Source of the DNA: Acetobacteraceae bacterium
Lineage (GTDB): Bacteria; Pseudomonadota; Alphaproteobacteria; Acetobacterales; Acetobacteraceae
NCBI GenBank assembly: GCA_025352375.1
Contig: JANXTL010000019.1
Location: 1-45,821, forward strand
Direction of reading: 5' to 3'
DNA: 45,821 nucleotides
The notes beneath the pieces are model-generated. The model was not told where the DNA came from. It searched no databases and saw only the letters and a list, made by a program, of their open reading frames with translations. Position numbers and translations under genes: made by a program. The number at the start of each line of letters is the position of its first letter. Within the stretch, counting starts at the first letter, position 1. Shown here in pieces: positions 1 through 45,821 of the stretch.

Positions 1-204
1 GCGACACTGGCAAACCTGGAACTGGCGGTGCCGCGCGCCGGCGACAGTATGGACACTGACCAAGCGGCGGTCTGGACACGCAACCGCTCCGAGCCGCAGG
101 ACCGCATGGCGTTATTCGACGAATGGCGCCGTCGCCTGTGCGCCTTCCTGGGGCTCAAGCCCGGACCGTTCTTTCCCGGCACCGCAACGCGGGTCATCGT
201 GTAA
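1..204 (+). CDS. 3' end of an unrecognised phage-module protein (partial)
   Basis: Frame 1 is open from the first base to the TAA at 202-204 and encodes 67 residues ending GTATRVIV. The start lies upstream of the window. The next gene begins two bases after this stop, so it is probably the upstream member of the same phage structural operon. The visible part has a charged middle section (RRRLCAFLGLKPG) and no membrane segment. I do not recognise the family. By position, just before neck and tail-completion genes, it could be a head or head-tail joining protein, but that is only an inference from order. Confidence 0.6.
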   Translation, partial: ATLANLELAVPRAGDSMDTDQAAVWTRNRSEPQDRMALFDEWRRRLCAFLGLKPGPFFPGTATRVIV

Positions 205-206
205 AT

Positions 207-851
207 ATGGATCAGGCCACCCTTCTGGACCGGACGCGATGGGGTATGAACATAGCGGCCAGGACCATGGGGGCGGTTACCGATCTTTACCGCCCCAGAA
301 CCGTCGAGAACCCCTTGGCGTCCGGCAACCGCATTTTGCGGATGCACGCGGCCTTCACGCCACGACGGGGTGGAATGTTAACCACCAATGTCTACGGCGA
401 CCCTTTGTGGCAGGGCATTTTCGATGCTACCTACACGCGACCGGGCGATTATCTACTGCAGCCCGGCAGGACGATGTTCATTGCTAATCAGTTGGGCCTC
501 GCAGAACCGCTGTGCGTTCAAACGAACCGTACGATTACGATCGCCAGAGCAATCCCACCGGGAGCCCTCGGTTCAAATTCCTACGGAGGCTTGATCGTGG
601 GCAACACAGCCGTGCTGTTGAAAAAGTGGCCTGCCAGCGTCCTGGGAGTTAACGACACCGGCAATCCAACAGCTGGGCTTCCAAGCGATCTCTCCGTGCC
701 TTATTGGACAGTATTGCTGCCAGCCTGGGACACCGTTATCCTGCGACCGGGCGATCTCCTGTCCGATGACCTCAGTCGTAGCGCGGTTGTCGCTGCCGCG
801 GAGTTGACCGACATGGGGTGGCGGCTGGCTGTAAAGCAGGTTTCAACCTGA
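207..851 (+). CDS. putative phage head-tail/neck structural protein
   Basis: A 214-aa soluble protein beginning MDQATLLDRTRWGMNIAARTM. The frame is open further upstream to an ATG at 123, but that stretch overlaps the previous gene and reads as low-quality Arg-rich sequence, so I chose the ATG at 207, two bases after the previous stop. Tyr/Gly-rich segments such as YTRPGDYLLQPG and the C-terminal ELTDMGWRL suggest a compact beta-rich fold. There is no signal peptide or membrane helix. Its stop overlaps the next start as ATGA, indicating translational coupling. The position directly before a tail-completion-like gene and the sheath suggests a neck or connector role. The family is not firmly recognised, and the function is inferred from synteny. 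Confidence 0.55.
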   Translation: MDQATLLDRTRWGMNIAARTMGAVTDLYRPRTVENPLASGNRILRMHAAFTPRRGGMLTTNVYGDPLWQGIFDATYTRPGDYLLQPGRTMFIANQLGLAEPLCVQTNRTITIARAIPPGALGSNSYGGLIVGNTAVLLKKWPASVLGVNDTGNPTAGLPSDLSVPYWTVLLPAWDTVILRPGDLLSDDLSRSAVVAAAELTDMGWRLAVKQVST

Positions 852-1660
852 TGGCGGACCTCGCGGACGTTGAAGACCGGCTGGTAACGTTGGTGATCGG
901 CGCCCTTTATCCCGAGGGGTTGGCTACGCCAAGCAGCGTGGCGACGGACTGTCGCATTTATCGAGGGTGGCCAACACCAGCGGGCCTGGACGCAGACCTC
1001 AAGGCCGGCTGGGTAAACGTTACTATTTTCCCCGATTCGACGCCCGGACGAACCATGACGCGCTATCCGTCGGAATGGCATGGCAAACCCGCGAAGCCAA
1101 CTCTCGAAGCTTCGGTATTGGGCAACATGGTGACCTTCAGCGGAAGCGCCGACCTTGGCCAATTGGCGGGTATCCGGATCGCGGGCGACACCTTCGCATA
1201 CCGGACGGTCGGCGGCGACACCCCTGAATCCGTCGCGGCCAACCTGGCAACGATGATCAGGGGGAGGCAGATTGTCTTGCTATCCGGCACAACCCTGACT
1301 GTCCCTGGCGGCTCCAGCGTCTCTGTACGTGTCGTGCGGGACGCCCCCGGTTTGCGAGAGATCCGGCGGCAGGCGCATGACATTAGGGTCAGTTTGTGGT
1401 GCCCAACACCCGTGCTTCGCGACAGCGTCGGCTCGGTTGTGGATACTGCCTTAGCAGGACTCACATTCATCGATTTTCCCGATTCTAGCGTCGGGCATAT
1501 CACTTACAAGAGCACCTCGGTCTTCGACCAATCGCAGAGTGCAAGTCTGTATCGCCGGGACTTGATCTATTCGATAGAGTATCCGACTGTCATCTCGACG
1601 GCACTACCCGCGATGCTCTTCGGAGATATCGCGCTAGGTGCAACAAATGTACCTGCTTAG
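851..1660 (+). CDS. putative tail completion/terminator protein
   Basis: A 269-aa protein starting MADLADVEDRLVTLVIGALYP at an ATG that shares its A with the previous stop. An in-frame ATG at 818 would lengthen the overlap and is less likely. The opening, a short helix followed by a Tyr-Pro/Gly turn and a beta-rich body, resembles tail-completion proteins in which residues 1-60 form an alpha-beta fold. The protein ends with a Ser/Thr/Ala-rich tail. It sits immediately upstream of the sheath, where contractile-tail clusters often keep the tail terminator. At 269 aa it is longer than typical terminators (about 140-180 aa), so it may carry an extra domain around residues 85-170 (GNMVTFSGSADLG onward). 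The functional name is tentative. Confidence 0.5.
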   Translation: MADLADVEDRLVTLVIGALYPEGLATPSSVATDCRIYRGWPTPAGLDADLKAGWVNVTIFPDSTPGRTMTRYPSEWHGKPAKPTLEASVLGNMVTFSGSADLGQLAGIRIAGDTFAYRTVGGDTPESVAANLATMIRGRQIVLLSGTTLTVPGGSSVSVRVVRDAPGLREIRRQAHDIRVSLWCPTPVLRDSVGSVVDTALAGLTFIDFPDSSVGHITYKSTSVFDQSQSASLYRRDLIYSIEYPTVISTALPAMLFGDIALGATNVPA

Positions 1661-1702
1661 CACTTCTCACGTTTCCTTTCCATTATCACGAGGCTGCCGA
1701 TT

Positions 1703-3265
1703 ATGCCAGTTTTCCAACAAGGCGGTATCAATACCACGGCCTTGATCGTCCCCGACCTATACGTCCAAGTCGTACCGCCGCAAAATCTTATTCTTAATGG
1801 TGTTCCGACAAATATCGTTGGCATGGTGGGGACGGCGTCTTGGGGGCCGGCCGGAGAACCGGTCATAATCTCCACGATGGCCGACTATAATGCGACTTTC
1901 GGCCCTGTTGTCGCTCGTCAATTCGACATGGGCACGCAGGTGGCCACCGCAGTCCAGCAGGGCGCGCAAGATTTCCGTTGCGTACGGGTTACCGATGGAA
2001 CAGATACCGCAGCTCAATCCAGTCCGCAGGGCTCTACCGTAACATTCACCGCAATGTTCACCGGGTCTCTTGGCAACCAGCTTGTCGTTACCCTGCAGCC
2101 TGGTTCGAAGAACTCAACCTGGCGGCTCGTGGTTGGCCTCGCTGGCGCGCGCCCTGAGCTCTACGACAACATCGCGGGAACCGGTGCTGCCTTTTGGCTC
2201 AATCTCGCGACCGCGGTTAATGCAGGCCAGGATCCCCAACGAGGACCTTCGCGGCTGATTACGGTCAATGCGGGTGGAGCAACGGTGCCTCCCGCCGCCT
2301 TCTCGCTATCTCTAGGCAACACGGTGCCGGGTACCGATGGGGTGGCTGGCGTCGCCACGTCACAATTGATCGGGCAAGATGGGACGGCGCGCACGGGGCT
2401 CTATGCCTTACGAGGTCAAGGATGCGGCATCGCCCTGATCGCGGATGCGGCCGACCCGGCCGGTTGGACGTTGCAGGCAGCTTTCGGGTTGCAAGAAGGG
2501 GCCTACATGATACTCACTGGTGCATCGGGTCAAACGATCCAGAATGCGATATCCGCGGTTCATGCATCAGGCCTCGATTCCTACTCCGCAAAACTGATGT
2601 TTGGCGACTGGCTGTGGTGGTCGGATCAGACGAACGCCACAATCCGATTGGTGTCGCCGCAAGGGTTCGTGGCCGGCCGACTAGCAAATTTGTCCCCCGA
2701 GCAATCCAGCCTCAACAAACCGATTTATGGCGTACTGGGTAGCCAGAATTTTGGGGTCCCAGGTTCCGGCCAGGCGACCGCGTATTCGGTCGCAGATCTC
2801 TCTGCGCTTTTGAGCGTCGGGCTCGACATCATATGCAATCCGCAACCGGCCGGAAGCTTTTGGGGTGTTCGGGGGGGCCGCAATTCTTCATCCAATGTCT
2901 CGACTAATGGTGACAACTACACCCGCCTGACGAATTACATCGCCGCGACCTTATCGGCCGGAATGGGTCTGTATGTCGGCCAGGTCATTAACGCAACGCT
3001 ACTGCGCCGAATTCGGGCAACGCTGTTATCATTCCTCCAAAACATGCTAAACCAGGGGATGCTAGGTAGCGTTACCGGCGCGCTCCCATTTAGCGTTATT
3101 TGCGACGCGTCGAATAACCCCGCCAGCCGAACTGGGCTTGGTTATGTTCAGGCGGACATCCAGGTTCAATATCAGGCAATTAACAAAATCTTCCTCATCA
3201 ATCTGGAAGGCGGGCAGACGGTAAGCGTTTCGACGCAGACCCTGCCTTCTGGCCAGCCAGCTTAA
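1703..3265 (+). CDS. contractile tail sheath protein
   Basis: A 520-aa protein that fits the phage tail sheath family (P2 gpFI / Mu-like). It opens with PGINTTALIVPDLY-type sequence (here QQGGINTTALIVPDLYVQVV), the usual sheath N-terminus, followed by VGMVGTASWGPAGEPV, a hallmark of sheath proteins. The C-terminal part contains RRIRATLLSFLQNMLNQGMLG, typical of the conserved sheath domain that docks on the tube. It would assemble as a helical outer tube and shorten on contraction to drive the inner tube into the target envelope. An RBS-like GAGG lies about 9 nt upstream of the ATG. The tube gene follows after 12 nt, the standard pairing. This is the strongest evidence that the module is of contractile (myovirus-type) origin. 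Confidence 0.93.
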   Translation: MPVFQQGGINTTALIVPDLYVQVVPPQNLILNGVPTNIVGMVGTASWGPAGEPVIISTMADYNATFGPVVARQFDMGTQVATAVQQGAQDFRCVRVTDGTDTAAQSSPQGSTVTFTAMFTGSLGNQLVVTLQPGSKNSTWRLVVGLAGARPELYDNIAGTGAAFWLNLATAVNAGQDPQRGPSRLITVNAGGATVPPAAFSLSLGNTVPGTDGVAGVATSQLIGQDGTARTGLYALRGQGCGIALIADAADPAGWTLQAAFGLQEGAYMILTGASGQTIQNAISAVHASGLDSYSAKLMFGDWLWWSDQTNATIRLVSPQGFVAGRLANLSPEQSSLNKPIYGVLGSQNFGVPGSGQATAYSVADLSALLSVGLDIICNPQPAGSFWGVRGGRNSSSNVSTNGDNYTRLTNYIAATLSAGMGLYVGQVINATLLRRIRATLLSFLQNMLNQGMLGSVTGALPFSVICDASNNPASRTGLGYVQADIQVQYQAINKIFLINLEGGQTVSVSTQTLPSGQPA

Positions 3266-3277
3266 CGGGAGCAACAA

Positions 3278-3706
3278 ATGTCATTTACCGCTTTCTCGGT
3301 CGGACGAGATACTCAACTGGTGGTCATGGTACCGTCGGGGCGTATCGATCTGACATACGTGACTGCCTTTGAAAGCCATCAGTTGACCCAATCCGTCAGA
3401 GTGAGCCGGATGGACGGCACCCATATGGGCACCGAACTTCCAAAGGGTTGGGAGGGTGCCTTCGAACTCGACCGCGGAAACTCTGCTGTCGACGATTTTA
3501 TCGCAACGACTGAGCAACAATACTATAATGGATTAGGCTCGGCCAACGGAACCATGTATCAATATATAACCGAACCGGACGGCTCGACTTCGACCTATCA
3601 GTATGATGGAGTTTCGTTCCGCTTGGCCGGTGCCGGAACCTGGCGAGGAGAGTCCAGCGTAAAGCAGAAGCTAGAATTCTTCGCAACAACCAGGCGGCGT
3701 ATCTGA
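3278..3706 (+). CDS. tail tube protein
   Basis: A 142-aa protein directly after the sheath, matching the size and position of the major tail tube protein (P2 gpFII-type role). It has no membrane segment and reads as alternating beta strands: GRDTQLVVMVPSGRIDL, then THMGTELPKGWEGAFELDRG, then LEFFATTRRRI at the end. The pattern resembles tube proteins in which hexameric rings stack into the inner tube. GGGAG lies just upstream of the ATG. The stop overlaps the next gene as ATGA, so tube and chaperone are likely translationally coupled. The identification rests on size, gene order and strand pattern rather than on a diagnostic motif. Confidence 0.85.
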   Translation: MSFTAFSVGRDTQLVVMVPSGRIDLTYVTAFESHQLTQSVRVSRMDGTHMGTELPKGWEGAFELDRGNSAVDDFIATTEQQYYNGLGSANGTMYQYITEPDGSTSTYQYDGVSFRLAGAGTWRGESSVKQKLEFFATTRRRI

Positions 3707-4041
3707 TGACCCCGACCGCTACTGTGCTTGAATCCGCGAATGAGCGGTTGTCCGCATCGGATCAGACCGGTCGTGCTATCATAGCGCGCCGGCTGAATGC
3801 GCTGGATAAGTTAAGATTACTGAAAGCCGCTGGTCCCATGCTTTCAGAAAATCAGGCATGGCTCGGTGTCGCGATGTTGGCGGCGTCTGTCGTTGAAATC
3901 GATGGAATTCCGGTTCCAATGCCCACATCTGAAAAGCAAATCGAAGCTCTCGTCGCGCGACTGGGCGATCCAGGGCTGGACGCTGTGGCCACCGCTATTT
4001 CGGACCACGATAGTCCGTCGGGGCAATCCTCGGGAAACTAG
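3706..4041 (+). CDS. tail assembly chaperone, short (zero-frame) form
   Basis: A 111-aa, largely helical acidic/neutral protein starting MTPTATVLESANERL, with RRLNALDKLRLLKAAGPML and ending SGQSSGN. It lies between the tube and tape-measure genes, where P2 gene E and lambda gene G are found. Members of this position are helical chaperones that coat the tape measure during tail assembly and are absent from the mature particle. Directly before its TAG stop the mRNA reads G GGA AAC, a canonical -1 slippery heptamer, and the -1 frame continues for 67 codons. This gene therefore most likely makes two products: this short form and a longer fusion (see 4038-4241). The start shares its A with the tube stop (TGATG). 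Confidence 0.85.
   Translation: MTPTATVLESANERLSASDQTGRAIIARRLNALDKLRLLKAAGPMLSENQAWLGVAMLAASVVEIDGIPVPMPTSEKQIEALVARLGDPGLDAVATAISDHDSPSGQSSGN
4032..4038 (+). promoter_or_regulatory. -1 programmed ribosomal frameshift slippery heptamer (G GGA AAC)
   Basis: In the zero frame the codons are TCG GGA AAC TAG, so the heptamer GGGAAAC fits X XXY YYZ with X=G, Y=A, Z=C and lies immediately before the stop at 4039-4041. It differs by one base from the GGGAAAG known to cause the frameshift in lambda G/GT. After a -1 slip, reading resumes with CTA GCA CGG and stays open to TGA at 4239-4241, which overlaps the start of the next gene. The in-frame -1 stop at 4011-4013 confines the slip to 4014-4041, exactly where the heptamer lies. 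I see no strong downstream hairpin, and lambda also works without one. Confidence 0.85.
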
Positions 4042-4241
4042 CACGGCACCCTGACCTGCTCGATTGTCTTTATCTGATCAGGAACGGGGTGCCATTCGAT
4101 ATCGCGTTCTCCCTGCCCGCCGACGACCGGCAGGTATTTGTCGTCGCGCTCGGTACTTTAGACGGGCAACATTTCGACTGGGCCACCGGACGATGGCATG
4201 ACAGCGCCTCCCATCCTATTGCAGCCACGGCCAGCCGATGA
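4038..4241 (+). CDS. frameshift extension of the tail assembly chaperone (T/E'-like domain)
   Basis: The -1 frame relative to the chaperone gene is open from 4014 to the TGA at 4239-4241. After slippage at 4032-4038 it adds 67 residues beginning LARHPDLLDCLYLIRNGVPF, with FDIAFSLPADDRQ and FDWATGRW later, to give a fusion of about 178 aa. No ATG is present in this frame before the stop, and the only internal GTG would cut off the conserved-looking opening, so independent translation is unlikely. In lambda and P2 the extension recruits tube subunits to the chaperone-coated tape measure. The stop overlaps the following ATG as ATGA, so ribosomes that shift end exactly at the tape-measure start, which may couple the two steps. 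Confidence 0.8.
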   Translation, partial: LARHPDLLDCLYLIRNGVPFDIAFSLPADDRQVFVVALGTLDGQHFDWATGRWHDSASHPIAATASR

Positions 4242-5206
4242 ATTTTGATCTCATGAAGAGCAGTTCGCAGCTCGCGCTGCCCAAATGGCTAGTGATAAAA
4301 CTCCCGAGATTGACGTCGTCGCGAATATCCGACGAGCCATCCCAGGTGTATCCTAACCGTCAGAGGTTGGCGCCGCCGGGTCGACAATCGCAAGCCACCA
4401 CACGGCCCTCCGGCCGCCTTGCGTCTGACTTTCGAACCGGGTCTGCCCCCTCGAAGACACCACACGGCGGCCCTCTTCACTCCAATGGCCAGAGAGGTTC
4501 CAATGTTCAAGGCACGAGCGCATTCAGTTTCTTACCTTCGTTACGGAACCTTGTACAGGTCCCGAATTCGCAGCACCGGCCGTCTCGCTCGCATCCTGCG
4601 CGACCGCCCTCGTCGGAACCAGAGCGCCCGCGCCTAGCCGGTTTGCCGGCGATGCATGTATCTGCGCGAGTAGGCGCTGGTATGGCCCAGGTCCATCTAT
4701 CGAATATCCCGAACGACCCCCTTCACATCGGTGTTCTACGAGAGCAGCCGGGGGCCATTACATCCAGTACAGCCGCGTTTTCGCGTCACCAAACTCCGGG
4801 CGGTGGAAGTATGACAGCGCCGTTGGCAATTTCGCAAGCTCATGGAACTCCGCCCCCTCCAATACGTAAGCATCGGGCGGAGACATATGCATCTCCACAG
4901 CGCTCGCATGCCCCTGTCAGGGCCGCCATCCTTAATTCAACATCGCCCAACCGGATCGGTGCCAATGCGAGCGATAGCCAACCGGAGGAATCCGACACGA
5001 CCAGCGCAAGCTCGACCTCAAGAATTGAGAACAATACGTCAGCTGAATCCAACGCACACACCACTGAGGTTTATATCGACGGGCATGCCCTGGGCGACTG
5101 GATGCTTCATCATCTGGAACAGGCTCTCACTCGACCACCGACCTCAGCAAATTTCGTCATGAGTCACGGCATACCTACCTGGCCTGGCCAGTCTCCGTTC
5201 GTCTGA
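4238..5206 (+). CDS. short, disordered tape-measure-like tail protein (tentative)
   Basis: A 322-aa ORF occupying the tape-measure slot between the chaperone pair and the gpU/gpX genes, starting at an ATG that overlaps the chaperone extension stop. Residues 1-270 are rich in Ser, Pro, Arg, Thr and Gln with no long hydrophobic helix or coiled coil, unlike classical tape measures. Only the last 50 residues look folded: EVYIDGHALGDWMLHHLEQA, then a Pro-rich end (IPTWPGQSPFV) that recalls C-termini of phage tail proteins. If it is the ruler, the known proportionality of about 0.15 nm per residue would give a tail of roughly 50 nm, short for a contractile tail. It could also be an adaptor or a reduced remnant. 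Composition is unlike all its neighbours. Confidence 0.5.
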   Translation: MNFDLMKSSSQLALPKWLVIKLPRLTSSRISDEPSQVYPNRQRLAPPGRQSQATTRPSGRLASDFRTGSAPSKTPHGGPLHSNGQRGSNVQGTSAFSFLPSLRNLVQVPNSQHRPSRSHPARPPSSEPERPRLAGLPAMHVSARVGAGMAQVHLSNIPNDPLHIGVLREQPGAITSSTAAFSRHQTPGGGSMTAPLAISQAHGTPPPPIRKHRAETYASPQRSHAPVRAAILNSTSPNRIGANASDSQPEESDTTSASSTSRIENNTSAESNAHTTEVYIDGHALGDWMLHHLEQALTRPPTSANFVMSHGIPTWPGQSPFV

Positions 5207-5223
5207 ACTAGAGGCATACAATA

Positions 5224-5964
5224 ATGTCCGAAGCCGCGCTCACCCTTGGCCCAATTGTTTTCCGGGATTTCGAAATACCATCGGCGATTAGTTTTGGTGG
5301 ACGCCAGCGTATAGCTGTTCGGTACCTGACGACCGGCCGACGGGTGGTCGATGTACTCGGTCCGGACGACGCGACAATCTCATTTTCCGGCGTACTTTCC
5401 GGCCCGAATGCGAGCGGGCGGGCACGTGAAATCGACGGTCTAAGAACGCTAGGGCGGCCGTTAAATCTTTTCTGGAATAATTTTCTTTATTCGGTTATCA
5501 TTCGGAGTTTCGATGCCGACTTTGAGAACCAATGGTGGATAAACTACCAGGTTCGATGTATTGTATTAGAAAACCCCAACGTTAGTAAAGTCGTCACCGC
5601 TCTATCTGGCGTTACAGCTGCCCTCGATTCGCTGAACCTGATGTACGGGATCGTGCCACCCACGCTACTTCCAGTTCCCGATCTCCGCCCGATGTTAACA
5701 CCCAACGTCCACCACGGCAGTTCGGCGAATTCCTCGTCCGTTATCGCCGAACTGCGCAGGTCCGGCGCCATGTTAGCTACTGCGCAACAGCGGCAAGAAC
5801 ATGTCTTCGGGCTAGTACCGATTGACGGCGCTCTACCAACACCGCAGTACCTTAGGGCATTCGGTTCCATGATAGACGCCGCTTCGGCCCTTCAATATCT
5901 CACCTTGTCGCAGCATTGCCTTGGCCAGGCCGCGGTCTGTCTTGCGCAGGAGGTTAACTCATGA
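5224..5964 (+). CDS. gpU-like tail/baseplate protein
   Basis: A 246-aa protein. The N-terminal half (residues 9-120) reads as a beta-rich domain: FRDFEIPSAISFGGRQRIAV, RVVDVLGPDDATISFSGVLS, then an aromatic stretch FWNNFLYSVIIRSFDADFEN. A phrase of the form 'IPxxIxFGGxQxLAVxxLxGGxRVVDxxGxDDxxIxWSGxFSG' is typical of P2 gpU-type proteins next to gpX and gpD. The C-terminal half is helical (LRRSGAMLATAQQRQ; ASALQYLTLSQHCL) and could be an added domain. GpU-like proteins cap or connect the tail tube. Gene order T-U-X-D is kept here, supporting the assignment. The GAGG before the ATG is a reasonable RBS, and the stop overlaps the next gene by 4 nt. Confidence 0.65.
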   Translation: MSEAALTLGPIVFRDFEIPSAISFGGRQRIAVRYLTTGRRVVDVLGPDDATISFSGVLSGPNASGRAREIDGLRTLGRPLNLFWNNFLYSVIIRSFDADFENQWWINYQVRCIVLENPNVSKVVTALSGVTAALDSLNLMYGIVPPTLLPVPDLRPMLTPNVHHGSSANSSSVIAELRRSGAMLATAQQRQEHVFGLVPIDGALPTPQYLRAFGSMIDAASALQYLTLSQHCLGQAAVCLAQEVNS

Positions 5965-6149
5965 CGGTCGAAGTCACCGTCTTTTCTGGAAATCTGTTTG
6001 AGATCGCCGCCCGGTATCTAGGGGACGCTACACAATGGGTACGCATCGCGCAATTGAATAATCTCAGCGACCCAGAGATACAAGGCATGACCAGGCTCAT
6101 ACTCCCGCCCATCGACCCAAAAGCGGGAGGGGGTATTGCCGCTCGGTAA
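5961..6149 (+). CDS. gpX-like tail protein (LysM-like)
   Basis: A 62-aa protein matching the P2 gpX / phage tail protein X family in length and pattern: TVFSGNLFEIAARYLGD followed by WVRIAQLNNLSDPEIQGMTR and LILPPI. This is a LysM-like fold, in which a short peptide resembling a peptidoglycan-binding motif helps organise the baseplate hub. The start overlaps the gpU-like stop as ATGA. The following hub gene begins inside this gene at TTG 6136, giving a 14-nt overlap. Small size, position before gpD and motif all agree, so the call is confident. Confidence 0.88.
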   Translation: MTVEVTVFSGNLFEIAARYLGDATQWVRIAQLNNLSDPEIQGMTRLILPPIDPKAGGGIAAR

Positions 6150-7200
6150 TAACAACGCAGTCGTACGACAACCTCACCTACGAGCAATCCTGAACGATAC
6201 AGTTGTCCTTGTGCCGCATAGCGCACAGGTCACGCATCACTCTTCCTATGCTGCCGGGTCATTTCGTCTGTTGGTTCCGCTTACTGGAAATCCCGCCTTA
6301 GCGATTGCCGACTGGGCGGCTATCGATCGCGTTCGACTGAGGGTACAAATTCGCGTATATCCTCACGAGGCGTACGCCGATCTGATCGAAGGTAATGTCG
6401 ATATCATTACTATAAACCCCGTGACGGGCGGCGTTTATCTCGAAGGACGAGACTTGTCGGCTTCGCTGCTCGATAGCAAGACGCCGATTGACTTCCAGAA
6501 TCTCACTTCAACAGAGATCGTCGCACAACTATGCCAGCGGCACGGACTCACGCCGGTCGGAGCCAATACCGCCGGATATGCAGGTCGATACTATGGCGAC
6601 ACTCATAACGTACTAAGCTTGGCCCAGTTTGCGAAACTCACGTCGGACTGGGATATTTTAGCGACACTGGCACAAGGCGCTGGGAACGATCTTTTTGTCG
6701 AAGGTTCGAACCTCTATTTTCAACCCGGTGTCGCGATCTCCGACGCACCTCAAAACCTGCTGGTCTCCGATTTGACTGATTTACGCATGACCAGATCGCT
6801 GCCTCTTTCGGGCGGCACGATGGTCACGATTGCCAGTTGGAATTCCGCACTGGGTGTCGCCGTTCACGAATCACATGACACCAGATCGCGGACGGTGGAG
6901 GCCAACGCCGCAACACGCCCCTCCTCCGCATTCACCGTACTACGGCCAAACCTACAGCCCTCGGGCGCGCAGACACTGGCAGGCCAGCTGGCGCGATCGA
7001 TTGCCAGCGATGCAATGTCGATCCACTTCACCATGCCTGGAGACGTAGCACTAAGCGTAAGGCGCCCCATACGCCTGGCAGGGTCAGGTACCGCATTCGA
7101 TGTTAATTATCGGATTGACACCATTAATCGAGTTTTTCGCTCGAACTCTGGCCTTTCACAGAAAGTTCTGGCTAAGATTCTCATTGAATCAAAATCCTAG
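6136..7200 (+). CDS. gpD-like baseplate hub protein
   Basis: A 354-aa protein matching the P2 gpD / phage late control D family, the trimeric hub that joins tube and spike (gp27-like fold). Visible features: an N-terminal beta barrel (residues 1-95, VRLRVQIRVYPHEAYADLIEG), then SASLLDSKTPIDFQNLTSTEIVAQLC, a characteristic hub phrase, then a second barrel with WDILATLAQGAGNDLFVEGS. The start is taken as TTG at 6136 because GGGAGGGG at 6126-6133 lies a few bases upstream; no ATG is available before well inside the domain. It overlaps gpX by 14 nt. The 42-nt gap to gpV contains that gene's RBS. Confidence 0.85.
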   Translation: MPLGNNNAVVRQPHLRAILNDTVVLVPHSAQVTHHSSYAAGSFRLLVPLTGNPALAIADWAAIDRVRLRVQIRVYPHEAYADLIEGNVDIITINPVTGGVYLEGRDLSASLLDSKTPIDFQNLTSTEIVAQLCQRHGLTPVGANTAGYAGRYYGDTHNVLSLAQFAKLTSDWDILATLAQGAGNDLFVEGSNLYFQPGVAISDAPQNLLVSDLTDLRMTRSLPLSGGTMVTIASWNSALGVAVHESHDTRSRTVEANAATRPSSAFTVLRPNLQPSGAQTLAGQLARSIASDAMSIHFTMPGDVALSVRRPIRLAGSGTAFDVNYRIDTINRVFRSNSGLSQKVLAKILIESKS

Positions 7201-7242
7201 ATCAAGCGCATCTACTGAGTTGTCAAATAGGAGTTTCACGCA

Positions 7243-7758
7243 GTGCAGCGGCTTCGAGATGCAATCAGAACCCAAGCCGGAATGGTCGGCCGAACACTCG
7301 GGCAGCCTCGATTTGGGACCATTACCTCCTTCAACCTGGACGACTACACAGCACGGGTGAAACTTCAGCCGGAAGGTATCGTCACCGGCTGGCTACCCGT
7401 GTTATCCTCCTGGACCGGATCTGGGTGGGGAATGGTATGTCCGTTAGCTGCTGGAGACCAAGTATTGGTATTGCCTCAGGAAGGCGACACGGAGCACGGG
7501 ATTATTATAGGCAGAGCTTACTCTAAGGCATCGCCGCCACCAAAGGCAGCGACTGGTGAACTTTGGATCGTGCACGCGTCCGGCTGTTGCCTGAAGTTGA
7601 AAGCAGACGGTACGGTGGCCATTACGGGCGACCTTCATGTTTTGGGGGACGTTTATGACACGCACGGATCGCTTTCACGCCTACGGGGCATCTTCAACTC
7701 TCATACCCACAGAGTGCCCTCAGGTGGGAACACATCGCCACCGGAAGTAACGGATTAG
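7243..7758 (+). CDS. gpV-like baseplate spike protein
   Basis: A 171-aa central spike protein of the P2 gpV / Mu gp45 class. Residues 20-95 form the OB-fold: PRFGTITSFNLDDYTARVKL, WLPVLSSW, GDQVLVLPQEGD, HGIIIGRAYS. A beta-helical shaft follows (KLKADGTVAITGDLHVLGDV). The tip carries SHTH (His154 and His156), the HxH pair that in this family can coordinate an iron ion at the membrane-piercing apex. It starts at GTG 7243 with TAGGAG nine bases upstream. Four bases separate its stop from gpW. Family length is about 180-210 aa, so this is a compact version. Confidence 0.88.
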   Translation: MQRLRDAIRTQAGMVGRTLGQPRFGTITSFNLDDYTARVKLQPEGIVTGWLPVLSSWTGSGWGMVCPLAAGDQVLVLPQEGDTEHGIIIGRAYSKASPPPKAATGELWIVHASGCCLKLKADGTVAITGDLHVLGDVYDTHGSLSRLRGIFNSHTHRVPSGGNTSPPEVTD

Positions 7759-7761
7759 AAT

Positions 7762-8142
7762 ATGGTTTTGGATATCGGACATCAATGGGGCGGCGATCTG
7801 GATGTCAGCCCGACTGGCGATCTGGCACAAATTTCCGGTCCCTCGGCCACCACACAAAGGATTTTGCGACGCCTGCTCACCAACGAAGGCGATTACATCT
7901 GGAACGTCGGTTATGGCGCGGGGTTACCAGGCTACGTCGGAAACCTTGGTTCGAAGGCTGGAATCAATGCCGCCGTACGCTCCCAGTTGCTACTGGAGGC
8001 GTCGGTGGCTAGCACACCGCCGCCGGAGATAGCGGTGTCGACGCCTGCCGGTCAAGGTTCGGGGACGTTTGAACTCAGCATTCGCTACATCGACGCCCTC
8101 AGCCGAGAAGAAAATTCAATGTCACTACCCCTAATGGGCTAG
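7762..8142 (+). CDS. gpW/gp25-like baseplate wedge protein
   Basis: A 126-aa protein of the GPW/gp25 family, which initiates sheath assembly on the baseplate by offering a sheath-like handshake. It opens MVLDIGHQWGGDLDVSPTGD, the usual phrase before the motif with TTQRILRRLLTNEGDYIW; RRLLTNEGDY is the conserved core. The C-terminal part holds a beta hairpin (GTFELSIRYIDAL). It lies three bases after gpV and four before gpJ. The P2 order V-W-J-I is kept exactly. The family is found in all contractile systems, including T6SS (TssE), but the neighbours here fix it as a phage-tail component. Confidence 0.88.
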   Translation: MVLDIGHQWGGDLDVSPTGDLAQISGPSATTQRILRRLLTNEGDYIWNVGYGAGLPGYVGNLGSKAGINAAVRSQLLLEASVASTPPPEIAVSTPAGQGSGTFELSIRYIDALSREENSMSLPLMG

Positions 8143-8146
8143 GTTA

Positions 8147-9271
8147 ATGCAACTTTCACTCCAAACGTTTGAGCAACTTCTGCAACGCATGTCCGCAACG
8201 GTGCAAAGTTCGGCCAGTCAACTTGTCGACCTTTCCGTCGGGTCACTGTTTAGGGCGATACTGGAAGCAAATGCTTCCGTTGGCCTGTGGATTCAGTGGC
8301 TGATTGTTCGGACCCTCAGCATGACGCGTGCCGCAACGTGCGCCGGCCCGGATCTGGACAGCTGGATGGCCGACTTCATGCTAGGCCGCCAACCTGCGGT
8401 TCCGGCCCGAGGGGTAGCCACATTTTCTCGGCTTCTGACGGACCAGGCGCTTTACATTCCAGCTGGCACCGTGGTCAAGGCGCTCACGGGCAATGTCTCA
8501 TTCTCGGTCGGTGTCGACACAACATATGCCACATGGGTCGCGAATTCCGGAAGCTACTACATCCCAGCGGGGGTGTCGGCAATCGATCTGCCTATTATGG
8601 CCTTAACGCCGGGTCCAAGAGGAAACGTGACGGCCCGAGCGGTCTCCGCGATTGCAACCGTGATCCCAGGTCTGGATTTTGTGTCGAATAGCTTACCATT
8701 ATCAGGTGGCAGCGAGGCCGAGACCGACGACAAATTCCGCGCACGGTTCCGCGATTACATTAATAGCCGATCGCAAGCCACTCCCAACGCAATTGCCTAT
8801 GCCGTCACGTCGCTCCAACAGTCCATGCGTTTTGTGCAGTTCGAGAATTCTGACGCTACAGGCGCATGGTCGCCCGGCCATTTTCTTGTCGTCGCCGACG
8901 ATGGGTCGGGGCAGCCCAGCACCGCGCTACTTTCAAGTGTTCGCGCTGCCATCGATAGGGTACGCCCCATCGGATCCAGTTTCACCGTGCGCCCGCCGGA
9001 CGTTCTTTCAATCGCTATCGTGGTCTCCATGGCTACTGGTGGAGAGCCTGTCGGAGCCGATATACAGGCGCTAATCGTGAATGCTGTTACCGCGTATGTG
9101 AATGAATTGCCGATCGGCCCTACGCTTTCTTTGACCCGAATTGTAGAAGTGGTCTATCGAGCGGCTGATATCAGCCGAAACATCGTGGGTGTTACAATCA
9201 ATGGCTCCAATACCGATCTGGTCGCTTCGTCTTTCAATGTGTTGGCCATTCGGTCGGTAATAGTATTATAA
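8147..9271 (+). CDS. gpJ-like baseplate wedge protein
   Basis: A 374-aa baseplate J-like protein (Mu gp47 / P2 gpJ). Family features: an N-terminal helix bundle (SASQLVDLSVGSLFRAILEAN), a region on length of linker DLDSWMADFMLGRQPA, a beta-rich middle with ALYIPAGTVV, GVSAIDLPIMALTPGPRGNV, and the conserved SGGSEAETDDKFRARFRDY that is diagnostic of the family. The C-terminal domain (VRAAIDRVRPIGSSFTV) is alpha-beta. It forms the wedge ring that links the hub to the fibres and triggers contraction. Starts 4 nt after gpW, and gpI starts 1 nt after its stop. Confidence 0.92.
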   Translation: MQLSLQTFEQLLQRMSATVQSSASQLVDLSVGSLFRAILEANASVGLWIQWLIVRTLSMTRAATCAGPDLDSWMADFMLGRQPAVPARGVATFSRLLTDQALYIPAGTVVKALTGNVSFSVGVDTTYATWVANSGSYYIPAGVSAIDLPIMALTPGPRGNVTARAVSAIATVIPGLDFVSNSLPLSGGSEAETDDKFRARFRDYINSRSQATPNAIAYAVTSLQQSMRFVQFENSDATGAWSPGHFLVVADDGSGQPSTALLSSVRAAIDRVRPIGSSFTVRPPDVLSIAIVVSMATGGEPVGADIQALIVNAVTAYVNELPIGPTLSLTRIVEVVYRAADISRNIVGVTINGSNTDLVASSFNVLAIRSVIVL

Positions 9272-9272
9272 A

Positions 9273-9950
9273 ATGATTGATTACACAATTGGTATCACCA
9301 GGCGTCTGAGATCGGTCTTACCGACCCGATGGTTTGGGGCAACTACACCAGTACTGGATACGTTACTGACGGCATTGGCGGTCGGGTGGACAGCTATGTT
9401 CGACCTTCTGCGCTATACCGGGATGCAAACCCGGATCGCTTCGGCCTCCGACGTCTGGCTCGATATAGTCGCATATGATTTTTTCGGTTCCCGATTACGC
9501 CGATCCACAGGACAGTCCGACCGCATATTCCGCCTTGTCATACGCCGCAATATCTTCTGCCCGATGGGGACAAGAACCGCGCTGATCGTTGCCTTGCACG
9601 GCTTGACAGGACGCGCGCCGCTTGTGTTCGAACCGCGCAACACATCCGACACCGGCGGCTACGGCAATATGACGCGCGACGCGGGCGGCGGGGTCGGTTA
9701 CGGTACGGCCGGTGGATGGGGTAATCTTTCTCTCCCTTTTCAATGCTTTGTCACCGCGTTCAGGCCACAGATAAATGGGGTTGCAAACCTATCCGGATGG
9801 AACTTGCCTGAGGCGGGATACGGTGTGGGGGCGCTCGAGTACGCCGGACTGGAAACTGCGAACGGCTACATTGGAGACGGTGAAATCCTCGCCGAGATGA
9901 CACGGGTCGCCCCCGTTGGGGCGGTGATCTGGGCGAACATCTCCAGCTAA
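9273..9950 (+). CDS. gpI-like baseplate/tail protein
   Basis: A 225-aa protein in the P2 gpI position, directly behind gpJ. The N-terminal 110 residues contain helices (LDTLLTALAVGWTAMFDLL; TRIASASDVWLDIVAYDFFG) and SDRIFRLVIRRNIFCPMGTR, a pattern seen in gpI/YmfQ-type proteins that attach fibres to wedges. From residue about 125 on it becomes Gly/Tyr-rich (TGGYGNMTRDAGGGVGYGTAGGWGN), suggesting a loop-rich fibre-docking section. The last part, VAPVGAVIWANIS, is a typical C-terminal strand of the family. The ATG lies one base after the gpJ stop. Confidence 0.78.
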   Translation: MIDYTIGITRRLRSVLPTRWFGATTPVLDTLLTALAVGWTAMFDLLRYTGMQTRIASASDVWLDIVAYDFFGSRLRRSTGQSDRIFRLVIRRNIFCPMGTRTALIVALHGLTGRAPLVFEPRNTSDTGGYGNMTRDAGGGVGYGTAGGWGNLSLPFQCFVTAFRPQINGVANLSGWNLPEAGYGVGALEYAGLETANGYIGDGEILAEMTRVAPVGAVIWANISS

Positions 9951-9975
9951 AATCTCAAATTGGAGCGCACAAAAT

Positions 9976-11229
9976 ATGGACCGGATTATAGTGTACCCGG
10001 GCGCTATCCCGCTCGACACGGACCTATTAGCAACTAATCGCTCTACGATGATTGCGCTTGGGCGCCTTGCTCAAATGATCCTCGGCAGCGCTCCGGTTGT
10101 GGACGGTTTGACCTGCACACCGACCGTGCCAGCGTCGATGTCTGTATCGGTCTCTCCCGGCAGTATCGCCCAAATGTCGGTCATAGATGCATCTCCCTAT
10201 GGCTCATTGCCGGCCAATCCGACTGACCCACTTGTGAAAATGGGTATCAATCAATCTGCCTCGACCTTTACCTTACAGGTACCAACGGTACCGGGTCAGA
10301 CGGCTGCCTATTTGCTGGAGGCAACATTCCAGGAAACGGACACCAACCCTGTCCCACTTCCTTACTATAACGCCGCCAATCCCGCTCAACCCTATAGCGG
10401 CCCTGGAAATTCCGGGCAGCCGCAGGCAACGCTGCGTTCCCAGACGGTGCAGATGCAGTTGAAGGCCGGCGCCCCCGCCGCGGCGGGGTCGCAGTTGGTG
10501 CCCGTTGCGGATGCCGGTTGGGTGCCGTTGTATGTCATCACGGTGACCTATGGGCAGAGCGCAATCGACCAGACATCCATCGTATCCGCCTTTAACTCTC
10601 CCGCATTACAATGGAAATTGCCGGCTCTAAGACCAGGATTTGGCGCAGGTGTGCAAACGTTTTCCTCGTCGGGCCTCTTTGCGGTTCCCGCCGGTGTGAC
10701 CCAGGTCGAAGTGGAGCTTTGGGGCGGAGGTTCCGGTAGTTTTGCGTCGGTTGCGGGGGCGCCCAGCGGCGGCGGATCCGGCGGTGGCTACGCGCGGAAG
10801 CGCATAACGGGGCTCAGTCAAGGCCAGCAGATAGCGGTTACCGTCGGTGCCGGAGGAAATGGCGGGACGGTCAACGGTTCGTCGCCATCGGCGGGCGGCG
10901 CATCTAACTTTGGCTCCCTGGTCAGCGCCACCGGCGGCAATCTCAATTATCTGGCGACGGTCATCTCCCCCCAGAATGGTGCGACACCGCCAGGCACCGG
11001 CGTCGGAGGCGACGTTATCCTGAGTGGCTCCGCCGGCCAGGCTGGCGTTGGAAACCAAGGTGGCATGGGAGGGGCAGGCCCGATGAGCGGGTCCCAGAAC
11101 AGCGGCACCACCGGTGTGACTGGCCTTTTCCCGGGCGGAGGGGCTTCCGGTGCGGGAACCGGCGCAAATAGTTCCACGCCCTATGCCGGCGCTACCGGTG
11201 CCGGTGGTCTGGTTGTGGTAAGATGGTAG
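9976..11229 (+). CDS. tail adhesin with glycine-rich C-terminal domain
   Basis: A 417-aa protein that begins the receptor-binding block. Residues 1-225 are a non-repetitive attachment region (MDRIIVYPGAIPLDTDLLAT at the start). Residues 228-265 form a beta segment with FAVPAGVTQVEVELWGGGSG, the usual entry to a glycine-rich domain. Residues 265-417 contain many Gly clusters (GGGSGGGYARKR, VTVGAGGNGGTV, FPGGGASGAG) and end in GGLVVVRW, the standard closing strand. Such domains are known in phage adhesins and form packed glycine-rich helices whose loops contact the receptor. GGAG precedes the start. It is probably a tip or side-fibre adhesin. Confidence 0.75.
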   Translation: MDRIIVYPGAIPLDTDLLATNRSTMIALGRLAQMILGSAPVVDGLTCTPTVPASMSVSVSPGSIAQMSVIDASPYGSLPANPTDPLVKMGINQSASTFTLQVPTVPGQTAAYLLEATFQETDTNPVPLPYYNAANPAQPYSGPGNSGQPQATLRSQTVQMQLKAGAPAAAGSQLVPVADAGWVPLYVITVTYGQSAIDQTSIVSAFNSPALQWKLPALRPGFGAGVQTFSSSGLFAVPAGVTQVEVELWGGGSGSFASVAGAPSGGGSGGGYARKRITGLSQGQQIAVTVGAGGNGGTVNGSSPSAGGASNFGSLVSATGGNLNYLATVISPQNGATPPGTGVGGDVILSGSAGQAGVGNQGGMGGAGPMSGSQNSGTTGVTGLFPGGGASGAGTGANSSTPYAGATGAGGLVVVRW

Positions 11230-11275
11230 TGCGAAGCCTGACACAAAATATCAATAATCAAGAAGGCATCGACCG

Positions 11276-11758
11276 TTGACCAATCCCACCAACTACGTTT
11301 GGAAGCCGAGCTCGGCGCGCACGGTGGTAGTCGATTCATTTGTGCCGGTGCCCCGAGGCTCTGTCGCGATGGCCCCGCCGCCTCTCAATTGGCCCACAAA
11401 AGATCCGCGTGATGTCCTCGACTATCAAATCGATATTGCTCCTGCTGTTGCCGGGAATTCCGGCGACATCATATCGGCTGTTACGATCTCCATTACACCC
11501 AATAATCCGGGCGATCTCGTTTTGAACAGCGCCTCCGTGGATGGCACTTCGGCGATATTGTGGCTTGCCGGTGGACAGGCTGGTATCGTATACACACTAA
11601 CCCTTTTGATGGCAACAACGAATGGCCGTACCATCCAGCGGAGTGTGCTGTTGCCAGTTCTGGAATTATCGGTTCCGCCGATTCCGGCCACCGCCATTCA
11701 AATCAGTGCCGGCGTCGTCCTGACCGACCAGAACGGCAATCCCGTACTCTCAGCATAA
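11276..11758 (+). CDS. small beta-sandwich tail protein, possible fibre-tail adaptor
   Basis: A 160-aa protein starting at TTG 11276, with AGAAGG nine bases upstream; no ATG is available nearby. The sequence has WPTKDPRDVLDYQIDI, then Gly-Asp and Asn-rich turns, and LWLAGGQAGIVYTLTLLMAT, followed by a Pro-linked C-terminal strand region. The 'KDPxDxxDYxxDxxP...GDxI' opening and 'GGxxGxxYxxTLxxxT' core recall small fibre-tail adaptor-like proteins found between baseplate and fibre genes in several phages. It lies between the glycine-rich adhesin and the long fibre. Its role as a connector is inferred from pattern and position. Confidence 0.55.
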   Translation: MTNPTNYVWKPSSARTVVVDSFVPVPRGSVAMAPPPLNWPTKDPRDVLDYQIDIAPAVAGNSGDIISAVTISITPNNPGDLVLNSASVDGTSAILWLAGGQAGIVYTLTLLMATTNGRTIQRSVLLPVLELSVPPIPATAIQISAGVVLTDQNGNPVLSA

Positions 11759-11813
11759 TTGTTCGGCCGCCTATACGAAATATTCCGCACGATCTCAAGG
11801 GTCACATATTTTC

Positions 11814-14672
11814 ATGCCGACGATCGATCAACTGGCGCCAGCGACAGCAGCGGCAGACACCGACGCAATATTGGTTAGCCAGAACGGCACCGCTCGGAAA
11901 ATTACCCGAGCGCAGGTACTATCGGGGGTCCAGCCTGCACTGGCTATTCCATCTGGCAGTCTTCTCGGGCGGGTATCCGCGGGAGTTGGGAAGCCGGAGA
12001 CAATCTCCATCGGCGGTAATTTATCACTTGTTGGCTCGACGCTTGTCGCCGCCGCAACCCCTTTTTCTGTCTCAGCGCTTCCCGCAGGGACCGTGCCGGC
12101 AGCGACTGACATTGTGCCGCTTGGCCAGAACAGCACCAACGCGTCGGTAACCTACAGTCAGTTCATGAGTGGTCTTGCGGGCGTCCCTAATGTGAACGCT
12201 TCTCAGGCGGTCGTGACGCCCACCGGCTCGACCGCAAGCGTCAAGCTTGCGGACCTAGCATCCAGTGTTCTCCCGATCGCCGGTGGAACCATGACCGGCC
12301 CCCTTCTGCTCAGCGGGGTCCCGACCACCAACGGGCAAGCGGCGACCAAAGGATATGTCGACACCCAGGTCGCGACGTCGTTACTGAAATCCGGCGGTAC
12401 GTTGTCAGGAACATTGTCTCTGGCGACCGATCCGGTCGGACCACTACAGGCGGCAACAAAAGCCTACGTAGACACGCAAGTTTCGACCGCTTTTCCAAGA
12501 TCGGGTGGAACGATATCAGGTCCATTGGTGCTCCCCGCAGACCCCGCAACTGGATTACAAGCGGCCACAAAGCAATACGTCGATACCAGAGTATTGCGGA
12601 ACGGCGATACCTTGACTGGTACGTTGGTGCTTGCAGCGGATCCGATCGCACCTTTGCACGCGGCTACCAAGGGTTACATCGACACTCAGATCGGGACGAG
12701 TCTCTTAAAGTCAGGGGGCACTTTAACCGGAGCGCTTACGCTCTCGTCGGACCCCGCGGGCGCACTACAACCCGCGACGAAACAATATACCGATGCACGT
12801 GTACTCCGAAACGGCGACACATTGACGGGAGCGCTCGTACTAGCCGCCGACCCAATCACATTATTACAAGCCACCACGAAACAATACGTCGACACACAGG
12901 TAGCAGCGGCGTTACCGAAAGCCGGTGGCGCCATGACGGGCGTCCTTACGCTGAGCGCCGATCCAACAGCAGTGACCCAGGCCGCAACAAAGCGCTACGT
13001 GGATAACCAGGTCACCACTGCGCTGCCGCTAAGTGGGGGTACAATAACCGGTGCTTTGATCCTGTCCGGTGCACCGATAGCGCCGTTGGGCGCTGCTACC
13101 AAACAATATGTCGATACCACGGCGGTAGGAACCGGCGTTATCAACGTTAAGGCATCGCCTTATAACGCGCAACTCAATGGCGTGACCGACGACACAGCGG
13201 CATTTAAAGCTGCCTACATCGCCGCCCCTGCCGGGTCCACCATATATGTCCCTTTCGGTGTGACCCTTTTGCAAGCCCCCGCTACTTGGGGAGTATCGCT
13301 CACCAAACGGGTAAAATGGATCGTCGACGGCACGACACTCGTCGACGGCACACCTCTCGCTTCGGCAATCCCCAGCGGCACGAATCCCGTAGCATTTACC
13401 CTTCCAGGGCTGGTCGTTGGAAACACGGCCGCGGGTGCGGGTGCGGAAGTGTCGTTAGCTGGCTCATTCAGCACTGATTTTGCGGTCCAGCACTCTTCAT
13501 ATATTGTTAACCATGTTGGTGGAGGTGTCGGGTCGGTTATCGCGAACGCCCGCACGGACACACTCATTTATAACAGCCCGAACAATTACGTCTGGGGTGG
13601 CCTTGACCGATTGGTCTGGACAGGTTTGCAAACCCCAAGCGCAAGCACGCCGGCGCAGCATGTTGGCCGATATGTGCAAAGCATTCGACAAACAATCGGC
13701 AAGAACTCTAGCGGAGCCCCGCTACCGCAGCCACAAATCTGGGCTGCGTGTCTGGAAATGCGGGATACAACTGGCCAACCTTCCAGCATGAGCAACGCCA
13801 CGCTCACCGTGGAAATGGATTTCGTCGCCAATGGGTTGGATGACGGAAATAATCGCCAGATTCAATCTCTTGTTGTTCAACAGAACGATCCGAATGGCGC
13901 TCCAGTCGAAGTCGGCACGATAATCGGAGTTTATCTGGCAGTCGGCTCGAGCGGCCGCACCAAGAACGTGTTCAATGTCGGCATACCGTTTAATAACGCG
14001 GTTCTCAACACTACCTACGCCACCCAACTGGCGGGTGGTTCCGCGATACGGCTCGCGGCCGGCCATACAATCTCGTTCGAGGCCTCCGGCAACAATTACC
14101 TCGTCTATGATTCGGGCACTGGTACGCTACGTTGGAACCAGGGATCCTTGTCATACGTGGTCGGCAAAGGCATAACCGTTGGCTGGCAGTATGTCGCGGC
14201 CGGAAACGCGACGCTGCCAAACTATATTGCCGGTGATATCGTCTTTTTGACCGGCAGTGGTACGTACACGATAGGCTTACCCGCGGCCAATACTGTTCCT
14301 GCTGGCGTAGGGTTCACGTTTTCGAACGTCGGTGCCGCGACCGTTACAATATCGCCCGCTGGCTCGGATGTCATCGACAATGGCCCAATCATTTTGCGGC
14401 CTAACGACCGCTTTCACATCGTCGCCGATGGGCTGAATGCGTGGCGAGAGATATTCCGAACTAACTCTGTGTCTCCGCGATTTACCGGCCCACCGGTCCT
14501 GCCGTCATACACAGTAGCAACACTTCCGGCTGCGCCAGGCACAGGAGCTAAGGCTTTTGTAACTAATGGCCGGAAGCCGGCCGAGACAGCGGGAGGGGGT
14601 ACAGGCGTCGAGGTCTTTTACGACGGTTTGCGCTGGATCTCGGTTTGCAGCGGGTCGCTGGTTGTTTCGTAG
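11814..14672 (+). CDS. long tail fibre with tandem repeats and pectate-lyase-like entry
   Basis: A 952-aa fibre. Residues 1-85 form an N-terminal attachment region (MPTIDQLAPATAAADTDAIL) related to that of the next fibre. Residues 153-441 are eight tandem copies of a 33-38-residue unit of the form GGTxTGxLxLxxDPxxxxxAATKxYVDTQV, the classic phage fibre repeat that builds a trimeric shaft. At about 442-490 comes NGVTDDTAAFKAAYIAAPAG followed by STIYVPFG, the typical opening of tailspike right-handed beta-helix domains. The C-terminal portion is beta-rich and ends LPAAPGTGAKAFVTNG and VEVFYDGLRWISVCSG, a terminal module often found in phage fibres. No obvious catalytic residues can be assigned. 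The protein likely determines host range. Confidence 0.85.
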   Translation: MPTIDQLAPATAAADTDAILVSQNGTARKITRAQVLSGVQPALAIPSGSLLGRVSAGVGKPETISIGGNLSLVGSTLVAAATPFSVSALPAGTVPAATDIVPLGQNSTNASVTYSQFMSGLAGVPNVNASQAVVTPTGSTASVKLADLASSVLPIAGGTMTGPLLLSGVPTTNGQAATKGYVDTQVATSLLKSGGTLSGTLSLATDPVGPLQAATKAYVDTQVSTAFPRSGGTISGPLVLPADPATGLQAATKQYVDTRVLRNGDTLTGTLVLAADPIAPLHAATKGYIDTQIGTSLLKSGGTLTGALTLSSDPAGALQPATKQYTDARVLRNGDTLTGALVLAADPITLLQATTKQYVDTQVAAALPKAGGAMTGVLTLSADPTAVTQAATKRYVDNQVTTALPLSGGTITGALILSGAPIAPLGAATKQYVDTTAVGTGVINVKASPYNAQLNGVTDDTAAFKAAYIAAPAGSTIYVPFGVTLLQAPATWGVSLTKRVKWIVDGTTLVDGTPLASAIPSGTNPVAFTLPGLVVGNTAAGAGAEVSLAGSFSTDFAVQHSSYIVNHVGGGVGSVIANARTDTLIYNSPNNYVWGGLDRLVWTGLQTPSASTPAQHVGRYVQSIRQTIGKNSSGAPLPQPQIWAACLEMRDTTGQPSSMSNATLTVEMDFVANGLDDGNNRQIQSLVVQQNDPNGAPVEVGTIIGVYLAVGSSGRTKNVFNVGIPFNNAVLNTTYATQLAGGSAIRLAAGHTISFEASGNNYLVYDSGTGTLRWNQGSLSYVVGKGITVGWQYVAAGNATLPNYIAGDIVFLTGSGTYTIGLPAANTVPAGVGFTFSNVGAATVTISPAGSDVIDNGPIILRPNDRFHIVADGLNAWREIFRTNSVSPRFTGPPVLPSYTVATLPAAPGTGAKAFVTNGRKPAETAGGGTGVEVFYDGLRWISVCSGSLVVS
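12270..13136 (+). repeat. eight tandem fibre repeats (coding, about 33-38 codons each)
   Basis: Within the long fibre gene, eight in-frame units share the core TKxYVDTQ and GGTLTG. Lengths alternate: three units keep the tail DTQVxxA/S before the next, whereas units 3 and 5 are four residues shorter (ending DTR and DAR) and are each followed by a variant beginning VLRNGDTLTG (units 4 and 6). This suggests that a two-unit block (3-4 and 5-6) was duplicated. Codon choice differs between copies, so the repeat is ancient at DNA level or under pressure against recombination. Confidence 0.85.
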
Positions 14673-14698
14673 AAATAGTGGATTGCAAGGATTTTCTA

Positions 14699-16261
14699 AT
14701 GCCCACGATTTCCCAACTTCCCACAGCACAAGCTGTAACGGCCAGCGATACAGTTCCAATTAGCCAGAGCGGCTCGGCCCATTCGGTCGCCATTGGGACG
14801 CTGTTAGCAACGACACAACCAGCGGTGATCATCGATCAGGGCAGCCTGCTTGGCCGCAGCAGCCTAGGGCCAGGTGGGCCTGAGCAAATCGCTGTTGGCA
14901 ACGGACTCGTACTGAACTCGTCCACATTGCAAGCGGCACCGCTGAATCCCGCATCCCTGATAACCGCGGCTATTCTTAGCCCAACGGATAGTGCCATCAT
15001 CGCGAACGGTGGAACTACCGCGCATCTGTTGGCGTTGTCCGAGTTACGAGGGTTATTCTCGGCTGGCAGTAATGTGTCGATCAGCGCTTCTGGGGTCATA
15101 TCGGCGTCCGGCTCGGGCAGCCCGGCACAGGGGATGATCGGCACTCTGCCGCTCGCCACCGCGGCCTCGGCCCAGGATCTCGTCGGTATCAGCCAATCCG
15201 GAACCGATCATGCGATCGCCTATGCCAGCCTGATAAATGGCCAGACGATAGATACAGCACAGCCTGCCTCGGGAGTCTCGGATGGCGACGCGTTTTGGGT
15301 GGCGCAGGGCAGCAACACGATGACTGCCCAGACATTCAGTGCGGTATGGCCTTGGATTGTGACCAAGCTCTTATCCGTAAAGACTCCGACAGTCGAGATC
15401 GCTGTCAATACAACACTTGATGGTACTGTGCATAACGGGCGGCTGCTGGTGTGCAGCCAACCCGTCACGTTGACCCCCTTAGCGACTAATATGGGTGATG
15501 GATTTCACTGCGAGATCGTCAATTTAAGCACAGGTGCTGTCACGATCGCCGGTTCCGTCATTTCCTCGATCGGGACATCGACTCTCGCACCGGGCCAGGC
15601 GACGACACTGCGGTGCCTGACTTACTCGGGTGGAACGGTCTTCTACGCGTTCATGAGTGGCGGCAGCATCACCCTGGCTGCTCCAGGGCAGGTGTCAGCC
15701 CTCGCGGCCACGGCGCAGGCAAGCAGCAGTGTAACCCTTTCTTGGCAGGCCCCGACAGCCGGCGGGATGCCATCAAGCTACACGGTGCAATACCGCATCG
15801 CCGGTGCGAGCAATTGGCCGATGTCGACGGCTAGCTTGTCCGGAACATCGCAGACGATTACCAGCCTCTCTCCTGGTACGGCGTATGATTTTAGTGTCGT
15901 AGCCGTCAATGCGGCGGGATCGGGGCCCCCATCGGCGATCGTTACCATAAGGACCGCCGCGCCCGCTGGAACGGTAACTGCCATTGCATGGAACGTTGCC
16001 CCCGTAGGGAATTACTTGCACGGGTCCGGGGCGATCGGCGTTAATGTGCACGTAACCCCGGCGACGGCGGCCGTTCAGTTTGGGTTTTCCAGCTCCACAA
16101 CCATGGCGCCGTCCAGTTGGGTGGCCGGCAGCATTGTTAACACCGACCTTTGGGGCGCTTATGTTCCAACGCCGTCGGCAGCTGGGCAGTGGTATGGTTG
16201 GGCATCCGGTACCGACGGCAGCGCACCCACTGTTTACGCCGCCGCCTTCACGGTGACCTAA
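14699..16261 (+). CDS. second tail fibre with FN3 domain
   Basis: A 520-aa protein. The open frame extends to 14645, but the ATG at 14699 gives MPTISQLPTAQAVTASDTVP, which aligns with the N-terminus of the preceding fibre and avoids overlap, so I use it. Residues 1-85 resemble that fibre (SGSAHSVAIGTLL; QGSLLGRSSLGPGGPEQI). A similar short phrase recurs near residue 145 (PLATAASAQDLVGISQSGTD). Residues 328-420 are a fibronectin type III domain: VTLSWQAPTAGGMPSSYTV, WPMSTASLSG, ITSLSPGTAYDFSVVAVNAA. The last 100 residues form another beta domain. FN3 domains in phage tails may bind carbohydrate at the cell surface. The stop directly precedes the next start (TAAATG). Confidence 0.8.
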   Translation: MPTISQLPTAQAVTASDTVPISQSGSAHSVAIGTLLATTQPAVIIDQGSLLGRSSLGPGGPEQIAVGNGLVLNSSTLQAAPLNPASLITAAILSPTDSAIIANGGTTAHLLALSELRGLFSAGSNVSISASGVISASGSGSPAQGMIGTLPLATAASAQDLVGISQSGTDHAIAYASLINGQTIDTAQPASGVSDGDAFWVAQGSNTMTAQTFSAVWPWIVTKLLSVKTPTVEIAVNTTLDGTVHNGRLLVCSQPVTLTPLATNMGDGFHCEIVNLSTGAVTIAGSVISSIGTSTLAPGQATTLRCLTYSGGTVFYAFMSGGSITLAAPGQVSALAATAQASSSVTLSWQAPTAGGMPSSYTVQYRIAGASNWPMSTASLSGTSQTITSLSPGTAYDFSVVAVNAAGSGPPSAIVTIRTAAPAGTVTAIAWNVAPVGNYLHGSGAIGVNVHVTPATAAVQFGFSSSTTMAPSSWVAGSIVNTDLWGAYVPTPSAAGQWYGWASGTDGSAPTVYAAAFTVT

Positions 16262-18334
16262 ATGAGCGTCATATTGGTCCAGCCAGGACGCCCGATGTCG
16301 ACGGGCGCCCATGGCGTTGCGCTATGGCAGCAATTGGGATCGACCGCCACGCCTGCGCCACCATTGACGGCACAGCCGACATCGATTCCTGGACTGACCG
16401 GCTGGTGGGACGCCGGCACGACGAATGACCTGGCCGGACCGACTGGTACCGCCGTCGCCGGATGGAACCAAGCCGTTGGTGCGGTCGTCGATCGGTCTGG
16501 CAGCTCGCACGCTTTATTTCCCTTCTCCTTCGCGACCCCGGTTGGCCCACCGTTGGGATCCGCACGGCTGGCGGGATTGTTGGGCGGCCTGGGTCGGCCC
16601 GCTTCGGTCTCCAACCCGTTAACACCGCCACTGGATCCCGATCTCGGCTTTCAGCTACCCGCATCTGTTGTGAACTGGAATGGGTCTTGGACCTGGTATT
16701 TCGTTTGGTCCCGGCCGAACTGGCGGCTAGGTTCGGGGCGCGACGCTAACCCGATCACATTGCTATCGGTGGGTGGCCTGCCGGTACTCCAGGGCGATAG
16801 TCTGGGTGGTACCAATCGCCTCGTCCTGTTTCCAGGATCGGCACAGACCGTTCTCAGCCAAGCACTTACTCGACGACACACGCACTCCGTCGTTTTGCAA
16901 ATGCAGGCAGGGGGAGGTGTCAGCGTGTGGCTGGACGGGACGCAGGTCGCGACCTCCGCCGCTTCGCCGCAGATACCGCAAAACGCTTCGCCCGTTCTGT
17001 TCCTACATGATGGGACCCTGCTTGGCGGCGCCCAATGCTGGTTTCATGAGGCCGCCTGTTGGTCTCGCGCATTGACGCCAACTGAAATAGTGCAGGTTCT
17101 ATCCTATGCCTCCAGATGGAGCCGCGGGAACCGCCGCGCTGTGGCGCTGCTGATCGATGGGCAGTCCAATGCCGTCAACTACGCGCTGAATGACGGCGCA
17201 GGTGCGCTGCTCGCCCAGGGCGTCGCGTGGTACACAGGCGCCCTGTCATACGGCATCATTGCATCGACGGGCAACGCGACCAGCTATACCTTGCAAAGCG
17301 GACACGGCATTTATGCCGTGTCCAATGGCAACTATCCTGGGAGCTTCCTGCAAGACCCGCTGGATGGGTCCAATCCGTTAACCTGGAGCGCGGGTACGGA
17401 CGGCCTCGCCGTTCAACAAGCGCTATCGGCTCTGGCATCCTACGATGCGTCCGACATATGTGCCATCGTCTGGCCATGGAACGAGACGGACAGTCTGCGC
17501 AACTACGGCGAGCTTGGCACGTTTACCGCCGCTGCCAAGCGTTTCCTGGCACTGGAGCGCGGGATGCTGAGCCGCCAGGCCGCCAACCTGCCGCTGATCT
17601 GGTGGAATGCGATCCCTTATGGCTCCGCCGGAGGGATGCAGATGCACAGAGCGGCAGTCGCGGCATTGGCTGCCGACCCGACGCAGAATGTCGTCGTTGG
17701 CAACGCTCAAACCTCCGATAGCAATCCACGTGGATCCTCCTGGGACCCGACCACGGGTATCGCGACGGGCGGCGACATCGCCCATCGCGATAGTTTGGAC
17801 AATCAACGCTTCGCCCGGCTCGCCGCACCGGTTGTCGCACGGGCGCTGATTGCCAGTGGCATGGCCGACTCGATTTCGAATGTCCCGGTTGGCTTGCCGT
17901 CGATCGGCGGCCCAAGGATCGTTCATGCGTATCGGCAGTCGAATACCTCGGTGATACTGACAATACAGCACGACAGCGGCGCCGACCTGAAAGTGCCTCT
18001 ACGGGCGGCATTGGGTGTTGGGTTTGCCGTAACGGACGGAGGGACGCCAAGCGCACCTGCTACGGTCGTCAATGCCACAGCCTGCGTGCGGATCGACTCC
18101 ACACATCTAGCTCTGACATTGGCCAGCCCGATAACCAATATTTCAGCATCTTGCAGCGTTTATTATCCCTACGGTAGCGCAACTATAGGGCGAGGAAACG
18201 CGGTCACAGATAACTATTCGACCTGCAGGAAACCCGCGGGATGGGACATCGCGGCCGATCTGGGTACTGCCTGGAGGCTGGATTACCCACTGGCCGCGAC
18301 GTTCATCCCTGTGCCGCTGAGCGACACCCCATAA
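16262..18334 (+). CDS. tail-associated SGNH/sialate-O-acetylesterase-like esterase with lectin-like domain
   Basis: A 690-aa protein ending the tail block. Residues 40-285 look like a LamG/concanavalin-type beta-jelly roll: GLTGWWDAG, HTHSVVLQMQAGGGVSVWLDG, and FHEAACWSRALTPTEIVQVL are standard phrases. From residue 293 an SGNH hydrolase begins: LLIDGQSNAV (catalytic Ser302, block I), WPWNETDS (Asn407, analogous to the WxxGExD block of sialate-acetylesterases) and GGDIAHRDSLDNQRFA (Asp505 and His508, DxxH block). All members of the triad are therefore visible. Residues 545-690 form a C-terminal beta domain. It probably removes O-acetyl groups from capsule or LPS sugars so the tail can reach its receptor. 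It starts immediately after the fibre stop. Confidence 0.8.
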   Translation: MSVILVQPGRPMSTGAHGVALWQQLGSTATPAPPLTAQPTSIPGLTGWWDAGTTNDLAGPTGTAVAGWNQAVGAVVDRSGSSHALFPFSFATPVGPPLGSARLAGLLGGLGRPASVSNPLTPPLDPDLGFQLPASVVNWNGSWTWYFVWSRPNWRLGSGRDANPITLLSVGGLPVLQGDSLGGTNRLVLFPGSAQTVLSQALTRRHTHSVVLQMQAGGGVSVWLDGTQVATSAASPQIPQNASPVLFLHDGTLLGGAQCWFHEAACWSRALTPTEIVQVLSYASRWSRGNRRAVALLIDGQSNAVNYALNDGAGALLAQGVAWYTGALSYGIIASTGNATSYTLQSGHGIYAVSNGNYPGSFLQDPLDGSNPLTWSAGTDGLAVQQALSALASYDASDICAIVWPWNETDSLRNYGELGTFTAAAKRFLALERGMLSRQAANLPLIWWNAIPYGSAGGMQMHRAAVAALAADPTQNVVVGNAQTSDSNPRGSSWDPTTGIATGGDIAHRDSLDNQRFARLAAPVVARALIASGMADSISNVPVGLPSIGGPRIVHAYRQSNTSVILTIQHDSGADLKVPLRAALGVGFAVTDGGTPSAPATVVNATACVRIDSTHLALTLASPITNISASCSVYYPYGSATIGRGNAVTDNYSTCRKPAGWDIAADLGTAWRLDYPLAATFIPVPLSDTP

Positions 18335-18342
18335 TAGAGCCC

Positions 18343-18693
18343 TTATTCAACCGGCACGAAAATGGAGTGCCGCATCTTGCCGCCGATCGACTGCGACAGA
18401 TGCCCCTTTCCACGAATGTCTTCCACCAGGATCACCTCCCCAGCGCCGATTTCCCGAGCCTCTCCGTCGCTTGCGGTAATCTTCACGCCACCGTCGAGAT
18501 TGACGATGTATTGACGGCGCGGCGCCGGGTGCCAACTCAGGTCGTAATCACCCGCGGTTTCGCGGAAGATGATGCCGGTGGCTGGCAGGCGTTCCGACAG
18601 CTTGCTGCCATTCCGTTCCTGGACCCATTCGACTTCGATATCGCGCCAGTGGGTGTCACCAGCATCGTCGACGTAGATGTTGTGAATACGCAT
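18343..18693 (-). CDS. small cupin-fold protein (copy 2)
   Basis: A 116-aa single-domain cupin. Its core is HPAPRRQYIVNLDGGVKITA, then GEAREIGAGEVILVEDIRGKGH, the two cupin motifs with Gly-rich turn, and a C-terminal strand MRHSIFVPVE. The usual metal-binding His-x-His of motif 1 is incomplete (HPAPRRQ), so metal binding is uncertain. It is the last gene of an operon with CoA-transferase, enoyl-CoA hydratase and a paralogous cupin lying 14 nt upstream. It is highly similar to that paralogue along its whole length, indicating tandem duplication. The function is not established; a small-molecule binding or isomerase/decarboxylase role in the same catabolic pathway is possible. Confidence 0.8.
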   Translation of the reverse strand: MRIHNIYVDDAGDTHWRDIEVEWVQERNGSKLSERLPATGIIFRETAGDYDLSWHPAPRRQYIVNLDGGVKITASDGEAREIGAGEVILVEDIRGKGHLSQSIGGKMRHSIFVPVE

Positions 18694-18707
18694 TCTTGGT
18701 TATTCCT

Positions 18708-19064
18708 CTATTCCAGCGGCAGAAAAATGGAATGTCGCATCTGGTTGTTGACCGATTTCGACAGATGGCCTTTGCCGGTGACATCCTCGACCAGGACGAT
18801 TTCCCCGGCTCCGATGACCCGAGCCTCCCCGTCGCTGGCGGTAAGCTCAACGCCAGCGTCGAGGTTCACGATGTATTGCCGGCGCGGCGCCGGATGCCAC
18901 GGGCGGTCATGCTCGGCCTGCGTTTGCCGAAATATAATGCCGTAGCCTTGTTCAAGGGTCGAGGTTTTCCCCTCAGGTCCTTCCTGCGCCCAATCGACGG
19001 TGATGTCCCGCCAATGCGACTCGCCGTTGGCGTCGCAATAGAGGTTATGGATATGGATCCCCAT
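18708..19064 (-). CDS. small cupin-fold protein (copy 1)
   Basis: A 118-aa cupin nearly collinear with its neighbour at 18343-18693: both share HPAPRRQYIVNLD, SDGEAR.IGAGE, LVEDxxGKGHLS and MRHSIF. It lies 11 nt downstream of the enoyl-CoA hydratase stop, so the four genes (CoA-transferase, hydratase, two cupins) probably form one transcript. Differences concentrate in the N-terminal third (CDANGESHWRDITVDWAQEG versus the equivalent of copy 2) suggesting that substrate or partner contact may differ. No signal peptide or membrane segment. Function unknown beyond the fold. Confidence 0.8.
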   Translation of the reverse strand: MGIHIHNLYCDANGESHWRDITVDWAQEGPEGKTSTLEQGYGIIFRQTQAEHDRPWHPAPRRQYIVNLDAGVELTASDGEARVIGAGEIVLVEDVTGKGHLSKSVNNQMRHSIFLPLE

Positions 19065-19075
19065 TCAACGTTCCC

Positions 19076-19852
19076 CTATTTATTTTGCCAATTCGGTTTG
19101 CGTTTTTCCGCGAAAGCCTTAGGGCCTTCGATGTAGTCCTGGCTTTCGATATTTTCCTGCTGTGCCGGATACACGGTCCGCATTGCCGTTTCCAGTTTTT
19201 GCTCGTCCAGGCCCATGTAGGACGCTTGCTTAGACGCCCTCACGGCCTTGGGCGAGCATTCCATTATCATGCCGGCCCATCGTTTCGCCGCTTCCAAGGC
19301 CTGCCCCTCCGGCACAACTTCGGTGACGAACCCGAGCTCGAAGCCTTCTCGCGCCGGCACGCGTCGGCCCGTGAGAATCATCCCCATCGCTTTCTTGATC
19401 GGGATCGTACGTGGCAATCGGTGCACACCGCCACCCCCCGCGATGAGCCCGACCCTCGGTTCGGGTAACGCGAACACCGCATTTTCAGCCGCGACGATTA
19501 TGTCGCAAGCCAGAGCCGTTTCGAACCCTCCCCCCATCGCTACACCGTTCACCGCAGCGATCATCGGTTTGAAGAGATCGAACCGATGACAAATACCGGC
19601 GAAGCCCCGCGGCCCATTTGGCCGGCGTTTCCCGGCGGCCTGGACCTTCAGGTCGTTGCCGGCGGAGAATGCTCTGCCGCCCGCCCCGGTGATAATCCCC
19701 ACCCACAGATCGTCGCGTGCGGCGAACTCGTCCCACACCGCCGCCAATTCATCGTTGGCATCGGCGTGCAGGGCGTTCAGTACCTCCGGCCGGTTCAGCG
19801 TGACGATGCGAAGCCTGCCTTCGTCCTGCACCGTGCAGTATTCGGTCTTCAT
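19076..19852 (-). CDS. enoyl-CoA hydratase/isomerase family protein
   Basis: A 258-aa crotonase-superfamily enzyme. Visible elements: LNRPEVLNALHADANDEL at the N-terminus, the oxyanion-hole loops AFSAGNDLK (around 61-69) and AAVNGVAMGGG (99-109), and both glutamates used by true hydratases, Glu111 in GGGFETALACD and Glu131 in FALPEPRVGL. Hydratase chemistry on an enoyl-CoA, or a carnitinyl-CoA dehydratase-like reaction, is therefore plausible. The frame runs further upstream, but the ATG at 19852 overlaps the CoA-transferase stop as ATGA and is preceded by AAGGTGATCG, so I chose it. The partner CoA-transferase probably supplies the CoA-thioester substrate. Confidence 0.9.
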   Translation of the reverse strand: MKTEYCTVQDEGRLRIVTLNRPEVLNALHADANDELAAVWDEFAARDDLWVGIITGAGGRAFSAGNDLKVQAAGKRRPNGPRGFAGICHRFDLFKPMIAAVNGVAMGGGFETALACDIIVAAENAVFALPEPRVGLIAGGGGVHRLPRTIPIKKAMGMILTGRRVPAREGFELGFVTEVVPEGQALEAAKRWAGMIMECSPKAVRASKQASYMGLDEQKLETAMRTVYPAQQENIESQDYIEGPKAFAEKRKPNWQNK

Positions 19853-21075
19853 CCCGCGATCACCTTTTCCAATTTCAAGGCTCCGATGGAAGCAGCATCC
19901 ATCTTCAGCCAATCGGCAAGCACCTCGCCGGAATGCTGACCCAGCACCGGCGCCGGGCCGACGGCTGGGGGTGTGCCGCCGAACCGAACCGGCCAACCGC
20001 TCATGACATAATCGCCATTGACTGGATGCTTCATGATCTGGCGGATTTTGCGTTCCTGGAAAGTCTTGTCGTCGGCCAACTCCCGCGTATCCAGTACCGC
20101 ACCGGATGGGATTGTGGCGCCACTGACCATCTGCATCGCAGTGACTTTGTCGTGTTTACGGGTCCATTCGGCGACGATGGCGTCGACCTCCTCGCGCCGT
20201 TCGGTACGCGCCGCCGGCGTCGCATAACGCGCATCCCCGAGCAGATCGTCTCGCCCCATTACTTTCAGCAACCGCGTCCAGTGCTCGGGGTTCGCAGCGG
20301 ACGTGTAAACGTATACATAGTCGTTCGGCCCGCCCCCTTTGCAAGGATACACCCCGATCGGCGGATTTCCGCCGCCGACGGTCTTCGAACCGGCTCGCGG
20401 CGCGGGCTTGCCGTCGGTGCGTTCCATGTACGCGAAGGCGTTGCGAATGTAATGCAGGATCGAATCCTGCATAGCTAGCTGAAGGTGCTCGCCTTGCCCC
20501 GTGCGCATCCGCCGCACGTAGGCACCCAGGATTGAAATCGCCATCAGCATACCGGTGCCGGTATCGCCGATCGTCGCACCCGGTTTGCAGGGCGGACCAT
20601 CTTCCTCACCGGTAACCGACATCAAACCGCCGCAGGCCTGTGCGATCATGTCGAAGGCGAGGCCTTTCTCAAAGGGGCTGCCCGTGCCAAAGCCCTTGAT
20701 CTGACAAAAGATGATGCTCGGGTTGATCGCTTTGACGACGTCGTAGCCAAGGCCAAGCCGCTCGATCGCGCCGGGGGCAAAATTCTCGATCATCACGTCG
20801 GCCTGCTTGACCAGGTTCTTGACGATCTCCAGCCCACGCGGATCCTTCAGATTGACTGCGGTCGAACGTTTGTTCGAGTTGTACTGTAGGAAATAATTGG
20901 CGTCTTTGTCACCGCTGGTGCGGCCAGACGATCGGCCGGGATCGCCGAGGCCGGGATTTTCGACCTTCACGACGTCGGCGCCGAGCCAAGCAAGGGCTTC
21001 GGTGCAAGATGGGCCAGCCTCGAATTGGGTCAGATCGAGGATTTTCAGGCCGGCAAGGCAATTCTCTCCGCTCAT
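19849..21075 (-). CDS. class III CoA-transferase (CaiB/BaiF family)
   Basis: A 408-aa CoA-transferase of family III (formyl-CoA transferase/CaiB-like). The opening LAGLKILDLTQFEAGPSC, then GADVVKVENPGLGDPGR and NSNKRSTAVNLKDPRG are signature stretches. Asp171 in ATIGDTGTGM matches the position of the catalytic Asp that forms the acyl-anhydride intermediate in Frc. Length is typical (about 400 aa). It heads an operon with an overlapping enoyl-CoA hydratase and two cupins, so it probably activates a carboxylic acid by transferring CoA from another acyl-CoA. Directly upstream is a decayed MFS transporter on the same strand that could once have imported the substrate. Confidence 0.92.
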   Translation of the reverse strand: MSGENCLAGLKILDLTQFEAGPSCTEALAWLGADVVKVENPGLGDPGRSSGRTSGDKDANYFLQYNSNKRSTAVNLKDPRGLEIVKNLVKQADVMIENFAPGAIERLGLGYDVVKAINPSIIFCQIKGFGTGSPFEKGLAFDMIAQACGGLMSVTGEEDGPPCKPGATIGDTGTGMLMAISILGAYVRRMRTGQGEHLQLAMQDSILHYIRNAFAYMERTDGKPAPRAGSKTVGGGNPPIGVYPCKGGGPNDYVYVYTSAANPEHWTRLLKVMGRDDLLGDARYATPAARTERREEVDAIVAEWTRKHDKVTAMQMVSGATIPSGAVLDTRELADDKTFQERKIRQIMKHPVNGDYVMSGWPVRFGGTPPAVGPAPVLGQHSGEVLADWLKMDAASIGALKLEKVIAG

Positions 21076-21119
21076 GGCTTTGTTCCCTTTCTTGGTGCGT
21101 TGTCCCCAGCTTAGGCACG

Positions 21120-21641
21120 ACTCCGGACTCCCGGCAATTGCGACGCCACCAAACTACCGCCGCCGCTAAACGAGCCGGCGGCCAGAAAGTCCCGGTGTAA
21201 GCAATCGCTGGGATCGCCGTGTTGGCAAGCGCATGCTGGAGGAAAATCGCCAATCCAGTGGTGCCGCCCCAACAAGGCCGAACAGCAGCAGCGCAAGCCC
21301 TGGTGACACCATCGCAAATCCCATGATGTCGAGCCGGCGCGGCGCCACGGTTTCGTCTCGCGGCAGGACACGCCAGGCAAAGACGATCGCCAACAAGCCA
21401 ACCGGCATGTTGACGAAGAAAGTCCAACGCCAGGGCAAATAGGACAAAATCAGGCCGTCCAGGCCCGGGCCGAGCATCTGGCCGATCATGACGGGCATGA
21501 CCCACTGGATGGTGCCGAGTGGAGCGTGAAACGCCCGTCCGATGGTGTCCAGGCCATCGTCGCGTCGCAGCCCAACAGCAGCGGCCCGCATGTGCACGCA
21601 GCAGCGATGACCCAAACGCGGCGGCCGAAAGTGTCGCTCAT
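21120..21641 (-). pseudogene. decayed DHA2-type MFS drug/solute transporter
   Basis: Fragments of one MFS (EmrB/QacA type) protein are spread over different - strand frames. The start MSDTFGRRVWVIAAACTCGP with LLGCDATM (TM1) is in one frame from 21641. The continuation LDTIGRAFHAPLGTIQWVM, then MLGPGLDGLILSYLPWRWTF, FFVNMPVGLLAIVFAWRVLP and MGFAMVSPGLALLLFGL is in another, ending at 21166. Between GTIQWV and the GLDGLIL segment, TM2-TM4 are missing, and everything after about TM6 has vanished. About 520 nt remain of an expected 1.4-1.5 kb. At least one frameshift, one internal deletion and loss of the 3' two thirds make a functional product impossible. The exact ends are approximate. Confidence 0.82.
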
Positions 21642-21727
21642 TTCAGGTGTCACGGGTTGGGGCGTGGCGGGTTTGCTGCTGTGCAAACCCTGATAACATG
21701 CTGCCAGCAATCAGGAGGAATCAGACA

Positions 21728-22930
21728 ATGGCCCGTATCCCGCTCCGTCACGGCGCCTTCCTGCCGCCGTTTCACCCACTGGATGAAAACCCGGCAGCCT
21801 GTATCGACCGCGACCTGGAACTAATGCAGTGGCTCGACAAGCTTGGCTTTCATGAAGCTTGGATCGGTGAACACCACTCCGCCGGTTGGGAGTTGATTAG
21901 CTCTCCGGAATTGTTCATCGCTGTCGCCGCCGAACGGACGAAATCCATCAAATTCGGAACCGGCGTGATATCCCTTCCGTATCACAACCCGCTGATGGTT
22001 GCGAACCGGATCATTCAGCTCGATCATCATACGCGGGGACGGGTGATGTTCGGGGCCGGCCCTGGCTTACTGGCGTCCGACGCTTTGATGATGGGCATCG
22101 ACCCGGACACCCAGCGCGATCGCATGGCCGAAGCGCTGGACCTGATCCTGCGTCTGTTCAAGGGCGAGACCGTCACCGAAAAGACCGATTGGTACAATTT
22201 CGTTGGCGCCCGAGCCCACATCCTGCCTTACACCAAACCTTACCCCGAGGTCGCCGTCGTCAGCTCGGTTACTCCGTCCGGTGGGCGGTTGGCCGGTAAG
22301 TACGATCTCGCGATGATCTGCGTCGCCGCGACCAACCCATTCGGCTTCGACGCATTAGGCGCCAACTGGAAAATCGCCAACGACCTCGCCGCCGAACACG
22401 GTCGCATGATGGACCCTGCCCGGTTACGGTTGGTCGGGCCGATGCACATCGCCGAAACCCGTGCCAAGGCAATGGAAAATGTGAAATTCGGGTTCGAACG
22501 GTACCTCGGATACCTGAACAACAATCAACTGCGCTTCAACGTTCCAAAGGGATACGACGCGGCCGAATGGTTTATCGAGAACAAATTCGGCGTGATCGGT
22601 ACCCCGGACGATGCGATTGCGCTGATAGAGCGGCTGTACGCCAAACAGGGCGATTTCGGCGTGTTCCTGCAACAGGTGCATAACTGGGCCGACTTCGAAC
22701 AGACCAAGCGATCCTATGAATTGTACCAGCGCTACGTCATGCCGCATTTCTCGTGTGACAACGGGCCGCGGACCGAATCGTTCGATTGGTGCACGGACCA
22801 TCGTGACCTGTTGTCCGAAAAGCGGGCTTCCGCGGCACGGCTGATGTTCGACAAGCATGAAGCCGAGCAAAAAGCCAAGGAATCAGCGACCGAAGTTGCT
22901 CGGCCATTGCCTGGGAAGGACGCCTGGTAA
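21728..22930 (+). CDS. LLM-class flavin-dependent monooxygenase
   Basis: A 400-aa bacterial luciferase-like monooxygenase, a TIM barrel that uses FMNH2 and oxygen. It opens ARIPLRHGAFLPPFHPLDEN, with LDKLGFHEAWIGEHHSAGWE (strand 2 and the EH motif of the family), FGTGVISLPYHNPLMVANRI and RVMFGAGPGLLASDALMMG. The last 60 residues extend beyond the barrel. Although the frame opens at 21647, the ATG at 21728 has AGGAGGA nine bases upstream and fits the family. The gene diverges from the CoA-transferase operon. Relatives oxidise ketones, terpenes or similar organic compounds, and its substrate cannot be deduced. It ends 7 nt from the convergent yejF stop. Confidence 0.9.
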   Translation: MARIPLRHGAFLPPFHPLDENPAACIDRDLELMQWLDKLGFHEAWIGEHHSAGWELISSPELFIAVAAERTKSIKFGTGVISLPYHNPLMVANRIIQLDHHTRGRVMFGAGPGLLASDALMMGIDPDTQRDRMAEALDLILRLFKGETVTEKTDWYNFVGARAHILPYTKPYPEVAVVSSVTPSGGRLAGKYDLAMICVAATNPFGFDALGANWKIANDLAAEHGRMMDPARLRLVGPMHIAETRAKAMENVKFGFERYLGYLNNNQLRFNVPKGYDAAEWFIENKFGVIGTPDDAIALIERLYAKQGDFGVFLQQVHNWADFEQTKRSYELYQRYVMPHFSCDNGPRTESFDWCTDHRDLLSEKRASAARLMFDKHEAEQKAKESATEVARPLPGKDAW

Positions 22931-22937
22931 TCAGCCG

Positions 22938-24512
22938 CTAGGCGAAAGCGGCCGCCATCAGCGCTTTTGTGTAGTCCTCGTGCGGCGTTGCGAAGATCGT
23001 AGCGGCGTCGCCCTCTTCAACCACCCGCCCACCGCGCAGCACGATTACGCGATGGGCCAGGGCTTTGACGACCTTCAGGTCATGGCTGATGAAGAGATAA
23101 GCCAAGCCGTGCCGTGCCTGCAGATCCCGCAGGAGATCGACGATCTGGGCCTGGACCGACATATCGAGCGCGCTGGTGGGCTCATCCAGCACGACGAAGC
23201 GCGGTTTCAGGATCATGGCTCGAGCAACGGCGATGCGCTGACGCTGCCCTCCGCTGAACTCATGTGGGTAACGGTCTGTGCTGTCAGGGGCCAATCCGAC
23301 TTCTTCCAGCACCACGCGGACTCGTTCCATTCTGTCCGCACGGGTCAGCGATGGTTCGTGGATGGTCAATCCCTCGGCAATAATGTCCCCGACCGGTAGA
23401 CGCGGAGACAAACTGCTGTACGGGTCTTGAAAGACGATTTGCATGCGGGCGCGGAGGGCACGCATCGCACCGTTCCGCAAGGTACTCAGATCCTGCCCAA
23501 GGTAGGCCACGCGTCCGACCGCGTGTTCCAATTGCAAGGTTGCCAAGGCCAGCGTGGTTTTCCCCGAGCCTGACTCACCGACCAACCCGACTGTCTCACC
23601 CTCCCGCACGGTGAACGACACGCCGTCCACTGCCTTTACGTTCCCAACAATGCGCCGAAGAATGCCGCGGCGAATTGGGAAGTGAACCTTCACGTTGTCA
23701 GCCGTCAGGACCGTTTGGGCATTGGCGGGAACTGGAACGGGTGCCCCTTTCGGCACCGAGGCCAGTAGCATCCGCGTATAGGGATGCGTCGGTGCCGCGA
23801 AAACCTCGGTCACCGGCCCGGTCTCGACGATCTTCCCATCTTTCATCACCGCGACGCGATCAGCGAAACGACGAACCAGGGCCAGATCGTGGGTGATCAA
23901 CAACAGGGCCAGACCCCGCTCTTTCTTCAGTCCGGCCAGCAAGCGCAATATTTGTGCTTGGATCGTGACATCCAGCGCCGTGGTTGGCTCGTCGGCGATC
24001 AGCAAGGCGGGGTCGTTGGCCAGGGCCATCGCGATCATCACCCGCTGGCGCTGGCCGCCGGAGAACTGGTGGGGAAAAGCCTCTAACCGCGACTCGGCAT
24101 CGGCGAACCCGGCCTGGGTCAGCGCCCGTATAACGCGCGTCCGTATTTGGTCGGCAGGCAAGCGGTGGTGGAGGGTGATGGCCTCGGCAATCTGTAGCCC
24201 TATTCGGTGGAGCGGGTTCAGGCTGGTCATCGGTTCCTGGAATATGATGCCCGCCAGATCGCCTCGCACGCGGTGCAAGGTTGGTGGATCGGCACCGATG
24301 ATCTCCTGCCCATCCAGCGTGACACGACCGGTCGGGTTCGTGCCGCCGGCCGGTAACAACTGTAAAAGCGAAAGCGCTGTCAGGGATTTTCCGGATCCAG
24401 ACTCGCCCACCAGCGCCAACGTTTCCCCGCGCTCCAGGTTGAATGACACCCCGTCGACGACCCGCTTCGCCCCGAACGCGACCGAGAGGTTCTGAACCTC
24501 GACCAGACTCAT
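22938..24512 (-). CDS. yejF: peptide ABC transporter, double ATP-binding protein YejF
   Basis: A 524-aa ATPase with two fused nucleotide-binding domains, as usual for YejF. NBD1 has Walker A GESGSGKS (36-43), signature FSGGQRQRV and Walker B LLIADEPTTALD. NBD2 repeats GESGSGKT, FSGGQRQRI and FVVLDEPTSALD. The linker contains THPYTRMLLASVP, the oligopeptide-transporter motif. It powers import by the YejBE permease from the SBP YejA; in enterobacteria the system takes up peptides including microcin C. It is the last gene of the operon and its start overlaps the yejE stop by 4 nt. All catalytic motifs are intact. Confidence 0.95.
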   Translation of the reverse strand: MSLVEVQNLSVAFGAKRVVDGVSFNLERGETLALVGESGSGKSLTALSLLQLLPAGGTNPTGRVTLDGQEIIGADPPTLHRVRGDLAGIIFQEPMTSLNPLHRIGLQIAEAITLHHRLPADQIRTRVIRALTQAGFADAESRLEAFPHQFSGGQRQRVMIAMALANDPALLIADEPTTALDVTIQAQILRLLAGLKKERGLALLLITHDLALVRRFADRVAVMKDGKIVETGPVTEVFAAPTHPYTRMLLASVPKGAPVPVPANAQTVLTADNVKVHFPIRRGILRRIVGNVKAVDGVSFTVREGETVGLVGESGSGKTTLALATLQLEHAVGRVAYLGQDLSTLRNGAMRALRARMQIVFQDPYSSLSPRLPVGDIIAEGLTIHEPSLTRADRMERVRVVLEEVGLAPDSTDRYPHEFSGGQRQRIAVARAMILKPRFVVLDEPTSALDMSVQAQIVDLLRDLQARHGLAYLFISHDLKVVKALAHRVIVLRGGRVVEEGDAATIFATPHEDYTKALMAAAFA

Positions 24513-25546
24513 GGCGACGATCCGGGCAGACGGCGGGGGTCGAACGCATCTCGCACCGCTTCACCGATGAAAATAAGCAACGTAAGCACACCGCCCAGCA
24601 CGAAGAATGCGGTGAAGCCGAGCCAGGGCGCCGTGAGGTTGCTCTTTCCCTGCGCCACGAGTTCCCCGAGGGAGGGTGAACCAGGCGGCAGGCCGAATCC
24701 CAGAAAATCCAATGTTGACAGCAGCGTAACCGAACCGGACAGGGTGAACGGCAAATAGGTGAGCGTCGCGACCATCGCGTTCGGCAGAATGTGTCGCCAC
24801 ATCACAACGACATCCGAAACGCCCAGCGCCTTCGCCGCCCGCACATAATCCAGGTTCCGGCCGCGCAGGAATTCGGCACGCACCACACCCGTCAAGCTCA
24901 TCCAGCGGAACAGCAGCAGGAAAATCAGCAACACCCAGAAGCCGGGTGTAATGATGCTGCCCAGGATGATCAGCAGGTATAGCTCCGGCATGCCGCTCCA
25001 AACTTCGATGAAGCGCTGGAACAGCAGATCGGTCATCCCGCCGTAGAAGCCCTGCACGGCACCAGCAATCACGCCGACAATCGACGACACCACGGTCAGC
25101 GTGAAACCAAATAGCACCGATAACCGGAACCCGTATATCACGCGTGCCAGCACGTCGCGTGCCTGATCGTCCGTCCCCAACCAGTTTCGCCAGCTAGGCG
25201 GAGAAGGGGACGGGGTATTCAAATCCTTAACCGAGGTCGTGTAGCTGAACGGCACCGCGGGCCAGAGCATCCAGCCTTTCGCTTCTATCGTTTTGCGCAA
25301 TTCAGGGTCGGTGTAGTCGGCTTCGGTGGGGAGGAAATCCGGCCCAAAAGCGTCCTCGCTATAGTCTTGCAGTACCGGCACGTACCAGTGGCCGTCATAC
25401 CGAATCAGCAGGGGTCGGTCATTTGCGATGAATTCGGCGAATAGCGACAGGCCGAAAAGAATCACGAATATCCACATCGACCAGAACCCTCGCCGATTGG
25501 CGCAAAAAATCGCGATTCGGCGGCGGGTGACGGGGCTGAGGTTCAA
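24509..25546 (-). CDS. yejE: peptide ABC transporter permease YejE
   Basis: A 345-aa inner-membrane permease of the DppC/OppC type. It begins with a cytoplasmic Arg-rich section and TM1 ([20 protein letters not shown]), a large periplasmic loop typical for YejE (residues 45-135, with NRPLL... and [20 protein letters not shown]), and then five TM segments. The EAA motif that docks to the ATPase appears as [40 protein letters not shown] near the C-terminus is standard for this family. Overlaps yejB and yejF by 4 nt each, so stoichiometric translation is likely. Confidence 0.94.
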
Positions 25547-26610
25547 GACCTAGCCTCAAAGTCTATGCGGGGATCGACCAGTGTGTACATCAGATCCCCA
25601 ACGATCTGCAACAGCAGTCCCACGAGGGTGAACAAATACAGTGTTCCGAACATGACTGGGTAATCTCGTTGGATTGCCGCCTGGAAACCTAAGAGACCGA
25701 GCCCATCCAGAGAGAAGATAATCTCCACCAACAATGCGGACGTAAAGAGAATGGAGATGAATGCTTGCGGAAATCCTGCGACGATCAGCAGCATCGCATT
25801 GCGGAACATGTGGCCGTAAAGCACGCGCTGCTCGCTGGCACCTTTGGCGCGAGCGGTTACCGTGTATTGTTTGCCTATTTCTTCCAGGAAGCAATTTTTG
25901 GTCAGCATGGTCAAACTGGCAAAACCGCCCACCACCATCGCAACTGTGGGCAATACCATGTGCCAGAGGTAATCCATCGCACGCGCAGGCCAGGGCCAGC
26001 TCGAAGCGCCTTCGGTGATCAGTCCGCTGAGCGGAAACCAATGGAAGAAGCTTCCGCCGGCAAACAACACAACCAGCATAATTGCCAAAAGAAATCCGGG
26101 AACCGCATATCCGATCAGAACGACCGCGCTGGTCGCGACATCGAACCGGCTGCCGTGGCGTACTGCCTTGGCGATACCCAAAGGAATGGATATTCCATAA
26201 ACAAGCAATGTGGACCATAAACCGAGCGAAATCGATACAGGCATTCTGTCTAGCAACAGTTTCAATACTGTTTGATCCTTGAAAAAACTGCGCCCAAAAT
26301 CGAACCGCAGATAGCCCGAGATCATATCGCGAAATCGGGTTAGCGGCGGCTTATCGAAACCGAACATTTTGCGAATATCCGCCACGACAGCAGGATCGAG
26401 TCCACGTGCCCCACGGTAGCTGCCGGCGCCGCCGAAATCCGAACGTGCGCCCGTCAAGCGGGACGACAGATCGCCGCGCCCCTTTAGTTCGGCGATCATC
26501 TGCTCCACGGGGCCGCCTGGCGCAAATTGAATGATGGCGAAATTGATTGCGATGATTCCGAATAAGGTCGGAATTACCAGCAGTAGCCGACGCGCGATGT
26601 AGGCCCCCAT
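25543..26610 (-). CDS. yejB: peptide ABC transporter permease YejB
   Basis: A 355-aa DppB/OppB-type permease. The N-terminus [20 protein letters not shown] with [20 protein letters not shown] is diagnostic of the family and includes TM1. A periplasmic loop ([19 protein letters not shown]) is typical of YejB rather than DppB. The EAA loop reads [20 protein letters not shown], and the C-terminus ends in TLVDPRIDF. Six TM helices are apparent. It follows yejA after 6 nt and overlaps yejE by 4 nt. Confidence 0.94.
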
Positions 26611-26616
26611 GTCGGG

Positions 26617-28488
26617 TTAGCGCCCGCGCGCCGCGTCGCTGGCTAAGGCCTTGGCTGGATCTACCCACCAGGAGTCGAAGTTGATCCCTTCCCGCACCGG
26701 CTTGTCCGACCAGCCGAATCGGTTCCACCAAGCGACATGAAATTCCAGGTTGCCCCAGTTTGGCACCAAGTACCAATTCTGCAACAACACCCGATCCAGT
26801 GCTCGGGTGGCGTCGCGTAGCGGCGGCCTGGTCTGGGCGGTGACAATTTTTTCCACCAGCGTATCCACTGCGGGGTCGCATACCCCAGCAACATTGGAAC
26901 TCCCCTGAGCCTTCGCCGCGGCACAGGAAAAATAGTCCCGCAGCTCGTTCCCGGGCACGTCGCTTTGCGGGTAAACCATCATGGTCATGTCGAAATCGAA
27001 GTTGTCGGTCAGGCGCTGGTATTGTGCTGGATCGACCATGCGGACGCGGGCATCGATACCCAGCTTCTGTAGTGTTTCGGTATATGGCAGCGTGGGTCGT
27101 TCCAGCGATGGCTCATCCAACAGGATGGCAAAACTCATCTGCTGCCCATTGGCGTCGACCAATTTACGGTCCTTGATGGTCCAGCCCGCCTCTTTCAACA
27201 ATGCGAGGGCTTGGCGCATCTGCTCCCTGTTGTTGCCAGATCCGTCCGTCACAGGCACCGAAAACGGGGTGGCGAAGATTTCGGCGGGTAATTTGGCTTT
27301 AAACGGCTCCAGCAAAGCCAGCTCGCCTGCATCCGGCAGGCCGGACGACGCGAGGTCGCTATTGCTGAAAAAGCTCGTCGTCCGGGTGTAAGCGCCGAAG
27401 AATAACGCTTTGTTCGACCACTCGAAATCGAACATGATGGCGATTGCCTGGCGGACCCGGCGATCCGCGAACACCGGCCGCCGTGTGTTCATGGCGTAGC
27501 CTTGAATACCATTCGGCAAATGGTGCGAGAAGCTGCGCTTGATAACCTGCCCAGCTTTCACCGCTGGAAACTCATAAGCCGTCGCCCAGTTCTTCGACAC
27601 ATTTTCGCTACGTATGTCGATTTGTCCTGCCTTAAAAGCTTCCATCGACACTGTGCCATCACGGAAATATGCAACCCTGACCTGGTCGAAGTTATTGGTG
27701 CCCTTCCCGGTCGGCATATTGGCCGCCCACCAGTTCGGGTCTCGCTGGTAGGTTATCGACCGCCCCAAATCGAAGCTGGCCACGCGATAGGGACCGGAGC
27801 CAATGGGCGCGTCGGTTAGCGGGCGTTCGAAATCGCGGCCTTCGAAGAAGTGCTTAGGCAGCACCGACAGCCCGCCGACCATCAGCGGCAGGTCTCGATT
27901 CTGATTGGACCGAAAGTGGAAGACGACCCGCCGGGGTCCCTCCACCGCCACATCGGCCACATCCGCATATTGGATTTTCATGCTCGGGCGACCATGTGCC
28001 AGCAGGGTCCGATAGGTCCAGGCGACGTCCTCGGCCGTGACCGGAGTGCCATCGGAAAAGCGGGCTTCCGGTCGCAGATTGAAAGCCACCCACATCTTGT
28101 CGGCCGGCAATTCGATCGATTCCGCGAGATGCCCATATGCTGTCGAGCCTTCATCGGCCGACCCGGTCAGCAAGCTCTCCCACACATGTCCAACCGTGGT
28201 GCCCGAGCCGGAGCCGCCGGGCAGAACGAGCCATGGATTCACAAGCCCAAAAGCCGCGGTGCCCCGGAGGATGAACGGGTTGAAACTATCGAACGTTCCC
28301 AGCGTGGCCAGGTTAACCGAACCGCCCTTCGGCGCGTTGGGGTTAACATAGGGAAAATAAGGGAAGTCTGGCGACAAGGCGGGCGTGCCCAACACTGTCA
28401 GCGCACTGCTTTTGGTCACCGGCCCGCTATCTGCCCGGGCGACGAGCGGCGGAAGCAGCAACAGGAACAAATAGACGATCGCACGCAC
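26617..28488 (-). CDS. yejA: periplasmic peptide-binding protein YejA
   Basis: A 623-aa solute-binding protein (family 5). The frame is open further upstream to 28788, but that part is shadow sequence antisense-free of signal, so I start at GTG 28488: it is preceded by GAGG and begins a clear signal peptide, MRAIVYLFLLLLPPLVARA, with cleavage after ARA. The mature protein shows LGTPALSPDFPYFPYVNPNAPKGG, typical of YejA, and RPEARFSDGTPVTAEDVAWT plus RRVRQAIAIMFDFEWSNKAL of extracellular solute-binding proteins. It captures oligopeptides in the periplasm for YejBEF. The HisN-type gene ends 47 nt upstream on the same strand. Confidence 0.92.
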   Translation of the reverse strand: MRAIVYLFLLLLPPLVARADSGPVTKSSALTVLGTPALSPDFPYFPYVNPNAPKGGSVNLATLGTFDSFNPFILRGTAAFGLVNPWLVLPGGSGSGTTVGHVWESLLTGSADEGSTAYGHLAESIELPADKMWVAFNLRPEARFSDGTPVTAEDVAWTYRTLLAHGRPSMKIQYADVADVAVEGPRRVVFHFRSNQNRDLPLMVGGLSVLPKHFFEGRDFERPLTDAPIGSGPYRVASFDLGRSITYQRDPNWWAANMPTGKGTNNFDQVRVAYFRDGTVSMEAFKAGQIDIRSENVSKNWATAYEFPAVKAGQVIKRSFSHHLPNGIQGYAMNTRRPVFADRRVRQAIAIMFDFEWSNKALFFGAYTRTTSFFSNSDLASSGLPDAGELALLEPFKAKLPAEIFATPFSVPVTDGSGNNREQMRQALALLKEAGWTIKDRKLVDANGQQMSFAILLDEPSLERPTLPYTETLQKLGIDARVRMVDPAQYQRLTDNFDFDMTMMVYPQSDVPGNELRDYFSCAAAKAQGSSNVAGVCDPAVDTLVEKIVTAQTRPPLRDATRALDRVLLQNWYLVPNWGNLEFHVAWWNRFGWSDKPVREGINFDSWWVDPAKALASDAARGR

Positions 28489-28535
28489 GGGCTGCCTCGT
28501 GGTCAGGTTATGGTGGCCCCAGCGTGGGCTACCCG

Positions 28536-29339
28536 TCAGGGCGACGCAACTGACGAATTGTTCAGTTCCGCCACGGCAAGCGGCAGCAAGGCGGGATCGC
28601 CGACCGCCAGCACGCGGCCGTCTCCGTCGGGGTGCAACGGCGCACCGCTCCAGTCGGTTACCCGGCCGCCGGCGCCTTCTACCACCGCGACCAGTGGCGC
28701 CCAGTCCCAAATTTTCATGTCCGATTCGGCGACGATATCGATTTGGCCGAGGGCCAACAGGCCATAGGCATAGCAGTCGCCGCCCCAATAGTTGCGACGC
28801 ACCTTCCCTGCCAACTGCTGCCAGCGCGGCATGTCGCCGCCTTCCAACATTTCCGGGCTGGTGCAGGACAGTTCAGCCTCGGACAGAGACCGGCACGGGC
28901 GGCAGCCAATGCGCCCGCCTAGCGGCCCACGGAACACCGACCTCTGTCCCGCGGCGCCGATCCAGCGCTCCCCCGTCACGGGTTGGTCGATCACACCGAG
29001 AATCGGGCGGTCATTTTCCAGCAACGCGATCAGGATACCGAACGTCGGCCGCCCGGTGATGAAGGCCCGCGTACCGTCGATGGGATCCAGCACCCAGCGC
29101 AGCGCCGAGTCCGGCCGATCCAGGCCAAACTCCTCCCCTAAGATACCATGATCGGGGAAACGCTCACGCAGTACGGCCCGCATCGCCTGTTCGGAAGTAC
29201 GATCGGCGATCGTGACCGGCGACCTGTCGGCTTTCGCATCGGCGGCGACGCCGGCCCTGAAGAACGGCCGGACGACCGCCCCCGCGACATCCGCGGCAGC
29301 TTCCGCCGCCGCGATCAGCTGAGGAAGATCCAGGCTCAG
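28536..29339 (-). CDS. hisN: inositol-monophosphatase family phosphatase (HisN-like), probable CTG start
   Basis: A phosphatase of the IMPase family, in this genome context likely histidinol-phosphatase HisN. Metal-ligand motifs are present: GEEFG, WVLDPIDGTRAF (DPIDGT) and IWDWAPLVAVVEGAGGRV. The first ATG (29183) would cut off about 52 residues including SPVTIADRTSEQAM, which is standard N-terminal sequence of the family. No ATG, GTG or TTG exists in frame upstream of it. A CTG at 29339-29337 gives LSLDLPQLIAAAEAAADVAG and a 267-aa protein of normal length, and it overlaps the cytochrome c stop as CTGA. I therefore infer CTG initiation by coupling. A substrate other than histidinol phosphate cannot be excluded. 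Confidence 0.82.
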   Translation of the reverse strand: MSLDLPQLIAAAEAAADVAGAVVRPFFRAGVAADAKADRSPVTIADRTSEQAMRAVLRERFPDHGILGEEFGLDRPDSALRWVLDPIDGTRAFITGRPTFGILIALLENDRPILGVIDQPVTGERWIGAAGQRSVFRGPLGGRIGCRPCRSLSEAELSCTSPEMLEGGDMPRWQQLAGKVRRNYWGGDCYAYGLLALGQIDIVAESDMKIWDWAPLVAVVEGAGGRVTDWSGAPLHPDGDGRVLAVGDPALLPLAVAELNNSSVASP

Positions 29340-29878
29340 GGGAGCGGCACCGGGGTTTTGGACAGGGTCCGCAGATATGCGATCACGTCGGCACGCTGTT
29401 CGGCCGACTTGATTCCCGCAAAAGCAGCCATGCGCGTGCCAGGTGCGAATGCTGCCGGTTTCGCCAACCAGGCATTCAGGTCATCGTAGCTCCAGTTGCC
29501 GGGCTTACCCTTGATGGCAGCACTGTAATTAAAGCCCTCCATGTGCCCGCGCGCGCTACCGACAGCCCCATACAGGTTCGGTCCGACGCCCGCTTTTCCG
29601 CCATCGTTAAACGTATGGCAGGATACGCAAAGCTTCTTGGCCGTGCTTTCCCCGGCCACTACATCGGCCTTGGCCAGCAGCGGTGCAATCGGCGGCAACG
29701 GTTCAGCCTTCTCCGGCGCCGAAGTGGCCGTGGCCGGAGCCGCGCCTTCGATCTTCAGCACTTCATGCTCGGGCTTGATATCATGGACGAGGGTGGCGCC
29801 GATCCAGCCGGAAAGAAAATAGGCGATGCCAGCGACCAGGATCGCGGCCATGCCCTTGTTGACCTGGGTGCTGTCCAT
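29336..29878 (-). CDS. membrane-anchored cytochrome c (CycM-like)
   Basis: A 180-aa class I cytochrome c with an uncleaved N-terminal anchor (MAAILVAGIAYFLSGWIGATL, about residues 10-30), an Ala/Pro linker (45-70) and a haem domain. The haem-binding CVSCH has Cys84, Cys87 and His88, and Met150 in GTRMAAFAG is the probable axial ligand. It would carry electrons at the periplasmic face, for example between the bc1 complex and a terminal oxidase, as CycM proteins do in alphaproteobacteria. It lies divergent to kdsB across 150 nt that must hold both promoters. Its stop overlaps the putative CTG start of the HisN-like gene. Confidence 0.93.
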   Translation of the reverse strand: MDSTQVNKGMAAILVAGIAYFLSGWIGATLVHDIKPEHEVLKIEGAAPATATSAPEKAEPLPPIAPLLAKADVVAGESTAKKLCVSCHTFNDGGKAGVGPNLYGAVGSARGHMEGFNYSAAIKGKPGNWSYDDLNAWLAKPAAFAPGTRMAAFAGIKSAEQRADVIAYLRTLSKTPVPLP

Positions 29879-30028
29879 AAGGCGTAACGTCCTCGTCGTA
29901 TGCCGCGGGCGGCAGGTTCATTCAGGACGCACGACGTTGCGCGCAATGAAGCGCGTCCATAAGCTGGGCGCACCATAAGGAAACCGTCTCAACCCATCAA
30001 CCCACCCAAACCGCGAAATCGGAGTCAC

Positions 30029-30775
30029 GTGAACCCTATTGTCGTCATTCCCGCTCGGCTGGCCTCCACCAGGCTGCCGAACAAGCCGCTGGCGGACATC
30101 CACGGCAAACCGATGATCGTGCATATGCTGGAACTGGGGCTGGAAGCTAACATCGGCCCCGTCGCCGTTGCCTGCGGCGATCCGGAGATCGCAGATGCGG
30201 TGCGCAAGGCCGGCGGCCGGGCGGTCCTGACCGATCCCAACCTCCCCTCCGGGTCCGACCGCGTCCACGCTGCCTTGGCGGAACTGGACCCCGACGGTCT
30301 CCATGACGTGGTCGTAAACCTCCAAGGCGATTTCCCAACCCTGGAAGCCGCGCAGCTCCGGTTGGTGGTCACGCCGCTGGCCGAACCCTCCATCGATATC
30401 GGCACACTCGTTGTACCCATCCACTCGGAGGAGGAGGCCAACACCGCGTCCTTCGTCAAAGCCGCCGTCGCCTTCCCCGATGGCGCGACCATCGCACCGG
30501 CGCTCTATTTTTCCCGCACACCAATTCCCTGGGGCGATGGGCCACGCTGGCACCATGTCGGGATCTACGCCTATCGCCGGGCCGCGCTGGACCGATACGT
30601 CGCTCTTCCACCAAGCCCGCTCGAAAAGCGCGAAAGCCTCGAACAGCTCCGCGCCCTGGAAGCAGGCATGCGAATCGCTTGCGTGCGTATGGACTACGGT
30701 CCGTTTGGCGTGGATACCCCGGCCGACCTGGAACGCGCCCGACAAATTCTGACCCCGAAAGGCACGCCGGCATGA
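30029..30775 (+). CDS. kdsB: 3-deoxy-manno-octulosonate cytidylyltransferase
   Basis: A 248-aa CMP-Kdo synthetase, which activates Kdo with CTP for lipid A/LPS inner-core assembly. Motifs: IPARLASTRLPNKPL (nucleotide-binding loop), SGSDRVHAAL, VVNLQGDFP (metal-binding Asp), HVGIYAYRRAAL and the C-terminal FGVDTPADLERAR. Length matches the family (about 245-250 aa). The start is GTG 30029, with GGAG a few bases upstream. The stop overlaps the pheA ATG as ATGA. Presence of the gene indicates a Gram-negative host with Kdo-containing LPS. Confidence 0.96.
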   Translation: MNPIVVIPARLASTRLPNKPLADIHGKPMIVHMLELGLEANIGPVAVACGDPEIADAVRKAGGRAVLTDPNLPSGSDRVHAALAELDPDGLHDVVVNLQGDFPTLEAAQLRLVVTPLAEPSIDIGTLVVPIHSEEEANTASFVKAAVAFPDGATIAPALYFSRTPIPWGDGPRWHHVGIYAYRRAALDRYVALPPSPLEKRESLEQLRALEAGMRIACVRMDYGPFGVDTPADLERARQILTPKGTPA

Positions 30776-31623
30776 ACGGCATCATCGCATTCCAAGGCGT
30801 CCCCGGCGCTTATTCCGATCTGGCCTGCCGAGCGGCGTTTCCGGCAATGACGACGTTGCCGTGCGAGTCGTTCGAAACCGCTATGGATGCGGTGCGCGAC
30901 GGTCGGGTGGCCCTCGCGATGCTGCCTTGCGAAAACAGCTTGGCTGGGCGGGTTCCCGATATTCACCATTTGCTGCCTCAATCTGGATTGTTCGTCGTCG
31001 GCGAGCATTTCCAGCGCGTCGAGCACTGCTTGCTAGGCATAAAAGGCGCCACGATCGGCGACCTCAAACGGGCACACTCTCACACCGTCGCGCTCGGCCA
31101 GGTCCGCCGCATCCTGCGCGACCTGGGCCTGACTCCGGTGATCGAAGCCGACACCGCCGGTGCGGCCGAACTGGTCGCCAGATGGGCCAACAAGGAAGAC
31201 GCGGCCATCGCGTCGTCCCTGGCGGCCGACATCTATGGTTTGGATGTTCTGCGTGCCAATGTGGAGGACGCCGCCCACAACACCACGCGCTTTTACATCA
31301 TGGCGAAAAAGCCCGTGACGCCCGAGGCGACCGCACCCGGCCTCATGACCACGTTCATATTCCGAGTTAGGAACGTACCGGCGGCGCTTTACAAAGCGCT
31401 GGGCGGGTTCGCGACCAACGGGGTGAACATGACCAAGCTGGAAAGCTACATGATGGGCGGCGAGTTCGCTGCCACCCAATTCCTGTGCGACGTCGACGGA
31501 CACCCGGAGCAACCGGCCCTGCGCCGGGCGCTTGAAGAACTGTCGTTTTTCTCGTCGGAGGTCAGGGTGCTTGGCGTTTATCCAGCCGCGCCGTTCCGCC
31601 GGGCACAAGGCAACATTGGCTAG
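30772..31623 (+). CDS. pheA: prephenate dehydratase
   Basis: A 283-aa monofunctional prephenate dehydratase converting prephenate to phenylpyruvate in phenylalanine synthesis. The catalytic domain (1-190) has IAFQGVPGAYSDLACRAAFP, LPCENSLAGRV and the TRF motif HNTTRFYIMA, whose Thr is catalytic. The ACT domain (about 198-280) shows TTFIFRVRNVPAALYKALGG and NMTKLESYMMGG; the usual ESRP is ESYM here, so phenylalanine feedback may be altered. The frame extends upstream, but ATG 30772 overlaps the kdsB stop and matches the family start. The TAG stop sits in a CTAG palindrome shared with the convergent glycosyltransferase stop. Confidence 0.95.
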   Translation: MNGIIAFQGVPGAYSDLACRAAFPAMTTLPCESFETAMDAVRDGRVALAMLPCENSLAGRVPDIHHLLPQSGLFVVGEHFQRVEHCLLGIKGATIGDLKRAHSHTVALGQVRRILRDLGLTPVIEADTAGAAELVARWANKEDAAIASSLAADIYGLDVLRANVEDAAHNTTRFYIMAKKPVTPEATAPGLMTTFIFRVRNVPAALYKALGGFATNGVNMTKLESYMMGGEFAATQFLCDVDGHPEQPALRRALEELSFFSSEVRVLGVYPAAPFRRAQGNIG

Positions 31624-32903
31624 CCCGGTTTTTTGGTGCGTGTCCGTTTCGCTGGCACGGCGGGTTCGGAAACGGGCAAGGTCATGCCCGTCATCCGCTC
31701 GATCAACGCGTCATAGTTCTTCAGATAATCGACCATGGACAGGCGCGCCTCGGCATACCGGCGGGCGTTCTGCCGTAAGCGCCGGTTAAGCTCCGAATCT
31801 TCGATCAATTCCACGGCCGCTTTCGCGAGCGCCGGGGGATCGAAAAACGAGGCCAGAAGCCCATTCTCGCCGTGCGTGATGAATTCCCGGACCGGCTGGG
31901 AATCACTGCCCACAATGGCGCATCCGATCGCCAAAGCCTCTCGCAGGGACCATGACGCAACGAACGGATAGGTCAGGTAAATGTGCGCATCCGATCGCTG
32001 CATCACCGAAAGGTAGACATCGTAGGGCACTCGTCCAGGAAATACGGCGCGTGAGGGATCGAAGCCCACGCCAATTTCCTTCAGCATAAGGTCCCGCCAG
32101 GTGCCACCTTGGGCGGGGGCGTTACCGTAACTCACACCATCGCCGCCAATCATGACGATTTTGATGTCCTTGCGGGCACGCAGCAAATGCGGAATGGCCC
32201 GCATCATCAGGGGAAAGCCGCGATAAGGCTCCAAATCGCGAGAAACGTAAGTAATGAGCTTATCGGAGCGCTCAATCGTCATACCGCCTAGTGTCAGCGG
32301 CGCCCGCCGAACCTGGGGATTGGGCTTGCAGATATCCAGATCGACCCCTTCCCAAAGCAGGTTGATGCGCTTACGTGCCCATTCGGGGTAGGTCGAGATT
32401 TGCCATTCGGTCGGGGATTGGCCTTCCGCATCCAAATTCAACGCAATATGATTGACAGCATTCTTAGCTCGAATACGGGGAAAATCATCCACACCAGTCG
32501 GGAATTCGGGGTCGAACCCCACATCGATTCCGAGTGGCTGGTAGTAGAACTCCAGGTACCCGAGCATCGGTACTTTCGGCCAAACGTCTCGTATATTGAG
32601 CATCTCGCCCCAGCCATGGTGCCCGATAACGATATCCGGCTCGTAGCCCAGCAGTTTCAGATTGGCCGCCATACGACCGGCAGCATCCGCGCGCCGAACG
32701 GCTCCATCCAATTCCCGAGCCGCGACATGCGTTTCCGCGGCGGCCGGTAACGGCTTGGCATATGGCACTTTGCGTACGCCATTTATAATATTGTCGTTAT
32801 TTTCTGATATAAAAACGATATCGTGCTGCTGGGCTTTTACCAGATGCCGCACGACATGCAGAAACTGCCCAGGAAAATTCTGGTGAACAAACAGGAATCT
32901 CAC
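31620..32903 (-). CDS. GT4-family glycosyltransferase
   Basis: A 427-aa GT-B glycosyltransferase. It opens MRFLFVHQNFPGQFLHVVRH, the beta1 strand and Gly-rich loop seen in a common alphaproteobacterial GT4 group. The middle part has LGYLEFYYQPLGIDVGFDPE and EGVDLDICKPN. The C-terminal Rossmann domain has KLITYVSRDLEPYRGFPLMM, IKIVMIGGDGVSYG and the donor-binding SLREALAIGCAIVGSDSQPV with its E-x7-E type arrangement. The last 20 residues are basic (AKRTRTKKPG). It lies 20 nt downstream of the ChW-like gene on the same strand. The acceptor is unknown, probably a surface polysaccharide or a protein exported by the nearby T1SS. Confidence 0.88.
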   Translation of the reverse strand: MRFLFVHQNFPGQFLHVVRHLVKAQQHDIVFISENNDNIINGVRKVPYAKPLPAAAETHVAARELDGAVRRADAAGRMAANLKLLGYEPDIVIGHHGWGEMLNIRDVWPKVPMLGYLEFYYQPLGIDVGFDPEFPTGVDDFPRIRAKNAVNHIALNLDAEGQSPTEWQISTYPEWARKRINLLWEGVDLDICKPNPQVRRAPLTLGGMTIERSDKLITYVSRDLEPYRGFPLMMRAIPHLLRARKDIKIVMIGGDGVSYGNAPAQGGTWRDLMLKEIGVGFDPSRAVFPGRVPYDVYLSVMQRSDAHIYLTYPFVASWSLREALAIGCAIVGSDSQPVREFITHGENGLLASFFDPPALAKAAVELIEDSELNRRLRQNARRYAEARLSMVDYLKNYDALIERMTGMTLPVSEPAVPAKRTRTKKPG

Positions 32904-32923
32904 GCCGGCCCGACCCTATGCCG

Positions 32924-33844
32924 TTACCGCCGTGCAGCCCTGGGCACGGCTTTGGGCTTGGCGGTTTTGGCGGTGGCCTGGCGCCCGTCTCGCGGTCGAA
33001 TTTCGATCTGGAAAGCCTCCAGGGCAGCCAGACTCTCGGCTTCGCAGGATTCGCCCACCGGCACCGGCCCAACGGCACTTCCATCGATGAACGTCGCAGA
33101 ATAGCTGCACGTGTATGCTTTCGCGGCATTGCCTTTAAGGCGCAGCTTGAAGCCCAACAACGGTAACGCCATCCCACGGCTGCCGCAGAATTTGCCGCCT
33201 TGCACCCACGGGGACAGCCAGCCGCGGCCCAGCACACCTTGGTATTCGATATCGTCGGCATCGATGCCCAGATGAGGGGCGATACCGAAACCTTCCATCC
33301 ACAACCGGCTGCCGCGTGTGCCAATCCAGTCGCCGATCTTGCAGCCGACGTCGCCGGTGCGCTCCACATGTGCGATCACATCCGCCTCCTCGGGCGGCGC
33401 GGTCGCTGCGAGCGCCGGCTGCGGTGCAGCAGCGGGAACATCGCCATTCAGGCGCAAAACCTGGAGGCGAGGCGCGGTATCGGCGGTCTGCCGCCCGCTC
33501 TGATAGATTGTCACCAGGATTTGCGCCGGGCCCTCGGTAACCCGCACCAACGCACCTGTACCATCGAGCCAGCCATCTGGCCGGAAAGTGCTGATGCTCA
33601 CGGCGTCGGGCCGGCTGCCCCGGCCAGGAGCCAAAGACACCCGTACACCGGGCAACCCGGTCGCTGGATCGGAGGGGGGGCTGCCAGGTGCCTGAAAAAC
33701 ACAAAACAAACCAGCATCGAGGGTCATCAAGTTGCCGGACACACGCAATTCGGCGATCCGGTTCGCCGTGGCCGGCACGCCCTCACCCGGGCGCTCCGCA
33801 TCGGCTTCGTGCTTCGCAGGCACCGCGCTGGCGGCTTCAGACAT
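32924..33844 (-). CDS. protein with ChW-like (hydrophobic-W) repeats, function unknown
   Basis: A 306-aa soluble protein. Residues 1-25 are a charged leader without a signal peptide, and 30-135 are a beta-rich domain (LMTLDAGLFCVFQAPG; GWLDGTGALVRVTEG). An Ala/Pro linker (138-152) leads to three related segments: CKIGDWIGTRGSRLWMEGF (168-186), GRGWLSPWVQGGKFCGSRGM (206-225) ending LLGFKLRL, and a weaker third (248-282, ending LEAFQIEI). The W-x2-W-V-x-G-G-x3-GS-x-G pattern resembles the clostridial hydrophobic-W (ChW) repeat. The C-terminus is Lys/Arg-rich. It lies between two glycosyltransferase genes and follows a terminator, so it probably has its own promoter. A carbohydrate-binding role is a guess. 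Confidence 0.6.
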   Translation of the reverse strand: MSEAASAVPAKHEADAERPGEGVPATANRIAELRVSGNLMTLDAGLFCVFQAPGSPPSDPATGLPGVRVSLAPGRGSRPDAVSISTFRPDGWLDGTGALVRVTEGPAQILVTIYQSGRQTADTAPRLQVLRLNGDVPAAAPQPALAATAPPEEADVIAHVERTGDVGCKIGDWIGTRGSRLWMEGFGIAPHLGIDADDIEYQGVLGRGWLSPWVQGGKFCGSRGMALPLLGFKLRLKGNAAKAYTCSYSATFIDGSAVGPVPVGESCEAESLAALEAFQIEIRPRDGRQATAKTAKPKAVPRAARR

Positions 33845-33894
33845 ACGGGAATCTCACTCTATCGAAGGGACGTATCATCAAGGTGGTTCTATGA

Positions 33895-33938
33895 CAAAAA
33901 ACACCGGCTCGGGAGTCCTGAAACGACGCCCCCGACCC
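33895..33938 (-). terminator. rho-independent terminator of the T1SS/glycosyltransferase operon
   Basis: On the - strand a stem of about 10 bp with two mismatches (GGGTCGGGGG pairing with CTCCCGAGCC) encloses a 12-14-nt loop and is followed by GGTG and six T residues (the A-run 33896-33901 on the + strand). It begins about 12 nt after the stop of the gene at 33950. It likely ends the transcript from the upstream ABC-transporter gene and isolates the ChW-like gene. Confidence 0.65.
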
Positions 33939-33949
33939 CTTGCCGACAA

Positions 33950-36784
33950 TCATTCATGTCCGAAGCGCCGTGCCGCCGCAAGCAACGCATCGTTTATGGC
34001 CGCCGGCGACAAGCCCAGAGGCAACAGAATCCCTCGTCCAGTCGCACGGATCCGTTCGGCCGGCGCGCCGATATCGAACGCCGCGACCCGCAAACCAGCC
34101 TGCCAAAGTTCGGTGAGTGTCAGGCTCCAGGTTTCGGGCCAGACGGAGGGTACAAATCCCATCGTGGCGTTCTGCGCCCGCACCAGGCCGACTGCCTCCC
34201 CAGGCTCGTAAGTGCCGGTGATATGGGCACGTCCTGTATCGAGCAACGTGGCGTCATCCGTCGTATCTCCGACAACCAGAAATTCGATCCCGAGCGTTCG
34301 GTCGGCGGCATCGCGGGCGCAGGCCAGAAGCACGTCAAAGCCCTTATGGGGGCCGATCCCGCCGAGGACGCAAATTCTGACTGTACCGCTGGAACCGGCC
34401 AAAGGGGGAAAGCCGGTATCGTGACTGTGGGGCACAACGACTATCGGTAGGGCCGGAAAATATCGCCTCATGCGCATCGCCGTGTCCGCGGACGGCGCGA
34501 TCGCCCGGCGCGCTTTGGCGAGAAACGCGGCCGAACGCCGGCGCAGCGCGCCGACGCCAATCGCCTCGCCGGTCAGGCTGCCGTTGCTGACAAGGCACGC
34601 ATTGCATCCCGCCAGGTCTGGTTCGCCACAATAACGATTTTCCGCCCCCACAAGAGAAATACGCGGGCATATCCAGGCGTAGTCATGGATGTGAACGTCG
34701 TACGGTATGCCAAGCCGCCTCACGGCATCGTAAATTGTGGGCCCATGGCCAAGCAGATGGTGGACTTCGATCCATGCCGGATTCTCGCGGCGTAGAAAGC
34801 GCAGCAGCGCAGGCATTTCATCCGGCAGCCCAAACCGTAGGTTGGGAAAACCGCCGTCAGGCGCATCGCCCACGATGACGCCATGCCGCCCGTCCGCCAT
34901 TTTCGACGGACGCAGAATAATCGGCCGCAGGCCACCCAGCCGATATCCAGCCGCCGCGCTGGCAACGCGTTGCTCCACGCCCCCCCCGTGGGCATGCGTG
35001 ATCAAAATGACCGATCGCTGCCCACTTGTTGCCGCGGCATGCCAACGTGCCTCATCCAACCGTTTCCTGGCGAACGCGAGCGGATCCAATGCGAGAAACG
35101 CACGCATCGACGCCTTATGGGTGGGATGCAGGCGGCTCACAATCGCCTCGTTGCGCATCATCAGTTGATCGATGGGCGGGCCCCGATCGACTTGACCGCC
35201 GCGGCCAACAAAAAGACCGGGCAAAGCCACGTGGCGCCAGCCGAGAACCCGTGCCCGGAGACAAAAATCAGTCTCGGCGCCGTGGCCGCCAACGAAGATA
35301 TCGGCGTTGAATATTCCGACTCCATCCAGACAGGCGCGTTTGACGAAAAGACAGCCCGCGACGCCGACAGGGATCTCGGTTGAAACGGTCGCGTTTGCCC
35401 GCTGGGCCAGGCGATCCAATTGAATTGTCTGCGCTCGATCCCACCCGGCACCCGTGGTGCGTGGCATCGGATAGGATACAAACGCAGCATCGTTGGAAAA
35501 GGGGGTAACGGTTCCGATGTCCGGCTTGGAATAAGCTGCCGTTATCAAGCGCTTCAACCAACCAGGGGGTACCACCGCATCGTTGTTCAGCAGCACAACG
35601 TCGCGATCCGCGCAAGCCGCGATCCCGGAATTCACACCGGCTGCCCATCCCAACCGACGGTCATGGCGCAGCACTTCAACCTGTATTAAATGACCGAACG
35701 CCTCCGCCAGTGCTCCTTCTGGCAACGTATCGTCGACCACAAGCAACAGACTGTCTCCGAGATCGCTTGCCAACACGCTTTCAAGGCAGGCTATCGTCGA
35801 GGCTGCCTCGCCGACGGCCGGCACCACCACGGCGACCGGACGCGGTGCTGCCGCGTAAGCAGCTGACAGCGGGCTAACCGACCGTGCGCCACGCCGGGTT
35901 GCGATCCTATCCAGCAAGCCAGGGGTCAGCGGGCCGCCCAGTAAATCGGCACTATCGCGGCCTACGATGCGGAACGGCCCGGCCGCCCCATCGAGTTGCG
36001 CCGCCGATACACGGAATTCCCGGGGACGCAGCCACCCATTGTTGCCCGGGACCGCCACTTCCGCAGCCTTACATATAATGCGCCTTACAACGTGGCCCGA
36101 GACATCCAGAACCTTCAGTTCTGGCTTGGTTTCCGGATCGCCCGGATGCGCGGCCCAGCCGCGAAGGCCGCCACCGGCGACATCCACATATCCCACGGTT
36201 CGACCGATCGCCGTGACGTTGATCGGGCTCCCGAGCAGCGGGATCCCGTGCGCGCCGATCATGAGCGACCGCGCCTGGGTCCAATCCACCCGGGCATCGC
36301 TGAGCGAGACGGTGCGTCCGTCGATGTTGACTTCGAGATCGGAGGTTGTGTTGGGACGCACCAACGGCCGCCCGGTTCCAAGCAAGCCGCACCACCCAGG
36401 CAAGCCCAATGCCCGCACGACCGCGTTCGCTATGGGTTCGGTTCCCGGCGGGGGGGCGTAGCGACGCAGGGCGGCACCGACTGCATCGGCCGCGCTGGCA
36501 GGATCGCCCATGAGCATTCGTGCGCCGGCCAGACCCCACCATGCCTCCCTCAGATCGCCCGATGTCAGAATTTCCTGAAACAGACCAGCAGCACGACTAT
36601 TGTCGGAACCCAAGCAGGCTGTAGCCAAGGTTTGCGCGATCCGTAAATCGGACGGAACGAGCCGATGTGCCCGTTCCAGCCAGCGGATCGCCGAACGCCG
36701 GTCGCCTTCCGCGGCAGCGGCAAGGCCTTGGTCACGGGCCGCACGGGCCAGTGTCGCGGCTTTAGGTTCGGCGTCGGCCGCCAA
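33950..36784 (-). CDS. GT2-GT4 double glycosyltransferase with N-terminal helical repeat region
   Basis: A large protein of about 944 aa from the TTG at 36784. The frame continues upstream to an ATG at 36892, but that part is Arg/Gly-rich shadow of the Sel1 gene. A CTG at 36814 overlapping the Sel1 stop as CTGA is another option. Residues 1-110 are TPR-like helices (AARDQGLAAAAEGDRRSAIR). Residues 145-280 form a beta domain (VDVAGGGLRGWAAHPGDPE). Residues 315-565 are a GT2 domain (VVVPAVGEAAST, LGWAAGVNSGIA, DVVLLNNDAVVPPGWLKRL, the NDA metal site, TPFSNDAAFVSYP). Residues 600-944 are a GT4 domain (ILITHAHGGGVEQRV, VHIHDYAWICPRISLV, CVLGGIGPHKGFDVL). The GT2-GT4 fusion is known from O-antigen and surface-glycan clusters. 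Confidence 0.88.
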   Translation of the reverse strand: MAADAEPKAATLARAARDQGLAAAAEGDRRSAIRWLERAHRLVPSDLRIAQTLATACLGSDNSRAAGLFQEILTSGDLREAWWGLAGARMLMGDPASAADAVGAALRRYAPPPGTEPIANAVVRALGLPGWCGLLGTGRPLVRPNTTSDLEVNIDGRTVSLSDARVDWTQARSLMIGAHGIPLLGSPINVTAIGRTVGYVDVAGGGLRGWAAHPGDPETKPELKVLDVSGHVVRRIICKAAEVAVPGNNGWLRPREFRVSAAQLDGAAGPFRIVGRDSADLLGGPLTPGLLDRIATRRGARSVSPLSAAYAAAPRPVAVVVPAVGEAASTIACLESVLASDLGDSLLLVVDDTLPEGALAEAFGHLIQVEVLRHDRRLGWAAGVNSGIAACADRDVVLLNNDAVVPPGWLKRLITAAYSKPDIGTVTPFSNDAAFVSYPMPRTTGAGWDRAQTIQLDRLAQRANATVSTEIPVGVAGCLFVKRACLDGVGIFNADIFVGGHGAETDFCLRARVLGWRHVALPGLFVGRGGQVDRGPPIDQLMMRNEAIVSRLHPTHKASMRAFLALDPLAFARKRLDEARWHAAATSGQRSVILITHAHGGGVEQRVASAAAGYRLGGLRPIILRPSKMADGRHGVIVGDAPDGGFPNLRFGLPDEMPALLRFLRRENPAWIEVHHLLGHGPTIYDAVRRLGIPYDVHIHDYAWICPRISLVGAENRYCGEPDLAGCNACLVSNGSLTGEAIGVGALRRRSAAFLAKARRAIAPSADTAMRMRRYFPALPIVVVPHSHDTGFPPLAGSSGTVRICVLGGIGPHKGFDVLLACARDAADRTLGIEFLVVGDTTDDATLLDTGRAHITGTYEPGEAVGLVRAQNATMGFVPSVWPETWSLTLTELWQAGLRVAAFDIGAPAERIRATGRGILLPLGLSPAAINDALLAAARRFGHE

Positions 36785-36810
36785 ATTCGATGCGTGGGAT
36801 TCCTCGGCGT

Positions 36811-38562
36811 TCAGGTGCCAGCTTCCACCGGCAGCGCCGCCAGATCGGCCCGAGCCTCCTCGAGCCCCTGTTCGGCCGCGCGTTCGAACCATTCGCGAGC
36901 CTGTTCGATATCCAATTCGCCTGCCAGATTGCGCGAAATATAACGACCTAACATCATCTGTGCATGCGGATGTCCGAGTTCAGCCGCCGCTCGAAACCAT
37001 TTCTGGGCCGTCACGCGGTCGGTCGGGACTTCATGGCCCCCCCCGTACATGGCACCCACCGCGAACATCGCCCCGATGTGCCCACGATCGGCGGCGTTCT
37101 GAAAAAGCTCAAGCGCACCGATATGATCTTTTGGACCGCCGCGTCCGGTCAGCATCAAGTCCCCCAGAAGTGTCGAAGCGTCGGTCATGCCGACACTCGC
37201 GGCCTTGGATAGCCAAGCCCGTCCTTCCTCCAGATTCTGTTCGACGCCTCTACCCTCGACATACATTCGGCCGAGCCAGTATTGCGCGTTCACAACTGTA
37301 TCGGCAGCCTTTCGAAGCCATTCGGCGGCTTTACGTTCGTCCTTTTCGATTCCCAGGCCTTCTGCCAGGCAAACGCCGAAGTTGAATGCCGCCACCGGGT
37401 CGCCCGCCGCGGCAGCCTGCTCGAACCATGCTCGGGTGCGCGTGGAATCCTGCTCATCGCCTTCACCTTTGAGCAACAGATTGCCGAGGTCCACGTTGGC
37501 GTGCCGATCGCCGCCCTCAGCCGACACGCGCAGCCAATTCGTTGCTTCGGCCTGATCGCGCGGAACGCCTGCTCCGGTCATGTAAAGCATCGCCAGCGCA
37601 CGGGACGCACCACGATGACCCGCTTCGGCTGCACGGCGGAACCACATCGCGGCCTCGGCGTAATTCGGCGGTAACGCGCCACCCGTCGCATAGAGATCGC
37701 CGACCACGGCCGCGGCTTCCGCGTCACCGGCAAGCGCCGCCCGTCGGAGCCAGGATTCACCCTCGTGCAGATTCTCTGGGACCCCCAATCCCTTCACCAA
37801 CGCAAGTCCCCATCGCGCCTGCGCACTACGATGACCTTTTAGAGCAGCCTCGCGATATAGTTCGGTGGCGAGAACGCTATTTTGCGGGACACCGACACCC
37901 CGATCGATGAGCATGGCATAAAGATAGAGTGCGGTTGCCAACCCTTGATCGGCGGCGAGGCGCAGATGGAGAACCACCTCCTCCTGCACCTCGGAGGCGG
38001 AAGCGTTGCGTGCTAACGCAAGAGCGTAACCCAGGTGACCTTGCGCGCATTTGCCTTCAGACGACTGCTTGTACCAGCGGTCAGCCTCCGCGACATTACG
38101 AAGGTCTTCCGGCCCGGCGCTGAGAACATAGGCTAACAGTGCTTGGCCTTCGGCTGACCCACCTTCGGCCGACCGGCGCGCCCATTTGGCGGCGTTGGGA
38201 AAATCCGGTGCGGTTTGGGCTTGCCCGCCGAACAACGACATACTGGGGGCCGTATCACCGGACGTGAAACCGTCCGCCAACCCGTGTAGCAACATGGTCG
38301 CTAACACGACCTGGGCTTCGACGTGTCCTTGGTTCGCGGCTCGTTCCAGCCACCGAACGCCATTGCCGCGACTGTGAGGGACCCCTGCGCCCTCCAGGTA
38401 GCAGCGGCCTACACGATATTCGGCTTCCTTAACGCCACCCTGCGCCGCGCGTGCCAGGTGGGGGAATGCCCGTTTCGCGTCGCCGCCATCCAGCAGTCGC
38501 AAACCGTGGCGAAGTGCCCCGGCTGCCGACAGATGCGCGATCAGACCATCAAACAGCGCCAT
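36811..38562 (-). CDS. Sel1-repeat (SLR) protein
   Basis: A protein of about 583 aa built almost entirely from Sel1-like repeats of about 36 residues (xxGVxxDxxxAxxWxxxAAExGxxxAxxxLGxxYxxGxG). Clear units include AEYRVGRCYLEGAGVPHSRG, ANVDLGNLLLKGEGDEQ, AQYWLGRMYVEGRGVEQN and AMFAVGAMYGGGHEVPTDR. I count roughly a dozen or more. The frame starts at TTG 38577, but ATG 38562 is preferred. No signal peptide is visible, so it is probably cytoplasmic, or exported unconventionally. SLR proteins often act as scaffolds or regulators of envelope and exopolysaccharide synthesis. It lies 33 nt after the HlyD gene and just before the double GT gene in one operon. Confidence 0.85.
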   Translation of the reverse strand: MALFDGLIAHLSAAGALRHGLRLLDGGDAKRAFPHLARAAQGGVKEAEYRVGRCYLEGAGVPHSRGNGVRWLERAANQGHVEAQVVLATMLLHGLADGFTSGDTAPSMSLFGGQAQTAPDFPNAAKWARRSAEGGSAEGQALLAYVLSAGPEDLRNVAEADRWYKQSSEGKCAQGHLGYALALARNASASEVQEEVVLHLRLAADQGLATALYLYAMLIDRGVGVPQNSVLATELYREAALKGHRSAQARWGLALVKGLGVPENLHEGESWLRRAALAGDAEAAAVVGDLYATGGALPPNYAEAAMWFRRAAEAGHRGASRALAMLYMTGAGVPRDQAEATNWLRVSAEGGDRHANVDLGNLLLKGEGDEQDSTRTRAWFEQAAAAGDPVAAFNFGVCLAEGLGIEKDERKAAEWLRKAADTVVNAQYWLGRMYVEGRGVEQNLEEGRAWLSKAASVGMTDASTLLGDLMLTGRGGPKDHIGALELFQNAADRGHIGAMFAVGAMYGGGHEVPTDRVTAQKWFRAAAELGHPHAQMMLGRYISRNLAGELDIEQAREWFERAAEQGLEEARADLAALPVEAGT

Positions 38563-38595
38563 TGCGTATCGGCCCAACTGTGGATCGGCAGGTCA

Positions 38596-40011
38596 TCAAG
38601 GTTCCCGCATGCCCTCTTCCGCCAACGGTGCGTAGCGTCCGACCAGGTATTTCATGATGGAGCGTTTGCCCACCAGGATGTCCGCTGTGACGGACATGCC
38701 AGGGATCAGTCGGAAGCCTTTGGGAACATCGTGAAGATCGACCCGATCGAGGGTTACCCGTGCCCGATACCAGATGCCCGCCGCGCCCGGTCCCGTCTGA
38801 ACCGGTAAAGCACCGGTCGGATTCCGCTGCTCGTCCTGCTGTGTAAAGCTATCGGCGCTGATGATCCGCACGATCCCGTGCGCCATGCCGTACTGCGTAT
38901 AGGGAAAGGTATCGAATTTGACCGCGACCGGGTCGCCTAGATGCACGAAACCATTCTCCGTTCCGGGGATATTGATCTCGACCTCCAGGGGCGCGTCAGT
39001 TGGCACGAGACTGAACATCTGCTGACCGGCGGTCACGACCGATCCGATCGACATCTTGCCGATGCTCAACACCGTCGCGTCGCGGTCGGCGCGCAGTTCC
39101 ACCAATTGGCGGCGCAGCTGTGCCTTATTCAGGGATTCGCGCGCGTCGGATAATTTACCGGTGGCGTCCGACAATTTCTCCGCGATATCCGCATGCCAGG
39201 ACTGCTCATAACCGTCGCGCTCCGCCTTCAAAGCCGCGAGGTCGCGTTGGGAACCGATCACCGCCTGTTCGGCTGCGTCGCCGGTGCGTTGGATTTCGGC
39301 GCGGGCATCCATCGCGGCGAGCGTATTGATCTTGCTGCCGACGTTCAAATGCTCGAGTTCCTTACGCATCTGCTCGACCGTCTTGGCGTAAGCTAAACGA
39401 TCGCGATAAAAGCCAACGTCCGACTTAGCCTTGCGGATCGTCGCTTCCAGGCTATCGAGTTTCTCTCGGTAATTCGCGATCTTGTAGCCGAACTCGGATT
39501 GGCGTTGGGCGAAGATCGCCGCCTGCAATGCGAGGTTGGGGTCCAATCCAGAATAGGTGAACGGGCGATGATCCAATTCCGCCTGTAAGCGAGATACTTG
39601 TGCCTGTAACGTCGATACCTGCGCGGCTAATGCGCCAAGATCGGCCGCTGCGAACGTCGGATCGAGCCGGGCCAATACCTGACCGGTGTGTACCGACTCG
39701 CCCTCATGCACCTCGATCGTGCGGACGATTGAGGTTTCCAAGGGCTGAACAACCAACGTCGCGGACTGGGCAACCACGCGCCCCGGTGTCGCGACAACCC
39801 GGTCGACTTTGACCAAAAACGCCGCCACGATACACAGAATCACCATCGAGCCGATTGACCAGCTAATGTTCCGCGCGCCCCGCGGTATGGGGGTATTGAT
39901 GATCGCGGTGGACGGCGACTGGAATTCCAAAATGATCGGAAGAGTCGGGTCGGATGCCTCAGCAACCGCGGTCGTTCGCCCTTTCGACGCCGGGCTAGGA
40001 AGAAGCTGCAT
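38596..40011 (-). CDS. type I secretion periplasmic adaptor (HlyD family)
   Basis: A 471-aa membrane-fusion protein. A cytoplasmic N-terminal tail (about 60 residues) precedes one TM helix (WSIGSMVILCIVAAFLVKV). Then come the lipoyl half (VVQPLETSIVRTIEVHEGES with VLARLDPT) and a long coiled-coil hairpin (about 140-320, rich in AQVSTLQAQVSRLQAEL patterns). The beta barrel follows with MSIGSVVTAGQQMFSLVPTD and the C-terminal RLIPGMSVTADILVGKRSIM, the signature of T1SS adaptors. It bridges the inner-membrane ABC transporter to an outer-membrane TolC-like channel, which is not in the window. The ATG at 40011 overlaps the ABC gene by 17 nt; the longer frame to 40095 is unlikely. Confidence 0.93.
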   Translation of the reverse strand: MQLLPSPASKGRTTAVAEASDPTLPIILEFQSPSTAIINTPIPRGARNISWSIGSMVILCIVAAFLVKVDRVVATPGRVVAQSATLVVQPLETSIVRTIEVHEGESVHTGQVLARLDPTFAAADLGALAAQVSTLQAQVSRLQAELDHRPFTYSGLDPNLALQAAIFAQRQSEFGYKIANYREKLDSLEATIRKAKSDVGFYRDRLAYAKTVEQMRKELEHLNVGSKINTLAAMDARAEIQRTGDAAEQAVIGSQRDLAALKAERDGYEQSWHADIAEKLSDATGKLSDARESLNKAQLRRQLVELRADRDATVLSIGKMSIGSVVTAGQQMFSLVPTDAPLEVEINIPGTENGFVHLGDPVAVKFDTFPYTQYGMAHGIVRIISADSFTQQDEQRNPTGALPVQTGPGAAGIWYRARVTLDRVDLHDVPKGFRLIPGMSVTADILVGKRSIMKYLVGRYAPLAEEGMREP

Positions 40012-42295
40012 TACGGGCACCTGGCTTATCGAGATGGCGGTTTTGCTGCGCCCAAAGCTGGCGGTAGACCGAACACCGCTCCAGCAGAACGTCATGGGGT
40101 GCGATATCGAGCAGTTGGGCCTTGTCCAACACCATGATCAGATCGCAGTCGACGAGCGAGGACAGGCGATGCGACACAATCAACATCGTACGGCCGCGTG
40201 CGATCCGCAGCAGATTGGCGTTGACCAAGGCCTCGCTCTCGGGATCTAGGGCACTGGTTGCCTCATCGAGAATGAGGATTCTGGGATCCGTGATAACGGC
40301 CCGCGCGATAGCCAATCGCTGCCGTTGTCCGCCAGACAGGTTCGGAGAACCTTCTTCGATGTAGGTTTCGTAGCCGGCGGGCATCCGTTCAATGAATTCC
40401 TCCGCACCGGCGAGCCGAGCGGCCCGAATTGCATCTTCCATCGTCAGGCCTGGCCGGCCGGCCAGGATATTGTCGCGAATGGACCCACGGAACAGGAAGT
40501 TCTCCTGTAGCACGACACCGAAACTGGACCGGAGGTGACGCAGGTTGATGGCGCGCAGATCGGCGCCATCGATTTTCACAAAACCGCTATATTCCCGATT
40601 GATGCCTTGCAGCAGACGGGTGACTGTCGACTTGCCGGATCCGGAACGCCCGACCAGGCCAAGCATGGTCCCAGCCGGAATTTCAAATGTGATCTTGTTG
40701 AGCGCCGGCAATTTGGTCCCGGGGTACGTAAAGGTGACATCCTCGAACGCCACGGCGCCAGCGAACTTAGGCCGCACACCGGTACCGGCATTGTCGATTT
40801 CGAGAGGCTGATTGAGAACGTCAGCGGCCTGCCCCATGGCACCGCCGACTTCTTCCCACTCCTCAATCAAGCGAGCGAGGCTGACCAGCGGAGCGCTAAC
40901 ACGTTGAGATAACATCATAAACGCGAACAGACCGCCTACCGCGATGCCGGTCTCGTCCGCTAAGGACATATAAGCGCCGATCATAACGATACCGACCCAC
41001 ATGAACCGTTCGATCGGGGTCACCAAGGTCTGAGGCCAATTCGAAAGCCTGCCCATCGCCAGTCGCCATTTACCGGCTTCCGCGACCCGTTCGTCCCACA
41101 GAGACTTTCGCTGCGGTTCGAGCGCCAGGGATTTGACGGTCTTGATTCCGAAAATCGTCTCCCCCAGTGCCGCTGATTTGTTTGTTTCAGCGACCAGCAC
41201 TCGCCCGTAAATGACCCGGATCGGACGCAGGTAGGCAAGAATGATCAACATGATCAGCGCTGCACAAACCACGACGATCCAGGCCAATGTCGCGTTCAGC
41301 CAAAACAGGAACGGCGCGAGCACCGCCAAAGTGATCAAGTCGAGAAGCGTGGCCATGAGTTTGCCGGTAATGAACTGGCGAACCGTATGGACCGAGGTGA
41401 TTTTGTACATTGTTTCGCCGGCCGGATGCCGTTCGAAATAATCGAGCGGAAGACGAATCAGGCGATTGAATACATGCAGGTTAATCTTGGCATCGATGCG
41501 AACACCGATCACTAAAATGATCAACCGGCGGGCGTGACCAAGCAGCGTTTCGTACAAGATCATGATCGCGAGGATGATCGAGACGAGCATCAACGTCGAA
41601 TAGCTGTGATGGGTCAGGACCTTATCGATCACCGTCATAACGATCAGTGCCGGAAAGATCGTCAGAAAGCTTAGCGCGACGGACCCGATGAACAGGTCGC
41701 GAAGCCCCTTCCCTTCCAGCGCCACCAGGCCGAACAACCAGCGTAGGGAAAACGGCGGCTCTGCGTCGGCATGACCGCGCTGAGCGCGCAGCAGGATGGC
41801 CTCCCCGTTCCATACCTCGGCCAGACGCATCTCATCGACCTGCACCGGCGGGTCCGCTTCCGGGGCGCGAGGATCGCGCACCATGACAATTTTATGTTCG
41901 GCACTGGCGCCGGTCAGCAGTCCGGCCGTACCGTCCGTGAACAACAGGACGACCGGGCCGGTTTCATGGAAGCCCATGAGATGACGCCACCGGAGCCGTA
42001 CGGCACGAGACCACATGCCGGCGCCCTGCGCCCACGTCGAAAGTGCCGCGGCGGTCGGCACCCGATCGCCGCCCTCGCCGCGATATTCGGCCGGGTCCAG
42101 CTCAAGGCCGTAGTACCGCCCGGCCATCATCATTGCCAGCAAACGAGGATGAATCGGTCCCGATCGCGGTGTCTCGGCCCCCATCGACATGCCCGCCTGA
42201 GCGTCGGCCCCACCCCCACCCGATTGGGGGACCGGAGCGCCGGGCTGTCTACCAAGCCAAGGCTGGCCGGAGGTATGTCCGTCAGAAATGTCCAC
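39995..42295 (-). CDS. type I secretion ABC transporter (peptidase-like domain, permease, ATPase)
   Basis: A 766-aa HlyB/LapB-type transporter. After a Gly/Pro-rich leader (1-46), residues 47-165 form a C39-like domain (LLAMMMAGRYYGLELDPAEY, HKIVMVRDP). It lacks the catalytic Cys, so it is a non-cleaving docking domain, as in RTX exporters. Six TM helices follow (about 195-450). The ATPase has Walker A GRSGSGKST (549-557), LSGGQRQRLAIARA and Walker B ILILDEATSALD. The ATPase would drive one-step export of an unfolded substrate carrying a C-terminal signal. It heads the operon ABC-HlyD-Sel1-GT. No substrate gene with RTX repeats is in the window. An alternative start at Met36 is possible. Confidence 0.93.
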   Translation of the reverse strand: MDISDGHTSGQPWLGRQPGAPVPQSGGGGADAQAGMSMGAETPRSGPIHPRLLAMMMAGRYYGLELDPAEYRGEGGDRVPTAAALSTWAQGAGMWSRAVRLRWRHLMGFHETGPVVLLFTDGTAGLLTGASAEHKIVMVRDPRAPEADPPVQVDEMRLAEVWNGEAILLRAQRGHADAEPPFSLRWLFGLVALEGKGLRDLFIGSVALSFLTIFPALIVMTVIDKVLTHHSYSTLMLVSIILAIMILYETLLGHARRLIILVIGVRIDAKINLHVFNRLIRLPLDYFERHPAGETMYKITSVHTVRQFITGKLMATLLDLITLAVLAPFLFWLNATLAWIVVVCAALIMLIILAYLRPIRVIYGRVLVAETNKSAALGETIFGIKTVKSLALEPQRKSLWDERVAEAGKWRLAMGRLSNWPQTLVTPIERFMWVGIVMIGAYMSLADETGIAVGGLFAFMMLSQRVSAPLVSLARLIEEWEEVGGAMGQAADVLNQPLEIDNAGTGVRPKFAGAVAFEDVTFTYPGTKLPALNKITFEIPAGTMLGLVGRSGSGKSTVTRLLQGINREYSGFVKIDGADLRAINLRHLRSSFGVVLQENFLFRGSIRDNILAGRPGLTMEDAIRAARLAGAEEFIERMPAGYETYIEEGSPNLSGGQRQRLAIARAVITDPRILILDEATSALDPESEALVNANLLRIARGRTMLIVSHRLSSLVDCDLIMVLDKAQLLDIAPHDVLLERCSVYRQLWAQQNRHLDKPGARNAASS

Positions 42296-42632
42296 AAGCA
42301 GACCCTTTTAGAGGCACCGGGAAAAATGCCCGATCCACCTCGATTGACAAGCCGCGGGGCTCGCTATGGCGGCGCCCATCACATGAGCTACCCCCAGCCC
42401 GACCGCAACCGATGATATCGTTCATGGAGGTTTTTGGCCATCACGGGCTATGCCAACCAAATCACAACGCCGCGTTGCTAAGATTTTCCATAAAAATAAC
42501 CAATTATTTGTTTTTTGAGACTATCTATCGCGCATTTGTGCTTTAACGTGCAATCGGATCGGGCAACCCTGGCCCTAACCGCGTTGGCAATTTTACCTTA
42601 TGACACAGGCCCGATGCAAGGACAAACAGATC
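42296..42632. other. divergent intergenic region between T1SS operon and amidase
   Basis: A 337-nt gap between two divergent transcripts. Nothing protein-like is visible. The segment 42476-42548 is strikingly A/T-rich compared with its surroundings (runs of T and A, e.g. 42491-42516) and is the likely place for promoters. A TTGACA hexamer stands at 42344-42349 (+) without a good -10 at standard spacing. I cannot place transcription starts with confidence. Confidence 0.5.
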
Positions 42633-43823
42633 ATGGCTATCGCTGACACCGTGGGCGCTTTCCTTCCGGGTGCCCGGTTCGAACGTGCGCCTTTGGCTAC
42701 CGGCCGTCTGTCTGGCCTGACGTTCGCCGTAAAAGATCTTTATGATGTCGCCGGTTGCATCACGACCTATGGCAATCCCGATTGGGCGCGCACCCATCCA
42801 GCCGCGTCGGCCACCGCGCCAGCAGTGTTGACGCTGCTTCAGGCCGGCGCCCATCTGGCCGGGAAGACCAAGACGGTCGAACTAGCCTACGGCCTGACGG
42901 GGGAGAATGTTTGGCACGGCACGCCGCTCAACCCCGCCGCGCCCGATCGCTTTCCCGGTGGCTCCAGTTGTGGTTCCGCGGCAGCCGTGGCGGCCGGTTT
43001 GGTCGATTTCGCGCTGGGTTCCGATACGGGCGGGTCCGTGCGCATACCGGCGAGCTACTGCGGCATTTTCGGCATCCGCCCCAGTGCCGGGGCCATCAGC
43101 CTCGCAGGCGCCTGCCCACTGGCGCCGAGCCTCGATACACCCGGCTGGTTCGCTCGGTCGGCGTCATTGTTGACCGGTGTCGGCGATGTACTGCTCCCAA
43201 CAAATCGGCAGGGCGCCGACGGCCCCCTCCTGCGGGTTGAGGAAGCCTGGGTCAACGCACAACCCGAGGTCGCAGACACCCTTCGCCCGGCCCTCGAAAA
43301 GCTAGAGCAACTGCGTGGGCGAGCTGTTGGGATCCGTCTGGTGCCGGAAGGCCTCGCGACTCTGTTCCAGCATTTCCGCGTTGTTCAGGCCGAGGAAGCC
43401 TGGGCAGCTCTGGGCGCCTGGGTGGCAGCTATAAATCCGACTTTCGGACCGGGTGTCGGCGAACGTTTTGCCGCCGCTCGGGCCACGGACCCGGCCGAAG
43501 CGGCACTCGGCCGCGGGTTCCGCCGTGCTCTCCAAGCCCGCATTCGTCCCATCCTTTCAGGCGGGGCAGTTCTGGTCTACCCGACGAGTCCCTGCCCGGC
43601 ACCGCTGCTCACCGCGAGTCTGACAGAACAGGATGCGGTGCGCCAGGCCACCATGGGCGTGACGGCGATCGCTGGTTTCTGCGGATTGCCCGAGGTCACA
43701 TTGCCGGTCGCCACCGTAAACGGCGCCCCGGTCGGGTTGTCGCTGGTCGCGGGACAAGGGCAGGATCGTGCATTGCTCGCATTGGCGTGCGACGCCGCCG
43801 CTATACTGGGGTTGCCCGTCTGA
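42633..43823 (+). CDS. amidase-signature family hydrolase
   Basis: A 396-aa amidase of the AS superfamily. The Ser-cisSer-Lys triad can be read: Lys34 in FAVKDLYDVAG, Ser111 in FPGGSSCGSAAAVAAG and the nucleophile Ser135 in GSDTGGSVRIPASYCG. At about 400 aa it is on the short side for the family (often 450-500). It resembles stand-alone amidases similar to AtzE/indole-acetamide hydrolase types rather than GatA. The substrate is unknown. I chose ATG 42633 because AAGGA lies about 10 nt upstream; ATG 42600 has no RBS. A GNAT gene follows 58 nt later. Confidence 0.9.
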   Translation: MAIADTVGAFLPGARFERAPLATGRLSGLTFAVKDLYDVAGCITTYGNPDWARTHPAASATAPAVLTLLQAGAHLAGKTKTVELAYGLTGENVWHGTPLNPAAPDRFPGGSSCGSAAAVAAGLVDFALGSDTGGSVRIPASYCGIFGIRPSAGAISLAGACPLAPSLDTPGWFARSASLLTGVGDVLLPTNRQGADGPLLRVEEAWVNAQPEVADTLRPALEKLEQLRGRAVGIRLVPEGLATLFQHFRVVQAEEAWAALGAWVAAINPTFGPGVGERFAAARATDPAEAALGRGFRRALQARIRPILSGGAVLVYPTSPCPAPLLTASLTEQDAVRQATMGVTAIAGFCGLPEVTLPVATVNGAPVGLSLVAGQGQDRALLALACDAAAILGLPV

Positions 43824-43881
43824 TACCAAGCCTAGCATTCTGCGGCGGACAGTTGGGGAATCGGCCCACGGGGAATCGACA

Positions 43882-44400
43882 ATGGACATTCGCGACGCCA
43901 CCGAGGCGGATATGCCGGCCATCCAGGCGATCTACGCCCACCATGTGACGACCGGCACCGGCACCTTCGACGAGCAACCGCCGACCGCCGAAGAGATGAC
44001 GGACAAATTCCGCGAAGTGGCGGAACATGGCTGGAGCTGGCTGGTCGCCACCGACGCGACGGGGGTGCTGGGATACGCCTACTATACCCAGTTCCGCGAT
44101 CGCTCCGCCTACCGGTATTGCGTGGAGGACAGCATCTACGTCCGTGATGACGTGCGTGGGCAAGGGGTTGGCAAAACGCTGGTCTCCGCCCTGATCGAAC
44201 ATGCGACCGCACGAGGCATGCGCCAGATGATCGCGGTGATCGGTGATTCCGAGAATGTCGGCTCGATCGGCGTGCATGCCAGCCTTGGGTTTCATATGGT
44301 CGGTACGCTGCGCGCCGTGGGCGTTAAATTCGGCCGTTGGGTCGATGTTGTCTCCATGCAACGGGCCCTGGGCCGCGGCGATGCGAATGTACCGGACTAG
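43882..44400 (+). CDS. GNAT N-acetyltransferase (phosphinothricin/methionine-sulfoximine type)
   Basis: A 172-aa GNAT enzyme. Its opening MDIRDATEADMPAIQAIYAH, followed by GTGTFDEQPPT, identifies the PAT/bar-MnaT group, which acetylates phosphinothricin, methionine sulfoximine or similar amino acids. The acetyl-CoA loop is VRDDVRGQGVGKTLVSALI, and HASLGFHMVGTLRAVGVKFG is the usual C-terminal part. The ATG at 43882 is preceded by GGGGAA; the longer frame from 43768 overlaps the amidase and is unlikely. The stop is immediately followed by the ATG of the MFS gene, so the two are probably cotranslated. Confidence 0.93.
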   Translation: MDIRDATEADMPAIQAIYAHHVTTGTGTFDEQPPTAEEMTDKFREVAEHGWSWLVATDATGVLGYAYYTQFRDRSAYRYCVEDSIYVRDDVRGQGVGKTLVSALIEHATARGMRQMIAVIGDSENVGSIGVHASLGFHMVGTLRAVGVKFGRWVDVVSMQRALGRGDANVPD

Positions 44401-45642
44401 ATGCTGCGGGATCGACGTATCTGGTTCATGGCGGCCTATGGGTTCACCGCCGGGCTGCCGCTGCTGCTGTCGGGGTATATTTTCAAGCTCTGGCTGACCG
44501 AGGCCAGCGTATCGCTGACGATTATCGGGCTTACGACCTATATCGGGCTGGCCTATTCGCTCAAATTCCTCTGGGCGCCCGTGCTCGATCGGACGCCACC
44601 CTCCCCTTTCCGTCGGCTCGGACGGCGTCGCGGCTGGCTGGCGATTATCCAGCCGGCACTGATCGCGTCGACAGTGCTCCTCGCGCTGTCGAACCCGGCC
44701 TCGGCGCCGGGTTGGTCCATAGCCGCCGCGGGGATGGTGGCGTTCTGCTCGGCCAGCCAGGATATCGCGATCGACGCCTGGCGGATCGAGCTATTCCCGG
44801 AACGCCAGCAGGGCGGGGCGCTGGCCGCGTATGTCTGGGGCTACCGCATCGCCATGCTGGTCGTGACCCTCGGGGTTCTCCGGTTGGCCGGCAACATTGG
44901 ATGGCACATCAGTCTATTCGGCGTCGCGGTGTTGATGGCGATCGGTCCGATCGTCACCCTGCTGGCGCCGGAGCCGGAAGCTCTGCCGACCGGCGCCACA
45001 TCCGAGACCGGTGTCGTAGACCGGCTGAAGGCCGCGGTGGTGGATCCGCTTCTGGAATTCCTGACCCGCCCCGGCGCCATCGCGATCCTCGCGTTCGTGG
45101 CGCTATTCAAACTGGGCGAAGCGTTCGCGGGGCTGATGACCGGGCCGTTCTATCGTGCCCTTGGTTTCAGTTTGCCGATCATCTCCAACAATGCGTGGTT
45201 CTCCTTGGGCGGCACGTTGGCGGGATACACCGTGGGCGCGTGGCTGGTCGCCCGCATCGGTGTCGGCCGAGCGCTCATTGCCACGGGTTGGACGCAGACC
45301 CTGGCGATGGCGATGTATGTCGTGCTGGCGCAATCGGCCGGCCTGACGCCCATGCTATATGGCACGGTGACGACCGAGGCCTTTGCCCAGGGCATGGCCG
45401 ACGCCGCGTTCCTGACCTACCTGTCGGGACTGTGCTCCCGTCGGTTCACCGCGACGCAGTACGCGCTGCTGTCCTCGGTGCCAGCCTTCGCCATTCATAC
45501 GATCGGCCCGTGGTCCGGTGCCGTAGCCTCGGCTACCGGATGGTCCTGGTTCTACGTCCTGAGCCTGCTCGGCGCGTTGCCGGCGATGGCGCTGATGCTC
45601 TTCCTGCTGCGGCGCTACCCGCCGGCCGAGGCAGCGGCGTAG
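44401..45642 (+). CDS. ampG: AmpG-like MFS permease
   Basis: A 413-aa major-facilitator protein with about 12 TM helices. It fits the AmpG group, importers of anhydromuropeptides for cell-wall recycling: FTAGLPLLLSGYIFKLWLTE, LAYSLKFLWAPVLDR, QDIAIDAWRIELFPE (the conserved QDIAIDAW motif) and ATQYALLSSVPAFA near the C-terminus, all typical. The ATG begins directly after the TAG of the GNAT gene. In beta-lactamase-bearing bacteria AmpG also feeds the AmpR inducer pathway, but no ampR or ampC is visible here. The overlap-free junction suggests cotranscription with the acetyltransferase. Confidence 0.9.
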   Translation: MLRDRRIWFMAAYGFTAGLPLLLSGYIFKLWLTEASVSLTIIGLTTYIGLAYSLKFLWAPVLDRTPPSPFRRLGRRRGWLAIIQPALIASTVLLALSNPASAPGWSIAAAGMVAFCSASQDIAIDAWRIELFPERQQGGALAAYVWGYRIAMLVVTLGVLRLAGNIGWHISLFGVAVLMAIGPIVTLLAPEPEALPTGATSETGVVDRLKAAVVDPLLEFLTRPGAIAILAFVALFKLGEAFAGLMTGPFYRALGFSLPIISNNAWFSLGGTLAGYTVGAWLVARIGVGRALIATGWTQTLAMAMYVVLAQSAGLTPMLYGTVTTEAFAQGMADAAFLTYLSGLCSRRFTATQYALLSSVPAFAIHTIGPWSGAVASATGWSWFYVLSLLGALPAMALMLFLLRRYPPAEAAA

Positions 45643-45680
45643 ACCATGATCGTTTGAGGTTGCATGCGATCTCGGCGTTG

Positions 45681-45761
45681 GATCACGCTCTAAGCCTTTG
45701 TTTGAGAGGGTGATTCACGCCCGAGGTTGAAGTCAACCTCGGGCGATCGCGCTCTAGGCCT
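45681..45761. repeat. imperfect 17-bp direct repeat flanking a palindrome
   Basis: GATCACGCTCTAAGCCT at 45681-45697 recurs as GATCGCGCTCTAGGCCT at 45745-45761 (15 of 17 identical). The two copies lie either side of a perfect inverted repeat at 45718-45745. The arrangement looks like an intergenic repeat element of the kind scattered in alphaproteobacterial genomes, but no second copy exists in this window to prove it. Confidence 0.5.
45718..45745. repeat. perfect 13-bp inverted repeat between convergent genes
   Basis: CGCCCGAGGTTGA and its exact complement TCAACCTCGGGCG are separated by AG, giving a stem of about 12 bp with a 4-nt loop. It lies between the convergent AmpG-like gene and the partial - strand gene, so a bidirectional terminator role is plausible. 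There is no U-run on either side, so it is not a classical rho-independent terminator. Confidence 0.6.
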
Positions 45762-45821
45762 GCTCAGCGATAAACTGCTGCAATTGCTTCAGCCGTTTTT
45801 GGATCGCGTCAGCCGGGCCAT
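45754..45821 (-). CDS. C-terminal end of an unrecognised - strand gene (partial)
   Basis: Reading the - strand from the window edge, a frame ends IQKRLKQLQQFIAEQA at TAG (CTA at 45754-45756 on the + strand). The visible 22 residues form an amphipathic, coiled-coil-like helix. With so little sequence the family cannot be named, and a chance open frame is possible, although the convergent layout with a palindrome between the genes supports a real gene end. Confidence 0.4.
   Translation of the reverse strand, partial: GPADAIQKRLKQLQQFIAEQA

Follow-up and report, generated by a model that had tools for sequence, protein, structure and literature searches.

The window, i.e. the whole stretch of 45,821 nucleotides analysed here, carries a tail gene whose zero frame is closed directly after a GGGAAAC heptamer and whose -1 frame stays open as far as the next start codon. 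The question raised by this locus is whether ribosomes are programmed to change frame there. The comparison of homologues makes it very likely that a programmed -1 frameshift produces a minor chaperone-extension fusion of 178 aa beside a major 111-aa product.

The core ends in TCG GGA AAC TAG, so the heptamer touches the stop codon. The -1 frame is open from 4014 to 4238 and is closed by TGA at 4239-4241, which overlaps the ATG of the next ORF (4238-4240); a -1 shift at the heptamer gives a predicted product of 178 aa. The first ATG, GTG or TTG of the -1 frame is a GTG at extension residue 18. The initial annotation had placed the heptamer against the stop of a 111-aa frame, with a -1 frame open over 4014-4241, devoid of ATG and ending on the next start codon, and all these coordinates and statements were confirmed. 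The features are collected in Table 1.

Table 1. Features of the chaperone region in the window
Feature	Position	Strand	Basis or remark
Tail sheath	1703..3265	+	PHROG tail sheath, E 8.9e-44
Tail tube, probable	3278..3706	+	By position; match to PHROG 12993, a family of unknown function
Tail assembly chaperone core	3706..4041	+	Zero frame, 111 aa, ATG 3706, TAG 4039-4041
Slippery heptamer G GGA AAC	4032..4038	+	Read in the sequence; GGGAAAC or AAAAAAC in 112/122 distinct pairs
Abutting zero-frame stop TAG	4039..4041	+	Abutting in 90/122 pairs; 85/106 vs 17.6 expected
-1 frame extension	4038..4241	+	67 codons (4038-4238) and TGA 4239-4241; conserved protein, median dN/dS 0.18
Downstream stem, 5' arm	4045..4053	+	6 nt past the heptamer
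Downstream stem, 3' arm	4085..4093	+	31-nt loop separates the arms
Next ORF	4238..5206	+	322 aa; start overlaps extension stop; tape measure by position only

The sheath gene precedes the chaperone gene and baseplate genes follow it; tube and tape measure were placed by position alone. The predicted fold of the core had its best match in the HK97 tail assembly chaperone (2ob9) and also resembled YqbN (3klu), with identities over the aligned part of 10 and 9 %, respectively, which is in line with the proposed chaperone identity; the tail of the window is contractile, in contrast to that served by the HK97 protein. The name tape measure, previously given to the ORF at 4238-5206, agrees with the gene order but found no convincing match in the family scans. 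This ORF is short for the tape-measure slot, looks Pro/Ser-rich and was matched in only 4 of 80 loci. The overlap between extension stop and next start is shared by 83 of 118 homologues, and the overlapping ORF is often just about 100-127 aa long.

Homologues came from three sources. The 91 core-chosen loci (L002-L092, the window's own included) comprised 30 from a family search, 60 picked by hand among the matches listed in it and the phage phiKX1; L093-L123 were found by a core profile search, and L124-L203 are the best 80 of 93 extension matches. The 202 pairs of core and extension (L002-L203) were reduced to 122 distinct ones, 90, 8 and 24 by source. A DNA-pattern search yielded further loci, but as the pattern itself contains the signal they do not enter these counts. 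They are part only of a set of 330 pairs, in which none had core and extension in one frame, 328 were at -1 and two at +1. One extension, L284, lacks a core because its contig starts there. The codon test used 112 rows, 106 of them with Leu first in the extension, and the folding test 50 of these 106; the stem was counted in 110 of 111 rows (L078 omitted), and start codons, overlaps and the tree in 118. Eighteen rows were folded as exceptions, two of which (L048 and L123) were cut at the wrong place and are uninformative.

Of 397 genomes sampled within the family of the window, 162 (its own among them) had a match to the core. In the order sample it was found in 119 of 299 genomes, all 119 from that family, and in the class sample in 2 of 385, namely the window's own and another of the same family. 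The isolated phage phiKX1 carries a relative too, and the exact 23-base signal pattern occurs in at least 120 IMG/VR stretches. Among the matches listed in the extension search were Limnoglobus roseus, Zavarzinella formosa, Rhizobium lusitanum and an Elstera assembly. The first two, both planctomycetes, hold loci (L193 and L203, respectively) with chaperone, AAAAAAC and stem; cross-phylum transfer or mobile relatives are proposed to explain these copies. Two further copies, L135 and L136, lie at mirror positions on CAIYCW010000145.1 (81,092 bases; G240:C145), a duplication that is probably an inverted-repeat assembly artefact.

A related extension adjoins the core in all 91 core-chosen loci, in 90 of them at -1 and in one (L069) at +1. 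Among the 122 distinct pairs core and extension never share a frame: 121 are at -1 and one at +1. An XXXYYYZ heptamer is present in 119 of the 122, in 112 of them as GGGAAAC, the form of the window and most homologues, or as AAAAAAC, the form of phiKX1 (AAAAAAC TGA). Both forms keep the exact -1 tandem phase, and a quick tree built from 118 cores shows at least 11 switches of the first triplet. The comparison of homologues proposed with the initial annotation thus found heptamer and -1 frame conserved together. As judged from these counts the split frame is more than chance, and the arrangement matches that of the G/GT type, with a phased heptamer near the chaperone end and the extension at -1. 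The rows without a heptamer are L048, L201, which has GGGGGAA before its stop, and L069, identical in sequence to L202 (Endobacter medicaginis). L069/L202 is also the sole pair with a +1 extension, its core ending in GCT TGA; a +1 shift, a -2 shift or a broken copy is proposed.

The extension is conserved as a protein among homologues. Its median dN/dS over 300 pairs was 0.18, an approximate figure because the stem lowers dS, and it shows purifying selection on the -1 frame. A search for the opposite case, an extension conserved behind its own start codon, gave 99 of 118 pairs, the window included, without any ATG, GTG or TTG up to extension residue 5 (115 without ATG) and 19 with one. As in G/GT systems, the extension thus appears to be selected as a protein that lacks a start of its own. 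Scans of Pfam, NCBIfam and PHROGs gave no convincing match for it, and it would therefore probably escape both annotation and proteomics. The Pfam family DUF6631 (PF20336) was considered and rejected, with 18.6 bits for the extension and 14.7 for the fusion against a curated cut-off of 27 bits; across extensions it matched 1 of 38 at E 0.05. The phiKX1 record (L092:20330-20509, BCZ76064.1) gives the extension a CDS of its own, a hypothetical protein that begins at an internal Met and lacks the first six residues.

Heptamer and zero-frame stop are directly adjacent in 90 of the 122 pairs; the stop lies one codon away in 6, six codons in 22 and thirteen codons in one, and 3 have no heptamer. Among the 106 Leu-starting extensions 85 abutting stops were seen, in comparison to 17.6 (sd 3.7) expected from the amino acids and the codon use of the family. 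A Ser following the Leu is encoded by AGY in 79 of 79 cases versus 34 % elsewhere, and the Leu codon is CTA in 14 of 106 versus 3.2 % of CTN elsewhere. The rows are related by descent, so these codon tests are strong rather than exact. On the quick tree of the cores the stop moved at least 16 times, and one abutting stop codon gave way to another at least 14 times, meaning that the stop was kept while its letters changed. The choice of codons suggests that a stop next to the heptamer is favoured by selection, and the abutting stop, not named as a signal in the initial annotation, is on this evidence a conserved part of the site.

The same appears to hold for a hairpin downstream, likewise not named there as a signal. 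Extension bases 2-60 fold beyond synonymous-codon resamples (mean z -3.23, 50 of 50 rows below -1); against the same resampling, folding of bases 2-40 (z -0.31) and 41-110 (z -0.35) was not outstanding. A single helix was found, 4045-4053 with 4085-4093, starting six bases past the heptamer and closing a 31-nt loop; the hairpin of the window has -26 kcal/mol (z -3.16). Over 110 sequences 96.9 % of the cells pair, with two-sided changes at four pairs, and none of 500 shuffles reached any of the five measures used; slid partners pair in 36-50 %, and some slid versions have equal or more two-sided changes. The arms encode the conserved R-H-P and G-V-P, and their codons appear pinned beyond the demand of the protein: Val is GTG in 109 of 110 versus 48 % elsewhere, Gly is GGG in 102 of 110 versus 29 %, and His is CAC in 101 of 106 versus 51 %. 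Among the 16 atypical or distant rows properly cut the stem is present in nine (L182, L057, L200, L193, L087, L075, L198, L082 and L203), in L198 and L082 at the same place with other letters, and no stem was found at the site in seven (L201, L063, L077, L069, L072, L079 and L078). The hairpin is thus, by sequence comparison, a conserved part of the site with compensatory changes.

From these features we infer that the shift takes place, at some rate, with the stem, the stop and the two products playing the following roles. A ribosome positioned on GGA AAC would meet the stem-loop, whose base lies 6 nt downstream. The majority of ribosomes would terminate at the directly following stop; in a fraction both tRNAs would re-pair one base back, on GGG AAA, and the extension would then be read. 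If the division of labour is that of lambda gpG/gpGT, the tape measure would be the partner of the short form, and recruitment of the tube protein would fall to the fusion. As proposed in the initial annotation, frameshifting might also tune translation of the next gene.

Other explanations of the split frame are conceivable. Seen in a single draft genome, it could be a sequencing error or a decayed chaperone gene with no programmed event behind it, but the same split with the same signal recurs through many assemblies and selection continues past the shift point, so that this reading is already contradicted by the homologue comparison and its probability is negligible. That RNA polymerase rather than the ribosome slips on a run of bases would suit the six-A run of the AAAAAAC homologues; it is highly improbable, since GGGAAAC makes a poor run for polymerase, the exact tandem phase is kept by both heptamer forms and a downstream stem is a feature of the ribosomal type. 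A separately made extension protein, begun at a start codon of its own or by ribosomes that re-initiate past the abutting stop, could be read into the phiKX1 record, with its separate CDS, and into the 19 pairs that do have an early start codon. It seems improbable, though somewhat less so than polymerase slippage, given the 99 pairs without such a start and a heptamer that persists while its first triplet switches, although separate initiation would have no need of it.

A different doubt concerns the parts of the signal: the frameshifting could be real, and stop and stem be by-products of the protein sequence that take no part in it. The 22 pairs with the stop six codons on are consistent with that, as are the conserved tripeptides encoded by the arms. 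This is unlikely, although the least unlikely of these alternatives, in view of a codon bias beyond the protein in both elements (GTG and GGG in the arms, the excess of AGY and CTA at the stop), the two-sided changes of the stem and its rebuilding from other letters in L082 and L198. Programmed ribosomal frameshifting, probably with stop and stem as parts of the signal, is therefore the reading preferred here.

Frameshifting in lambda G/GT and in the tail assembly chaperones of tailed phages was reportedly treated by Xu, Hendrix and Duda in 2004. Lambda and the window have in common a chaperone between a tail protein and downstream tail genes, a -1 shift near its end, a C-terminal extension and an XXXYYYZ heptamer. 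In the window genome 48 tRNA genes were found and 30 typed, including tRNA-Lys CTT, tRNA-Lys TTT and tRNA-Asn GTT; as AAG has a tRNA reader of its own, a heptamer of the lambda type, GGGAAAG, may slip less in this host.

The G/GT type in tailed phages has been described (PMC5009743), and the lambda heptamer is given as G_GGA_AAG (PMC7618472), whereas that of the window ends in AAC. The heptamers G_GGA_AAC and A_AAA_AAC are ranked among the most shifty on mammalian ribosomes and stand at the g-t sites of the haloarchaeal viruses HCTV-1, -2 and -5 (PMC5009743), which share them with the homologues here but are archaeal siphoviruses. Between slippery site and stop, SEA-PHAGES have a mean distance of 26 nt and the Xu phages one of 36 nt (PMC10885494); in the homologues here it is usually 0. 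In certain tailed phages the shift seems to need no stimulators (PMC5009743), in contrast to the conserved stem-loop of this family, and in an HK97-like chaperone cluster two genes are reported to show 6-7 % frameshifting (PMC3711429). The candidate signal thus differs from that of lambda G/GT in combining an XXXAAAC heptamer, an abutting stop and a stem-loop.

A stop and hairpin laid out in this way are less familiar in phage tails than in certain RNA viruses. The polymerase sites of BYDV, RCNMV, GRV and PEMV are described with a stop directly or 3 nt past the slippery site, a 5-nt spacer and a stem-loop stimulator, the stop abutting in BYDV, RCNMV and GRV (PMC4737148); an abutting stop is also described for Rous sarcoma virus (PMC4373837). 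The luteovirus, dianthovirus and umbravirus sites resemble the window in their near or abutting stop and stem-loop stimulator, but these are plant RNA viruses using eukaryotic ribosomes and other heptamers, and the likeness is one of layout, not homology. The effect of an abutting stop in known systems is mixed: in PEMV, frameshifting in vitro fell by 72 % when a sense codon took its place (PMC4737148), and in HIV-1 constructs an added stop lowered frameshifting, with the release factor competing. Our literature search, which covered mainly papers outside subscription, found no phage-tail case with both an abutting stop and a stem.

The setting of the cluster was followed in the same-genus loci L208 and L209, where it extends from the genes for terminase, portal and major head protein (head genes found in L208) through the tail genes. 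Its neighbours are tgt and queG at one end, and a TPP enzyme, recA and an FlhB-family gene at the other. The head and contractile-tail cluster spans L208:5997-13576 and L209:13588-18541. In 8 of 97 loci compared tgt adjoins the terminase, and in the majority of the others the left flank is too short to show what lies there; the tgt-adjacent loci include L177, L181, L183, L186 (from the cultured relative Rhodopila globiformis DSM 161), L187, L189 and L190. The right flank of the window (18951-45821, with L388) consists of host genes common to the window and G156, a chromosomal site other than that of the tgt group. The constancy of the site within clades suggests that the cluster is inherited vertically, and it is thus possibly a domesticated prophage or a gene-transfer-agent-like element; a gene transfer agent is marked by a head-tail cluster that keeps one chromosomal site, lacks replication and integration genes and packages host DNA. 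The tgt product makes queuosine, which modifies tRNA-Asn, the reader of the slip codon AAC, and the adjacency of tgt could be a second input to slippage or a coincidence.

Tentatively, and at rather long odds, the abutting stop might serve as a control knob: on a ribosome held by the stem and with the stop codon in its A site, the release factor would compete with slippage and set the ratio of the two chaperone forms, a -1 counterpart of the prfB logic in a phage-derived, perhaps domesticated cluster. The homologues give comparative evidence that frameshifting in a tail chaperone can come with a complete stimulatory signal, consisting of heptamer, abutting stop and covarying stem-loop. Their stops, which lie 0, 1 or 6 codons on, and their two heptamers would offer natural material on whether a stop in the A site promotes -1 slippage or competes with it on bacterial ribosomes.
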